DNA of 64,000 nucleotides from Argyresthia goedartella (Eukaryota > Arthropoda > Insecta > Lepidoptera > Argyresthiidae), in the NCBI GenBank assembly GCA_949825045.1, contig OX463824.1, positions 28,118,001 through 28,182,000 on the forward strand, read 5' to 3'. Position numbers and translations under genes: made by a program. The notes under the pieces are model-generated. The model searched no databases. It had not been told where the DNA came from and was given only the letters and a program-made list of their open reading frames with translations. This document shows, piece by piece, positions 1-64,000 of this stretch. Every line of letters begins with the position of its first letter. Positions within the stretch are counted from its first letter, which is position 1.

Positions 1-1
1 A

Positions 2-500
2 GAGTCTCTGAGGGATTTTTTCAAAGAGACAAACATCCTAACAGTTGCAACTCAATATATCTATGAAAGCATAATGTATGTGAGGAAAAATATCAGTAGC
101 TTTAAAACCATTGACAGCCGCCACAATGTGCAAACTAGAAATAAACATAAACTTTCTTTTCCAATGTTCAGACTCACAAAAGTTAGTAGGTCTTTTATGG
201 AACACTGTATACGTTTCTACATAAAATTCCGCAAGAAATAAAAAACTTAACTGAAGCTCGATTCAAAAAATATATAAAGCACACTTTGTACACAAAGGCC
301 TTCTACAAAGTTAATGACTTTTTACAAGGCACCGATATCCGGCATTAAACCAGTTCATTGCACCCTATATATTATGTACTAATAATTAGGCACCTACTTA
401 CTGTTTTATTATGCTTACTTGATTATGTTATGACGTTCGTTAAGTCTCAATTTTTGTGCTTTTATGAATAAAAATCTTTGAACTGAACTGAACTGAACTA
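2..500 (+). mobile_element. LINE 3' end (Jockey/CR1-like), C-terminus of reverse transcriptase ORF plus 3'UTR
   Basis: The window opens inside a LINE. Frame 2 reads without a stop from base 2 to about 225 and contains TVATQYIYESIMYVRKNI and the RNKHKLSFP stretch typical of the region downstream of the reverse transcriptase fingers-palm-thumb. One base is missing near 222-226, after which the next frame carries IPQEIKNLTEARFKKYIKHT and KAFYKVNDFL, ending with a stop at 346-348. This FKKY-KHTL-YxVNDFL pattern is the usual C-terminal tail of insect Jockey/CR1-group ORF2. AATAAA lies at 467-472 and the element ends in a short (ACTGA)n tail at about 479-500, a typical non-poly(A) LINE tail. The 5' part lies outside the window. 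The frameshift makes it non-functional. The clade is inferred from pattern, not from a search. Confidence 0.85.
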
Positions 501-744
501 TTCGCTACAAAATTTTGTAAAAAAAGCTAGCTTTAGTGGATTCTCATTACTTAGTTTTCAAACCTTTTTTAAAACAAAAAAGACATTACCTACATTATTT
601 ATATACCGCTCTCTATTAGTAAGTAGGTATTTAGTAGGACATTTTTTTAAGGAGAGCCCTTTAAAACATAAAAATATTTTTTGACAATTTGTATGGCTTT
701 GGGTCAACAAGATGTTCATGCTGTGAAAATTTGACGCTTTAACC

Positions 745-842
745 GTTTGGCTGTAAAACCTGTGTGATAGACGACGGACAGACGGACGGACACGTGAGTG
801 ACAGCAATATGGCTCCGTTAGGACCCTTCGGGTACGGAACCC
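745..842 (+). repeat. tail fragment of the lepidopteran GAGTCGG/TACGGAACCCT repeat
   Basis: Contains the GACGGACAGACGGACGGAC run followed by GGGTACGGAACCC. The same ending occurs at 48700-48794, 47940-48018 and 57690-57755. Only the 3' end of the repeat is present. Confidence 0.65.
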
Positions 843-845
843 AAA

Positions 846-1110
846 AGACAAATAACACGATGGCTTTTTCATTCAATACCACATACCAACTTATGAATGC
901 ACCTGGTAACGTACATGGAGTATAAAAGTGGCCTCACCAATAAGTTTGCAACCCCATATCTCCGCAATTTTGAAAATTTCCAAAAACTGAATCGACAAAA
1001 AATAACTGCTCTCAAAATAACACGAGAATTGGTTAAGGACTGCGACCTGTAGAGGGGAACATCTGGCCAGACAGATATACGAAAGCATTTATGCCCAAGG
1101 TAAAATGGAG
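846..1110 (+). repeat. interspersed repeat, working name R1-rep (copy 1)
   Basis: Shares an ordered series of short matches with 40845-41165 and 58575-58890: CAAATAAC-CGA, CAATACCACATAC, CTTATGAATGCA, CTGGT-ACGTAC, then a stretch ending GCATTTATGCCCAAGG. Non-coding, identity unknown. Similarity is clear within the window but ends are not sharply defined. Confidence 0.6.
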
Positions 1111-1589
1111 GATTTAGCAAGCCACGTCAAATTCGCCCATCCAATAAAAGACTCGCCATTTCATTTTATTTCCTTACCTTGCATTTTATTTCGGCGTGGC
1201 CTGCGTCCCAGCATGCTGCCAGGCTTGTCCTCCGGAAATCTGTCCCACATTTACGACCCCAATATTATCATTGCCCAAAAAAATTTAGGTCGAATTCTCT
1301 ATAATATCTGAAGTCATAAAATCGTGATTGGGCCGTAAAAGGTGAACGTTTTACGATCTATGACAGATTGATGAGTTGTTTTGACTTCGTTTTTTGGCTT
1401 GATTGAATGAAAGTCAAATATTACCGCGACTTGGGCATATGTTCTCCTTTGATTTTTTTTATTGTGTCATCAAACCAATTCCTGCTTAAAAGTATTTAGA
1501 GTCAACGGGATCGCAAACAGGTTTGCTCTCAACTACATCCACAATTTTATAAGCCTTACATTACATTTAGGTAGGTGAAGCATTTCGAA
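1111..1589. other. no gene recognised
   Basis: AT-rich non-coding sequence. No splice-bounded exon, RNA gene or repeat family that I can name. Confidence 0.5.
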
Positions 1590-1855
1590 TGTGTCTCTAA
1601 TCTGACGATATACTACATATGGCGTCACGCCATTTCCCATACGACGTGGTAGAGGCCCAGCTGTGACCACGCATAGCCAGTTATTCACACTGCATTTTGC
1701 GTGACAGGGGGCTAGCACATCGCCGCAGCTATGAAGATTTCCTCACAACGTCCTTATCTAATAACTTATCTCATTGGCACATACTCAGCACCGGAGTCGA
1801 ACCCGCATCTTCTGCGTGGGAAGCGAGCGTGACTAGACCACAGAGCTCTCTGATA
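1590..1855 (-). mobile_element. tRNA-derived SINE, family SINE2a (minus strand)
   Basis: On the minus strand it starts GAGAGCTCTGTGGTCTAG and continues with a Pol III box-B-like GGGTTCGACTCC, followed by AATGAGATAAG and a body ending in GCTAGCCCCCTGTCACGC. The same order of blocks is seen at 26085-26346. The head is tRNA-like. No protein-coding function is expected. Confidence 0.7.
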
Positions 1856-4525
1856 TACTATTTGTGCCTTATGGATACTAAGTACAGCCCTACATTACAA
1901 AGTTGTCCTCTACTTTACGGGAGCATAAGTAGACGGACAATCACATTACTGCACATTCTACGACTCCATAATTAAATACTTTCTATTGCCGCGACTGCGC
2001 ACAACCAGAAGTGGTCATGTGTCAATAGTTTTAATTTTATCGCACCGTCATCCGAACATCCTTAGTTTCTCTGAATCTCTCTTACCATGAACTCTCCGTT
2101 TCCTTACTTTTCAAACAGGCCTTTGCAAGTTCATTGAATGAGACCGCATATGTTCCTTACCATCTGTATTAACTGATCTTACTGCTCTACATTTTAAAGG
2201 TCATCATTAACGTCAAGCTTATTGTGTTCCGTTCTTCATTTCATTGTATTGGGGTAACCCTGCCTGATCGTGCTGGTACCATAACCGTCTGCGCACGTGA
2301 CTGTGAAATGTGCGGCGGCCACTGACAAATGACACTTTCGCTGTGCGGTCGTGTGGCCGATGGACCGACGGATAGCGGTTTTCATGCGGAAAAGTTCTTG
2401 CTCGGAGAACATTAATTTGTTAGTGTTGTTGTTCGTTTAAAGAACATCTTCTTTGGTCTTTTAAATCCACACGGCTTTATCTGGGCTTTCCATTTTTGTC
2501 GCTGATTATTAGTGACATACATACGAAGGGGTTTCCTGAGTGATGCTAAATCGATGGTGACAACTGGACAGGTTTTTAAAGTATATTACTTTAATTGGCC
2601 GTGAAGGTAAGATGGCAGGAGAGAGGTGAGGCAGACGGGCAGAAATTCGCGTAGCTCTTAGATGAGGAATACTGGTGGTGAAGTACTCAGACGACTCTGA
2701 AATGAAATTCAAAGGAAAGTTCCAACTCAACCAGATACAGAATCATTCGCAGTGACCGATGACAAGTGACACTTTCGCTAGTTGCGCTCCGTAAACTTGG
2801 CATTTGTCCGTGAACGTAAACGTAATGGTTTACGCAGTTTTCTGCTCATGTGATGCGATGAAACTCAGACATCATGCATGAAAACTCAGACTTAAAAACG
2901 TTTTCTAAACGGATATCCTCGTGCTTGATAAGGGAAGTATTTATGAGACCTTATTTGGTTAGCAGAAATCGTGCCAGTTGTTTTCACAAACCTTTGGCAC
3001 GCAACAGCTTATTAGGGTGCATCTATGTGTCCGTGGATGGATTGATGACCTGGAATGGTGTCACTCTAGGATGCCTAGGTGGATGGAGTGTCTATGACAT
3101 GGTGGTATCTATGTCATGACATCATACAATATACTTATATAACTTGGCTTCTTGTATTGATTGGGATTTGAACTGTTCTTGATTCGAATCCTAATCGGGG
3201 ATCTAAGGTATAGTCAAAAATCTGTTTTATGCATGTGAAATGAATTACCCGTCATACTAAACCGTACAAATTTTGCGGAGATGCGCTTAAGTTCGCAAAT
3301 TCTCAAAGTAATAAAATTAATAGCGCTCACTTTATGATCTGCGAAGAATCAGAAATGGTCCATAATAGCTATTTTAGCGTGTTTAGAGCTGTGTTAAACT
3401 TACCCACACACGCTACCTTATGTATTTACAGGTTAAGCAAATTTTGAAATATCATTTATTGTTGTATAGGACCTAAGATCGAGAGGTAATAGACGGTCAT
3501 CGGTCCAGACTTACCTACCAAAAAAATTGTTGGTTCTTACCATTTTAATGGCATTGATGTCTGTCCTTTGTTCTTTCATCCACTGGCCTAAATATATAAG
3601 TTGTCACTTATGCGGGCACACAGCTCACAAAATAGCGGCAACCTCGCTTTCACCACTGTGCATCTGTCGTCAATCGTCATTGTTACATCAATCAAGACTA
3701 CCCGTAGCTTCTATTCCAGGCGCAGCAGTGCCTAGATTGCCTCTTTCATTTTCACGGTCACTTGGTCGACCGTTTTCAGAAACTGTGCGATCATTAGGAG
3801 AGCTGATGCGATATTTCTTGTTGTCATGCTATTGTCTCTATTTTGTATTCGCTTCGTAGCTGCGAGCGCAAGTCTATTTGGGATTCTTTGGTTTTGCGTG
3901 CAAAATTTACTTTCGCCGCGCTGGCGTGGGGATTTGAGATATTATATCCAAGCGATATAGCTATGATGCCCGTGCGCTGGCATGACTGTTCAATGTAACT
4001 CGTAACTTTCATGTAGTTTCTTGAAAGCATAACTGCTTACGAGTATTTAGTACTCATAATTGAATATGTCTATTGTCTAGTGAATTATGCATGCCAGGCC
4101 TATTTACTTACAGTAGCGATCGATAACAACAGCGTGATACATTACCTACTTTTATTAACCCGATTTCGACGAGCAAATTTCAAGTCTTCTTCTTAAACTT
4201 CAAAGTCCAGCAGTAAAGTTAAAATAATCGTGCTGTACAAGCATTTTGTATTGCAGTTTTTGCGATACTCTAACTCTTACTAATTTTTTAATTGAATTGA
4301 TTAGTACAAGTGGTGGTGAGATTAATACATATAATTTAATTAGTTCGCACGCTAGCCATGTGGCATGCGTGCATATGAATGTCGTATAGGAATTGGTCTT
4401 ATTACCCTTAGCATCGCCTCGTCTACCATGCGAGGCTGCAATTACAAGATATGAAGTTAGTAATATCCGCTACATCCAGCATCCAGCTACGCTACAATAT
4501 TACGCTGCGGGTATTTGCTTAGAGG
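1856..4525. other. 2.7 kb without a recognised gene
   Basis: Holds only short open frames. The longest, 110 codons at 3527-3859 (+), is rich in Ser, Pro and Cys, has no motif I know, and is probably chance. Two short similar blocks (ACTTTCGCT near 2335 and 2770) may be remnants of one repeat. Nothing else stands out. Confidence 0.5.
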
Positions 4526-4775
4526 AAATATTAAACTGCACATCAAAGATACTGATTAGCAAATATCAGGGCAAAATGCGGTAGCTTAGGTGAAGGGTAA
4601 AGGGGGTGAGCGAAGCGAAGCCCCCTTTCTCCTTTGTGTTAGGTTGAACATGTAAGAACAACAAAAAATACTTGAAACATAAACTTAGGTACCTACACAT
4701 AAAATATTTAAAACATAAAAAGTGTTTTCGTTGAACCTTTTTTGCTGTGCAAATCAGTATTTTTGATGTGCGATT
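4526..4775 (-). repeat. GGGGG-palindrome interspersed element (PalG), copy 1
   Basis: Carries the family core AAAGGGGGTGAGCGAAGCGA followed by AGCCCCCTTT, flanked by GCGGTAGCTTAGGTGAAGGG on one side and TGTGTTAGGTTGAACATGT on the other. Same core and flanks occur at 18609, 19166, 29605, 45630, 48797 and 51579. Orientation is assigned with TGTTCAACCTAACACGAAGG as plus. Confidence 0.75.
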
Positions 4776-5279
4776 ACATACTAGACTTTGATTAGTGGCT
4801 AAAAGTTGACTTGACGGTAAATCTGCCACCCCGTATTGAAAAACGTGTGGCGCTATGTTTTTGCTGCCCTAAAAATTTAAATCTTCAATATATCCGAAAG
4901 TGTGTATTTTCAAAGGACTTCAAAAAGGAGGAGGTTCTCAATTCGTCTGTTAGTTTTTTTAATGTTTGTTACGCGATTATTCGGTCGATCATGCATCGAT
5001 TTTGATCACTCTTGTTTTGATTAGTAGGTCATACTTCAGAGGAGGTCCCATATAGATTTTATCAAAATTGATTCAGCGCTGTTTGAAAAAATCTACAAAA
5101 ACTCCAAATGCAACAAATCACGTTTTGATTTGTGGTTCCGTGCAGCAAGTGTTTTGATGAGAACTTTTCATGTTAATAGATTTTATTCGCATCCCGACCG
5201 GGATGGGCTGGATGAAGAAATAGGGCTTAAACTTGAAGCCGGTGTTTTTAAGTTTTTATCTTGGTGAATTATTGTTCGT
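4776..5279. other. non-coding; contains old repeat-like sequence
   Basis: Includes CAAAAAGGAGGAGGTTCTCA at about 4922, a motif I associate with a common lepidopteran interspersed repeat, but no second copy is visible in this window. No gene seen. Confidence 0.35.
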
Positions 5280-6285
5280 AATTTCGTAATTTCTTTATTG
5301 TACCACACAAAACAGACCTACAGATAACTTATAATAGAAAAAAAAAACATGTAAATAGGCGAGATTATCTCTAAAAATATATTTCTTCCTGCAAACCAGG
5401 TAGGAAAGGTGATGCTTGAGCGGGGTAGACCTGCGCGTACAATAAAACTCTATAAGTACTACGAGTAATATATACTATAAACAATATTATACTGATAACC
5501 CTAATTGCTAAAAATAGACTGTGTACACAATTACTTAAATACAACGTCACATATAATACAATAATACTCCTTTTCCTGGAAAAGGAGAGATAGTGCTTCT
5601 TTCTTCTTTAGCCGTTTTTGAATATATTTAGAGGTGGACTGTCCCTGATAGTGCAGGGAAGCTCATTCCACAGTCGTGTGGATCGGATTCTGAATCCGTG
5701 CTCGTAAGCTGCAGTGGAGCGGTCTGGAGCTTTGAGCATAGAAGCCATATGAGTTCTCCGAGGCCTGCTTGAAGAAAGAAATTCGAAGCGATCACGCAGG
5801 AAGTTAGGGTAACGAGTGATTGGTCTGCTAGCTGGTGGAAATAAAAGTACTTAAGAAATCCAGAGTCTCTCTTTAATTTCACTAGCACAAGGTGTTGTCG
5901 AAGTCACGTCTAGCGTCAGAGTACCAAAGTCGTCGTTTTAAAAAGTATAGAATGTCTGTCCGTCAGTCTGTCTCTTCACTGTCGTCAGTCAGCCAGGATC
6001 CTCAGCCAGCCAGTGCCGAAGCTGGCCAAGGAGTCGCCGCGACAACGAGAGTTCCAACAAATATTATAAAGGAAACACATGGCAGTCCCGTCGAAGCCGA
6101 ATCGGTAGCCACTTCAGCTCCCTGCGATGCTGAGATACGTGGTTATACTTGCGCAGTCCGAAGATCAACCGAATCCCGAGATTTTGAATTCGTTCCAGTT
6201 TGTTCAGTTCTTCATTTGCGCTGACCCAGCAAACATCAGCATAATCAATGAGGGGAAGTAGAAGAGACTGAGCGATAGTTATTTT
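5280..6285 (-). mobile_element. 5'-truncated LINE (family L-A), C-terminal reverse transcriptase region and 3'UTR
   Basis: On the minus strand from about 6285 the translation contains LPLIDYADVCW, LNKLERIQNLGIRLIFGLR and RRELKWLPIRLRRDCH, the conserved thumb/connection region of Jockey/CR1-group reverse transcriptases. Further down, in another frame, YEHGFRIRSTRLWNELPC and IRDSPPLNIFK give the end of the ORF (about 5830-5600). An extra segment of roughly 170 bp at about 5890-6060 interrupts the coding sequence compared with the copy at 56400-57145. The 3'UTR runs to about 5285 (AATAAAG-like end near TTCTTTATTG). Several frame changes: a dead copy. The SINE1 at 6286 sits exactly at its broken 5' end. 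Confidence 0.8.
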
Positions 6286-6554
6286 GACGATCCGAATAGC
6301 CGAGTCGGCAGTGACCCTGCCTACAAAGCCAAGGGTCCCGGGTTCGAGTCCCGGTGGGTGCAAATATTTGTTTGATGAGAACGGATGTTTGTACCCTAGC
6401 CATGGTTGTTTATCTATCTAAGTATAATATTTATCTATATAAGTATGTGTATTGTTGTCTAGTACCCAAGATACAGGGAATCCTAGTTTGGGGCTAGATC
6501 AATGTGTGTAAATAGTGTCTAAGATATTATTATTATATATTATTATTATTATTT
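6286..6554 (+). mobile_element. tRNA-derived SINE, family SINE1, copy 1
   Basis: Starts GACGATCCGAATAGCCGAGT (A-box region), has a strong B box GGTTCGAGTCCCGG, then the family body AAATATTTGTTTGATGAGAA, AGATACAGGGAATCCTAGTT and a (TTA)n tail. Seven copies of this family lie in the window. Pol III transcription is expected for the intact head. Confidence 0.88.
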
Positions 6555-7084
6555 TGGTCTGGCGAGGAATAAAGTTCTGAAGTCTCATGAGAGAGTGAAA
6601 GGTTGCGTAAACTCGCCTGCTGACCTCATTATATTCTAATTACATTATTATATTCTAAGATCCGTAGCAATGTTACGTCCCAAATACCTCTCGTCTATTT
6701 ATGAATACATTGGCCCCTTATCGTACGCTATTTCGGCCCGCGACCCCTATTCCTTATCGGTCAATGTCGTTGACCCGCGCTATCTAAGATCGGCCCAATT
6801 ACTCACATGACGCCCTCAACTCTTTCTATGTTAACGGGAAGTTTAGAATTTAGAATAGTTTTACTTTGAAAAAAGAACGTTTTATTCATATTCGGACCAC
6901 TCGATTAGTTATTTCCATCACTACTTACGTCGGTGGAACATCTTTCGGTATGACATTCGGGGTTTCATTTCATTGCGTATTTGTTTTACGACTAGGTACG
7001 ACGGGTCATACCAACGTCCGTGACTTTGAAGTCAAGCTGAGAATGACGCCAAACGCAGCGAATTAAAAGCCCCACCACCTACGC
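6555..7084. other. no gene recognised
   Basis: AT-rich non-coding DNA with one 66-codon open frame (6866-7066) that has no recognisable motif. Confidence 0.45.
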
Positions 7085-7205
7085 AATTATTTGCAGTGTG
7101 CGAGGATCCTCACAGGGGGAAGATTGGCTACATAAGCCACATACGAGCCCACCAGCGCGATCTACAGCCGACAAGTTGAAGCGGTCGGAGTGACCGAAAT
7201 AGGTC
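7085..7205 (+). mobile_element. 3' end fragment of the LINE seen at 30000-31065
   Basis: One frame reads GKIGYISHIRAH, matching [12 protein letters not shown] at the C-terminus of the reverse transcriptase relic at 30023-31036 (+). The upstream part CAGTGTGCGAGGA matches CAGTGTGCAAGGA there, in another frame. So this is a short, frame-shifted 3' fragment of the same family. Confidence 0.75.
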
Positions 7206-7251
7206 GGACCACATTATCACAACGGGTGATATGCAAGCTGTCAAAATATCA

Positions 7252-7470
7252 TACTTATGTCCGATTTCACCATGAGTTAAGGGACACTTAGCTCTTTTTC
7301 TTAGCCGTCTAGCGATTATTTCGGTGGCCGGACTCTTATATTTTGGGGGTCCCCAAGGAGCCTAGGTGACCCTTACACTTAGGGCAAATCGAAACAACCG
7401 CTAGGTGGCCCCTGAAAGAAATAAAGTGTCCCCTAAAAGAGAGGGATCGTTGGTGAAATCGGCCATTAGT
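7252..7470. mobile_element. palindromic MITE (family M-CCGATTT), copy with internal insertion
   Basis: Left end CCGATTTCACCATGAGTTAA plus GGGACACTTAGCTCTTTTTC; right end GTGTCCCCTAAAAGAGAGGG then TTGGTGAAATCGGCCATTAG. The complete short form is at 63873-63970. Here about 130 bp sit between the two arms that are nearly adjacent in the other copy. Confidence 0.75.
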
Positions 7471-8370
7471 CCCTCCGCGAGTGTACATAGCATGTAGAAA
7501 CATTGGATCAAATCTCAGCCGTGTAGGCGCAGGGGACATGCACAAAGAAATGCCCCGCTCAAGAGCGCCAGATGCAGTCCTTCAACTCCCTGGAGAAGAA
7601 GCAAGAGAACAGGAATCTTAGCCAGATTATGAAGGATCAATTCATCAAACTGAGTGTAACGGTTGTATGTTTCTAATTAAATCCAACGCTGAGTATTTGA
7701 GGTACTCTCCGGTTCTAGGAATGAGAGATCTCTGTGTATGTCAGTGAGACGAGTCCTGGTATGCCGTTTATTTGGTATTCCCGCTTTTAATTAGGATCGT
7801 GTCGTGTCGGTTACAGAGCTGTTTGTTGTGTGGCTGTGTGGAATTTAATCTGAGAATCTTATAGTAAACATGAGTAATTAAACATTTGATACAGGCAGAC
7901 ACAATGCTCCCGGAGCCGTACTTTGACTTTCATCAAAATTCAACATCGTAATCTTGTACAGAGGGCGCTCAATATAATTTTCAGAGTGAGAACTGCACAA
8001 TTGCTCACCTTTTTTCAGTTAAAATTCATATTTATTATAATAATGACAAAAGAAGGTAAATTTACTATTTACTTTGACTAAATCCATAACAAACAATGTT
8101 TGTTCTAAAAGCTGAACATCGTGACAAGGTTACGTCTTTGAACCCTTTGTATTTTTAAACACTAGGAATGTTACCCAAAAATTCGATCAATACATAAAAA
8201 AATATTGAATTAAATTAACAGATTTTAAGATTCCGTATCGATTCATTAATTTCAATTAAAAAATGGACCTGCCCAAATGTCCCAAAATAACAAATTTTAT
8301 AAGAACTAAAACATTGACGTCATAAACATAAACATTCAAATCTATTCTTCTATTTATACTACAGCCGTCT
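7471..8370. other. no gene recognised
   Basis: AT-rich intergenic-type sequence, no coding or RNA signal found. Confidence 0.45.
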
Positions 8371-8536
8371 TACCACAAAAAATATTCAACGGCTTTAACC
8401 TCAAAACAAATGTCAAATCCCATAAATTTAGCGTGTTACCACAAAAAATATTAAACAGCTTTTAACCTCAAAAAAAACATCAAATCTCATAAATTTTTCT
8501 TATAAAACAACTGTTGAATAATATATTTTTTGTGGT
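8371..8536. mobile_element. MITE with TACCACAAAAAATATT termini (family M-CACA), copy 1
   Basis: Left terminus TACCACAAAAAATATTCAAC, right terminus the inverted form ATATTTTTTGTGGTA. A second left terminus occurs at about 8434, so a partial unit precedes a full one. Internal blocks TTTAACCTCAAAACAAATGT and CAAATCCCATAAAT recur at 14534, 15546 and 25755. Confidence 0.8.
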
Positions 8537-8956
8537 AGCTTCACCATTGTAAGTACCTTTGCTTAAACCGTTTACGTTTGTTCGCGAGAGTCATATGTTA
8601 TCTACCTACTATTTTTCTACTCTGTATCATTGATATTTATCAGTCTCATGTTTTTGTTTCAGGTAAAATTTATCTACGTTTAACGTGAACCAAATACCAA
8701 CCTGAGATAAGTGGAACGAACGATAGAGTTGCTATTCAATGGGTGAGTAACGCTTGACATCGAGATAGCGAGTTCTGTCAGTCGATGTTCCACTGATAGT
8801 GTTTTTCCGCATATGTTACTGAACTGAACGGGCCTGTGGGTTTCTTGTGTGATCCTCAGCCTGTATGGGAATACAGCCGTGCTTCGGACCAGCCAATTGC
8901 GCATGCGTACTTGCACAGTCGACGGAATTTGATTTCTGACTAGGTGTGTCCGCTAG

Positions 8957-9023
8957 GTATGTTTTGCAAACCGTTCCAGTTTGCAAAACATATTCAGTTT
9001 GAATATGTTTTGCAAACTGGAAC
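8957..9023. repeat. perfect 24-bp hairpin with 3-base loop
   Basis: Arms 8973-8996 and 9000-9023 are exact reverse complements around the loop GTT. A third, partial arm (TATGTTTTGCAAAC) lies just before, at about 8958-8971. Confidence 0.9.
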
Positions 9024-9130
9024 CATGGGAGCTATGCCATTATAGCACATATGTGGCTTTGCCGACGTTGCATGCATTATTTACACGTAACTAGGCACCT
9101 GATTAATTATATCTGTGATTGACGAAACCC

Positions 9131-9210
9131 TTTTTAGGGTTCCGTACCTCAAAAGGTACAAAATGAGCCCTTGTAGGATCACTGTCGTCCGTCTGTCACA
9201 GGCACTTTTC
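9131..9210 (-). repeat. tail fragment of the GAGTCGG/TACGGAACCCT repeat
   Basis: Begins TTAGGGTTCCGTACCT, which is the inverted family end, and has the GACAGACGGACGACAGTG-type run on the minus strand. A shorter similar end (TTAGGGTTCCGTAGAG) is at about 12018. Confidence 0.55.
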
Positions 9211-9387
9211 TCAGCAACTATAAGAGATAGTCTGGTAATTTCTGCAAAAATACTTATCCTGATAACCGCAACATAATTCAAGTCTAATATGAAAAAAATA
9301 TTGCCTACTAAAAAGTGGAGAGGGTAAAATGACAAAGAAAAAAAAACTCAAGAGCCTAATTTAATTATGTACAGTAACATAATTTAG

Positions 9388-9840
9388 TTTATCTACACAC
9401 GTATCATAAACCCTCTTTACTGCGTTCAAAAACCGCACGTTTCGATCAGCATTATGTTAAACTACTTGGTAAAACTCGTTTCGTATCTGGAAAACTACAC
9501 ATAATGGTCATTATATGTAGTTTTTCTACATATAATGACATTCAAATTTCGAACGCCGACGCCCACCCGCGTGCCGTCCCTAGTTTGTCTGTGAAGTTGG
9601 TACTGACATTCAAATTTCGAACGCCGACGCCCGTCTGCGTGAAGTTGGTACTAAAGAACAAGCTAAACAATTGCAGAACCACAATGCCGGTCAAACATGC
9701 GGTTCCTGAACACATCAAAGAGAGCTTATGATATGTGTGTAGATAAACTAGTGTATGTAACTGCCTCGCCTTCGGCTTGTTTCATAAACCCACTCTCGAG
9801 TTTTAATGCCCTCCATTATGCAGCAGTCACATAAACTACT
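9388..9840 (+). mobile_element. Helitron2/HINE-like non-autonomous element (family HEL), copy 1
   Basis: 5' end TTTATCTACACACGTATCAT. The inverted form TGTGTGTAGATAAA recurs near 9748 but not at the very end; it is followed by ACTAGTGTATGTAACTG and a terminal part ending GTCACATAAACTACT at 9840. In this copy the tail carries an extra insert with GCCTTCGGC. Internal hairpins are present (9515-9539 region). Asymmetric inverted ends plus a 3' hairpin fit Helitron2/Helentron-derived elements; no Rep/helicase ORF is present. Confidence 0.65.
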
Positions 9841-10165
9841 ATTATCTACACACATATCATAAGCTCTCTTTGATGTGTTCAGGAACCGCATGTTCGACCG
9901 GCATTGTGGCTTTGATCATTGCTCTGCACTTGTATAGCTTGTGCAGTAGTACCAAATTCACAGACAAACTAGGGGCGGCACGCAGGCGGGCGTCGGCGCT
10001 CGAAATTTGAAAGTCATAATATGTCGAATATTGATACATTCATTAAAGTCATAATGTATCAATATTCAGTTAAGAAATAAGTTTTTACTAAGTATTATAA
10101 CATTATGCTGGTCGTAACGTGCGGTTTTTGGATGCAGTAAAGAGTATGATACGAGTGTAGATAAT
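9841..10165 (-). mobile_element. HEL element, copy 2 (minus), lacking its 3' tail
   Basis: Opposite orientation to copy 1 and immediately abutting it. Starts with the subterminal motif ATTATCTACACACATATCAT and ends at the family 5' end (GTGTAGATAAT). The usual hairpin tail between subterminal motif and end is missing, or is shared with copy 1. Contains a perfect 15-bp inverted pair GAATATTGATACATT / AATGTATCAATATTC. Confidence 0.65.
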
Positions 10166-10754
10166 TAATAACGCGTTTAATAAAGAATTAATTTTATTGC
10201 ACCTTTTATATGAATGATAATCTGTACTTGAATAATTCTCAAAACTTTACTCAAATAATAAAAAACTCTTAAATAAAAGACTGAAAGTAAAAAACAGAAA
10301 CTCGTGCGAAAAAGTGGCACTTCCGCACGATTTGGCTGCTCCGAAAACGTATTATTGCTTGTTAAATTATGTTTTGAACATGAGTTAGTTATTAAATAAA
10401 GAGTTTCGTTAATCTAGTTTTTGACAATTCCACCAACGACGCTCAGCCACTAAGCCGACACTCCTACCTGGGTCCGGAATCACTATCAGACAATTACAAT
10501 CTCTGACTCCAATCAATAACAGTCTTAACAAATTACTTTCTACGCCAATTTGCCCACTTCCTGTGCAGATTAACGCTCGGTTATCTGATCATTCTGAGCA
10601 CGGCCACTTACTTCCTTCGACTCAGACCAGACCGCATAAATTAGGTATGTCTGTATACCACTCTACAAACCGCGCCAAGTTTATTTGGCCCTGAGCGATC
10701 TCTCTTTCTCGCATAGGGTAAGTTGATAACGTTAGCGAAGCGCGCGGAGGTTAG
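10166..10754. other. no gene recognised
   Basis: Low-complexity AT-rich stretch followed by moderately GC-rich non-coding sequence. Nothing identified. Confidence 0.45.
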
Positions 10755-11165
10755 CAATTATTTCAAGGGTCAATGCATTCTCTACTTCAACAAGATACCT
10801 CTGGAGATTTTGAAATTGCCATTTGAGCAATTTAAAAAGCATGTTAAAGCGACTGTCTAAAAAGGGATATAACAATGTTCAAGATTACTTAAATGACGGG
10901 ACTGTATGGGGTTAATCTGGCTCAACACAGCTGCTGTTGCCATTATAGTTACAAAATTATTAACCTACTTGCTGTTAATAATTTTGTAATTATTTATCCT
11001 GCTTATTATTTATGATAATGATATTACAATATTTGTATGTGGGAATTTCCACGCCCTTTTCTCCCACATTGGTCCAATGTAGAGAAGTGGCATAAAATGA
11101 CGTTTGCTAAGTATATATATTTACAGTAATAAAGACATTTGGAATTTGAAATTGAATTTTGAATG
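10755..11165 (+). mobile_element. Jockey-type LINE 3' end (family L-B), copy 1
   Basis: The frame YFNKIPLEILKLPFEQFKKH then, after a one-base shift, KKGYNNVQDYLNDGTVWG is the classic C-terminus of lepidopteran Jockey/CR1-like ORF2. A 3'UTR of about 240 bp follows, ending AATAAAGACATTTGGAATTT and a GAATTT-rich tail. Inverted copies are at 16062-16412, 19980-20290 and 39097-39196. Dead by frameshift. Confidence 0.85.
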
Positions 11166-12645
11166 AGAGAGAGGTGCCAGCTTTTTCAGGGCCAAAATCT
11201 TGCCGCGAACAGTACTTACCTAGATATACAGGGTGGAACAGAAAAGTGTATTCATATTATGCTTCTACTCGAGTATTGAATTTGCGACATCGCTAGTCGG
11301 CGGCGGCGTCGTCGTGTCAACGAAACAGTCGGCCGCTCACTGACAGTCGTAGCGAGTGATAACAAAGCCATTGGGACTACTAAAGCACAGAACACTTAAT
11401 AGTACTACGTACAGAAAGATCACTCCTCAAAGACACTTAAATAAATAGCTACTCTCGCTGCCCGGCAATAAAGCGCAATGTAGCTTGCACCTGCGCTACG
11501 ATCAATAATCGCTAAACACCTACAGAATCGGTTACCCCGCCCGTGCAGGCTAGATTGCGCCGCATCACTTCGCCTGAGAGCTTCTTTTACTCTGACATCT
11601 CGCGATGCGACTGCGAGCCAAGCAACCGGCAACCTAAGTAAAATCCCGAACTCCGGGTTGGCCAGGAAAACGTACCTAAACCTCTGAGTGAGACCCCCCT
11701 GACTAAAGTCTCTATATTAAGCGGTGAACCGCCCGGGCCAGAATCTATGGATGGAGGGTATCGATAGCTATAGACTGCTGCTCTGATTCTATCGTTGGCA
11801 TAGTGAAAATTGTTCAGAATGACGTCCCGGACATAACAATCCCATAAATACACGTTTTTCTTAAATTACTGGCTACGGCGCCTTTACAGCCACACTATTA
11901 CTGGAAGGTAAATTAGGGGTGTTTTTCGTCACATAAATCTACTGTGTTATTTGGGCGGATCAAACGAGTACACTCACCCCTTGGGAAACCAACTTCGGTT
12001 AAACACTCGGATTTTTAGGGTTCCGTAGAGAAACAGGGAACCAGAGAATCGGAGTCAGGTGAGCCGGGCTGTATTCTAAATTCTAATTTATTCTAAAGTC
12101 TTTTCGGGTTAGTTTGGCAATAGCGGGCATTGACTCCTGCATACCACTGTATGCTCGTGAATGGGTTAGCGATACTTAATTCTTGCGTGCAATGTTCGAA
12201 ATTTCTGTCGTTTAGCTTATCATGCTAGCGGTCGCCGATCGTTACAATGGTTACCGACTGTTACCTTATGATTTGCTCGCAGTCGGGTCAATGACCGATA
12301 TCGCAATGCTGAACCACGCCAGGTTCACTTCAAACAAATCAGCGACAACAGCCGCACACACACAGTTACATTGCACTCCGTATAAGCACACGCCACCACA
12401 CGCACACATTGCCAAGTTTCGGATTGTTTTGGGTGGTACGAGACGAGGCTATGCAATGCATGCGACGAGTCAACGTCATTCGTCCGGGCGGCACGTTTTA
12501 ACTTGTTTGTGTGATTTGCGCGCAGATTATTATTATTAATTTCATGCAAGATGAGTAAATATTATTATATTTATATATATTATATTTAATAAAGAAATAA
12601 TAACTTTTTATAATGATTTTTAATAAAGAACGGGATGTTTCAGTT
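11166..12645. other. 1.5 kb without a recognised gene
   Basis: GC higher than neighbours around 11280-11800. Overlapping 70- and 88-codon minus-strand frames have no known motif. A short GAGTCGG-repeat end lies at about 12015-12035. Confidence 0.45.
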
Positions 12646-12767
12646 CGCGTATTCTAAAAAGATCAGGCCTGAAGCGCGCCGGTAGTGAGTTTCGCATTAT
12701 GTAGTCGCGTTAAAGTCGCTTTTTTCACGTTTGCCTAACTTCAGACATGATCTTTTTACAATACGCG
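12646..12767. mobile_element. MITE-like inverted repeat element, 122 bp
   Basis: Left arm CGCGTATTCTAAAAAGATCA and right arm TGATCTTTTTACAATACGCG are near-perfect inverted repeats that extend to about 29 bp (GGCCTGAAG / CTTCAGACA). Single copy in the window. Confidence 0.7.
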
Positions 12768-14533
12768 AAGTATACCCCCTCCAAGCGGCACTCAGAGGCA
12801 GAATACGGGGCATCACCTATAAGTAGGTACTTGTTTTACCGTGCAGCGAGCGAGCATAGCAGGGAGGTCTGACTCCTGGGCATGGGTAATTCCATTTTTT
12901 TCCCCTCCAACAAAAAAAAAAAAAAGTGCAGCGAGCGACGACCGACGACGCAACAAATCCGCACCGCAACCCGCGGCGCTAAGCGACAACCCTAGCCGTT
13001 TGAGCAAGAGTAGGTAGTTATCATGCGAACAGGGGCCGAGTGAACTTACTATTTCTTATTTATACTATGGCTGAACCGTTTACAAGTGGTTAGGCCGGCC
13101 AGAAATCCTATAAATATACGTTATAAAGGATTGATGTACCTAGTAGCTGAACGTAAACCTTGTCTCTGCCACATCGTATGAGAAAAGCCGTGAATCTATT
13201 TTGTTATTATTGTTATAGAAATTTTAGAAAAAATCCAACTTAAGCTATGTTCATAAATTGTAGGAGACAGGCTGGGGTATAGTATGATACATCATAATGA
13301 AATATCCAACTCCTAAACTTGTTAAATGTCGAATTCAACAAAAGCCGAAATGTTCTATATCACACGTAGCACAGTTAAACAATCCTATATCTTCGTTTTG
13401 CACCGTGTGTTCCTTTTCCATTCAGTTTCATGTTTACGATTATGGCGAGTCGATGGTAATTTAAGGAATGGAAGGTATTAAAATCGGAGTTTGTGAGGAG
13501 TCATCGACCGACAATGTTTGCAAGCAAAACGAAGTTACACCGCGCAGCAGTTCCCGACTTTCCGAGTGATGGATTTAGTAAAGGTTATCAAAGTTATATA
13601 TATTTTTTATTATGTAATGTTTAAATAAGTAATGTTCATCACTTACTAGTTATGTATGATTCAGTCTTTTACTGCAAAACTGTTTTTGTTTCAAGAGCCA
13701 TCTTATTTTTCCTAATTCTGCCGTCTAAAACGTATATATATTTCGCAGCCGTTTCGTTAAATCAGGCACTTAATCGGCAGCCTAGGCCGTTAGCTAAGAA
13801 CCTGTGTTTAATCTGTGTTCAACCTAACCAAAAGTCCGCCTTTTGACTCTCACTCTCGCTCACTCTCTGTCCGAATACTAAAGTTAGGTTATGTTAGGTA
13901 ACGATTACAGGTCTGCCTGCTGCCTGGAGCCGAGCGTAGCGAGGCGATCCCACGGAGAAATTTGAAATCCGTCTATGTTAATAATTTGCTTGAGCACGTT
14001 TAGGCAACCCGTTACACTTTTCGTTCAATCACTTGCCTGACGGACCCTTAGAAAATTTATTAAACGTAAATTAAGCTGTTAATTAAATGTCTAATTTGAT
14101 CAAATGGCGGCGACATATAGACTGCGTGATGATTAATGATAATATTCTTGACCACGACACGTTATACCTACGCACAGTTACCATACCAGCCAACCCACCA
14201 TTAAGCTGTGTCCAGCCATATTATGTGCTTATATAGATTTAAGTGTTCCAAGGCTTTGCAAGTCCAATCGAAACTTCGCCGTTGAGTGCTGTAATAACCT
14301 GCCAAGTTTAGTTTCGGAAGCAATATGTTACTACGTGTAATGTATGTACCTAGGTAGTTCCCTAACTTCGGGCCCTTTCGTCGCAGAATGTCCCTTTTCA
14401 GGGGACATTTTAAGGATGGAATTTTCTGCCGCCATAGTCGCATTAAATGTACTCGCGAACATAATATAGATAGCTTATGTCCTTTCTCAATCATGGTACC
14501 AGTCCCCGATTTGCTTTTGGTCAGTGATTAAAC
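12768..14533. other. 1.8 kb without a recognised gene
   Basis: Has an A14 run near 12908 bracketed by two GTGCAGCGAGCGA copies, so possibly an old tail. No exon, RNA gene or named repeat found. Confidence 0.45.
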
Positions 14534-14619
14534 ATCGTTTAACCACAAAACAAACGTCAAATCCCATACGTTTTTGTTTTTAAAAAAGTGTTGAACAACA
14601 GTTTATTTTTTGTGGTAAG
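14534..14619. mobile_element. MITE family M-CACA, copy 2 (left end missing)
   Basis: Starts within the unit at GTTTAACCACAAAACAAACG and runs to the right terminus TTTATTTTTTGTGGTAAGAC. Confidence 0.75.
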
Positions 14620-15545
14620 ACCCTAATAGTTTGAGTGCAAACCTCCTGTTTAAAGTGATACGTTTTTTTTTTCGAATCCATTTACTCCATTATAAAGTCA
14701 TCTATAAATTTGATTTTTCAGTTAACTTTTATTGAGTATTAGATTAACATTCTCACTGAAGAAAAACGCGATTGGATAAAAAATTATCGATAGAATTTAA
14801 TTACGAAAATACCTCTAAATTGATTTATTTTTCCCTGTTATTCTGAAATCCTAACTAATTTCATTGCGGAATTGCATTCAAAATGTGGACATTATGTATT
14901 CATAAACTCTCCTTGAAAATCTTTTCGACTGAATAGCGTATCTTATTTTTAAACAATTTCTCTGAGGTTTGGCGCTACGTTATTTTAGTTTGAGTCGAGC
15001 GCATTGTTTGCCTTTTTATTCTTATATTTACATTCGTATTCCTTTTATATATATTTTATCGTATCAACTTAAGTAAACTCAAGTGCAATCAACGACAGAC
15101 TTAGCCGTGGGCGAAGTTTCATCGAACATTCGAATTCCGAAGTTAGCCTGGCGGCGTTGTCGCCAACAGACCTCGTTATTTACTTCGAAGTCGTTCAATG
15201 AATTTTAGATGCACTTCCCGAGAACTGCCGGGCTTCAGCTGAAGTCGCGAAACTTGAAACGTCATGAAATATGGACAAGTACATAATAAAAATAGTATTT
15301 ACAATCTTAATTTAAATACCCACTCACTATAACTTAATAACATTAGACACAAGTAACTATCATTCTTTAAAACTGCTGTATTGAATTGTATATTTGAGTA
15401 CCTTGTAATTGGCGTAATATCTTATAATGTCACTTGTATATAATACTAAAAGCTGTAAGGTTTACCTAAATAAATAAATAAATAAACTTGTTTTATGTCT
15501 CAAAATCATATAGTCTCTTAGCCTAATTGAACTAAAGTCTGTCCG
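14620..15545. other. no gene recognised
   Basis: AT-rich non-coding. A (TAAA)n-type run is at 15470-15485. The stretch around 14640-14960 shares its wording with 36940-37290 read on the opposite strand (for example GTATTCATAAACTCTCCTTG versus AAGGAGAGTTTACGAATACA), so it is an unnamed interspersed repeat. Confidence 0.45.
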
Positions 15546-15764
15546 TAAACCACAAAAAATATTCAAGCATAGTTTAACCTCAAGACAAAAGAAAAATCCC
15601 GTAGTCTTTAAACAATTGATGAAAAGGAGTTTTTTTATGTAGCAAGACCTTATCGGTGTTACCACAAAAAATATTAAACAGCGTTTAACCTCAAAACAAA
15701 TGTCAAATTCCATAAATGTTTGTTTTTACACAAGTGTTGAACAGTAATTTATATTTTTGTGGTA
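15546..15764. mobile_element. MITE family M-CACA, copy 3 (tandem partial plus full)
   Basis: Left termini at 15550 and again at about 15661, one right terminus at 15750-15764 (ATTTTTGTGGTAAGGC). Same partial-plus-full arrangement as 8371-8536. Confidence 0.8.
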
Positions 15765-16061
15765 AGGCACTATTGGCCTTAATTCACAGGGCTTTGTGAA
15801 CACCAGTTGCTCCTGGCAACGGTTTTGATGACACCAATTTAATTAAGTTCAAAGGGTTTTTCGTTTGCTGGGGTTGTCAGGGCTCCGATTTTAAGTTTTT
15901 GATACTACCGACACGGAGATCGGCTTTGACTGTGAAAACCATAAAGCGTGGCTAGCACTATCTTATTCGTTTTGTATTTTCGTTTGATAAACAGTACACT
16001 AAGATTTAATCATATCGCTGTGTCACGTCACGTGTCGTGTGTATCCTGCCTATTCTAATCA
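15765..16061. other. no gene recognised
   Basis: Non-coding spacer between two transposon relics. Confidence 0.45.
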
Positions 16062-16412
16062 AAGTCAAAGTTCTTTATTACTGTAGATATTTTATTTTTA
16101 ACATTTACATTTTTGCCACTTCTCTACAATTGGATCACTGTGGGAGAAGTAGGGCGTAGAAACTTCCACAGATTGATTTTTAGATATCTTTTAAAAATTG
16201 GTTGTGATTACGTTATACAAATATTACAATATTAATTATTATGATTAATAAGCAGGAATACATATTTACAAAATTATTAACAGCAAGGTCTGAGTTGAGC
16301 TAGATCAACCCCCAATCCCTTCATTTAAGTAATTTTGAACATTGTAATATCCCTTTTTCGACAAAGTCGCTTTAACATGCGTTTTAAATTGCTCAAATGG
16401 CAATTTAAAATC
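16062..16412 (-). mobile_element. Jockey-type LINE 3' end (L-B), copy 2
   Basis: Inverted relative to copy 1. On the minus strand: FEQFK-type coding tail near 16400-16330, then 3'UTR including GGGAGAAAAGG-like and TAGAGAAGTGGC-type sequence (plus strand CACTTCTCTACAATTGGATC) and an AATAAAGAACTTTGACTTTG end. Its 5' break lies at about 16412, directly against the RTE piece in the other direction. Confidence 0.8.
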
Positions 16413-16785
16413 CTATCTTACGGTGCGCAAACTTGGTCGCTGACTGAGAACCAGAAGTCCAGACTCAAGAGTTGTCAAAGAGCGATGGAGCGAAGCATAA
16501 CAGGTGTTAGAATGACGGACCACGTTAGGAATACGACGCGACGCCCCATCACTGGCATTGCTGATACAGGCGTAAAGACCGCTAGCCTGAAACGGGACTG
16601 GGCCGGTTACATTTGCCGCATGTGCCCCCAGAGGTGCGCCAAACTTGCACCGAATGGGTGCCAAGCGACGGAAGCGAACGGCGTTGGGGCAGGCCGGGAC
16701 AAGTTCCTGCCACACAGGGCGGGGGCAGCACAGGACAGGAATAAGTGGTCTAAGAAAGGGGAGGCCTTTGTCCAGAAGTGAGACA
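16413..16785 (+). mobile_element. RTE-type LINE, C-terminal ORF fragment, copy 1
   Basis: The frame reads ILSYGAQTWSLTENQKSRLK, then RAMERSITGVRMTDHVRNTT and, near the end, KWSKKGEAFVQK. The Y-G-x-QTW, MERSI-GV and EAF-Q signatures belong to the C-terminal region of RTE-clade ORF2 in insects. Only this C-terminal part is present and the middle (after CRMCPQ) diverges, so it is a decayed 5'-truncated copy. The open frame appears to start upstream in L-B sequence, which is a coincidence of the junction. Confidence 0.8.
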
Positions 16786-16862
16786 CAAATCAGACTACAT
16801 AAAAAAACTGAAAATTAAAATGAAATTTATTCACCAAATCTGTATCACTGCATATAATAAAT

Positions 16863-17278
16863 AGTAGTTTATGTGACTGCTGCATAATGCCTAATTATGT
16901 ACAGTTACATACACTAGTTTATCTACACACATATCATAAGCTCTCTTTGATGTGTTCAGGAACCGCATGTTTGACCGGCATTGTGGTTCTGCAATTGTTT
17001 AGCTTGTTCTTTAGTACCAACTTCACGCAGACGGGCGTCGGCGTTCGAAATTTGAATGTCAGTGCCAACTTCACAGACAAACTAGGGACGGCACGCAGGT
17101 GGGCGTCGGCGTTCGAAATTTGAATGTCATTATATGTAGAAAAACTACACATAATGACCATTATGTGTAGTTTTCCAGATTCGAAACGAGTTTTTACCAA
17201 GTAGTTTAACATAATGCTGATCGTAACGTGCGGTTTTTGAACGCAGTAAAGAGGGTTTATGATACGTGTGTAGATAAA
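16863..17278 (-). mobile_element. HEL element, copy 3 (minus, full length)
   Basis: Near-exact reverse complement of copy 1 in the body. On plus it begins AGTAGTTTATGTGACTGC (the inverted 3' end), then the hairpin partner CAGTTACAT, then TTTATCTACACACATATCAT, and finishes GATACGTGTGTAGATAAA at 17278. Shows that the hairpin tail is part of the mobile unit. Confidence 0.7.
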
Positions 17279-17720
17279 TACATTTAAGTGTTTTATGGTT
17301 CCGTCTTTTCGAAGTTTCGTTCCAATACTTTATATGTTTTCTCTACTTTATGTTTGTTTTACGATAATGCAAATTTTAGACAGACTGTCGGATTGAAAAA
17401 TGGCTCAATTTATAACTCTGTTTGATCTCAATGGGTTGGATTGAAAGAGTTCAGAAGCTAGACAAGTTCTTTAACCTCTTTTGTAGTGATGAGTGTTTAT
17501 TTTCCGAGTAGGTTAATCTAGTATTTGTATTCTGACCCAGTTCACTGTGTGGTAGTGTGTTGATGTTAGTGGTTTAAATTCTTTATCTCGCTGCTAATTG
17601 ATTGCTTTTAAGTAGAGTGATACCATATCGTGCAAATTGTAATAAGGTTCCGTGGCCAAATGGTACCATATATGTTTAATTGTGTACCAAATTGAATAAA
17701 AAATACATCCAAAAAATACA
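17279..17720. other. no gene recognised
   Basis: AT-rich non-coding spacer. Confidence 0.4.
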
Positions 17721-18412
17721 TTTTCACACCTTTCATTCGGAAAAGTAAGTTTTGCTCCACGACGAGAGGGAGCAAAATGCTACTTTTCTGTTCAAGCTAC
17801 TTTTTTAATTTATTCATTGGCATGCAGCTTTTACGCAATGTGCCAATTGAACACAGATTAAAATAATAGAATGTAATTATGAAATTACATTACAATCGAC
17901 AACGATGACGTAGTCGATTAAAAACGAACATGGTTCAAGTTTTAACTTTAACAACGTTATATCAAAATTTATGAATTTTTCGTAATATTTAAAAAAAATG
18001 TTACAATAAATTATATGTTTTACTGAAATCAAAACTATCGATGACTGTTATTGTGATATAATGAATATTGATATCCGAAACCATTGAATATTCGATTCGA
18101 TTATTTTTACACAATAGTAAAAGTACACAGGAATATTTTATCTGTCCCTAATCCTTTACAACCCATCATTATATAAAAAAAATGTTTACGTTGTTCGATT
18201 ACTGTAAAAGTGGTAAAAGTATAATTCAAAGTATTTTTTTAAAGCAATTTAAATTTTCCTCATAGTCGGTGTGAAAAGTTGAATGTGTCACAGGAGCAAA
18301 ATTATTTTCGTCATGGGCGTTAACGCTCGAATCCTTCGTTACGCTCAGGATTCAATGTACCGCCCTCGCCGTAAATACATCATTTTGCTCCCTTGTGACA
18401 CAAATAACTATT
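17721..18412. mobile_element. 700-bp element with TTTTCACACC ends (family D700), copy 1
   Basis: Closely matches 31091-31791. Left end TTTTCACACCTTTCATTCGG, inverted match GGTGTGAAAAG at about 18270. A second inverted pair follows at once: TGTGTCACAGGAGCAAAAT and ATTTTGCTCCCTTGTGACAC (about 18286-18404), so a smaller palindromic unit lies at the right side. No transposase ORF; probably non-autonomous DNA transposon material. Confidence 0.65.
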
Positions 18413-18475
18413 TCATTCCAAATTAACTAAAATTTTCACCAAAACGATAAACTCTATTTTGTACGAAACTATAAG

Positions 18476-18521
18476 GGACACAACTTTATAAGACTTCAGG
18501 TTGTATTATAAAGTTGTGTCC
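18476..18521. repeat. perfect 16-bp inverted repeat, 14-base loop
   Basis: GGACACAACTTTATAA at 18476-18491 and its exact reverse complement at 18506-18521. Confidence 0.85.
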
Positions 18522-18608
18522 TAACAAACCTAACTTCAGTCACAGAAGACTTCATAGCACAGAAACGTACAGATAGATCACTCCTTAATAAATTATACAC
18601 TTAAATAA

Positions 18609-18768
18609 AGGCAACAAATATAATGACCACCAAAATATTTTTTTCCTACCCAAAATGGCCAAATGACCACCAAAAGTTGCAGAAAATATTAGGGCAAAAT
18701 ACTGCGGTAGCTCAGGTGAAGGGTAAAGGGGGTGGGCGAAGCGAAGCCCCCTTTATCCTACAATTACA
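18609..18768 (-). repeat. PalG element, copy 2
   Basis: Contains AATGACCACCAAAATATTTT, TACTGCGGTAGCTCAGGTGA and the core AAAGGGGGTGGGCGAAGCGA. Broken off after CCCCCTTTATCCT, where a SINE2 head begins. Confidence 0.75.
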
Positions 18769-18829
18769 TTGTCAGGTTTCGAACCTGCAACTCCTGTGTG
18801 AGAAGCAAGCGTGAGACCCCGGAGCTCTA
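18769..18829 (-). mobile_element. SINE2 head fragment
   Basis: Inverted tRNA-like head: CAGGTTTCGAACCTGCAACT and ACCCCGGAGCTC match the heads at 44585 and 57897. Only about 60 bp remain. Confidence 0.65.
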
Positions 18830-19165
18830 TTCACACATGCACGGCTAAAAACAAAAGCACCCAAATGGGTTAAAAGCAATAAAATGCGGGCGTTGACTGT
18901 TTGTAACACTTACTGAGGTAAACAGCCGCCCTGGCCGGTCCAGCCGCCTTCCAGCGAGCGCAATCCTTGAACTTTGGTGACTAACCTTACGTTCGGTCAA
19001 ATGGTTTTAATTTCTATACACATGTGCCTGTTTATCGCTTTAATACGAATTAATTAAAAACACAGGTAAAAGATAACTCCTTCGCTATACGGCAAGTCAG
19101 TGGGAATCTAGAACTGAAGATAGTTTCTAGCGCCAGCAGAAAAATGTTAGTGTTTTGGCTTGTAT
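18830..19165. other. no gene recognised
   Basis: Non-coding spacer, nothing identified. Confidence 0.4.
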
Positions 19166-19395
19166 TTAATCGCACATCAAATATACTGATTTTCACAGCA
19201 AAAAAGGATCAGCAAAGATATTTTTATGTTTTAAGTATTTTTGTTGTTCTTACAGGTTCAACCTACTACGAAGGATAAAGGGTCTTTACCCTTCACCTAA
19301 GCTGCCGCAGTATTTTTCCCTGATATTTGCTGTGAAAATCAGTACATTTGCTGTGCAAATCAGTATTATTGATGTGCAGTTGAATACTTCCCTTT
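19166..19395 (+). repeat. PalG element, copy 3
   Basis: CTTACAGGTTCAACCTACTA, CGAAGGATAAAGGG and TTTACCCTTCACCTAAGCTG are the family blocks, but the palindromic core is shortened (AAAGGGTCTTTACCC). Flanked by repeated GATTTTCACAGCA / GCTGTGAAAATCAGTA motifs. Confidence 0.7.
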
Positions 19396-19979
19396 TGGAT
19401 ATGTCAGGTTGTCGGACGTAAATGGGGATGGGTAGCACTGAGCATGATCGGAGTTCTACATAATTAGCCTGGGGGGCTAGCCCATCGCCGCTGGATGGGA
19501 GGTTCTGCAATATTCACCTGATGCGCAGTCCTAATTGAATTACTCCGAAATCGAAATGCTCCTACACAAAGCAGCAAAATACTTAAGATTCTCTCCCTGC
19601 CACCGGCATTCCAGCGCAACATGATCTGCCTCCTTTGTTATCTGCCTCGGAACTGTTAGCACTGGAGCTGCCATCCATCCATACACTTCCCGCGCTTCCC
19701 TCTCTTACCACATGCGAGAAAAAGACTTCGCTCAGAGCCAAAGAAAGTAGGCACGGCCTGTGCAAGATCCTACAGCATGTATTACGTTACTTGGAACATA
19801 CATATGCGTGAAATCTTGTGACGTACGTGTGTTACCACGGCGAGCGAGAATTCGTGTGTATTCGTGCAAGTATTGCCTCGTCCCCTTCGAGAGAATTGAC
19901 TTGTGCAATAAAGTAAACTACATGTTGGTAAATGACGGAGTTTTGCGCAGGAGTTTTTTTAACTGTTTACATATACTTC
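19396..19979. other. no gene recognised; partial SINE2a body
   Basis: GGGGCTAGCCCATCGCCGCT at about 19473 matches the SINE2a body end. The 107-codon frame 19760-20083 has no motif and its end is LINE sequence. Nothing else seen. Confidence 0.4.
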
Positions 19980-20290
19980 ATAAACGTCATTTTTGCCTCT
20001 TCTCTACATCGGTCCACTGCGGGAGAAGGAAGGCGAGGGCGAAGAAACTTTTTAGATCTCTTTTAAAAATTGGTTGTGTCTAACTAAAACAAATATTACA
20101 ATATTAATTGTTATAATTAATAAGCAGGAATAAATAAAATTAAAACATTTTTAAAAGCAAGTTCTGTGTTGAGTTAGATTAAACCCATAAAGTCCCGTCA
20201 TTTAAGTAATCTTGAACATTGTAGTATCCCTTTTTTGACAAAGTCGCTTTTACATGGTTTTTAAATTGCTCAAATGGCAATTTCAAAATG
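19980..20290 (-). mobile_element. Jockey-type LINE 3' end (L-B), copy 3
   Basis: Minus-strand copy: plus-strand text CATTTTTGCCTCTTCTCTAC, then TTAAGTAATCTTGAACATTG and AAATTGCTCAAATGGCAATT mirror 10790-11110. The coding tail LPFEQFK lies at 20285-20260. Confidence 0.82.
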
Positions 20291-20559
20291 TTATTCGTTG
20301 GGCGGTTCCAGCGTCATATGCCCTGAGTTATCTGCCCTTGGCACGTCAATCTCATTATGCGGCTTAACAGACCGAGACGTACACCAACATACACACTTAA
20401 AACGATCCATTATAGCACCTAATAACGAGGTGCGAAGAGCGAAGGGTAAACGTGGTGTGTGCGTGCGCAGGGTATGTGTAATCGATGTTGGACGAATTGA
20501 TTTACTGGTAATGGGTTTGAATATTATGTGCTGTGTATATTTACATGACAGAAAAATTA

Positions 20560-20612
20560 AATACAGGCACACACATTGCTTATAGCTCCACACTAGGGGG
20601 GACCAGTAACAT
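20560..20612 (-). mobile_element. SINE3 tail fragment (minus)
   Basis: CAGGCACACACATTGCTTAT then CTCCACACTAGG is the inverse of the family tail (CCTAGTGTGGGGCCAGCAGC, GCAATGTATGTGCCTG). Confidence 0.55.
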
Positions 20613-20614
20613 GT

Positions 20615-20830
20615 GACGACACAACGACCTCTTTGGCGCAACGGTTGTGGCTCTGCCTACCATGCGAGAGGTCCCGGGTTCAATCCCACAAAAAAAAACC
20701 TAGGTCTTGAATGTTTCATGTGTTTGACGTTGCTTTTTCTGGTTCACACGACACAGGGTATCCTAGTGTGGGGCCAGCAGCAATGTATGTGCCTGTATGC
20801 AAATGTTTTTGTAAACATCCAAGACCTGGG
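20615..20830 (+). mobile_element. tRNA-derived SINE, family SINE3, copy 1
   Basis: Head GACCTCTTTGGCGCAACGGT with box B GGGTTCAATCCC, then the tail CACAGGGTATCCTAGTGTGG and AGCAATGTATGTGCCTGTAT. The head resembles a tRNA D-arm (GGCGCAACGGT). Tail copies are also at 49675, 50010 and 56010. Confidence 0.7.
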
Positions 20831-20855
20831 GATATTTTTTGTTGTTCTCTTCCTC

Positions 20856-20928
20856 TTCAGCCGGGTTTCGAACCCGGGATCTCTAGCTTGGGAATCACAG
20901 CCTCGACCGCAACACCACAGATGTTGTC
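20856..20928 (-). mobile_element. second SINE3-type tRNA-like head, inverted
   Basis: CCGGGTTTCGAACCCGGGAT is an inverted T-arm/box B, and the minus strand starts GACAACATCTGTGGTGTTGC, matching the head at 50014 (GACATCTGTGGTGGAAAAGC). It faces the head at 20615. Confidence 0.6.
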
Positions 20929-22189
20929 ATTTACATATGAGATGTCGTGTTTGCCAAGATTTGTTTAAATGTTTATGTCGTAACCATATCGTAGAATTTA
21001 CAATATCATGAATGGTCAACCATGGTTGAATTTGAACTTTCATTGAAAGAAGAAATATTTTATTAGGGAAAAAGACTGCGGTAACTTAGATGAAGACTAA
21101 GAATAGTCTTCGCGTTAATTTGGCATGTAAATCACAAAAAACATTAGGTAGTACTGAATAAAAATGCTTTTAAAAAGACATGTTTCATGGGTCGGCCAGA
21201 TCATGAAATGGTTGGCCATTTCATGAAATGATCAATTCTATGTTATGGCCACGGCATTTATGCCTCTCCGTCCAAGCAAAAATCTACGCGATGACATTGC
21301 TTCATTTTGTTTCGATCACAGAGCACTGAATCATCACGCGCGGCGCGCGGGATGTTTCAGTACTCTGTGGTTTCGCTAGACTTTTTTAGGTTACTTTGGT
21401 CGCTCACAGACTGTCACTGAGTCACACCTTCAAATCGTAAGTGAGAACTTCACTTTGCGAGCGTGAGCAATTTCACCATTCGAACTGTCAAAATCTCACG
21501 TTTTGTATCTCGCACTCGCAAAATGAGCGAGAACGCGTTCACTTCTCGATCGCCCGCCGATAATCGCTCGCACTCGATATTGACAATTTCACTTTGAAAA
21601 CACGCATATAGAATTTTTGTTTCACAACGATGTGAGATAAAAACTCCTCGCTGGGGGGCGCTATCTCAAAGCCATACAAAGCTGAGTTCGCGTGAACTCG
21701 TTCGATTAGTATCTATTAGTTACCAGAACTATCACTATCCTCGCTATGTCACCGAACCGGAACATTTGGCAGTTGTATTGAGAAATCGGCGGGAATTGTG
21801 TCTTTGTCCAAACTATTGGAACACAAGTCGAGCCTTCCCACCTAGTTCACGGTTACATTTAATTCCTTCCAACTCAAACAATAGAGGTAAAATACTGTTA
21901 TCATCATTGTTAGATGTGAATTTATTTGCCGTCCTATTGAAACAGCGAAGTCATGACGTAATTATAGCTGAGCATTGTTGTATTCAACTGAAAGTATAGA
22001 AACTATATTGTCGGCATAGCAACACCAGACTATACATCACTACTCTACTTGTATTTATCTAACATAAAGAACGTAAAAAAGCTCGAGGAAGGAAATGAGT
22101 CACTAACTCATTTGTCATAGCGTCACATAAATTGACCCTTATTAGCATGTCTCAATTGGTACTGTGATTCAGCATTCAGGCCCTCGACT
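20929..22189. other. 1.3 kb without a recognised gene
   Basis: A weak PalG-like remnant at about 21065-21100 (GACTGCGGTAACTTAGATGA). 21300-21700 is rich in CTCGC/GCGAG words. A quasi-palindrome of CATTTCATGAAATG lies at about 21200-21232. No exon identified. Confidence 0.4.
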
Positions 22190-22275
22190 CCTCGAGTTCT
22201 CGCCATATTTTGATTCTCGAGTTTCGAGAACTCTTGCGAGCGATTTCTCGAGTCTCTCGAGTTGAACGAGAATTT
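22190..22275. repeat. degenerate CTCGAG-rich tract
   Basis: Repeated CTCGAGTT / TTCTCGAG words; a similar tract occurs at 23345-23470. Confidence 0.55.
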
Positions 22276-22654
22276 TGTTAAACATTGAAACGTATGTAAA
22301 TTAATAGAAATAAATGAAATGAGAAAATAATCGGTAAACTATACTGAGAGGCTGTATAATATACCTAATGCTTAGGGGTAACAGGAAGAGTAGATCGTAG
22401 ATAGTAGATTAATCGACCAGTGTTTTTATTAATTGTAATTCTTAATTGATCTTTAGGTCAGTTACCTAAATTCTTAATACCTAATTAATTAACAAACATA
22501 ACTTGTATTTATTATTACTCAACAGTTATAAATCCATCCGTCTTTATTGATATATTGTGTTTGCTTATTATTATTATTTATATAGCCTGGCATGGAACAG
22601 CTAACTTTTTTTTTAATTGTATTTGTCGTATTGTATTGTGTCGACATTGTATTG
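22276..22654. other. no gene recognised
   Basis: AT-rich spacer between the CTCGAG tract and the RTE relic. Confidence 0.4.
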
Positions 22655-23092
22655 TTGTCCCTGTAGCGCAAACTCATCGATATGTGCATCCTGCCCATCC
22701 CAACCTACGGCGCACAAACTTGGTCCTAGACCGAACATCAGAAGTCCAAGCTGGTTTGTCAGAGAGCGCAGCATCTTGGGAGTGAAACCCACAGACCGCA
22801 TCAGAAACACCATACTGCGCTCCAAAACTGGCGTTGCTGGTGTAGGCGTGGAAACCGCGAAACTCAAACGGAACTAGACCGGACACTTGAGTCAAATGCA
22901 CCCAGACAGATAGGCGAAGATAGTCACTGACTGGGTGCCTACAGACGGACGCCGGCGCAGGGGAAGGCCCAGAAGGAGATGGAGGGACGACCTAGATAGG
23001 TTCCAGATTGGGTCGGCCTGACGGCCGATAGGGATTTGTGGGTACGATCAAGGGAGGCCTTTGCCCAGCAGTGGGACACAGAATAGGCTATG
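22655..23092 (+). mobile_element. RTE-type LINE 3' end, copy 2
   Basis: Frames pieced together give ILPIPTYGAQTWS, ERSILGVKPTDRIRNTILRS, KIVTDWVPTDGRRRRGRPRR, WRDDLDRFQ and REAFAQQWDT, in the correct order for the C-terminus of RTE-clade ORF2. At least two stops and two frame changes: a dead 5'-truncated copy. The 3' end GCCTTTGCCCAGCAGTGGGA is shared with the relics at 23100 and 50930. It sits between two CTCGAG-rich tracts. Confidence 0.85.
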
Positions 23093-23225
23093 TAAAATAT
23101 AAATAGCCTATTGGGTGTCCCACTGCTGGGCACAGGCCTCAACGTTTCGAGCCCACACATCTCTTGTCGCCGCTATAGTGGCCCACTCTGGCTGGAACTT
23201 GTCGGCTAAATATCCAACTAAATAT
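23093..23225 (-). mobile_element. RTE-type LINE 3' end, second family, tail to tail with previous
   Basis: On the minus strand the translation contains DKFQPEWATIAATRDVWARN and EACAQQWDTQ, ending in the same CCCAGCAGTGGGACAC motif. Together with 23056-23092 it forms an inverted pair with a spacer of about a dozen bases. Confidence 0.8.
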
Positions 23226-24877
23226 CTATAATAAATGTGACTGACTGACGAGTGAGCGATCGGCCAGCTTGCGGTCTATATTCCCCCCACCCCTACCCCG
23301 CCGGGATAGCTTCTGGATAGCGTAACGTGTGCTATTTTTTATTAAATTTTCAGTGGTAATTTATTTCTCGAGCCCTCGAATTCTCGATGATTTTTTTCCC
23401 CCGCCTCGACAAGGACTAGATTTCTCGAGTTTTCTCTCGGGTCTCGAGAGTCCCGAGCGAGAACCCTATGTGACTCACTGTGCTGGCATGTCGCGCGATA
23501 CTCTCACTGGCCACAATGCATATTTCGGATGCTAAAACGACAACTCAATATTATCTGTTATTCTGTTACCGCACCAGAGCCTCCTTTCGAGCAGCAGTCG
23601 CCGAATGGGATTATATTTGAACAGTGAGAGTGCAGGAGAAGCGACACCTAGTTATTACGCTCCTTCAAATAGCTCTAGTCTCGACCGGGGCTCGAACTGG
23701 AACTGATGAGCAATCGTGCAGCTATGTGCATCCGATGCCTACATTAACAGTTTAGTGATGTTATTGATGTGTTGCATGTGTGATGTGACCTGCAGGATTC
23801 GTCATCGCACACATTAAGATAAGCAATTCAGCGCAGCGCATGATTCATTGCTCTGTTCGTGAGTCTCCACTATTGTAAGGGGGGGGCATCCTTCCATGGA
23901 ATTTGGATGTTGCCAGAGTTTCGTGGCTCTTCCCTGGTACCGGGGCAAAGCCGGAAGAACCGGGGACTAAATGACTGTTGGAGGTTGGCGTTCAGCTCTC
24001 CACACTCCTTGTTCTTCGCCAGGCGCATCCATTATTCTGCGATGGCCACTTCGATGTGGCGGATGATTCGCATTAGAAGTTAGCGAGACATGCTTCAGCC
24101 TGCTGATAGCCCAAGATCGGACCAGATGGAAGATCTGGAACCTAGCGAGGAGTGACAAGATAACATGATGATAAATCTGCTGTTACTACAGTTACGATAG
24201 CCTACAATGATGATGATGCATGATGTCAGCTTGATGCATGGTTTGTAATACATAGAATCAAACAGCACTAGTTTATTTGAGGTCATGAATACCCAGCTAC
24301 TACAAGTATACATAATAACATGATTATTTATGATTTAAAATGACTTTGCAAATGGATCAGCTAGATCAAAAGACCGCAATAACTTATACAATAATTTCTC
24401 TCAGCATTCCAATCCAAGAATGAGACTACGCAAATCATCAAACAAGCCAGCGAAACAATCAAAAGTCGAGTGCGTCAAACAACGTGCTAAAAACTCCCAC
24501 GCTGCGCTGGAGTAGAATAAACATATGATCTAGTTAGATCATGGTGCCAGCACGTTTTGTTGATTTTTTACTGCGCGCGCATGGGGGTCTGCGGGTAGGA
24601 CGCTGCTGGTAACTGGGTTGCATAGAACTTCTTACAAAGAATTCAAATGCAATGTCTGTAGGTAATACGGTGCAGCCCTAATTTGCGCTCACCTTTATGC
24701 GGCAAACCGGTATCGTATGTATGAGTCATACCATTGACTCATCAGCTCATACGCATAGAGTACTCGATCATTCGATCCCGAATTCTGAAGGCGTCAAACA
24801 AAACTTACTTTCCAACTAAACTAGCAGCTTGAAATCCGACAGCCGTTGTCTTATTTTCAAAGTAGTTATTTAATTTG
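23226..24877. other. 1.65 kb without a recognised gene
   Basis: Contains a second CTCGAG-rich tract (23345-23470) and, at 23860-24215, a moderately GC-rich stretch ending in ATGATGATGATG that has the look of an old LINE 3' end, but I cannot assign it. A 74-codon frame at 23859-24083 has no known motif. Confidence 0.4.
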
Positions 24878-25322
24878 TTTATCTACACACGTATCATAAA
24901 CCCTCTTTACTGCCTCCAAAAACCGCACGTTACGACCAGCATAATGATATACCACTTGGTGAAAACTCATTTCTTAACTTAATATTGACACGTATGACTA
25001 TAATGTATCAATTTTCGACAAATTATGACATGCCGCCCCTAGTTTGTCTGTGAAGTTGGTACTACTTAACAAGCTAAACAAGTGCAGACCAATTATCAAT
25101 GTAACAATGCCGGTCGAACATGCGGTTCCTGAACACATCAAAGAGAGCTTATGATATGTGTGTAGATAAACTAGTGTATGTAACTGTATAACATAATAAG
25201 TAGGCATTAAAACTCTCGAGTGATATTATTAATAATTATTATGAAACTCGCCTTCGGCTCGTTTCATGAACCCGCTTTCGTGTGTTTATGCCCTCCATTA
25301 TGTATCAGTCACATAAACTACT
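24878..25322 (+). mobile_element. HEL element, copy 4
   Basis: 5' end TTTATCTACACACGTATCAT, subterminal inverted GATATGTGTGTAGATAAACT at about 25150, tail ending CAGTCACATAAACTACT at 25322. An extra palindromic insert (GAAACTCGCCTTCGGCTCGT) sits inside the tail loop, as in copy 1. Confidence 0.7.
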
Positions 25323-25472
25323 GTAATGACTAGACGACTCTGGAATTCGTCAGTATCTTGCTTCAGCGATTAACGGTCGATGTACTTTTTCTTGCAACAA
25401 AAGTTCAAAAAGCTAAAAATATATATTTTAGAAATGCCATAGAAATAAATACGCTTGCAGCACCCTACACGT

Positions 25473-25729
25473 GACAACCCAATGGCCTAGTCGGCAGTCA
25501 CCCTGCCTACGAAGCCAAGGGTCCCGGGCTCGAGTCCCGGTGGGGGCAAATATTTGTGTGACGAGAACGGATGTATTGTTTATCTTTCTAAGTATCTTGT
25601 TTATCTATCTAAGTATAATATTTATCTATATAAGTATGTGTATCGTTGTCTAGTACCTACCCAAGATACAGGGAATCCTAGTTTGGGGCTAGTTCAATGT
25701 GTGTAACTAGTGTCCAAGTTATTATTATC
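25473..25729 (+). mobile_element. SINE1, copy 2
   Basis: Starts GACAACCCAATGGCCTAGTC, B box GGCTCGAGTCCCGG, body AGATACAGGGAATCCTAGTT, ends in a short ATTATTATT tail. Contains an internal duplication TTTATCTATCTAAGTAT-like near 25575-25620. Confidence 0.85.
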
Positions 25730-25754
25730 TCGTAATTACAACAGAAATTAACCG

Positions 25755-25894
25755 TGTTACAACAAAAAATATTGAACAGCGTGTAACCACAGAATCCTTA
25801 ATAGTACTAGTTTAACCACAAAACAAACGTCAAATCCCATACGTTTTTGTTTTTAAACAAGTGTTGAACAATAGTTTATTATTTTGTCGTAAGG
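25755..25894. mobile_element. MITE family M-CACA, copy 4
   Basis: Left end GTTACAACAAAAAATATTGA, internal AACCACAAAACAAACGTCAA, right end ATTATTTTGTCGTAAGGCC. Ends carry single substitutions relative to other copies. Confidence 0.75.
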
Positions 25895-26084
25895 CCATAA
25901 TCGTTTAAGGTAAGGTTAGGTTACGAATGAATTGGCTGAATGGTCGAAAGACTTTGGCCTGCTCAGACGGCTGAAGAATCAAGGTTATTAAAAACAAACC
26001 TAAAAAAAAGCGTTTGTTTTTGTACGTACTGTTTCGTATTTGAACAAAAAACAAAACTACTTGAATTAACGTAACAACAATATA

Positions 26085-26346
26085 ACGTCCCATACGGGGC
26101 ATATCTGTGCCCACTTTTAGCCAGCGATTCAATACTCCATTTTGCGTGACAGGGGCTAGCCCATTGCCACAGCTATGGAGTAATGGAGGTTTCCTCACGA
26201 TGTTTCCCATCACCGTTAGAACGTCCGTATAAAGTACTTATGATAAATTACTTATCTCATTGGTACATACATGGTCAGCACCGGATTTGTACCCGCATCT
26301 CCTGCGTGAGAAGCGAGCTCGAAACCACTAGACCACGGAGCTCTCC
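26085..26346 (-). mobile_element. SINE2a, copy 2
   Basis: On the minus strand: GAGAGCTCCGTGGTCTAGTG head, ATGCGGGTACAAATCC in place of box B, then AATTTATCATAAGTACTTTA and the body to GGGGCATATCTGTGCCC-type sequence. Matches 1590-1855. Confidence 0.75.
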
Positions 26347-26689
26347 TGCCTTAATTCATTAAAATAGAATTAATTAATTTATCAAATAACTTTTCTCTGT
26401 CTAATTAAGGTTCTTTATTACGTCTTTATTTTTAAAATAATCTGCTGTGTTAAAAAGCGTTCTAAAATCAATTCGCCCATAAAAAGCCTTCAACTGTGAG
26501 TCCCGTCACATATTCTATAATTTTTACACATAAAAAAAATCATAACCTCGCCAAGTGGTTTTACTTCAAAAATTTAATAAATATTTCGATGATGTATTAT
26601 GAATTGGCGGTGAAACTTTAATAAATATGTTTTTATATAAAAAGCTCAAACGAACCTTGAAAGATGTCGCATGGCTAACACAGTCTTAT
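26347..26689. other. no gene recognised
   Basis: AT-rich spacer downstream (in LINE orientation) of the poly(A) of the Jockey element. Confidence 0.4.
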
Positions 26690-26928
26690 AATTTATTTTT
26701 TTTTTTTTTATTTTTATTTTTTTTTTCATTTTATTGCAATAAATTACAGTATAGTATGATGTTTACAAAAAATGTGGTACAAGTGTAATTTTACCGATAA
26801 TGGCATAGCAATTTGATAATTTAGAATTAGTATAATAGATAATAATAACATTAGGTACATTATTTCATAGCTCATTAAATAATAAATCAGTAAAATTTCA
26901 GCATTAGATCAATAATCAGTATTGAAAA

Positions 26929-27728
26929 CTATTTACAATTTTCATAATATTCGTTCAGATTGTATGGGCACATAACAAGTAGATATTCCTTTAATACCTT
27001 GAGGAATCGATCACCAGGGAGAAGCTTGATATTTTTTGGTAATTTATTGTATACAGAAACTGCTGCATGGCTAGTACTTTTACTGTGAGATGTCGTTCTA
27101 CAGAACTTATCTTCGAGATGATGCCTGAAGCGTTCTTTTAACCTACCACACTTACGTTCAGCGCTGATTGGAAATTTCTCTGGAAGATGCCTAACTAATT
27201 TGCACAATTCAATTATGTAGAGCGCTGTAACCGTGTGGATTTTTAGTTTCCAAAACAGATCGCGACAAGACACTCTGTTTGATTTGACTCCGCTTAAAAT
27301 TCGAACACACCTCTTCTGTAAAATGAAAATTTTGTCTAACTCAACACTTCCTCCCCACAGCGCCAAGCCATAAAGAAGTCTGGAGTGAAAGTAGGCATAA
27401 TATGCCTGTAATGATGCATGTGTCGTTGTAATTTTCGACAAGCATCTTAATGCATAGCTAAAACTACTTAGTTTCCCCGCAAGGACCTCAATGTGCTTCT
27501 TCCAGTTCATATGTTCATCTGCATAAATTCCCAGAAATCTCGCGTGGTCTACTAGTGAAATTTTAGTATTATCCATTGTGAGATCAAGATCCAAACGTGA
27601 AGTGTTGTAGTTTCGGAAATGTATCATTTTGGTTTTACTTGCATTTGTTTTTAGTCCTACAGACCGTAACCATTCAACAAGGGTATAAATAGTATCTGAT
27701 ATTTCATCTGATAACTGTGTTACATTTC
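26929..27728 (-). pseudogene. LINE ORF2, C-terminal continuation after frameshift
   Basis: Reads on from the reverse transcriptase in a different frame, starting before the nominal Met at 27627 with LSDEISDTIYTLVEWLRSVG, then LKTNASKTKMIHFRN, FLGIYADEHMNWKKHI, AYFHSRLLYGLALWG and LQKRCVRILSGVKS, and ending YLLVMCPYNLNEYYENCK. These are the thumb and C-terminal conserved blocks of Jockey/CR1-group enzymes, in order and without further stops. Length (about 265 residues) fits the expected remainder of ORF2. The two pieces together make one enzyme interrupted by one clear frameshift. Confidence 0.88.
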
Positions 27729-29507
27729 TTCTTTCGAATTTGAAAAAAACGATATATCATCTGCGAACATTGTTAGTTTTTTATTAACGAGCTCAGGTAA
27801 ATGATTTACGTACAGTAAAAATAATAACGGCCCCAAAACACTACCCTGCGGCACTCCTTTCCTGGTTTCTGTGCTTCGAGATTCTGTAATTGACAGTGTT
27901 TTAGTCCGAGAATCGACCAAGGGAAGTATCACACTTTGTTTTCGATTGGTCAGATAAGATTTCAGCCAGTTTAAACAATTTCCCCGAATACCGTAACGAA
28001 TGAGAATAGCTGCCAGGACTTGATGATCCACATAGTCAAATGCTTTGGACATATCTAATAAAACCGTTACAACATTTGATTTACTATTAAGAGAGTCCGC
28101 CACAAAGTCCATCATGTCAAATACCGCATCTACCGTACACTTTCCCGGTTGAAAACCGAATTGGCTTTTGGACACTATGTTAAACTTAAACAAAAAATTT
28201 GATAATCTAATTGAGTAAAATTTTTCAATTTTTTTTGATAATACTGGCAACAGGGCTATAGGGCGATAATTGTGAACATCCATTCTACTATCACTTTTGT
28301 GTAAAGGTTTAATGTGAGCTTTTTTTAGTCTTTCTGGAAATTTTCCTGTGGCTATTGACAGATTGACCAGATGGACAAGAGCATCAGCTATAACATCGAT
28401 AACATCTTTAATAATAGTAATTGGTAAACCGTCATAACCGCAAGACCTTTTATTATTTAAGTTTGATACAAGCTTTAGGAGTTCCTGTCTAGATATGGGA
28501 GTGATGAACATAGAGTTTTCATGAAAACTGGGGAGTTTAATATTATTAAATTCATTTTCACCACGATTAGAACTATTTGTGGTAAAGTAGGAATTGAACA
28601 AGTTAGGAGCCTCCAACTCATTTTCGACAATTTTGACACCATCGGTAAGTCCTACAAAACTCTCAATTTGTTTAGATGTTTGCCCCTTGACTGTTTCATT
28701 CACTATACTCCAGATAGTCTTAATCTTATTTTTGGAGTTCGTTATGATACATTCATTATTTTTCTTTTTTGCATATGCTACAACTTTGTGCAAAATCGAA
28801 CAGTATTTTTTATAGTGTTGAGACCGTGAGGACTTCTCTTTCGAATGCTTAAGCTCAATAAAAAGGTCGCGTTTTATTTCGCAGGATTTCATTATACCCG
28901 GTGTGATCCATTTTGGTTTAGAACATTTTTTATTAACTTGTACTTTTTTCAACGGGCAGAACCTATCAAATGCACTTAGAAGCACATCATGAAATATATT
29001 GAAAGATTGATTCATATTAAAATTCGTGCATACCGGATCCCAATTTACACTGCTGAAGAAATATTTTAACTCTTCTCTATTTGATTTATTTACATCTCTT
29101 ACGTGTTTAAGAACACCATCAGTCTGTGATTTAATTAGGACGATGTCCCATGTAGCATATTGAAGGCAATGATCAGATAGAACTAGATCAATCACGTTAA
29201 CATTGCGTAAATTTGTATTTGAAATTATATTATCAATGCAGGTACTGCTATGCTCTGTGATACGTGTGGGCTCTTGAACGAAAGGTTTGGCACCAAATGA
29301 ATTTAGGAGACATAATAATTCGCTAGTTTCCCTTCCATTAACCAATAAGTTAACGTTAAAATCTCCACACAGAAGAAAGTTTCTTTCCATTTTATTATTT
29401 AAGTGATTTAAGATATTTTCAAGGTTATCGATAAAATTATCATTATTAATTGTTTTAGGCCTATATGCACAAACTATGTAGGAACCAAATATATTAATTT
29501 GTTATTT
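27720..29507 (-). pseudogene. LINE ORF2, endonuclease C-terminal half plus reverse transcriptase
   Basis: The frame is open from about 29507, upstream of the first Met codon at 29390. It begins INIFGSYIVCAYRPK (endonuclease strand before the catalytic loop), then LLCGDFN (residues 7-12 counting from the Met) and LSDHC (about 71-75), the conserved Asp-His end of the AP-like endonuclease. The reverse transcriptase follows: NYRPIALLPV near 377, motif A LLDMSKAFDYVDH near 445, motif B GVPQGSVLGP near 512, motif C FADD at 542-545. The catalytic aspartates are therefore all present. Twelve codons after FADD the frame ends in a stop that disappears in the neighbouring frame, pointing to an indel at about 27720-27730. 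Upstream of 29507, a possible continuation in another frame (EALYVRNN) suggests a further break. Role when intact: target-primed reverse transcription. Confidence 0.88.
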
Positions 29508-29604
29508 CTGACATAAAGTGCTTCTGTTAGATAGTTTTAGTTTGATGTATTAACTATAACTGAGCGTTAGTAACGGGTAGCCATAGGTACTTTTTGACCC
29601 AATT

Positions 29605-29945
29605 GCATATGGCTTGTGTTTAAACGATTACCAAAAACGCACCTATTTTACTACGAATACATTCGAAATTACTGCCAGAATGGATAAATGTCCACCAAAT
29701 TGTGTTTGGATAAATTATCACCAAACTTGTTTTTATGTTTTGTGTACTATGTTTTAAGTATTTTTTGTTGTCCTTACATGTTCAACCTAACACGAAGGAT
29801 AAAGGGGGCTTCACTTCGCTCACCCCCTTTACCCTTCACCTAAGCTACCGCAGTATTTTGCACTGATATTTTTTGCAACTTTTGGTGTTTATTTATCCAT
29901 TTTGGGTAGGAAAAAAATATTTTGGTGATCATTATATTTGTTGCC
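29605..29945 (+). repeat. PalG element, copy 4 (full length)
   Basis: Starts near GTGTTTAAACGATTACCAAA, includes CGCACCTATTTTACTAC, GTCCACCAAATTGTGTTTGG, ATGTTCAACCTAACACGAAG, the core AAAGGGGGCTTCACTTCGCT plus CACCCCCTTT, TACCGCAGTATTTTGC and finishes TTTTGGTGATCATTATATTT GTTGCC. Same extent as 48797 and 51579. Confidence 0.8.
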
Positions 29946-30022
29946 ATTGCATTTTAGGATTATCTACATAAGTTGTAACCCATTTAGATCTCAATTCTTT
30001 TGTCGGTGAAGTATCTCGAAGT

Positions 30023-31039
30023 TTGAAGAAAAAGCATTTGACAGTGTGCCACGAGGAGCTAGAAAAGATTGGATGCACGGAAAAGTTTGTAAGACTTCTC
30101 AGACTCCTTCACGACGACATGCACTGCTGCGTCGCCGTAGACGGTGAACAGTCAGACGTCTTCCCCTTTACCTGTGGAGTGAAGCAAGGGTGTGTCCTAG
30201 CACCCACACTGTTCGCCTTATACTTTGCAATGGTGGTCAAGGAGGTCTTACATACAGTTTCCGAAGGAGTCCGCATCCGCTTTCGCACAGACGGTGGTCT
30301 TTTTAATGACCTTGATGCCGAGATCAACAGCAGAATAGGTGCTGCAGCTGCGGCATTTGGAAAGATGTGTTCCAAGGTCTTCTGCTCACATGACCTTAAG
30401 CTGGCTACCAAAATATCAGTATACATGGCAATTGTGCTGCTAAATCTCATATACTCCTCTGAATCGTGGTGTGTGTATCGCCGCCACATACGCACTCTGG
30501 ATCTTTTCTACCTTAAATGCCTTCGATCCATTATGAAAATCAAATGGTCCGACCGTGTGCGTAATACGGAAGTTCTGCGACGAGCCAATGTTGGTGGCAT
30601 TGAAGCCTACTGAATGCGTCGGCAGCTTCGATGGTGTGGTCACGTATCACGTATGAAGGAGGAGAGAGTGGCGAAGCGCATCTTTTATTCTGAACTGGAG
30701 GAGGGCAAGCGAAAACATGGCGGGCAGCTTCTCCGATACAAAGATGTTCAGAAGCAACACATGAGAAGATGCAACATAGAGCCCTCTCAATGGGAAGGTT
30801 TGGCAGCACAACGCCCAGAATGGTGCAGGATTGTGAAGAGGCAAGTACGCGAGTTCGAGGATCAGCGTAAAGCTTACCTTGATATGAAACGCGACCTGTT
30901 GAAAGCCCGTCCACCTGCTGCCATTACCTACAACTACGCGGGTGGCGTACTTACGTGCCCCCAGTGTGCAAGGAGTTTCGCTGCGAAGATCGGCTACATA
31001 AGCCATGTTCGGGCGTACGCGCGCGAAACCGACTAGGAG
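30023..31039 (+). pseudogene. LINE reverse transcriptase relic with deleted motif C and C2H2-like end
   Basis: Just upstream, another frame contains KAFDSVPR (motif A, about 30030-30055); then [20 protein letters not shown] and motif [18 protein letters not shown] follow. The YADD-bearing segment expected after FRTDGGLFN is missing; the frame jumps to [20 protein letters not shown] at about 30308, so a deletion removed the catalytic motif C. Downstream are [37 protein letters not shown], an in-frame stop at 30611-30613, then [25 protein letters not shown] and a terminal [17 protein letters not shown] resembling half of a C2H2 finger. This architecture is common in invertebrate LINE-derived proteins. 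Inactive. A short piece of the same C-terminus is at 7085-7205. Confidence 0.85.
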
Positions 31040-31090
31040 TAGAAGTGGTCGTCATGAACGAAATCGGCATCATCATCTCGAAGTTTGATT

Positions 31091-31791
31091 TTTTCACACC
31101 TTTCATTCGGAAAAGTAAGTTTTGCTCCACAACGAGAGGGGGCAAATTGCTGCTTTTTAATTTATTCATTGGCATGTAGCATTTACGCAATGTGCCAATT
31201 GAACACAGATGTTAATAAAATAATCGATAGTAATTTCATCGCAATCGATTAAAAACGAACATATTTCAAGTTTTAACTTTAACAACGTCATATGAAAATT
31301 TCGTGATATTTAAAAAATATCATAATAAATTATATGTTTTGTTGAAATCAAAACTAGCGATGACTGTTATTGTGATATAATGAATATTGATAGCCGATAC
31401 CATTTTAATATTCGATTCGATTATTTTTACACGTTAGCAAAAGTAGCACAGGAATATTTTATCTGTGGTGACCTTTCCCTAATCCTTCACAATCCGCCAT
31501 TAAAAAAAAAGTTTTCGTTGTTTGATTTGATTACTGTAAAAGTGGTAAAAGTATAATTGAAAATATAGTTATTTTATTATTTTTAGAGCATTTTATTTCA
31601 ATTTTCCTCATAGTCGGTGTGACAAGTTGTATGTATCACTCAGGAGCAAAATTATTTTCGTCATGGGCGTTAACGCTTAAATCCTTCGTTACGCTCAGGA
31701 TTCTATCGTAGAATCCTTCGCTTCACTCTGGATTCAATTTACCGCCCTCGCCGTATATATCATTTTGCTCCCTTAACACACAAATAACTAC
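31091..31791. mobile_element. D700 element, copy 2
   Basis: Collinear with 17721-18412: TTTTCACACCTTTCATTCGG, GGCATGTAGCATTTACGCAA, CATGGGCGTTAACGCT, ACCGCCCTCGCCGTATATAT. Contains a short internal duplication of ATCCTTCGTTACGCTCAGGA-like sequence. Lies immediately downstream of the reverse transcriptase relic. Confidence 0.7.
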
Positions 31792-31799
31792 ACATCTCT

Positions 31800-32221
31800 A
31801 GCCGAACCATTTCATTTCATTTCATTTTATTGCGATAAATTACAGTATTTGTTACAGATCTTAAGTAATATAATATAATGTGCTAATGTAATTTTACCAA
31901 TGGCGGCATGGCAATTTAATAATCATAATTATCAATAGAATTAAATTAGATTAAGTAAATTAGATTAACATTAGAGAAAATTAGATAATAGTATTTTCCG
32001 CTTGGAAAAACAAAAAAATACATAATCATAAATAATTCCATAAAAACATTATTTTATTGGATTAGAATTGAATTGAATTGTTATTTTGAGTTAATATTTA
32101 TGTCGCTAGTCAAAAGTAAATACCTACTTTCTAAGACAATAATTTGCCGTATTCATAAAACTCAGTCAACGTATAAGGACACATAAGCAGTAAGTACTGC
32201 TTCATTTCCTTTATCAATCCA
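31800..32221 (-). mobile_element. 3' end of the Jockey LINE family seen at 26690-29550
   Basis: ATTTTATTGCGATAAATTAC, TAATTTTACCAATGGCGGCA and AGGACACATAAGCAGTAAGT parallel 26735-26990. 5'-truncated to little more than the 3'UTR; a CATTT-rich tail marks its 3' end. Confidence 0.78.
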
Positions 32222-32295
32222 CTCTGGCAGGAATTTATCCAGGTCATTCCTTCATCTCCTTCTGGGCCTGCCCCTTAGCCGGTGTCCATTTGAAG
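32222..32295 (-). mobile_element. RTE-type LINE fragment
   Basis: On minus: GGGCAGGCCCAGAAGGAGAT and ATAAATTCCTGCCAGAGTGG, matching the GRPRRRW-DDLD-F region of the copies at 22950 and 23200. Abuts the Jockey fragment. Confidence 0.65.
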
Positions 32296-33894
32296 GCATT
32301 CATTCAGTGGCTCATTTTGGCCATATCTCGAAGTTGACTCCCATTATTACAGTAATGAGATTTTTTTACACATCTATCATTATTACGTCTCATTTTCAAT
32401 TTGGGTTGGACATGGTCACGTGGTACATCGCTGATAGAAATGTACAACTGTACATTAGTTGGTCGGTTCCACATTGTGACCTGACGCTGTCGTGGGAACC
32501 CGATTGATTTTGACGTAGAGTTGGGAACCAAATTCAGGTTTTGAGGTATCTTCAACTCGAAGAAATGACGATTGTTGACGCTCGACGTCACTGCGTAGGT
32601 AGTTAAATGTGAAGTATATTGTTTGAATTACTATGGCTTGGATGCACAACCTTGTTGGTTGTGCTCAAGAACACTTAAAATCATGGTTGTACTGTCCGCG
32701 CCAGTACGACATTTAAGCGGCACTTTTTCTGAGCAGCATTCTGTCAATGAAAGAAACGGATTGACCCCTTTCTTACATACAAGAAAACATGTCAATCCCT
32801 TCGGTTAATTTACAAATTTGGCACATATCATTTGTATACGGTTTTATGACCTACTAAAGCAATTCATAGTGACGGCATACCATTAGCAGTAACTGCCGAA
32901 AGTAATAAATGACTTGAATAATCTACAAATAATAGCAGTGCGTAACTTACGAACCAACCCACATAGGTTGCATATTATGTCCTATTCATGTAGGAGTGTC
33001 AACGACCTATGGCCGGCTTTGGCGCAATTGATGTCAATAGAAATACAATTGCTATTGACAAGAGTTTATCGGAGTGATATGATAACACTCCGCCGCTGTT
33101 ATTCAATTGTAGGTCGAGTACTACTACTTTCAGGCACTTGTAGTAGAGATAAAAGTACACGCTTTAATGTGTTGCACCATATCTATCAGATATGCACTGC
33201 CATTGCGCTGAAAACCTACTGCTGTAAATAATAAAGAATTGAGAGCATATTGATGACGAAACGGGAATTGGTTTAACCTACGCAAGCCAGGAGTGCCAGC
33301 AGAACTAAGAAACTAATTTTGTTTTTGTCTGTGGGTATGTTAAGTTTTAGCGTCGAAGACCTAGTTATTATTCTCCTAAACATATATGTATAGTTTGGTA
33401 AGCCGGATTGAATAATATATCTACTGGAGAAAGTGGAATTGCATCAACATTTTATAAAAGTTATCCTCCGGTCTGTACGATTTCCAATATTGAAGAAATA
33501 AATCCCGCTGCATTTCAGCGCAATCGTTTCGAATCCGCTGCAAAATAAAGTTTTCTTGATTCTTGCAGTGTATAAAATCTTTTACCCAACGAAAGATCGA
33601 CAAAATAAATCGTAGAAATGGTCGAATGGTTTTATAGGTATTTAAGAGTCGTTCGTTGACTTATCAGTTTTCTTGCGAATGGCTTTCTCGGGAAGGTGGC
33701 GTTCTCGGATCGTCTGTCGGACTTAAGCAATAATGTGTCCAGTTCGAATGGAAAGCTTTTATGAGTTTAAAAGCAGAACTGCAGACATAAACTCTTACAA
33801 GCTCTCAACTTAATGGACTGGGATGAAAAGTAAACGTGATCAGCAGAGACTGATTCATACAAGCACAACACATACCCTACTAATGCGAAGAGTC
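32296..33894. other. 1.6 kb without a recognised gene
   Basis: The longest frames are 95 (minus, 32304-32591) and 105 codons (plus, 32914-33231), both without motifs. A 60-codon minus frame at 33421-33603 (FRWVKDFIHCKNQENFILQR) looks more protein-like than most, but I cannot name it and see no splice context. Confidence 0.4.
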
Positions 33895-34090
33895 ACCTTT
33901 CAACTTGGGCAAAAATGCTTTTGTTTGTCTGTACGGATGTTCTCCTCTAGAGGTCGCATTTTCCAACCGATTCTCGCGAAATTTTGTGAGCAGGTTCGAT
34001 AATTATATGGAATATATTGTCGATTTCGTTTTTGTAAATTTTTCAAAGTGGCGGAGATATGGGGATTGATAATGTATATAATATTCCCAA
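33895..34090 (-). repeat. R1-rep, copy 2 (minus)
   Basis: Inverted match to 40940-41130: GGGCAAAAATGCTTTTGTTT, CAACCGATTCTCGCGAAATT, GTAAATTTTTCAAAGTGGCG. Confidence 0.6.
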
Positions 34091-34550
34091 ATGGCTTGAC
34101 AGATTTTAACAAATGAGGTGTTGTATTCGTGGAGACGGTGATAGTGAGGTAGGTGTTTCGGTGAAAAGTCAATAGGTTGGATTGAAGATCGGAAAATGTA
34201 GTTTACAAAGGTATTGGCGTGGCTACTTTCATATACTCGTTTCTATGTTAGAAGTTCAGTTTTCAACCAACGTCTGATTTAATACCACCCGTCGCCGCAG
34301 CGATAACAAGGCCATCAAACAATTAAGGCAAATGAGATAAGTCATCCGTTCAAGTTCATCTAACAATACGTGGACTAGTCACCACATTGCTGCTCGAGGA
34401 ATGTTGATGAGACGATACGCGACCGACGAGACATCTGGAGCGAGCATTGTCTTGACGCGCTCACTATCTGGGGAATGCTCGGAGCTAATTGGCTGAGGTA
34501 TGTGGCATGGCTGGTGGAAGAAGGTGTGGGTATAGAACTAGAAGGGTATA
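34091..34550. other. no gene recognised
   Basis: Non-coding spacer before a SINE1 copy. Confidence 0.4.
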
Positions 34551-34802
34551 GACTCGGATAGCCGAGTCGGCAATGTCCCTGCCTACGAAGCCAAGGGTCC
34601 CGGTGGTTCGAGTCCCGGTGGGGGCAAATATTTGTTTGATGAGAACGGATGTTTGTACCCTAGTCATGGTTGTTTATCTATCTAAATATAATATTAATCT
34701 ATCTAAGCATGTGTATCGTTGTCTAGTATCCAAGATACAGGGAATCCTAGTTTGTGGGCTAGATAAATGTGTGTAAATAGTGTCCAAGATATTATGTATT
34801 AT
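34551..34802 (+). mobile_element. SINE1, copy 3
   Basis: Starts GACTCGGATAGCCGAGTCGG, B box GGTTCGAGTCCCGG, body ATACAGGGAATCCTAGTTTG, ends near ATTATGTATTATAG. Confidence 0.87.
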
Positions 34803-35264
34803 AGTAATGGGTCTTCTGAGCAAGGCCACATTCTCCTTCCAAGAATTGCTTTATCGTCGCTGGGTATCTGATGATTTTGTTTTACTTAGGCTTTTTGGAT
34901 CTCCAAGTCAATGCAGAAGATATAAATTGATCTCACAGATATGTATGTTAGAATCAAATTCTTTTATGTGTGTAATAATTCTGATAACTTTTGGTTTTTA
35001 ATTAACGAAACCAAGATTCTAAACTATCACAAAAGTTTCCAAACCAAAAGCAGAAAACTTTCCAAACCAATACCTTTTCGCATTCAGTGAACGAGAATAG
35101 ATGTTCTTGGCGAACGTAAAAGTTTTCCAATAAGAATTAGAAATGTTGAGAGATGCTAACTTACTAGTTACAAAAAGACTGGCGTTATCCCGCGTCTTCG
35201 TCTGCGTAGTTACACTTTTTGGTCTCATTTTTTACGGTTGTGTGAGTGTCCTTGTGTGTCGAAC
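34803..35264. other. no gene recognised
   Basis: AT-rich non-coding spacer. Confidence 0.4.
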
Positions 35265-35400
35265 CAACCGTCAGAAGTTTTACAACTGCCCTATTAGAGC
35301 CTCTGCCTCTGAGGCATCTTTACTACTATCACCGTGCATCGATAGTAGCCGGGGCCATCAGCTTAACTTGTCATCCGAAACACGGGAACGCCCGAAACCA
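35265..35400 (-). mobile_element. SINE2b body fragment (minus)
   Basis: On minus: CGTGTTTCGGATGACAAGTT, AAGCTGATGGCCCCGGCTAC, matching 57990-58050 (GTGTTTCGGATGACAAGTTA, GTAGGTCCCGGCTACC). Confidence 0.65.
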
Positions 35401-35734
35401 ATGCCACATAGTATCGGCACACCCATGGCATAAATGGCCTATCAAAATGTAATAACCATCCCAATTCTATTTATAACTCTCTTCCCTGTAAAAATAAATT
35501 TAAAAGCCACAGTAAAATTTTAACTTCTAAGACCTACTTTTACTTTAGAGCGCCTTTAAACTTTATACAAACTCTTCCTTCTTGTTGCCTCCTTGGTTAC
35601 TTTTACTCGGAATCATCAAGTCCAAAGAGTTCCACACTGAAAGCAACAAAAAGTATTTGGCGAAAGTTAATTAGATTTTTAGATCTAAACCCCGTCGACA
35701 CCGTTCTGTTATCACCTAGTATATAGTGCATCAG
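35401..35734. other. no gene recognised
   Basis: AT-rich spacer, nothing identified. Confidence 0.4.
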
Positions 35735-35955
35735 AAGGGGTGTAGTAAAATTTTAAAGGGGTTATTTGAGACATCCTTCTGAACATCTTATTAGGGAGCT
35801 GATTTAATATGAGCAACTTAATTTTTCACATTACGAAACTAATCGGTGGCACTAAGTCCAATACGTAAAAGTGAAAATAAAGTTGCTCATATCAAATCGG
35901 GTTAATAATAATTGCTCAGAATGTCCCAAATAACCATTTTAAAACTACACCTTTT
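35735..35955. mobile_element. foldback MITE, about 220 bp
   Basis: Long imperfect inverted repeats: AAGGGGTGTAGTAAAATTTT, GGTTATTTGAGACATC and ATATGAGCAACTTAATTTTT on the left are mirrored by AAATAAAGTTGCTCATAT, GAATGTCCCAAATAACC and AAACTACACCTTTT on the right. Confidence 0.8.
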
Positions 35956-37847
35956 ATTTACAGCCTGTGTTTGTGGTCATAGTCTGCTTAACCGCGATAT
36001 TTTTAAATATCGAATAATGTTCTGTTTCATTCATAGCAATGTGACGATTTCAAATGTTTTCCAAGACTCTGGGAAACAAATATGAGAACAAATCAATGAT
36101 GCAAATTAAGAACACATCCCAGTTAAATTCAAAATTTTAAAGTGTTTTAGACCGCCTTTAGGGCCTGATTTCTGAAAAACCGTTGCTAAGTCCAAATTAC
36201 AGCCGTCTATCGTTACCTGTTTGTCCCCTGCGATGATGAATCAGTCAATCAGTCAGGACTTGTTCATTTACAGAAAGAGCTACCATATTATCCGTGAAAT
36301 GCCACAGAACAAACACCGGCCCCGTTTGCGCTTCGAATGAAAAGCCAGTTCATGGAAATCCACATAAAGAAATCGCTTGATATTTTTTGCAGAGCTTCCA
36401 AACTATTTTTCTGCCAGCGGAATAGACTGGTCCCTCGCTCAGTTATGCAGCTTCAGCTCTATCAGTCGAGAAAGACCTCTATTTCTGAGAGAGAAAGGGC
36501 TGTGACACCTGCATGGTCGTGGCAGCCAATGGTACCAGACGAATAATCGTTGTCATTCAGTTCACGCCACACTGCATCCATGCCTGCGCGGTGAAATGTT
36601 TCACCTGGAATTGTGGTACTTCAGCTGTTCATTTATTTATTCGCGACACACAGCAATTTCTATGCAAGTATTTCGAAAAGTAAGACCAACAAGACATGAA
36701 TACAACGGGATTGTACTGTGGTAGTCATTTATATCAATATACATAATTTTCGCGCCTTTTCAAAAGAGGGGTAGGCAGAGCTTGCTTGCTACGATCTTGG
36801 CATACTCTAGGCATATCTTTAGCTTCACATTCATAAAGTCTCCGTTCACGCCTGTCGGTCACCTCTGGTTCTGAATGATTCAACGGCGTAAGGCGATACC
36901 TCGTCCATGCAAAAGGTCCCCGTTACTCCAGGCGGAAAGACCCGCAGTGTGAGAGGGACGGAATCGGAAAAAATGTCATAACGTAGCGCTAAACCACAGA
37001 AAATTTGTTTAAAAATAAACGACGCCATTTTGTTAAAAAGTTTTTTAAGGAGAGTTTACGAATACATAATATCTACATTTTGAACGCAGACCCACAATGA
37101 AATTATTTAGGATTTCAGAATTACAGAAAAAATTAAACAATTTAGAGGTGTTTTCATAATTAAATTCTATCGAGAAAATTTCGTCCAATCGCATTTTCCC
37201 TTAGTGAGAATCTTAATCAAATTCTCAATCAACGTTAAACCAAAAATCAAATCTGTAGATGACTTCATGGTGGAGTAAATAAATGGATACAAAAAAAAAA
37301 CGCAATTTTTTTTCCGTATCACCTTAATATTATAATAACATAAAAGTTCCGGCCATCTCGCAGGTATATGTTTCACCTGATTCCGATGCAAACTCATATA
37401 TTTATTATTAAATGTATTATCTATATATCAAATACCATATGCCGCCCCGGTCGTATCACGTTCCCGGCGAAATATATCTGAAAACTCATCCCGGCTTGTA
37501 ATTCCGTTTCCATTACCTCTGCAACATTCATTTTTCCGGTAACCTGACCCAACCTCGCAGCTCCGCGTGTAGTCTGCGGGCAATTTCCCGGTAACCTAGC
37601 ACACCCCTGATGAAAGTGATGAAAGTAACAGGACTGAGCACGCCTAAAATGTGGATAAATAAAATGAAAATATCTTGCGTTTCACTAAAACATATTAATT
37701 TGACACACGAAACTAAGGAATCCGTGCCGAGCGAGAGCCAACAAATAAGGCCGTGTGTCCCGCTCGCACAGTTCCCATACTAAATAAAGGTAATCAGTGG
37801 TAGGATAATATTTTATGGGACGACTGATCTAATCATGCATAAATTGC
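35956..37847. other. 1.9 kb without a recognised gene
   Basis: No coding motif. 36940-37290 is an unnamed repeat whose inverse lies at 14640-14960. Otherwise AT-rich intergenic-type DNA. Confidence 0.4.
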
Positions 37848-38203
37848 TTTATCTACACACGTATCATAAACCCTCTTTACTGCGTTCAAAAACCGCACGT
37901 TACGACCAGCATGTTATATTACTTGGTAAAAACTCATTTCTTATCTGAATATATTCTGATTCCGGCATATTATGACTTTCAAATTTCGAACGCCGACGCC
38001 CACCTGCGTGCCGACCCTAATTTGTCTGTGAAGTTGGTACTACTGAACAAGCTAAACAAGTGCAGAGCAATTATCAATGCCACCATGCCGGTCGAACATG
38101 CGGTTCCTGAACGCATCAAAGAGAGCTTATGATATGTGTGTAGATAAACTAGTGTAAGTGACTGTACATAATTAGGCATTATGTATCAGTCACATAAACT
38201 ACT
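37848..38203 (+). mobile_element. HEL element, copy 5 (cleanest copy)
   Basis: 5' end TTTATCTACACACGTATCAT at 37848; subterminal inverse GATATGTGTGTAGATAAACT at about 38132-38151; 3' hairpin at 38158-38193 with arms GTGACTGTACATAA and TTATGTATCAGTCAC; terminal ATAAACTACT at 38194-38203. Body shares CAAATTTCGAACGCCGACGC and GCGGTTCCTGAACGCATCAA with other copies. No ORF. Structure fits a Helitron2/HINE-type end, and 5' and 3' ends differ. Confidence 0.7.
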
Positions 38204-38282
38204 ATTATAAGATTCAAATCAGTTAATAATTTTACTAAGATTGTCAGTAAAATAAATTCTTACTAATATTATGTCATTAATT
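38204..38282. other. spacer
   Basis: AT-rich spacer between the HEL element and the long hairpin. Confidence 0.4.
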
Positions 38283-38365
38283 TATCCTTATTAGTAATAT
38301 TTATAATCTGTCTATTATAAATATTACTAATAAGGATATTATTAGTAATATTTATAATATACAGA
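38283..38365. repeat. perfect 25-bp hairpin, 6-base loop, plus third arm
   Basis: Arms 38283-38307 and 38314-38338 are exact inverses around CTGTCT. A further direct copy of TATTAGTAATATTTATAAT follows at about 38340-38359. Confidence 0.9.
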
Positions 38366-39096
38366 TTATATATTTTTTTTTTAATTTATTTATTTATTTA
38401 CACAAAATTTTACATAGTTACTCATTATGGGAACACCACTTAAACCACTGGGGTTTGTGTGTGGTGTGAATACCACTAATAAGATAATTATTTTTTACTT
38501 CTTGCTGGTATCCTTTTCGTATGTGATGCTAAACATGCTGAGTGATGTTCGATGTAGGGTGAGTATGCTTCACCAAAGAAAAACCAAAAACGTTACGATC
38601 AATATGCAGTAAAATGCCAACAAACACCACCGCGGCTCCGTGTTTAAGCAAATTCGTTGGTTAATGGTGTATTTTTTTACACAGTGGACTTATAATTCCT
38701 ACACTTCTACAGTAAGACATTCAAAATCAAAATCAATTTGCTAAAGTATTGGTTACAGCGGATATCAGTTTTTAATTTTATTGCATTAATGTATACCTAA
38801 TCAGTTCTCTCCGCCTTTACGAAACGAACCGGTAGACACCAGATTTGACCTCCTAGGACCAAGGAAACGCGACTAATCGCCAAAAAATTTACCCCTACTT
38901 TGCTCAAACTTCTGATTCTCGGAAAATTCAAGCACCTGAAATTCAATTTAAAATTGGACTTTCTTCTTCAAATTATTGCGCAAAATAAAACTTATATCGC
39001 ATTATAATAAAGCCTTTTGTCCGTCAGTTGTAACATTTTTTTTAATATGTATTTATATCGAAAGCACGCGAGGTCTACTGTTCTCACAGAACCCAC
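38366..39096. other. no gene recognised
   Basis: AT-rich non-coding sequence; one 61-codon frame without motif. Confidence 0.4.
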
Positions 39097-39196
39097 TAGT
39101 TATTATAATTAATAAGCATGAATAAATAATTACAAAATTATTAACAGCAAGGTCTGTGTTGAGCAAGATTACCCCATACAGTCCCGTCATTTAAAA
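39097..39196 (-). mobile_element. Jockey-type LINE 3' fragment (L-B), copy 4
   Basis: TTATTATAATTAATAAGCAT, TTATTAACAGCAAGGTCTGT, CATACAGTCCCGTCATTTAA match 16240-16325 and 20110-20205. Cut at CATTTAA, where the mariner-like coding sequence begins. Confidence 0.75.
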
Positions 39197-39690
39197 ATTT
39201 TTTCGTCCGAAAAAATAATTTCCCGATGCTTTTTTCCCGCGTACCGCTTCAACAAAGCGCGGCATCTCTTCAGTCTCAGGTCCATTAAACGAGCGTCCAA
39301 ACGATGTCCTGTTTTTCTTCGATATGCCCTAAGCCCTAAGTCTTCATTTAACACCCTTTTCACCGTGGTCCTGATTAACCCCATCTGAAGGGCCAACAGT
39401 TTCTGCTTACGTATGGGATTTCTTTGAATTCGCGCCTTCACAGCTTTTATCACTGCTGGAGTCCTAACAGAGCAAGGGCGACCACTTCTTGACCTGTCAT
39501 CTACACTAGAGTCTTCATTGTATCGTTTTATGGTACGATAAACGAATCTTTTGTTTATATTCAAATTTTTCAGTAAGTCGAAAATCTGAATTGGCGCGTA
39601 ACCGCAACGATGCAACGTAATAACTGTGACACGGTCTTCTTTAAGTGTCCACTCCATATTTAAAAATGAGGAAAATTCTAAAAAGTACAC
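39187..39690 (-). pseudogene. Tc1/mariner-superfamily transposase, N-terminal half
   Basis: 167 codons. The N-terminus MEWTLKEDRVTVITLHRCGY (from about residue 12) starts a helix-turn-helix domain, followed by FVYRTIKRYNE, the linker DDRSRSGRPCSVRTPAVIKA, a second HTH-like region (RKQKLLALQMGL, RTTVKRVLNEDLGLRAYRR) and the first catalytic aspartate in IIFSDEKIF at the end. The DDE/D triad needs two further acidic residues, which are missing: the frame runs out at a junction with LINE fragment L-B. The second Met (MEWTL) is the more likely start. A candidate inverted-repeat end is near 39790-39805 (minus CACAGTCAGGTCATAAGTTC after a TA). Inactive. Subfamily (mariner vs maT-like) not decided. 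Confidence 0.87.
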
Positions 39691-39806
39691 ATTTTTATTT
39701 TCATGAAAAATTCGAAATTCGAATTCAATAAACTTTTTTGTGGCCAGCGTTCTAAATTCAAAAGTTTTTATTGTGTGACAGAACTTATGACCTGACTGTG
39801 TATAAT
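39691..39806 (-). mobile_element. 5' untranslated region and probable inverted-repeat end of the mariner-like element
   Basis: On minus it runs from CACAGTCAGGTCATAAGTTC to the transposase start. The flanking TA fits Tc1/mariner target choice. The other end is lost, so the terminal repeat cannot be confirmed. Confidence 0.45.
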
Positions 39807-40844
39807 AAGATTTAATTAGGATAATCCTACTCTTACCATCGCTCAGAGCCAGATAAGTTAGGCGCGGGCTGTACCCTTAGCAAATATGAGATAACGTAGC
39901 AATATTTAGTGAAGTAATGCTCAAAATCATTACGAACCAAAATTTAATTTAGCTTTAACTCCGCTCGCATATGGGTCCCTGTGCGTGCGGGGTTCGGGTG
40001 AGAGCAGCGGGAGGTAGCGGCAAACTCGAAGCGAACAGCTAGTGCCTATCTTTTAAATAAATATGTGGATGAAATATTTATTTGACGAACTCAATTCGAC
40101 TGTAGTTCCTAAGTGGATGACATCTTTGGTCACCCTACTCGGAAAGAGACAGATGGCCGTAGTTTGATTGTCCTTATCGGCACCTTATTCCGTCCACCGT
40201 ACTCAGTCCAGTTTGGGTAATACGTCCCTGGAAAGTAATTAAATGTTTGGCACCGAATGCAATGGGTAAGTCATTAAATTGGACCGCAGTGCTGTGTTTC
40301 ATATCGCCGGCGGGTCCGATAACTTGCTATTGCTCAAATGCAGTATTAGTGGGAGCAAATGCGTTTTGAACTGCAAATCGCATCAGCTCTACGGAAATGC
40401 GATTTTCTTTAGTTGCGGTAACCATCATGGTAAAATATGATGATTCTTTGAAGACATCTTCTGTGCAATGTGAATGTAGAGTCATCAAGTTTCCCGTAAT
40501 CATTCTAGTATCAGTATACTTACTTGGAAGGGATAAAACCGGACCTTATTAAAATGTTGACAAGGGAAACCTCATATAGGAGTCATATAAAAGTCGTATA
40601 AAGATGGAATCCTTTAATTGGCTGTAGTAAATAAGTAATTTAATTAAGAGAATTAAACTGTACTGCTCTTGGTTTTCTAAATAAATAAAATAAAATAAAA
40701 TATAATTTTGGACAACCCTAAACTAGCGGCTCTGTGAGCTTGTAGACCTCGCGAGCGACACAGGTATTTGCGTTTCTTTTTAATTGTTTTCTACCCCCCC
40801 ACAACCCCGGTGTATCGGAGGAACAAGTAAATTCATTATAAGAA
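39807..40844. other. 1.0 kb without a recognised gene
   Basis: Non-coding; a short AAATA-type run at 40678-40700. Confidence 0.4.
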
Positions 40845-41165
40845 CAAATAACCCGACTGTATTTAATTTCGATACCACATACAAACTTATGAATGCAACT
40901 GGTTACGTACTATGGAGTATGAAAGCAGCTGCACCAATACATTTGTAACCCCATTAATCTGCCATTTTGAAAAATTTACAAAAACTGTACTGACAAAAAA
41001 GCCATATTATTATCGAACCTGCTACGAAATTTCTCGAGAATCGGTGAACCGATTTCTGAAGAAATGCGACCTTTATATGAGAACAGCCGGTGTCCCGGAC
41101 AGATGGGAAAGCATTTTTGCCCAGGCTGAAACGGAGCCACTTCGTTCCTCGGTCAATAAATCCAC
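40845..41165 (+). repeat. R1-rep, copy 3
   Basis: AACAAATAACCCGACTGTAT, GATACCACATACAAACTTAT, GAATGCAACTGGTTACGTAC, TTTTTGCCCAGGCTGAAACG. Best copy of the family here; a 93-codon frame across it is not thought to be a gene. Confidence 0.65.
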
Positions 41166-42619
41166 GGTTCAAACTCCAAAGCGTATATTTTAAATATTAT
41201 ATCCGTAAAGAACTCCAATGTCGACTTCTTTCACCTTGAAGGTTTCTCCTTGGCGTGTCCACACCGCGTTCAGTTGCCAACCGGGTCTTCGTCAGATGCA
41301 TGTTTTTCAGCACACCCAGCCCCGCAGACCAATTTGGCAATGATATTGGCGCTGGAGGAAGCCAAATGGTTATTGCCAAGGTTGAGTTCAAGTGTTCCTT
41401 GAAGAGCCCATTTTTCTTCTTGTACTGCCAATTTCTTTGTTATTGAGAGAATTATCGCTATGTGTCGTGTCGCCATTTTGAGCAAATATGTTTGTGCGAG
41501 CTTTCGCGACAAATGCAGAACATATCAACAGCAACCGTAGATGACTGAAATATTAGAATCTACTTTTGTTTTTTAGAGCATTTAAAATGAAAAATCTGGC
41601 GAGAAAACCTTATTAAATAGTGCCAGCAGAGTGTGCGTGCTTCTCCGCTGCGGAGAGCTATGATAAAAATGCAAAGCTCTCTGAGCCGCAGTAAAAGGAA
41701 ACTTTTCCGTTCCGAGCGCGAGCTTCTGACTCGTTAGCGATGCATTTTGCTGTCCGTGCTTATTGGGGTCTGTTCACTGCACGAGCTTAATCTTGGATTG
41801 CAGGCTGAAGCATTTCGAACATTTATATTAATTAGCCTCTAACTATTGGAAATGTGTCCCTCGGAACAAGCAACATCTGTAAAAGCAAGAAAATATTTTA
41901 AGGCCAGTGTTGATTGTGATGAGTGATGATGGACTGCAGCTGAACCGCTGAACCTTTTGCTTGCCAAGGAATGTGTCTTCTGTTTGTCGGTTTCAATTAT
42001 TTAAACGAACGCACCAATGCTTTTTACACGAATAAACAGCATTTGCCTGACTCTATACCATACATCCCCGATTGGGATAAATCCCATCTATGGAGAAAGT
42101 TCTATCTGCAATGTTAGGACTGCAGGTTGGCACTGGCACAGCCTCATTGACCGAGCGACCGCGACGCGTCCAGTTTCGAGATAGGCCAAAAATGCTTTTG
42201 ACCGTCAGTCCTCGCCTGCAGGTCGCATTTTTCATGAAAATTGGCACACAAGTTCCTTGATTTTATTTAAAATTTAAGTCGATCGCAATTTTTTATTGGC
42301 GGGGACGACGGATTTCTATTAGGCGCACTAAGGACTTCATTCTACACAAGATGTTGCGAGAAAAAATCCAAAAGGGGTTTGGTGGAGGGGGGGATAAGGG
42401 GGTAAGTTAGCTGTAGCGTTACGGATTTTCAATTTTTGAAATTGAAGCGATGTCTACGGTTCTCTCAGAACTACTGGTTGTATTGTACGGCGAGCTTAGT
42501 GGTTTCACAGTAAAGTTTCATCTGTTCGTTGTTTCCACTGCTCTATCAGTGTGTGGGTGTGATTCGAAGTTTGATTTTGTTTGACTTCGTTCCATACATG
42601 CGGGTGAGTTGGAGATTAA
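41166..42619. other. 1.45 kb without a recognised gene
   Basis: At 42180-42330 a diffuse resemblance to the R1-rep/ACGGACGG-type repeats (AAAAATGCTTTTGACCGTCA). No exon or RNA gene found. Confidence 0.4.
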
Positions 42620-42879
42620 AATAATAATAATAATAATAATGTACCTTGGGCACTATTTACACACATTTGATCTAGTCCCAAACTAGGATTCCCTGTATCT
42701 TGGGCACTAGACAACGATGCACATACTTATATAGATAAATATTATACTTAGATAGATAAAACAACCATGACTAGGGTACAAACATTCTCATCAAACAAAT
42801 ATTTGCCGCCACTGGGACTCGACCCGGGACCCTTGGCTTCCTTGGCAGGGTCACTGCCGACTCGGCCATTCGGGTCGTC
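42620..42879 (-). mobile_element. SINE1, copy 4 (minus)
   Basis: (TAA)n tail at 42620-42640, AACTAGGATTCCCTGTATCT, inverted B box GGGACTCGACCCGGGACC, head end CGGCCATTCGGGTCGTC at 42879. Confidence 0.87.
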
Positions 42880-44584
42880 AAATAACCGTTTTGGTTGTGT
42901 AGCCCTAAAATGGTGCCTCGGAGGCCGCCACCGCGAGCTCGTGATCGTCGGTGAGCTCGTATTGGTCGGAGCTAGACTAGAGCTGATGCCCCAAGATCGA
43001 TACAAATGGTAACGAGAATGGGCAGATTGGGACCAATAGCGTCAAGATGTATGTCGTTGTATAGGTATTTTCAATAGGAACAGCTTTTGTTATGACAGCT
43101 TTGTTGACACAGTTGTCCGTTCAGAAATAAATGGCATATAACTTACGATAAAAAAAGCGTTATTTTGCTGTGCATAGTACTTTTATTTTGTGATAAGATA
43201 ATACAGTGTAAACTTTTTATAACGAAACTCAAGGGACCGAGCATTTTTATCGTTATAGAGAGTTAACGTTTATATGGAGTGAAGAAAGAAAAACAACTAA
43301 ATTCACAATATTTTTTTATATGTACTGAGAGCTCTAGTCTATAGGTACCCTGCTCAGGAGTAGAAAGCAGGATGAGATAATGATTCTCGTTCTTTATATT
43401 ATTTCTCTTGGGAATGTGGTATTATGAAGTCGTTTAATAAATGTTATAGGTATTCTGGGTCCCCTAACTTTGAATTAGGGTAGTGTTAGCAGTTAGGTCG
43501 TTTGGTCAGATATTAAATGAATATTCTTAGGGATCACCACGCCATACAACCCTCCTGATCGGGCCTGGATACCGGTTAGTAAGTCTATTACACCTCTAAT
43601 CAACAGCGTAAATATAGAGGTAGTTATTAAACTGTTCACTGTGTTCAACAGTCGTTCCACGCATAATTACTAGCGGCCCTGTGGGCAGTAGACCTCGCTA
43701 ACAGGGGGGACTGTGAACCAATTTATAGGTAAGTATTTTAGATTCAATCAAAATCAAGTAGTAAAGTAGCTCCACCAATAACTTTGCAAACTACATTTTG
43801 CGATTTAAAATACAATCTATTAACTTTTCACGAAAATAGTTAGTCTATTTCACCCACTCCCATGGTCTGTATAGATCCTCTTTACTAATCCGTCTCCAAC
43901 TTCGAGGAGTCCAAACTTGGTATGTTTTGTAAATATTTCTTAGATTTTTAGAAAACAGGCGGCCGAAAAGTAATGTTATAGTTATAGTATATTTTTAGAA
44001 CCGGATCACGAAGCCCGTTAATTTGATACCCCACACGATAGGTTTTAGAAAAAAAAACCCATACAAAATATTCATGACGTCTTAACTCCCCCCCAAGGGG
44101 AAAATCGAGAAAAGCTCTCAAAAAAAATCTTTTAATTTAAGGAACACGTGTGCCAAGTTTTGTGAGGATCGCTTGAAAACTGTGGCCCCTAGACCGGAAC
44201 TGACAGACACACATAGAGACAGACGAAAGCAAAATCGGCCTCCTATCTTGTCGAAATGGAGCCCTTCGCTCTCTTCGCTCGCTCGGTCAATAATTTGATT
44301 TACATTTTCCCACAACATCCTTGTATAGGTGACGTTTCTCCAATAATTCAATCAGGCCTAGCATCGTTGTTTAACTATGAAACAAATAGTTTTATTACCC
44401 CAGCGCCAATGATCCCCCAAGTTTATATTGGAGTTGTTTATTATGAACAAACTAACTTACCACAAATAATAATATTGTGTTTTATTTACGTTTTCATTGC
44501 GTGAAATAACTAATTACGAAATAATGTAAACCTTTTTGGGTCAATATCTGGTTTGAATGAATGAATAAGTCATTGTTTTATAAA
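42880..44584. other. 1.7 kb without a recognised gene
   Basis: Non-coding. 44090-44290 has GACAGACACACATAGAGACA and reads like a diverged member of the lepidopteran GACGGAC repeat group. The 82-codon frame at 44256-44504 has no motif. Confidence 0.4.
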
Positions 44585-44912
44585 GGGTTTCTCGCTTGCT
44601 TCTCACACAGGAGATGCAGGTTCGATTCCTGACCATGTACTAATGGGATAATTAATTTATCTTAAGTACATTATCGGACGTTCAGTGTTTCGGTTGAAAC
44701 GCTAAGCTGCACAGAATACTTAATGGTAATACGTAGCTGTAGGTCCCGGCTACTATCGCTACGTGGTAGTGGTCGTAAAACCTCTCCACCAACTCGCACT
44801 GAGCCAGCGTGGTGGAGTATGGCTTAGTCTTACTCGTATCCGGGTAAAGCCCTGGGCCCCTCGGTGGGGACATTAATGGGCTACATTTATTATTATTATT
44901 ATTATTATTTTA
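44585..44912 (+). mobile_element. SINE2b, copy 1
   Basis: Head GGTTTCTCGCTTGCTTCTCA with box B GGTTCGATTCCTG, then CGGACGTTCAGTGTTTCGGT, AGGTCCCGGCTACTATCGCT, ACTCGTATCCGGGTAAAGCC, CCCCTCGGTGGGGACAT and a long (ATT)n tail. The tRNA-like head lacks its first bases here. Confidence 0.8.
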
Positions 44913-45476
44913 TAAAGACTTGTCGGTACAATTAGAAATAGATTTAATAATTAACAAAAATTATACCTACTACCTAAGCAATTCAACGCCGGATAAGACA
45001 TGGACAGAATAAATATCAAAATGCAACGAATACGTCGTCATCGAGTCAAAACATGGCTTTCCTGGAGCGCGCTTTTGGAATACTTAAGCAATTTATTCAT
45101 GCTTACAACAAAGCAACAGAGCTAATGTAATAACAATAATGCAGCTGTAGCGATTTCAAACAACAATACATGATCGAACGATTACTTACACGTTATGTTG
45201 ATTGTGCGGTGAGGAGCGCCAAGAGAAATATTTACGTTCCCGTGCCGAACTAAATGGAATCGGAGTCGAGCCGAGTTGGTGTGAGTTGCCAGAACCCAGA
45301 TATGTTTACAAAAATAAAATACCGTCTTACGCAAAAAGTGGAATTTCGCTCAGTATCAGTCACGCCGTGAAGGAATTTTTTATTACCGCGTCCAAATTCT
45401 TGATTGACCTCAAAATCTCAGGAGGTGGACTTCAAATACAACTTATGATGGCATTCTCTACACTCTCTGTGTCGGT
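44913..45476. other. no gene recognised
   Basis: A 95-codon plus frame (45202-45489) is the only open stretch; no motif, and it runs into the foldback element. Confidence 0.4.
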
Positions 45477-45940
45477 ATGTCGCAGTTAGTTGGTTAGATC
45501 AGACACTTAACTAACTCTCTAGACCGCTAATTAAATGCCGACGTTTAACCAAGTCACTGAAATTCCGTCAGACAAGTGAGTGAACGAAAGGTTTAACGAG
45601 TTGTATAAACGTTCCTAGGCAACTAGACATATACAATATAAATATTTTTTTATGTGTTCTTAAGTTTATGTTTTAAGTATTTTTTGTTGTTATTACATGT
45701 TCAATCTAACACGAAGGATAAAGGGGGCTTCGCTTCGCTAACCCCCTTTACCCTTCACCTAAGGTACCGCAATGTTTTGCCCTGATATAAGCTGTGCAAA
45801 TCAGCTGTTGTCGTGACGCCATCTTGTTTTCCAACACCGGCTTTCGGTAATCAAAATGCTAGTGACTTGGTTAAACGTCGGTATTTAATTAACGGTCTAG
45901 AGAGTTAGTTAATGTCTGATTTAACCAACCAACTGCGACA
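45477..45940. mobile_element. foldback element with about 80-bp inverted ends, carrying a nested PalG copy
   Basis: Left arm 45477-45557 and right arm 45862-45940 are highly similar inverses (shared AACTAACTCTCTAGACCG and CGACGTTTAACCAAGTCAC). The central 300 bp include PalG copy 5. No ORF. Confidence 0.85.
45630..45800 (+). repeat. PalG element, copy 5 (inside foldback element)
   Basis: ACATGTTCAATCTAACACGA, core AAAGGGGGCTTCGCTTCGCT, TACCCTTCACCTAAGGTACC, then CAAATCAG. Both outer parts are missing. Confidence 0.75.
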
Positions 45941-46035
45941 GTTACACTCCCAATATCTTAGCTTGTGCTGGTCTATATTTTCCTCTATCTAGACTGCAGT
46001 ATTTCGTTGGATTGCGTTCGATACATTAAATAATA

Positions 46036-46287
46036 CAATAATTATAATACCTTGGACACATTTACACACATTGATCTAGCCCCAAACTAGGATTCCCTGT
46101 ATCTGGGTACTAGACAAGGATACACATACTTATATAGATAAATATTATACTTAGATATATAAACAACCATGACTAGGGTATAAATATCCGTTGTCATCAA
46201 ACAAATATTTGCCCCTACCGGCACTCGAACCCGGGACCCCTTGGCTTCGTAGGCAGTGTCACTGCCGACTCGGCCATTCGGGTCGTC
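46036..46287 (-). mobile_element. SINE1, copy 5 (minus)
   Basis: AACTAGGATTCCCTGTATCT, inverted B box GGCACTCGAACCCGGGACC, head end CGGCCATTCGGGTCGTC at 46287. Confidence 0.87.
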
Positions 46288-46507
46288 ATTTGATGTTAGA
46301 ATCATATTTAAAATGTCTAAAAAACTAAACCAACTACTAAATTAAAGCTAGCATAGCAACCCTGACTGAGACATGCGTCTGCAAACGGCAATCACCGAAA
46401 GAATGCGGTATTTCTGCAGATGGACTTCTTTTGGATCTGGATTGACAGGAATCAATTTGAACCGACTAGAAGTTCAAACGTCTAGAAAGATCTAACAGCA
46501 GGCCGCT

Positions 46508-46585
46508 GGAAAACTTCTGATAGTCGGGTAGCCCGAGTCCTCTCCATCAACCCGCACCGAGCCAGAGCGCGGAGAGTCGCCCAAT
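46508..46585 (+). mobile_element. SINE2b body fragment
   Basis: CCTCTCCATCAACCCGCACC followed by GAGCCAGAGCGCGGAGAGT parallels 44778-44825. No head or tail. Confidence 0.5.
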
Positions 46586-46639
46586 CATCAATTAGATTTA
46601 TTTTCATTATTTACGTACCTCCTGAGAGTTCTGAAGCTA

Positions 46640-48022
46640 AAAAAGTGGCCAAGTGCGAGTCGGACTCGCCCAGGGTTCCGTTGTAGCAAGTAATTAAGTG
46701 ACTGGATGTTTGTGTTGTAATTTTGTTTTTCATAGTGTTTGTATGAATGACAAAGTTATCTATTCGGTTTTTAGTAAATGTTGTTTATCTTAAAAACTGC
46801 TTATTTTTACAAGCTTTTATTTAGTTTCACCTGTCCCGTTGTCTGTCTGTCTGTAATCAAATCTTGCAAGTTAAATTTGATACACTTCCCGGTTTCCGAT
46901 TGAGCTGAAATTTTGCATGCATGTATAAATCGGATGACAATGCAATATTATTATGACATAGAGCTGATCTGATGATGGAGCTGGAAGGTGGCCCATAGGA
47001 ACTCCATAATTAAACGACGCAACCCCATCGAGTTTGGGCTCGTTTAATTTGTCTTGACGAGTAATTTGACACTAGATGGTAACCAGGGTCTGATGATGGA
47101 GCTGGAAGGTGACCCATAGGAACTCCATAATTAAACGACGCAACCCCATCGAGTTTGGGCTCGTTTAATTTGTCTTGACGAGTAATTTGACACTAGATGG
47201 TAACCAGGGTCTGATGATGGAGCTGGAAGGTGACCCATAGGAACTCCATAATTAAACGAAGCAACCCCATCGAGTTTGGGCTCATTTAATTTGTCTTGAC
47301 GAGTAATTTGATACTAGATGGTAACCAGGGTCTGATGATGGAGCTGGAAGGTGACCCATAGGAACTCCATAATTAAACGAAGCAACCCCATCGAGTTTGG
47401 GCTCATTTAATTTGTCTTGACGAGTAATTTGATACTAGATGGTAACCAGGGTCTGATGATGGAGCTGGAAGGTGACCCATAGGAACTCCATAATTAAACG
47501 AAGCAACCCTATCAAGTTTGGGCTAGTTTAATTTGTTTTGACGAGTACTTTGATACGAGATGTCCGACCCCAAAGCCGAGTTAAGTCTTTAGCAGGTCTG
47601 CAAATCGAAGAACTTGACTGCTCGAAGTAGACTTCGAAGAAACCTTGTAATGTTGATGCTTTAAAAGAAATGGATAGAATGAGAAACGTTACAAATAAAT
47701 AACTGGTGATTACATAACTAATTTAAACATTATTTTACCTTACTACAAATATGTAAAAAAAAAAAATACATATATAAATAAATAAAATACATAAACTTTT
47801 TTGGTTTCAGTTCCATGTATGGGCAGCCCCCTTTAATTATTTTAATTTTTCAAATTTTGTACAAAAATCGTAAAGCGGTTCACAGAATACATCTACATAC
47901 CAAGTTTCAACTATGTAGAATAGTTTCTACATAAAGTTGCTGCGACATACGGACGGACGGACGGACAGACAGACTTGACGAAACTGTACGGGGTTCCTTG
48001 TTTCTCTACGGAACCCTAAAAA
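46640..48022 (+). mobile_element. lepidopteran GAGTCGG/TACGGAACCCT repeat, long copy with tandem array
   Basis: Starts AAGTGGCCAAGTGCGAGTCG (palindromic GCGAGTCGGACTCGC) and ends TCTCTACGGAACCCTAAAAA, with GACGGACGGACGGACAGACA just before. The middle includes the 121-bp array. This start/end pair is a very common lepidopteran interspersed element; it has no ORF, so non-autonomous. Confidence 0.75.
46970..47574 (+). repeat. minisatellite, 5 x 121 bp
   Basis: Unit begins TGATGATGGAGCTGGAAGGT at 46970, 47091, 47212, 47333 and 47454, exact 121-bp spacing. Units 1-2 carry ACGACGCAACC and GGGCTCGTTTAA; units 3-4 carry ACGAAGCAACC and GGGCTCATTTAA; the last is diverged. Related dispersed sequence is at 55835-55990 on the other strand. 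Confidence 0.95.
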
Positions 48023-48794
48023 CCGGTCAAGTGCGGGTCGGACTCGCGGAGCGTACATCGTACGAGATAACTTAAGACGAGCGAATGCAGACAGAACTCG
48101 GCTTGAGTAGGTATTTACCAAAATACAAGCTATCTCAGAGCTATAAGAGCGCAATTGCCTAAATTTTCGGCCGAATTATGCTTTTGGGCGGTAACATTTT
48201 TCTACCCCTAAACCTTTATGGAATAAGACAAATTTGGTCTCATTCGTTTCCACACATCATAAACGATGCTTGTAGTTTTTCCTTTTTTTGAAAATCTGGC
48301 TTGATTGGTTAAAAATAAATAAAATGCTGGAGGGTTTTTTTTGGTCAAAAAAGTGAATGTTTAGGTACTTATATTTACTAAAATACAAAATATTTAAAAA
48401 AAAACAAAACGCACGAGCATAGTTTTTCATAGTATCTCAAACATGTGAGAAAATTGTGAAAATCGGACAAGGTTTAAGGGGTGAAAAAGGTTACCGCTTA
48501 TTGTATGGAAGCTCGCGCCCACACGATTCTTTTAAGATGCTAATTCTCTGTCACTCATGTTGAGACACTCCTCTTGTAAGAGGACCCTCTTATATTAATA
48601 AAAGCTCGTGGGCGTCATTATTTGTTGCTCTAGCGGCAACAGAAATACACATTCTGTGAAAATTACAACTCTTTACCTGTTACGGTTCATGAGATACAGC
48701 CCGCTGGCGGAGAGACGGACAGACAGACGGACGGACGGAAAGCGGAGGTTTACTAATAGGGTCCCGGGCCCCCCTCGGGTACGGAACCCTGAAT
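48020..48794 (+). mobile_element. second GAGTCGG/TACGGAACCCT repeat, directly following
   Basis: Starts AACCGGTCAAGTGCGGGTCG, ends CTCGGGTACGGAACCCTGAA, with GACGGACAGACAGACGGACG before it. The body differs from the previous copy, so it is another subfamily. Confidence 0.7.
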
Positions 48795-48796
48795 AA

Positions 48797-49081
48797 TAAT
48801 GGCCTATGTTTAAACGATCGCCAAAAACGCACCTATTTTACTACCAATAAATTCGTAACGACCGCCAGAATTAGTAAACGACCACCAAATTGTGTTTGGA
48901 TAAATGATCACCAAACTTCGTTTTATGTTTTGTGTACTTAAGTTTATTGTTACATGTTTAACCTAACACGAAGGATAAAGGGGGCTACGCTTCTCTCACC
49001 CCCTTAACCTTCCCCTAAGCTACCGCAGTATTTTGCCCTGATATTTTCTGCAACTTTTGGTGATCATTATATTTGTTGCCA
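48797..49081 (+). repeat. PalG element, copy 6
   Basis: TGGCCTATGTTTAAACGATC, ACCACCAAATTGTGTTTGGA, core AAAGGGGGCTACGCTTCTCT, ends GATCATTATATTTGTTGCC. Confidence 0.78.
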
Positions 49082-49354
49082 ATAATAATGAGTAACCAGC
49101 TAAGCTGTAACTGCATAAACTTTCCTTTGTTCATCTTGAACGCTTGTCGAATTTGCATACTTCGAAAGAGAAGAGATTTGAATATGGCTGTCGTAATACA
49201 ATGTACGATCTCCATAATGGAATGCCAAGCGCAGGGGCTGGCATGGTCTGCAAGCCTGCAACCGTATGCAGAGCCCCGGGCACACTGCAGGGACGCCATG
49301 TTTGGTCCACCTTCGAGGAATTAGTCCTATCCTTCCCGGTGAATCTGTCCCGGT

Positions 49355-49576
49355 GACGACCCGAATGGCCGAGTCGGCAGTGACCCTGCCTACGAAGTCA
49401 AGGGTCCCGGTCAAATATTTGTTTGATGAGAACGGATGTGTGTACCCTAGTCATGGTTGTTTATCTATCTAAGCATAATATTTATCTATATAGGTATGTG
49501 TATCGTTGTCTAATACCCAAGATACAGGGAATCCTAGTTTGGGGCTAGATAAATGTGTTTAAATAGTGTCCATGGG
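49355..49576 (+). mobile_element. SINE1, copy 6, box B deleted
   Basis: Head GACGACCCGAATGGCCGAGT present, but GGGTCCCGG runs straight into TCAAATATTTGTTTGATG: the stretch that holds box B in the other copies is missing. Tail AGATACAGGGAATCCTAGTT. Confidence 0.87.
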
Positions 49577-49674
49577 AATCTATTTTAATCTGTATTAATT
49601 CGTTGTCACATATTTGGTGTAGGAAATAATAATGATGACTCTTTCACCTGTCCATTTGCTGGAACTATAACATA

Positions 49675-49745
49675 ACATTTACATACAGGAATTTACATTC
49701 TTTCAGGCCCAACACTAGGATACCCTGTGTGTGTTGTGGGAATCA
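49675..49745 (-). mobile_element. SINE3 tail fragment (minus)
   Basis: Inverse of the family tail: CAACACTAGGATACCCTGTG preceded by ACATACAGGAATTTACATTC. Confidence 0.6.
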
Positions 49746-50009
49746 GAAACAACGTGACATCAGGCTTTTTTTTTGAACCAATGTGGTCCGATAACTTTGA
49801 CCCCTTAATGATTACTAATGAGAATATTCATTGATAAATTAATGATAACATTCCATTACTTCTGAGCGGCTATGATACTCGAATGTTTTCATTTCATAGA
49901 CTGTTATGTCACAGATGAGATAACATTATGCCTATGAATGATGGCATCCATTGAAGTTAGCGCGGCGTCTCGTCACGGGCGTATGTGTTCAAAGGTCTTA
50001 GCTTTACAC

Positions 50010-50200
50010 GTCACGACATCTGTGGTGGAAAAGCGGTCGTCCAGGTTCTGCCGCACAAACGAGAGGGTTCGAATCCAGGTTGGGGAAATCTGTGACGTCG
50101 TTGATTCTGATTAACACGTCACAGGGGATCCTAGTGCGGGGCCAACGGCAATGTATGTGCTTGTTTATATGTAAATGCTTTTGTTTGCATTGCCTTTGCA
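50010..50200 (+). mobile_element. SINE3, copy 2
   Basis: Head GACATCTGTGGTGGAAAAGC, box B GGTTCGAATCC, tail CACAGGGGATCCTAGTGCGG and GCAATGTATGTGCTTG. Confidence 0.7.
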
Positions 50201-50264
50201 TATGGGGGCACCTTTGCGTCCAAGTTAAGTCTGTAATTTACGGCCGGGTTCTGGGCGGTAGCTG

Positions 50265-50365
50265 GTGAGGCAGGCAGCGCGTTCGCCCGCCCCGTCTCCG
50301 CTACGGGCGGGGGTAGCGGGCGGCGGCGGGGAGAGCGGGCGGACGTGGAATAGCTTCGGGCCTGG
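50265..50365. other. short GC-rich island
   Basis: GCGTTCGCCCGCCCCGTCTC then GGGCGGGGGTAGCGGGCGGC, CpG-rich against AT-rich surroundings. No ORF with a recognisable motif, no tRNA or rRNA fold recognised. Confidence 0.7.
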
Positions 50366-50689
50366 AATAGCGTGGTATTTTCGAATTTACTTAAAAACGA
50401 GAATAAGAAAATTAGTGAAATGCATTGTGTTTTTCAAAATAACATGTTATATCGCAGTATCCCCTTTTATTCTACTTTTTTTTAACGTTGTCATGTTATA
50501 TTGATATCTTTTGGAACCTCTGCAATCCTCGTTTCAACCTAGTCTCGATTCAAGCAATAGTTCATCACTGACAGGTGGTATTAAAAGGAAGAATAAACTG
50601 ATATCTTGTCGCAATTCTTCAACTATGGGTAAGGGGTAAACCAATTTCCGAAGAGGTCCCAAATATCATAATTTCCAATACTTATAAAG
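50366..50689. other. no gene recognised
   Basis: AT-rich spacer. Confidence 0.4.
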
Positions 50690-50975
50690 GGAATCGGTGG
50701 ATAACCGCTCAGGACCGCAAAGAGTGGAAAAGGGGGAGAGAGGCCTTTGCACTTTTTTAAAAAAAGTTTCTTGCCGTTTCTTCTTAACCCCGACGCCCAC
50801 CTTCCGAAACGGTGTAGTCTTCTTTTTATATAAAAAAATTTACTGTTATTTATAAGTAAGTATAATTTTGACGTTGAATAAGATAATTTATTTATTAATA
50901 TTAAATAAAAAAAAACCTGAATCTGAATCTGCCCAGCAGTGGGACACATTGGGCTCTTCATAATAATAATAATTA
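50690..50975 (+). mobile_element. RTE-type LINE 3' end, split by a later insertion
   Basis: AQDRKEWKRGREAFA is encoded up to 50749, and CCAGCAGTGGGACACATTGG (QQWDT) resumes at 50932, followed by an (ATA)n tail. Removing the intervening 180 bp restores the ordinary RTE end seen at 23060-23092. Confidence 0.78.
50750..50930 (+). mobile_element. LINE 3'-end insertion inside the RTE relic
   Basis: One frame reads FLPFLLNPDAHLPKRC, followed by AT-rich sequence, an A-run and a (TGAATC)n-type tail, CCTGAATCTGAATCTG. This is a short 3' end of another LINE family, probably the younger insertion. Confidence 0.55.
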
Positions 50976-50989
50976 CCGATAAAAAAATA

Positions 50990-51435
50990 CAATAGAGCTG
51001 ATATAACCGTGCTGGACAAAATCAAAAAAGCTTTATACCTTGTGGACATTGCAATACTCAACACTCACAATCTCAATAGCACCCAACCTACAAAGATAGC
51101 GAAACATACCGATCTGTCAATAGAAATACAAGCCCAATGGAAAGTAAAATCAGTTAAAACAGTACCCATACTAATATCTACTACCGGCGTCATTCCTAAT
51201 TCACTACAAGCATACTTAAAACAATTCACTTACATCCATCCACATTTACACTTCTACAAAAGACTGTTATTTTCAACACATGCAGGAGCATCCGCAAATT
51301 TATTGGGAATTCATCATTATCATAATATCATCACTCATTCATCACTATGTACTTGACTTAATACGCTCGTGCCGTAAAACAACCTCCTTGGAGAGAAATA
51401 AAACAAATACATGTAATAATAATAATAATAATAAA
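50990..51435 (+). pseudogene. LINE-associated C-terminal ORF fragment with (TAA)n tail
   Basis: Frame from about 51009: VLDKIKKALYLVDIAILNTH, KHTDLSIEIQAQWKVKSVKT, VPILISTTGVIPNSLQAYLK. The order LVDIA...L..EI...WKVK...VPI.IS.TG.IP.SL is a conserved block that I know from the C-terminal part of some invertebrate LINE reverse transcriptases, downstream of the catalytic domain. It ends about 20 codons after a degenerate HNIITH region and is followed by a (TAA/ATA)n run at 51414-51435. The clade is uncertain. The ORF has no catalytic motifs and cannot act alone. Confidence 0.65.
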
Positions 51436-51578
51436 ATAACCTCCTATGAATAGGAGAGAAAAAGAAAGAAATAATAATAATAATAAAGGGAAGTCAACAT
51501 ACCAAATATTATAATGACAACACTCTCGCCTTAAATGTAGCTCTTTAAGACCGGTGAATCGAGTTGTAATAATTAATT
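51436..51578. repeat. second ATA/TAA microsatellite and spacer
   Basis: A partial copy of AACCTCCT...GGAGAGAAA and an (AAT)n run at about 51468-51486 repeat the end of the preceding element. Confidence 0.6.
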
Positions 51579-51925
51579 AAGGCTTATGTTTAAACGATTA
51601 CAAAAACGCACCTATTTTACTACCAATAAATTCGAAATGACTGCCAGAATGGATAAATGTCCACCAAATTGTGTTTGAATAAATGATCACCAAACTTATT
51701 TTTATGTTTTGTGTACTTAAGTTAATGTTTTAAGTATTTTTATTGTTCTTACATGTTCAACCTAACACGAAGGATAAAGGGGGCTTCGCTTCGCTCACCC
51801 CCTTTACCCTTCACCTAAGGTACCGCAGTATTTTCCCTGATAGTTTTTGCAATTTTTGGTGATCATTTAGCCATTTTGGGTAGGAAAAAAATATTTTGGT
51901 GGTTATTATATTTGTTGCCATTAAT
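51579..51925 (+). repeat. PalG element, copy 7 (full length)
   Basis: From GGCTTATGTTTAAACGATTA to TTGGTGGTTATTATATTTGT. Core AAAGGGGGCTTCGCTTCGCT plus CACCCCCTTT is intact. Confidence 0.8.
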
Positions 51926-53097
51926 ATTTGTTGCAAATTACTTTTCATGCGGTTAACCCCCGGAATAACCCTTTAATACTCGTACGTACGAGTATCGTAT
52001 AAGTTATGTGTTCGGGCGGTTACTGTTTACATTTGAACCTGTTCTAAATTCGAAATTGTTTGATTGTTTCAGGTATGTCGGTGTGAAAGCTGTGAAAGCT
52101 TCTGCAGCGGCGAAGCTTAACGAACTGAAAGATTCGTTCAATTTGTCGCGTGAATGAATAGTTCAGAATGAACTGAGGCTGGTATGTTCTACGTTTGTGT
52201 TGCCGTGGTAATACGTAAATCTTTAGAAAAGAAACAACTTTTTATATCTTATTTACTGAAAAATTTCATTTATTAGTTAAAGTAACTGTCGGTTTAATAA
52301 AATTACTCGACGGCGCTACGGCCGTAGTCATACGGACTCTTTCTTCTTCATCTTATTTAAAAAAAGGGGGAAGAGAAAGAAGTTTTTTTATTTTTTTATA
52401 AAGTAACTTAACGCAAATTTGGGCACACTCACAGGTCACTGAATTATCACGGCGTGCGCCTTCACTCACTCACTTCTTTTTGCACTCATTCCAATATTTT
52501 CGATATGCTCCTAATTTGAAGAAATCTATCATTTCGGACATTTCCTTTTCGTGCCTCTGCCACACCATTTGGGAAAAGGCGTGGCTATGTTGCTTGGTTT
52601 TTGTCTATATTTTCACGTCGTCAAACGCAGCACCATTAGAAAAGATAGAAGGGAAGGCCATTTTAAAATTTCTCTAACTTGGGTTTCTTTAACTATCTGA
52701 GATAACTTTCAATGATAGGCTTTACTTCTCTTCAATATTTGTAATAGATCAGTAGATTCTGGATAGTAAATTTAATAAACAAACTAACCGAACGCGTGTG
52801 GTCTGATAAGGCGTCCGTTATCGTGGCTGGCTTGTTTCTGTAGGTACCCGCATATTAATATTTACGAAAATAAAGTAAATGCAGCCTAATCCTGATCACC
52901 GCAGATAGGCAGAGGTTATACCTATATATAATTCGAGAATAAAGTAAGATAGTAAGATTGAGGCAACTGCAGCACGCTGTCTCATTGTGGTTTGTTAAGT
53001 ATATCGTGCTAGTGAGTGGCCAACCTGACTATAAGAAGCTTCAAAGCGGTCATTGCCATGTTATCCGACCCTGCCAATACATTTGATGATCATTGAT
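51926..53097. other. 1.2 kb without a recognised gene
   Basis: Non-coding. A CAAATTT-rich and CTTCTTTTTT-rich area at 52340-52400. No exon found. Confidence 0.4.
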
Positions 53098-53113
53098 CTG
53101 CAATAGTATATCT
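53098..53113. repeat. target-site duplication, left copy
   Basis: CTGCAATAGTATATCT, identical to 53634-53649. Confidence 0.9.
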
Positions 53114-53633
53114 TCTATCTTCTATCATCTACAAGGGGGTTGTAGTGCCTGCACCTGGCCCACTTGCGCGGGGCCTTTGTGCATGTCCCCTTCGCCTGCA
53201 CATCTACTTCAGCCATCCCAACTCCTGCACCAGCTGGAGAAGGAGGCCTTGGTGTTCTAGGAGCTCGTGGGTGTTTGTTGTGTCTCCTAGGATAGCCATC
53301 CTGGTTTCTGTTGTGGATGGACATGCCAGTAGCATATGCTCTACTGTTTCATCCACTTCCATGCACCCCCTGCACAGGGGGCTGTCCGTTGCGCCTGTAA
53401 TTGTCAAATGTTTGTTGAGTGTACAATGGCCTGTAATAAGGCTTGTTAGTATTTTTATTTTACTGCGTGGCAGTCTCATTAAGTAATTCGTAAATTTATG
53501 GTAATACTTGTCTATCAAAAGTTTTGTGTTTTTGCAGTCTTCTCTGCTAGACCATAATAGGTTTTGTTGCTGTACTGTGGCTTCTCTGAGCCTTTTTCGT
53601 AGAGCTTCCGCTGATAAGGGCGAGAATGGTGGA
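53114..53633 (-). mobile_element. R1/I-type LINE, 520-bp 5'-truncated insertion (C-terminal domain)
   Basis: The minus-strand frame runs from the insertion edge: FSPLSAEALRKRLREATVQQ, then LPRSKIKILTSLITGHCTLN and CRGCMEVDETVEHMLLACPS. The T-HC-L-KH-x-C-C-DET-EH-L--CP block lies C-terminal to the RNase H domain in R1/I-group and related insect LINEs and includes a CCHC-like set of ligands. The frame ends about 430 bp in; the 3'UTR ends with two TAGAAGA-like repeats against the duplication. The nominal Met at 53659 belongs to flanking DNA. Reverse transcriptase and endonuclease are absent, so it is dead on arrival. Confidence 0.88.
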
Positions 53634-53649
53634 CTGCAATAGTATATCT
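53634..53649. repeat. target-site duplication, right copy
   Basis: CTGCAATAGTATATCT, exact match to 53098-53113. Confidence 0.9.
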
Positions 53650-53683
53650 GAGTAAGCATGAAATGATGATCTGAACGTTTAAT

Positions 53684-53921
53684 GACGACCAGAATGGCCG
53701 AGTCGGCAGTGACCCTGCCTACGAAGCCAAGGGACTGGGTTCGAGTCCCGGTGGTGGCAAATATTTGATGAGAACGGATGTTTGTTCCCTAGTCTTTATT
53801 GTTATCTTAGTATAATATTTATCTATATAAGTATGTGTATCGTTGTCTAGTACCCAAGATACAGGGAATCCTAGTTTGGGGCTAGATCAATGTGTAAATA
53901 GAGTCCAAGGTATATTATTAA
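53684..53921 (+). mobile_element. SINE1, copy 7
   Basis: GACGACCAGAATGGCCGAGT head, B box GGTTCGAGTCCCGG, tail AGATACAGGGAATCCTAGTT, ending TATTATTAATGAT. It lies 34 bp from the LINE insertion. Confidence 0.87.
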
Positions 53922-55748
53922 TGATAACCAAATCACACCCTGTTAGCAGCTGATGTTGGCACCGACAGTATTTAATCGTTACACGGGCCACCCAATTAGG
54001 GACAGCCTGTAAAGTGGCTTCATTGATGTTGAGACACACCCTATCAGTCACGTTGACTTAGTTTCAAGTTTCAATTAAAATTCAAAGACGAAGAGAGCCG
54101 GCCCTGTAAATTTGGAGTAAGTTTTTTCCCCTTTTGCGGAGTCAGCATTCTTTCAGTTCTTCAAGAATTTACAGTTTCTGTCCTCTTAGTCACTAACTCA
54201 AGTCGACCAAAAATTGTGAAAAAGTGACAGTTTTCCTATCACCAAACGTCAACTTGACAAAACCTGATAGATTCCAATTAAGACATAAGAATATAGAAAT
54301 TAAAAACTGAAAACACCCGTCATCAATAGGTGTCTTAAGTGGAATCAAATGAGCCGAAACTCGATGGGTTTACAAGTATGGGTCTTAACCGATCGGACGT
54401 CGAACAAAAAAAAACATTTATTGGTTTTGGGCTCTATTACCGAGCCATTAGGTAGAAAATACTCGACACAGATCTAAGTTCTGACAGACCAATGGTTAAG
54501 GTTCCATCTACCACCTTCTAGGTCCAAAATCAATTACTAGGGATTACTACTATTACATCTAAGGGATCCACACACCAATTCAATGGTACCAAATAATTGT
54601 ATTATCATCTAAACTACATAAACATAACACCAACAAATACCAAGTTTCGTGGGGATAGACGAACTAGTTGTAGGCAAATTTTTGATTCTTAGATTTGCAA
54701 AATTGTGTTACTTATAGGTAGCACAATACGACCGACACGTTAATAACAGGGTGTTAAAAACTAACGAAGCTGTAATCACTCCAGGAACTATTAGTCGATA
54801 TTACCATTTTCCTACATCTGAAGATCAAATCAGGGCCGCCATGTTTTCGAAGCCAAAGGTGAAACTGTCGTCTACTTCCCTCGAGGGTGAACCTTCCCGG
54901 CAACTTTGTTAGTTTAATCGATTCTGTAAGATAGCATCTCGAATATCAAAAGGATCTCCGGATACATGAGCCCCGGGGTAAACGGGCTTGTAGTAAATTA
55001 GAATCGTTTCCTATATACGCACATATCTAAGTAATTAAAGTCACTGCCGTATTCCCAACAAGGATAACGTAATGGTCGCGCAGCCATGTTTGCAAATATG
55101 AGTAGGAAACTGTAAAATAACTGCTGGGATAAATAACTGATGAAAAGATGACGCTAACAGTAGCGTCATTGTCATCCGCCATGGGATAAGTGGTGGTTGA
55201 CCCTATGTGGAATTAGGAGTTAACCCTTTCCCTTTCGTTAACGCTTACCGCAGACCCTGAAAAATAGCTAATTTCAACCTTATGCCATGTAATAGCGTGC
55301 AAAACTTATGAAAATAAATTTAATTGTACTGACTGACGGAGTCCTTACCCGAGCGAAGGGGGAGTTCTGCCAAGGCAATGGTACAGTCCTCATTAACATT
55401 TTCTTCCTGAGTGATTGGAGGTTCGTATGAATGGAGTAAAGTTCTGTTCGTATAAATCTAACTCACTGTCTGATCGTAAATCTCTCGCACGAGAATATCC
55501 CATTTAAATATCTTGTTGTAACCGGAATGCGAACCCTTACAACAGCTGTCTCCTACCACCCTTGACCTATAAACTTCCAAGGGGGGAGTTTTGTTGCAAA
55601 CTTGCCGCAAACTTACTCGCTTACTAAAGGAGACCAACTCATTCTTTGTATAGTACGAGTATAACACGTAAACAAACAAAACCCCTTTTTTAAAAAAGCT
55701 TTTATTAGTTGTAAAATAGAACCCTAAAAAGTAACCCTTCCGGCTCAG
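53922..55748. other. 1.8 kb without a recognised gene
   Basis: 54340-54480 has weak resemblance to the 121-bp unit (AACTCGATGGG, TTATTACCGAG-like words). No exon, RNA gene or clear repeat otherwise. Confidence 0.4.
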
Positions 55749-55807
55749 AATGTTGAATTTGCAAAATGTTGAATTTGCATATGTTGAATTTGCAAAATGT
55801 TGAATTT
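55749..55807. repeat. short tandem repeat, about 4 x 16-18 bp
   Basis: Repeated ATGTTGAATTTGCAAA with small length changes. Confidence 0.9.
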
Positions 55808-55834
55808 TTTATTTGTTTTTTATTGTTTATTACA

Positions 55835-55990
55835 GAGTTCCCATGGCCAACTTCCAGCTCCATAATCAGAACCAGGATACCATGACGACTTGTCAAGACG
55901 ACTTAAAGTAGCCCAAACTCGATGGGGTTGCGTCGTTTTATTACCGAGTTCCCATGGCCACCTTCTGGCTCCATCTTCAGATCAGCCCCA
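55835..55990 (-). repeat. dispersed relative of the 121-bp tandem unit
   Basis: On minus: GAAGATGGAGCCAGAAGGTG, CGACGCAACCCCATCGAGTT, TGGGCTACTTTAAGTCGTCT, then a second partial unit GATTATGGAGCTGGAAGTTG. About one and a half units. Confidence 0.8.
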
Positions 55991-56009
55991 TGTCATAAAA
56001 ATATTGCAG

Positions 56010-56075
56010 CATAAGCTTTTATATACAAGCACTTACATTTCTTCTGACCCCACACTACGATACCCTATCCTTCCA
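56010..56075 (-). mobile_element. SINE3 tail fragment (minus)
   Basis: Minus strand: GGGTATCGTAGTGTGGGGTC then AGAAATGTAAGTGCTTGTAT, parallel to 20757-20800. Confidence 0.6.
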
Positions 56076-56399
56076 CCTGGTTGACCGCTGTTCCTAGTTA
56101 AGCTGATAACTTTCGATCTACGGAACCGATTGTAACAAAACATATCTAAGAACCATCGCAGTGTAGTCTACTACCGTTCAGGGGTAACGCTACTATTTGA
56201 CAAGCCTAGCACAAGCATATCCCAGGCTTCAATAGTATAATATTGAGCAGCCTAGGACACATTTTCAGGTGTGAGAGAATTCCCTAAACCTCAAAGCTCA
56301 CAGCGTTCGCCCTCCTCCTCCAAAGTGTCCTAGTTTGTCAATTTAAGGAAATGCCAGCGATCCTCTCACACCGAAAAAGTATCCTAGCTTGCCCAATAC

Positions 56400-57145
56400 G
56401 ATTTCAATATACTTTATTGCACGTCAATAATGGGTAAATATACATTAACACTTATGCGCAAAGGCGAGCTTATCTCTAAAAATAGATTTCTTCCAGAAAA
56501 ACTATACAGGACAGGAAAATCTGTTGCTAGTAAGAGCAGTCTAATGCACATTAAATTAAATAACTAACACCTACTATAATAAAAGTCATATAATACATAC
56601 ATATATCAAGGTATATTGTATACATTAACATAATATTTACATACTTACAAGAGAAAGAAGATGGAGTTTCAATCTTTTCTTGAAAATAAAAATGGATGGA
56701 TTATCCCTAATAGCGCAGGGAAGTGCGTTCCACAGTCGGATTGCCCTTAACCTGAACGAGTGTTCGTGAGCAACGGTGTTGTGCTGAGGAGATGAGAGAA
56801 GAGGCACCGTGTGGGATCTGCGATTCCTGTCCCTAGAGAAAATCAATTCGAAACGTTCATGAAGTTAGGTGGGGTAGCGCGGATTCATCAATATATTAAA
56901 AAGGTAGGAGATAATGTGCATTGTGCATATCACGGCGAAGAGGAATTGAAAGCCACCCTAGCTCCTTGCGATACTGGGAGACATGGTCATACTTGCGCAG
57001 CCCCAACATAAACCGAATCCCGAGATTCTGAAGTCGTCCGAGTTTATTCAGTTGTTCTTCGTTCGCGCTGACTCAGCAAACACCGCGTAGTCGATTAATG
57101 GCAGTAGAAGGGACTGAGCAAGGGTGATTTAGGTCTGCCGTGGCA
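56400..57145 (-). mobile_element. LINE family L-A, copy 2, C-terminal region and 3'UTR
   Basis: Minus strand from about 57145: L-SLLLPLI-DY then NEEQLNKL-type sequence and ILGFGLCWGCASMTMS-like frames, then HEHSFRLRAIRLWNALPCAI and RDNPSIFIFKKRLKLHLLSL ending at 56637. 3'UTR AGAAATCTATTTTTAGAGAT and end at AATAAAGTATATTGAAAT (about 56402). Same family as 5280-6285 without its extra internal segment. Frame changes show decay. Confidence 0.82.
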
Positions 57146-57689
57146 GGAAGTACTTCACGATTAGTTAGTTAGACGGTTTAGGGAAATTCTTTCGCGAAAG
57201 TGTCTTCGACTGCCCAATATGATATTACTGAAGCCTGCGATGTGTTTGTGCGAGGCTTGTCAAATAGTAGTATTACCCCCCAGAAAACCTCATTAAAATC
57301 CGTCCACCCGTTGTTTGATCGTCGGGGGTTCATAAAATAAACATGACCGGAATGGGGCTGAAATTTTGTAACTGATTTTATACAATAAAATATGATACAA
57401 ATAAACATTTCAAGTATATTAGGTATATATAATTCGAATGAGCAAATACTATTTGAATACTGACATATAACTTAGCACAAAACACAAACCCCGCACTTAA
57501 AGTCTTTTTTCCGATAAGATCAGATGTGAATCGAGTAAATTGCGATATAATTAATCTCTTGTATGAAAATACGCGGTTAAGCCATTATTTGTTGTTATAC
57601 CGGCTATAGAAATACACACTCTGGGAAAAAATCATCTGTCTCCCTGTTACAATTGTATGGTTCATCATGTACAGGCAGCTGAAGGAGAG
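57146..57689. other. no gene recognised
   Basis: Non-coding; ends in sequence like the body of the second GAGTCGG repeat (CCATTATTTGTTGTTATACC compared with 48618). Confidence 0.45.
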
Positions 57690-57756
57690 ACGGACGCACC
57701 GCCAGCGGAGGCTTAGTGATAGGGTCCCGTTTGGCACCCTTCGGGAACGGAAATCG
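57690..57756 (+). repeat. tail of the GAGTCGG/TACGGAACCCT repeat
   Basis: GAGACGGACGCACCGCCAGC, GGGTCCCGTTTGGCACCCTT, CGGGAACGGAA, like 48710-48790. Confidence 0.65.
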
Positions 57757-57896
57757 AAATTTTTAAGTCCTCAAACTAACTACTAAAAGTACGAAATAAT
57801 ATTTTTATACATACACGACATTAACCACCCAAACCAATTCAAATGTAGCTGTAAAACAAATAACGGTTCAATTTTTTAAATAACTTTCTATTTATA

Positions 57897-58160
57897 GAGC
57901 TCCGTGGTCTAATTGGTTTCTCGCTTGCTTTTCAAACAGGAGATGCAGGTTCGAAGCCTGACCTTGAGATCATTTATCATAAGTATATTATCGGACGTTC
58001 AGTGTTTCGGATGACAAGTTAAGCTGTAGGTCCCGGCTACCATCGCTACGACTACTTAGTCGTAAAAACCCCACCATCAACCCCAGTCGCATGATGGAGT
58101 ATGGCAATCTTACTCGTATCCGAGTAAAGGCCTGTGCCCTCGGTGGGGTGCTACTTATAT
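57897..58160 (+). mobile_element. SINE2b, copy 2 (complete head)
   Basis: GAGCTCCGTGGTCTAATTGG, ATGCAGGTTCGAAGCCTGAC (box B), CGGACGTTCAGTGTTTCGGA, CTCGTATCCGAGTAAAGGCC, CCTCGGTGGGGTGC. Confidence 0.8.
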
Positions 58161-58489
58161 ATTTTTTCCTAAATCGTAATTTTTATAGACCCTCATCTCA
58201 TCATTCTTCAGGGGCGGTTGGGTAATTCACTTTAGGTACTTATCAGGCAGGATTTATTAGTTCTCTATTCTCCCTCCACAAACACGCGAAAGAACGGTTT
58301 GAGCCTAAGAAAATTAATGGATGTTAAGAAAATGTTGGATGCGATGTTAGCTGGTTCCCATACCCTTAGTACATTTTCTCTGCTGAAAAACGACCTTATT
58401 GACCTTCCTTGAAGTGTTTGCAGAATTTAAATTATTCGCTCTATAGGTATTCGCCATTGTACAGCGAGATCTATTGGGGTAAAACTTCG
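58161..58489. other. no gene recognised
   Basis: Non-coding spacer. Confidence 0.4.
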
Positions 58490-58560
58490 TAATTGCTTTA
58501 TTGTACTACACAAAACAGACTACAGATAACTTGTAATAGAAAAAAAGACGTAAAAAGGTA
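58490..58560 (-). mobile_element. LINE L-A extreme 3' end, copy 3
   Basis: ACACAAAACAGACTACAGAT and AACTTGTAATAGAAAAAAAG match 5303-5350. About 70 bp only. Confidence 0.7.
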
Positions 58561-58574
58561 ACAAATAGAATCAG

Positions 58575-58890
58575 TATAAAACAAATAACCCGACTGCATT
58601 TTCTTTCAATACCTTATACAAACGTATGAATGGTGCATTCATACGTTTGTATTTGGTTACGTAAAACAGTATACGTCGCGCCACATGTTATGAGCGGTGG
58701 CCTAGAATGCGCAGTTGTCACTTTTCAATACCTGTACATATGCGCAGCAATTCCCGCTAACGTCGTCCAGCGTATACATGGAGCCGCACCAATTACTTTG
58801 TAAACTATATTTTGCGCTCTAAAATTCGACATAACAACTTTTCACTCAATTAATATACCCTATGTCATTCCTACAACTGAGACGAATCTA
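58575..58890 (+). repeat. R1-rep, copy 4, with internal foldback
   Basis: CAAATAACCCGACTGCATTT, TTTCAATACCTTATACAAAC, then a perfect hairpin (58616-58652), then TTGGTTACGTAAA. Rejoins the family at TTACTTTGTAAACTATATTT. Confidence 0.65.
58616..58652. repeat. perfect 17-bp hairpin, 3-base loop
   Basis: ATACAAACGTATGAATG, loop GTG, exact inverse CATTCATACGTTTGTAT. In sister copies only the left arm is present. Confidence 0.9.
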
Positions 58891-61209
58891 ACGACACCTC
58901 ATTTATGAAAATTCGTCGAGACGACATGTACGACGTCACATACATAAAAAAAACTATGGTAAAACAACACAAAGTAAGTCGAATAATTATTGTCGCATCA
59001 TGGAAAAGGTTGTATGTGGTCGTGGAACAAACGCTAATCCCACTAATGTATGTATTTTTTAGTGTGGACACGGGTCTGTTTACTTGGGTCCTGCATTTAT
59101 TTACCACAATATTTATTTTGGAGCAATATACCTGAAGATGCTAATAATTTAATGCTGTTCACGAGGTAGGTAGTAATTTGCATTCTAGGTGTCTATTAGG
59201 GTTACTCAATTGATACAGATACAGACGTGTCTCATAACTGAAGCCTTATCCAAAGGCTAGTGTACTTTAACTAATTAATTCATAATGAGTCACCTATATC
59301 AATTTCCACTCTAGACATCGTGTAAATATTAGGTGTGCCGCAACACTGGATAGGTGAATTTAGTGGACCCAAACTCGGCACACAACATCCATCAAAGAGA
59401 CGCAATAACATCCAACGGTCATTAATCAGAAGCCACAGCCACCCCAAGTGACAAGTTACATAACACTTGTCTAACTTTAAGAATGTTTAACAATATATCA
59501 CACTTGTGTACGTGCTCATGATTTACTTGAACCTAATGGATGGCGCTGAACCGATGATGGTAATGGGATGAGAAACTGTGTGTGAATGGGAGTAAGGGAT
59601 TTGAGGTTGTAAGACGGTGGATAATGTTGGGAGATTGACGATCGATGTTAAATATAGGATAGAGGGTATCGCAGTTTATGGTTGAGTGTGGCGTGATCTG
59701 CACTGGTTAGTTATAGGCACTGGTATACGTATCAGCATGATCCTATATATGCTAGCTCAAAAGCTGTTAGGTATGATATCAGAGATGGAATAAGTCTTGA
59801 ACGTGGCTGAGATCCGTACGTTCCTTAAATAGCTTTGCCTTGCCTGCTTGTCTAATAATGTGGTATCCAGTGACATGGAAATGTAATTGTCTATATATTA
59901 TCTATGTGTCAGTTACAATGGATCCATACATCAGGCTCCAATAGCAGATAATTGCATGAAACTGGTGATTATTTTTTACAAATATATATTCGATTGGTTT
60001 CGATTTTGCAAAAATCCGTTGGTAATGAAATGCCACTATAACTATATTGCGTGACAGAAAGCCATAAAGACTCAAGTTAACTGTGTATTTTTCCATATAA
60101 ATTCTCATTTTCATATCGCCCATGCACCACGATAAGCATCTATTGTTGCAATGTGATCAAACATCTATTGTTACCACGATTGATTTGATATTTCCCGATT
60201 GATATTGTACATATATGTTACACGTGTGTCTTGACTTCAATCACTGCTTCGGATAAATGAAACAACAGAAAGATTTTGGTAATACGAGGTAAAGTATTTT
60301 CTTAGAAATAAGGATGCTTCATCGATGAAAATCATAAGGAAATAGAATATCATCAATCAGCCCACATTCATCCATTGCTGGGTAATAAAATATGATAGAA
60401 TATGCCTCGAGTTATAATATAAAACATGAAAGACGAATAAAAGGAAAAGGAAAATATATCCAAAACAGAATTCGTGGAATTATTGAAGTTTCCGTTTGCG
60501 TGAGAGTGAAACCGCGAACCGTTTTCCCTAGCCCTTTTAGTTATTTTTACCCTCTTGTGTAGTCTGCCGGCAATCCGGTAATGACCGGTTATCGAGTAAG
60601 TTAACATGATAATCTATTAGTTCCCAGACTATTCTCCTAAACGTTCAGCCGTGGATCAGTGAATCTCACAACAGAAGAATCGAGAACAGTTCTCGATTGA
60701 ATTAACATTTGTATTCGATAAGCACGTCTCGATTGTATAACTAATCATGCATGTGTGCGGTCTTTGTTCACTTTCGCTTTGTTTGCTATTACGAGTGCGT
60801 TTTGTTTCTTACTTGCTGTGTTATGTATTGTATATGCATAGTCAAGTATGCTGTCTTGTACTTAGAAGATAATTTTGTTGCTTCTTAGTAAATAATTACC
60901 GGTACATATAGGTAGTTCATATTGAGAAATTAATGTTACTTCGAAGCTAAATAGAGTTCCCTCGTTTTACAATATTGCTTCCATGATAATTTAATCATCT
61001 CTTCCATGTTGTTATTTCAGCGATATAATATTACAAGACTATTTGTATAAGCACGGCAGAAGCCAACTAATAACTGCTGAAAGTTTCAGCCGTACAATTG
61101 CTGTAAATGTCTACAAGTAATAGAAGTAACTTATTATTGAGGGGTAGTATGTAAACGCATGACCGTAAATCCAGTTCTTATTAACAAAAAAAAAGTATTT
61201 CTTAAATTG
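58891..61209. other. 2.3 kb without a recognised gene
   Basis: Two 76-78-codon frames on opposite strands overlap at 58871-59135 and neither has a motif. 59300-59700 and the rest are plain intergenic-type sequence to my eye. Confidence 0.4.
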
Positions 61210-61530
61210 AATTACCGAATTGGGCGAAAAACTGTGCGCGGCTAGAAATACTGATTTGCCTGTCAAAATGACTGAATTGCGAGCAAAAATCTGAAAACAG
61301 CAACTTGAAAACCTAAGCGAGCGTTGGATTTTGTCGTTCTTACGTGTTCAACCCAACCCGAAGGAAAAAGGAGGCTTCGCACGCTCAACCACTTACCAAC
61401 CACTTCCCCAGACAGTATATTTATGTAGACAATAACACTTCGCTAATCTATTCAGTATTTTTGTCACGCAATTCAGTAATTCTATTCGCGCAATTCAGTA
61501 TTTTTTTGGGCATTTCAGGTAATTCCACCG
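61210..61530 (+). repeat. diverged PalG-like element
   Basis: CTTACGTGTTCAACCCAACC and CGAAGGAAAAAGGAGGCTTC keep the family order, but the palindromic core is lost. Flanked by repeated ATTCAGTA/TACTGAAT-type words (GCAATTCAGTATTTTT). Confidence 0.55.
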
Positions 61531-61674
61531 TTCATGACCATTCGCTAAATTATGTTTTTATTCGCATGTTTCATTATTACTTATTATTATGTGGACAGCT
61601 GTTATCACAATCGTAAACTTGGCCTTGAATTATCATATTGTTGTGTCGAGCGATGCAGAAGTAATCTGGTGCCA

Positions 61675-62098
61675 AAACTGAAGAAGGAATACCTGGGCTG
61701 GGTGACAATGCTGAGGCTGGTCTTATGAAACTGAAGAAGGAATACCTGGGCTGGGTGACAATGCTGAGGCTGGTCTTATGAAACTGAAGAAGGAATACCT
61801 GGGCTGGGTGACAATGCTGAGGCTGGTCTTATGAAACTGGAGAAGGAATACCTGGGCTGGGTGACAATGCTGAGGCTGGTCTTATGAAACTGAAGAAGGA
61901 ATACCTGGGCTGGATGACAATGCTGAGGCTGGTCTTATGAAACTGAAGAAGGAATACCTGGGCTGGATGACAATGCTGAGGCTGGTCTTATGAAACTGAA
62001 GAAGGAATACCTGGGCTGGATGACAATGCTGAGGCTGGTCTTATGAAACTGAAGAAGGAATACCTGGGCTGGATGACAATGCTGAGGCTGGTCTTATG
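61675..62098 (+). repeat. minisatellite, 8 x 53 bp
   Basis: Unit starts AAACTGAAGAAGGAATACCT at 61675 and every 53 bases to 62046, ending at 62098. Units 1-4 read GGGCTGGGTGAC and units 5-8 GGGCTGGATGAC; unit 4 also has CTGGAG for CTGAAG. 53 is not a multiple of three, so no repeated peptide is encoded in one frame. The array directly abuts the bacterial-type sequence at 62101. Confidence 0.96.
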
Positions 62099-62100
62099 AA

Positions 62101-62300
62101 TCAGAGTTCAAACTCATACACTTGATACAGTTTATCTCTTTCCAACCAACCTTAACTAGCTTGGAAATAACCTTTGCTGCAAAAACCTTTGTATTGTGCC
62201 AGTCTATTTCATCATGATAAGCTTGGCTCAGCGCAATAGAAGGTATAGACCTTGCGGCACCTTCCATTACAGCACCAGTTGTTCCTGAATAACAAATATC
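62101..62300 (-). pseudogene. surE: SurE 5'/3'-nucleotidase, C-terminal part, bacterial (Wolbachia-like)
   Basis: The minus-strand frame reads ICYSGTTGAVMEGAARSIPS, IALSQAYHDEIDWHNTKVFA, then AKVISKLVKVGWKE. SurE proteins have the metal-site region (N)xGDDxxYSGTVxAAMEG followed by xxIPxIAxS; here the D, YSGT and AMEG-like parts are clear, while the N-terminal NDDG metal site is absent. SurE dephosphorylates nucleoside monophosphates in bacteria; animals lack this family, so a bacterial origin is strongly implied. The wording (GAARSIPSIALSQ, W-NTKVFA-KVI-KLVKVGW) fits Rickettsiales, and Wolbachia is the obvious insect symbiont. It is fused in frame behind S1-domain sequence and degrades after VGWK. 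It cannot be functional. Confidence 0.85.
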
Positions 62301-62605
62301 TTCCGATGAGTGCACTAAACCTTCAATCCCAGTTCTAAATTCAACAAACAATCTATAATCTTCTATACTTGTTACATGACCCTTATGCACATTATCAACA
62401 GGATATTTTGACTCTACATCTTGCCAAGGGCTATCTTCTAGCTGCTTTGCATCTCAGGAAACATTCGCTCCTTATCTATTTTTATAATTGTAACTATTAT
62501 AGCCTGGCCATAAGCAAAAACTGCAGATGGATGACTTACTCTATTCCAAGAGATATCTGTAATATGTAGCAACCCATCTGTAACTCCCACTGCATCATGC
62601 AGATT
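62301..62605 (-). pseudogene. rpsA: ribosomal protein S1 fragment (two S1 domains), bacterial (Wolbachia-like)
   Basis: Minus strand from 62605: NLHDAVGVTDGLLHITDISW, NRVSHPSAVFAYGQAIIVTI, IKIDKER, then after two extra bases at 62463-62464 the other frame gives VS, a stop at 62454-62456, and AKQLEDSPWQDVESKYPVDN, VHKGHVTSIEDYRLFVEF, TGIEGLVHSSE. This is the order DGLLHITD-W-R--HPS...KQL-DPW...KYP-G---G-VT-I-DYG-FVE---GIEGLVH-SE of S1 domains 3-4 in bacterial RpsA. DYR replaces the usual DYG. At 62298-62303 it continues in frame into SurE. Both ends are truncated. The frameshift and stop show decay after transfer. Confidence 0.85.
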
Positions 62606-62845
62606 TCATTTGCAGGATCGGTCAGTTTCAAGGTATTTGGGGGTATGAGTTCGACATGTCTCTGAATTATCATACTTTGAAAAAGTCTTGTAGTTGTATT
62701 TGTTTTTGAGCTTCTTATCGTTACTTATCCGGTCGTTATCTTCAATCAACAAACATTTAGGCAAATAACAAGCCTTGTAAGGCGCAATTGCTGACTGCGT
62801 AGTTTCTTATCATTCTTATTCTTTCGCAATATTTTGAGAATTTTC
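62606..62845 (-). other. unassigned open frame next to the bacterial relic
   Basis: A frame without a Met runs on minus from about 62810 to 62610: KACYLPKCLLIEDNDRISND, KKLKNKYNYKTFSKYDNSET, CRTHTPKYLETDRSCK. No family recognised. It could be insect DNA or another bacterial fragment. Confidence 0.35.
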
Positions 62846-62916
62846 TTACTAGTATCCGGGTAGAGGCCGGTGCCCCTCGGTGAAAATTAGATAATGTGCT
62901 ACATTATCTAATTTTC
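62846..62916 (+). mobile_element. SINE2b tail fragment with foldback
   Basis: CTAGTATCCGGGTAGAGGCC, GGTGCCCCTCGG matches 44830-44865. It then runs into a perfect hairpin: GAAAATTAGATAATGT, loop GCT, ACATTATCTAATTTTC (62882-62916). Confidence 0.65.
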
Positions 62917-63070
62917 ATAAAGCATTTTGTATTTGTTGATTAATCTAAGGCTTAGGGATTCTGTCACATTGTACTGTATCAAATGTATCTATAGAACTAG
63001 CACCCTTGTTCAGTTACTCAAATCCACAGAAAATTCAACGCGTTCAACAAGAAGAGCTTCAAATTGATAA

Positions 63071-63505
63071 AAATCAGGCTTGATAAAATCACGATTTTTA
63101 AAAGAAATCCAAAAAATCGGATTTATTTGATTGAAATCGTCTTTTTTTCTTACTTTCTGATCTATTTTAATTTGGTAGTAAGTTATTTATTTTAAAAAAC
63201 AACATATTTTTATTAATTTTATTAACAAATAAATACATATATAATTATAAAATTTTATGAAATTATCAATAATCTAATATTTCTTTTAAAACTGTATTTT
63301 TGGTCATATTTTCAGGATTCAGTCGCGAGTTTAAATTGAGGGAATTCCCGACCTGTGTGGTATTGGACACGTGTGTGCGCGCCGTAGTTTATGTCGGGGG
63401 AAGTCCCTTGACAATTTTCGGCTGATTTGGTCGCAGAAAAAAGTATTGATTTAAATCAATGCATTTTTTTAATCAATTGATTTTAATCATATCAACCCTG
63501 GTTTG
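63071..63505. mobile_element. possible MITE with AATCAGGCTTGAT / ATCAACCCTGGTT ends
   Basis: Imperfect inverted ends, AAATCAGGCTTGATAAAATC left and AATCATATCAACCCTGGTTT right, about 430 bp apart. The right part has TTGATTTAAATCAATGCATT. No ORF; single copy here. Confidence 0.45.
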
Positions 63506-63872
63506 GTGTATGGGAAAACTGTCTCATTTCCAAAGCTTTTGGTCGATTTGAGTTACTGAATAAGGGGCAGGGCATTACATATAGTATACCTATATGTTGA
63601 CACTTGCGTCACTTTATGAGGAGAGGAGCATTTGCACTGCAACAATATTTTTGGGTGGCATCCAAATGCCGAGTGCTCAACAAATTTTCCCAGTGCACTT
63701 AATATCCACGAGGGTGCTCGGGAACCGTTCATTAGTCTACCCACAGATTAACTAAGCCGCTGTCATGGCATTTCAAACTTTAATTTATCATGAGATAACG
63801 AAGTATTGGTCAAACCCAAAGAGATAACTGCGGATTACATTTCCTTATACGTACCTACTACATTTAGAGCAC
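63506..63872. other. no gene recognised
   Basis: A 63-codon minus frame (63553-63744) without motif; otherwise intergenic-type. Confidence 0.4.
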
Positions 63873-63970
63873 TAATGGCCGATTTCACCAACGATCCCTA
63901 TCTTTTAGGGGACACCAGCTAAGAAAAAGAGCTAAGTGTCCCTAAACTGTTGGTCAAATCGGCATTAGTG
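63873..63970. mobile_element. palindromic MITE M-CCGATTT, complete short copy
   Basis: CACTAATGGCCGATTTCACC left, inverse GGTCAAATCGGCATTAGTG right; GGGGACACC and GTGTCCC inside. The whole 98 bp folds on itself. Sister copy at 7252-7470. Confidence 0.82.
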
Positions 63971-64000
63971 TTGCAGCTAAGGGTATAGTTTGTTTTAGTG

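Follow-up and report, generated by a model that had tools for sequence, protein, structure and literature searches.

We analyzed a window of 64,000 nucleotides from the genome of the moth Argyresthia goedartella, namely C18:28118001-28182000. The genome assembly comprises 89 contigs and 1.109 Gb, of which the contig C18 makes up 33.3 Mb. The window contains joined pieces of two bacterial genes, rpsA and surE, whose best match among the genomes that we compared is a Wolbachia genome, G036. The features at this locus are:

61675..62100, no strand: 53-bp tandem repeat, 8 copies, adjoining the insert (repeat search)
62101..62141, no strand: 41-base stretch from the tandem array to the surE piece (filler or host)
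62142..62596, minus strand: Wolbachia-derived insert, 455 bases (blastn matches to G036)
62142..62304, minus strand: internal piece of surE (5'/3'-nucleotidase; blastn, 95.7% identity to G036 C1:1057437-1057599; SurE domain)
62300..62304, minus strand: rpsA-surE junction, where 12,782 bp of G036 are absent; imperfect microhomology, GGAA (rpsA) versus GGAC (surE)
62301..62596, minus strand: internal piece of rpsA (30S ribosomal protein S1; blastn, 93.7% identity to G036 C1:1070382-1070681; S1 domain; tree)
62454..62456, minus strand: in-frame stop codon TGA in the S1 part (translation, alignment to live Wolbachia)
62468..62469, minus strand: 4-base deletion relative to live Wolbachia, a frameshift (alignments)

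A preliminary description of this DNA had reported S1 running in frame into SurE on the minus strand, and this is correct. The frame at 62094-62453 has 119 amino acids from stop to stop, with a partial S1 domain (Pfam E = 1.4e-5) and then a partial SurE domain (E = 2.5e-11). Inside this open stretch, the two gene pieces join in frame, without a stop, over 62142-62453. Two S1 domains had been proposed and both were found, but the second (62438-62605; Pfam E = 1.3e-6) is in a different frame from the fused one. The shift of frame had been attributed to a 2-base insertion at 62463-62464; it is really the 4-base deletion near 62468/62469, which has an equal effect on the frame. The stop codon at 62454-62456 is where it was described. 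The insert had been given as 62101-62605; an insert is present, but our matches bound it at 62142-62596, and 62101-62141 and 62597-62605 lie outside them. NCBIfam labels the pieces as 30S ribosomal protein S1 and SurE, with scores under the whole-protein cut-offs, as expected because only gene pieces remain.

Both remnants are truncated at both ends. The rpsA piece corresponds to nucleotides 724-1023 of the G036 rpsA coding sequence, minus 4 bases. The rpsA and surE matches overlap at 62301-62304, and we place the junction at about 62300/62301 instead of the original 62298-62303. On its rpsA side, the junction reads ..CATCGGAA, and surE goes on with GATATTTG..; the intact surE of G036 reads GGACGATATTTG. 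The most that the two ends have in common is GGA.

Comparing the window to 120 kb of G036 with blastn gave two matches only, with E values of 5e-128 and 6e-70, so chance similarity is excluded. Both matches are on the minus strand of G036, and rpsA is upstream of surE, as it is in the window. The wStur genome (minus 381 bases of one contig) gave the same two matches and, in addition, two short and weak ones (51-52 bases; E = 0.009), which we regard as chance. When we scanned contigs with the 119-residue frame, we confirmed five loci among 22 candidate stretches: two from Wolbachia pipientis, one from Wolbachia sp., and two labelled as Rickettsiales bacterium. A protein search found 19 proteins (14 of the SurE type and 5 of the S1 type), and the named SurE-type matches (10/14) were all from Wolbachia or Rickettsiales. 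Our widest search covered 41 genomes from the genus of wStur. All 41 have a match: 36 match both halves, and five (G013, G017, G021, G027, and G039) match one half only. The top genome is G036, with 94% identity for rpsA and 96% for surE.

Phylogenetic trees also support the Wolbachia source that was originally suggested. The rpsA tree has 30 bacterial rows, drawn from the 40 genomes in which rpsA was matched. In it, the window copy is sister to another relic in the same contig, at C18:10.25 Mb (98/82), and both adjoin G036 (95/86); the bootstrap had not settled. The surE tree, with 27 of a possible 36 bacterial rows and a bootstrap that likewise had not settled, puts the window copy within a 19-row clade that includes G036 (99/98), with no finer support. 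By these alignments, the insert nests within Wolbachia diversity, and the surE tree resolves a broad clade only.

Some proteins that are annotated to other arthropods are Wolbachia-like versions of ribosomal protein S1. One (P0018) is from a 13.7-Mb contig of the bee Calliopsis andreniformis, and it may be another such transfer, or contamination. The others are from the spider Trichonephila clavata (P0037) and the medfly Ceratitis capitata (P0053), and are again transfers or contamination.

How did rpsA and surE come together? It had been proposed that a rearrangement joined two separate genes. To compare gene order, we used the 27 genomes that have both halves on one contig. In six of these (G036, G035, G006, G040, G011, and G034), rpsA is upstream of surE on one strand, with the two 12,945 to 14,471 bases apart. 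Since they are colinear in G036 and five relatives, a single internal deletion suffices for the fusion, and the rearrangement is not needed. Gene order is not conserved more widely: the remaining 21 genomes have at least about 49 kb between the two, and near relatives differ. For instance, rpsA and surE are 53 kb apart and on opposite strands in G038, and they are 415 kb apart in G030. We infer the colinearity of the donor from G036, and the exact donor strain may differ. We also looked for a live Wolbachia genome with the same fusion. In none of the 41 genomes does a single match cross both halves, and the shortest gap among the 27 is 12.9 kb.

Could the two pieces be neighbors by chance, as Wolbachia fragments that were inserted separately, or ligated beforehand, without any colinear deletion? 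The donor's gene order may differ from that of G036, and nuclear pieces from separate parts of the Wolbachia genome were reported to be adjacent in Brugia malayi (in the available portion of PMC3849323). On the other hand, the order and orientation of the pieces agree with six genomes that have a spacing of about 13-14.5 kb, including the closest one, G036. We think that chance neighbors are unlikely, and that the apparent gene fusion is most likely the scar of a deletion.

The absent interval (12,782 bases of G036) contains ffh, and rpsA itself is interrupted. Both ffh and rpsA are generally essential in bacteria, so the deletion of about 12.8 kb probably arose outside a living bacterium. It could have taken place during the joining to the chromosome or later. 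A plausible mechanism is end joining at a site where the two ends are similar over no more than 3-4 bases. The remnants of the genes would then have met in frame by a 1-in-3 chance, without selection.

If the insert is a nuclear copy without a function, then its substitutions should lack the signature of coding constraint, and the existence of a close live relative (94-96% identical) makes this a clean test. Relative to G036, the rpsA piece has 15 substitutions (3, 9, and 3 at the three codon positions) and the surE piece has 6 (3, 2, and 1). Three of these are synonymous, 17 are nonsynonymous, and one creates a stop, so the protein is altered or cut short by 18 of the 21. As a control, we compared the whole rpsA gene of the live strain G038 to that of G036. 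There, the codon positions have 8, 11, and 41 substitutions, and 41 are synonymous while 19 are nonsynonymous (19/60). The relic differs from this control by Fisher's exact test, both for synonymous versus the rest (P = 2.3e-5) and for third positions (P = 1.1e-4). Five further live controls (G030, G035, G004, G011, and G034) gave P = 5.7e-6 to 5.4e-4 for synonymous versus the rest and P = 9.8e-5 to 3.1e-3 for third positions. The comparison is inexact, as the controls are whole rpsA genes and the relic has only parts of rpsA and surE. The relic at 10.25 Mb behaves likewise (13 synonymous and 39 other substitutions; P = 2.1e-7 to 8.3e-4 versus six live strains). The pattern of substitutions is that expected of an unconstrained nuclear copy. 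Together with the 4-base deletion and the stop codon, it indicates that the insert decays in the host, as first proposed.

These results bear on whether the fused frame might be an expressed and domesticated S1-SurE protein. The halves do join in frame without a stop over 62142-62453. However, we looked for an ATG in the fused frame and found none in its S1 half; the first one is within the SurE part and opens an ORF of just 57 codons. Also, the frameshift and the stop lie just upstream, both domains are truncated, and there is no sign of constraint relative to the six live strains. A domesticated protein is highly improbable, and judging from the sequence, the relic probably yields no protein.

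The insert differs from G036 by 21 changes over 455 bases, or about 4.6%. At a butterfly mutation rate of 2.9e-9 per site per generation, the insert would be very roughly 16 million generations old.

On both sides, the DNA next to the insert has no match to Wolbachia, as represented by the wStur genome and 120 kb of G036, and the left flank also has no match in any of the 41 genomes (in a search without a positive control). The 41-base stretch at 62101-62141 has no match to the 120 kb of G036. The units of the 53-bp tandem array are nearly identical to each other, and the array ends 41 bases from the surE piece. We had considered a Wolbachia origin for this array, but none of the 41 genomes matches it (in a search without a positive control), and we dropped the idea. 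Among the matches listed, there is no second copy of the near flanks, the array, or the 41-base stretch in the host genome. More precisely, other matches to the left 641 bases are confined to the first 91 bases (among the matches listed, with 40 of 85 candidates scored), and other matches to the right 704 bases are found only from base 248 on (among the matches listed, with 40 of 319 candidates scored).

At C18:28196390-28199660, or 16-19 kb to the right of the insert, are three segments that are similar to one Wolbachia gene. They are parted by non-matching DNA, like exons. The middle segment, which is the one we tested, is NDUFS7, and its top match among solved structures is LD31474p, which we take to be a Drosophila protein. 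NDUFS7 is a subunit of complex I and is nucleus-encoded in animals. We therefore rejected these segments as Wolbachia DNA: they are the host's gene for a mitochondrial complex I subunit. Their presence also argues against C18 being a W chromosome, without settling it; C18 is not obviously a W.

We also considered whether a transposon with terminal inverted repeats might have captured the insert. Between the flanks, 27 of 1,000 shuffles gave a match as good as the best one, which we set aside as weak, and of the 25 pairs of inverted-repeat arms listed (out of 60), none brackets the insert. The direct similarity of the left and right flanks was equalled in 19 of 300 shuffles.

The rest of the window has repeats of its own. 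It carries a reverse transcriptase frame, and there is a tandem array with 121-bp units at 46968-47562 (about 5 copies, 97% matches). A match to mir-2780 in Rfam, which is presumably a silkworm microRNA family, lies at 39281-39368, inside a minus-strand winged-helix (transposase-like) frame at 39187-39876. This is the one pointer in the sequence to a moth or butterfly as the host, though the "microRNA" may belong to a transposon.

The non-Wolbachia near flanks, the 33.3-Mb contig, and the NDUFS7 segments agree with the earlier view that the insert is in a host chromosome; as assembled, it is embedded in host chromosomal DNA. The borders are those of the assembly, so one might imagine an artefact, or a contaminating Wolbachia contig that was joined to host DNA. 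But the flanks are non-Wolbachia on both sides, the insert shows unconstrained decay with a stop and a frameshift, and the same genome has further Wolbachia-like fragments. An artefact can hardly be the explanation. We conclude with high confidence that the locus is a small, old, and decayed nuclear Wolbachia insertion (NUWT) with a colinear internal deletion. Under this model, DNA of a Wolbachia close to G036 would have entered the germ line of the host, the colinear stretch from rpsA to surE would have lost about 12.8 kb, and the relic would then have mutated free of coding constraint.

To find other Wolbachia-like DNA, we searched three 13-kb stretches of G036 against the host genome. These had 24, 4, and 16 matches, at about 12 sites:

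C18, at 0.24, 10.25, 14.06, 28.18, and 32.38 Mb (search with the G036 stretches)
C18:10246179-10264512: the relic at 10.25 Mb (L009 and L019), which covers G036 1066077-1072098 (about 6 kb of the donor) with gaps and insertions
C9:16372539-16418123 (16.37-16.42 Mb): a cluster, largely of an IS5-type transposase stretch, with longer matches at 77-89% identity
C21, at 11.84 and 20.04 Mb; C12, at 19.23 Mb; C20, at 20.07 Mb; C29, at 9.63 Mb; and C4, at 21.04 Mb (search with the G036 stretches)

Not all of these sites are alike. The matches on C29, on C4, and at C18:0.24 Mb are only 39-55 bases long, and the match on C20 is only 78% identical and is a candidate for Wolbachia derivation. The cluster on C9 is possibly a large old insertion or a set of separately mobile elements. 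The matches on C9 and at C21:11.84 Mb, which are largely to the IS5-type transposase stretch, may have a separate history.

The relic at 10.25 Mb overlaps the rpsA piece of the insert. The relic is old, but 5.2 kb of its region exist in two copies with 99.7% identity, which makes the duplication a recent one. Over 247 shared columns, the window copy and this relic share 3 changes relative to G036, and they have 9 and 12 private changes. Of the 3 shared changes, two are found in none of the 30 bacterial rows, and the third is common there. The shared changes could go back to one donor or to a nuclear copy from which both descended early on, and the alignment does not separate the two.

This raises the question of whether the insert was cut out of a larger nuclear relic and relocated; the source could be the relic at C18:10.25 Mb or another that has since disappeared. 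The sister grouping in the rpsA tree (98/82) and the two changes that are in 0/30 bacterial rows would be explained. But a DNA search found no second copy of surE in the host genome (4/4 candidates scored; strongly diverged copies could escape), and the relic at 10.25 Mb lacks 33 rpsA bases that the window copy keeps (G036 1070382-1070414). Also, the private changes far exceed the shared ones; if the two copies do have a nuclear ancestor in common, they must have separated from it early. Overall, relocation seems doubtful to us, and we prefer an insertion with its own colinear deletion.

All five of the C18 sites (at about 0.24, 10.25, 14.06, 28.18, and 32.38 Mb) hold pieces of the same 13-kb Wolbachia stretch. 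Perhaps there was a single ancient integration into this 33-Mb chromosome that was then broken up and scattered along C18; we offer this tentatively, and lean mildly against it.

Among the publications listed, in a partial coverage of the literature, we found no report of an rpsA-surE fusion relic. The insert is a new example of a nuclear Wolbachia insertion and not a new kind, and its history is simpler than first proposed. As described in the accessible parts of PMC12693587 and PMC3849323, the NUWTs of filarial nematodes are small fragments that are mostly non-functional and have disabling mutations. In the latter source, as far as it was available, most of the nuclear Wolbachia pieces of B. 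malayi are 100-200 bp, and pieces from separate parts of the genome can adjoin. Our insert is similarly small, looks non-functional, and has disabling mutations. In contrast to those cases, the host is an insect, and the insert is a single colinear segment from which a large internal part was deleted, by chance without breaking the frame.

Among Lepidoptera, the W chromosomes of Limenitis camilla, Craniophora ligustri, and Laothoe populi contain dozens of Wolbachia genes (in the accessible text of PMC10658929). The Argyresthia insert is also Wolbachia DNA in an insect chromosome, with several pieces per chromosome; unlike those transfers, it is tiny and decayed, and C18 has NDUFS7 near the insert and is not obviously a W. 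In Melitaea cinxia, a possible Wolbachia sequence of 350 bp, part of one gene and with over 96% identity, was described as unconfirmed (in the part of PMC5704228 that was available). That case is also a short Wolbachia gene fragment in an insect genome, but our insert joins two genes and shows a loss of constraint.

The locus is a warning for annotation: when two bacterial domains appear fused in frame in an animal genome, a single deletion may have joined them by chance. More broadly, nuclear Wolbachia relics preserve a record of the symbionts that once infected a host lineage, including those that it may since have lost. If one integration was indeed scattered along C18, then a past infection by a near relative of G036 would have left a fossil that extends along the whole chromosome, with the relic in the window as one of its shards.
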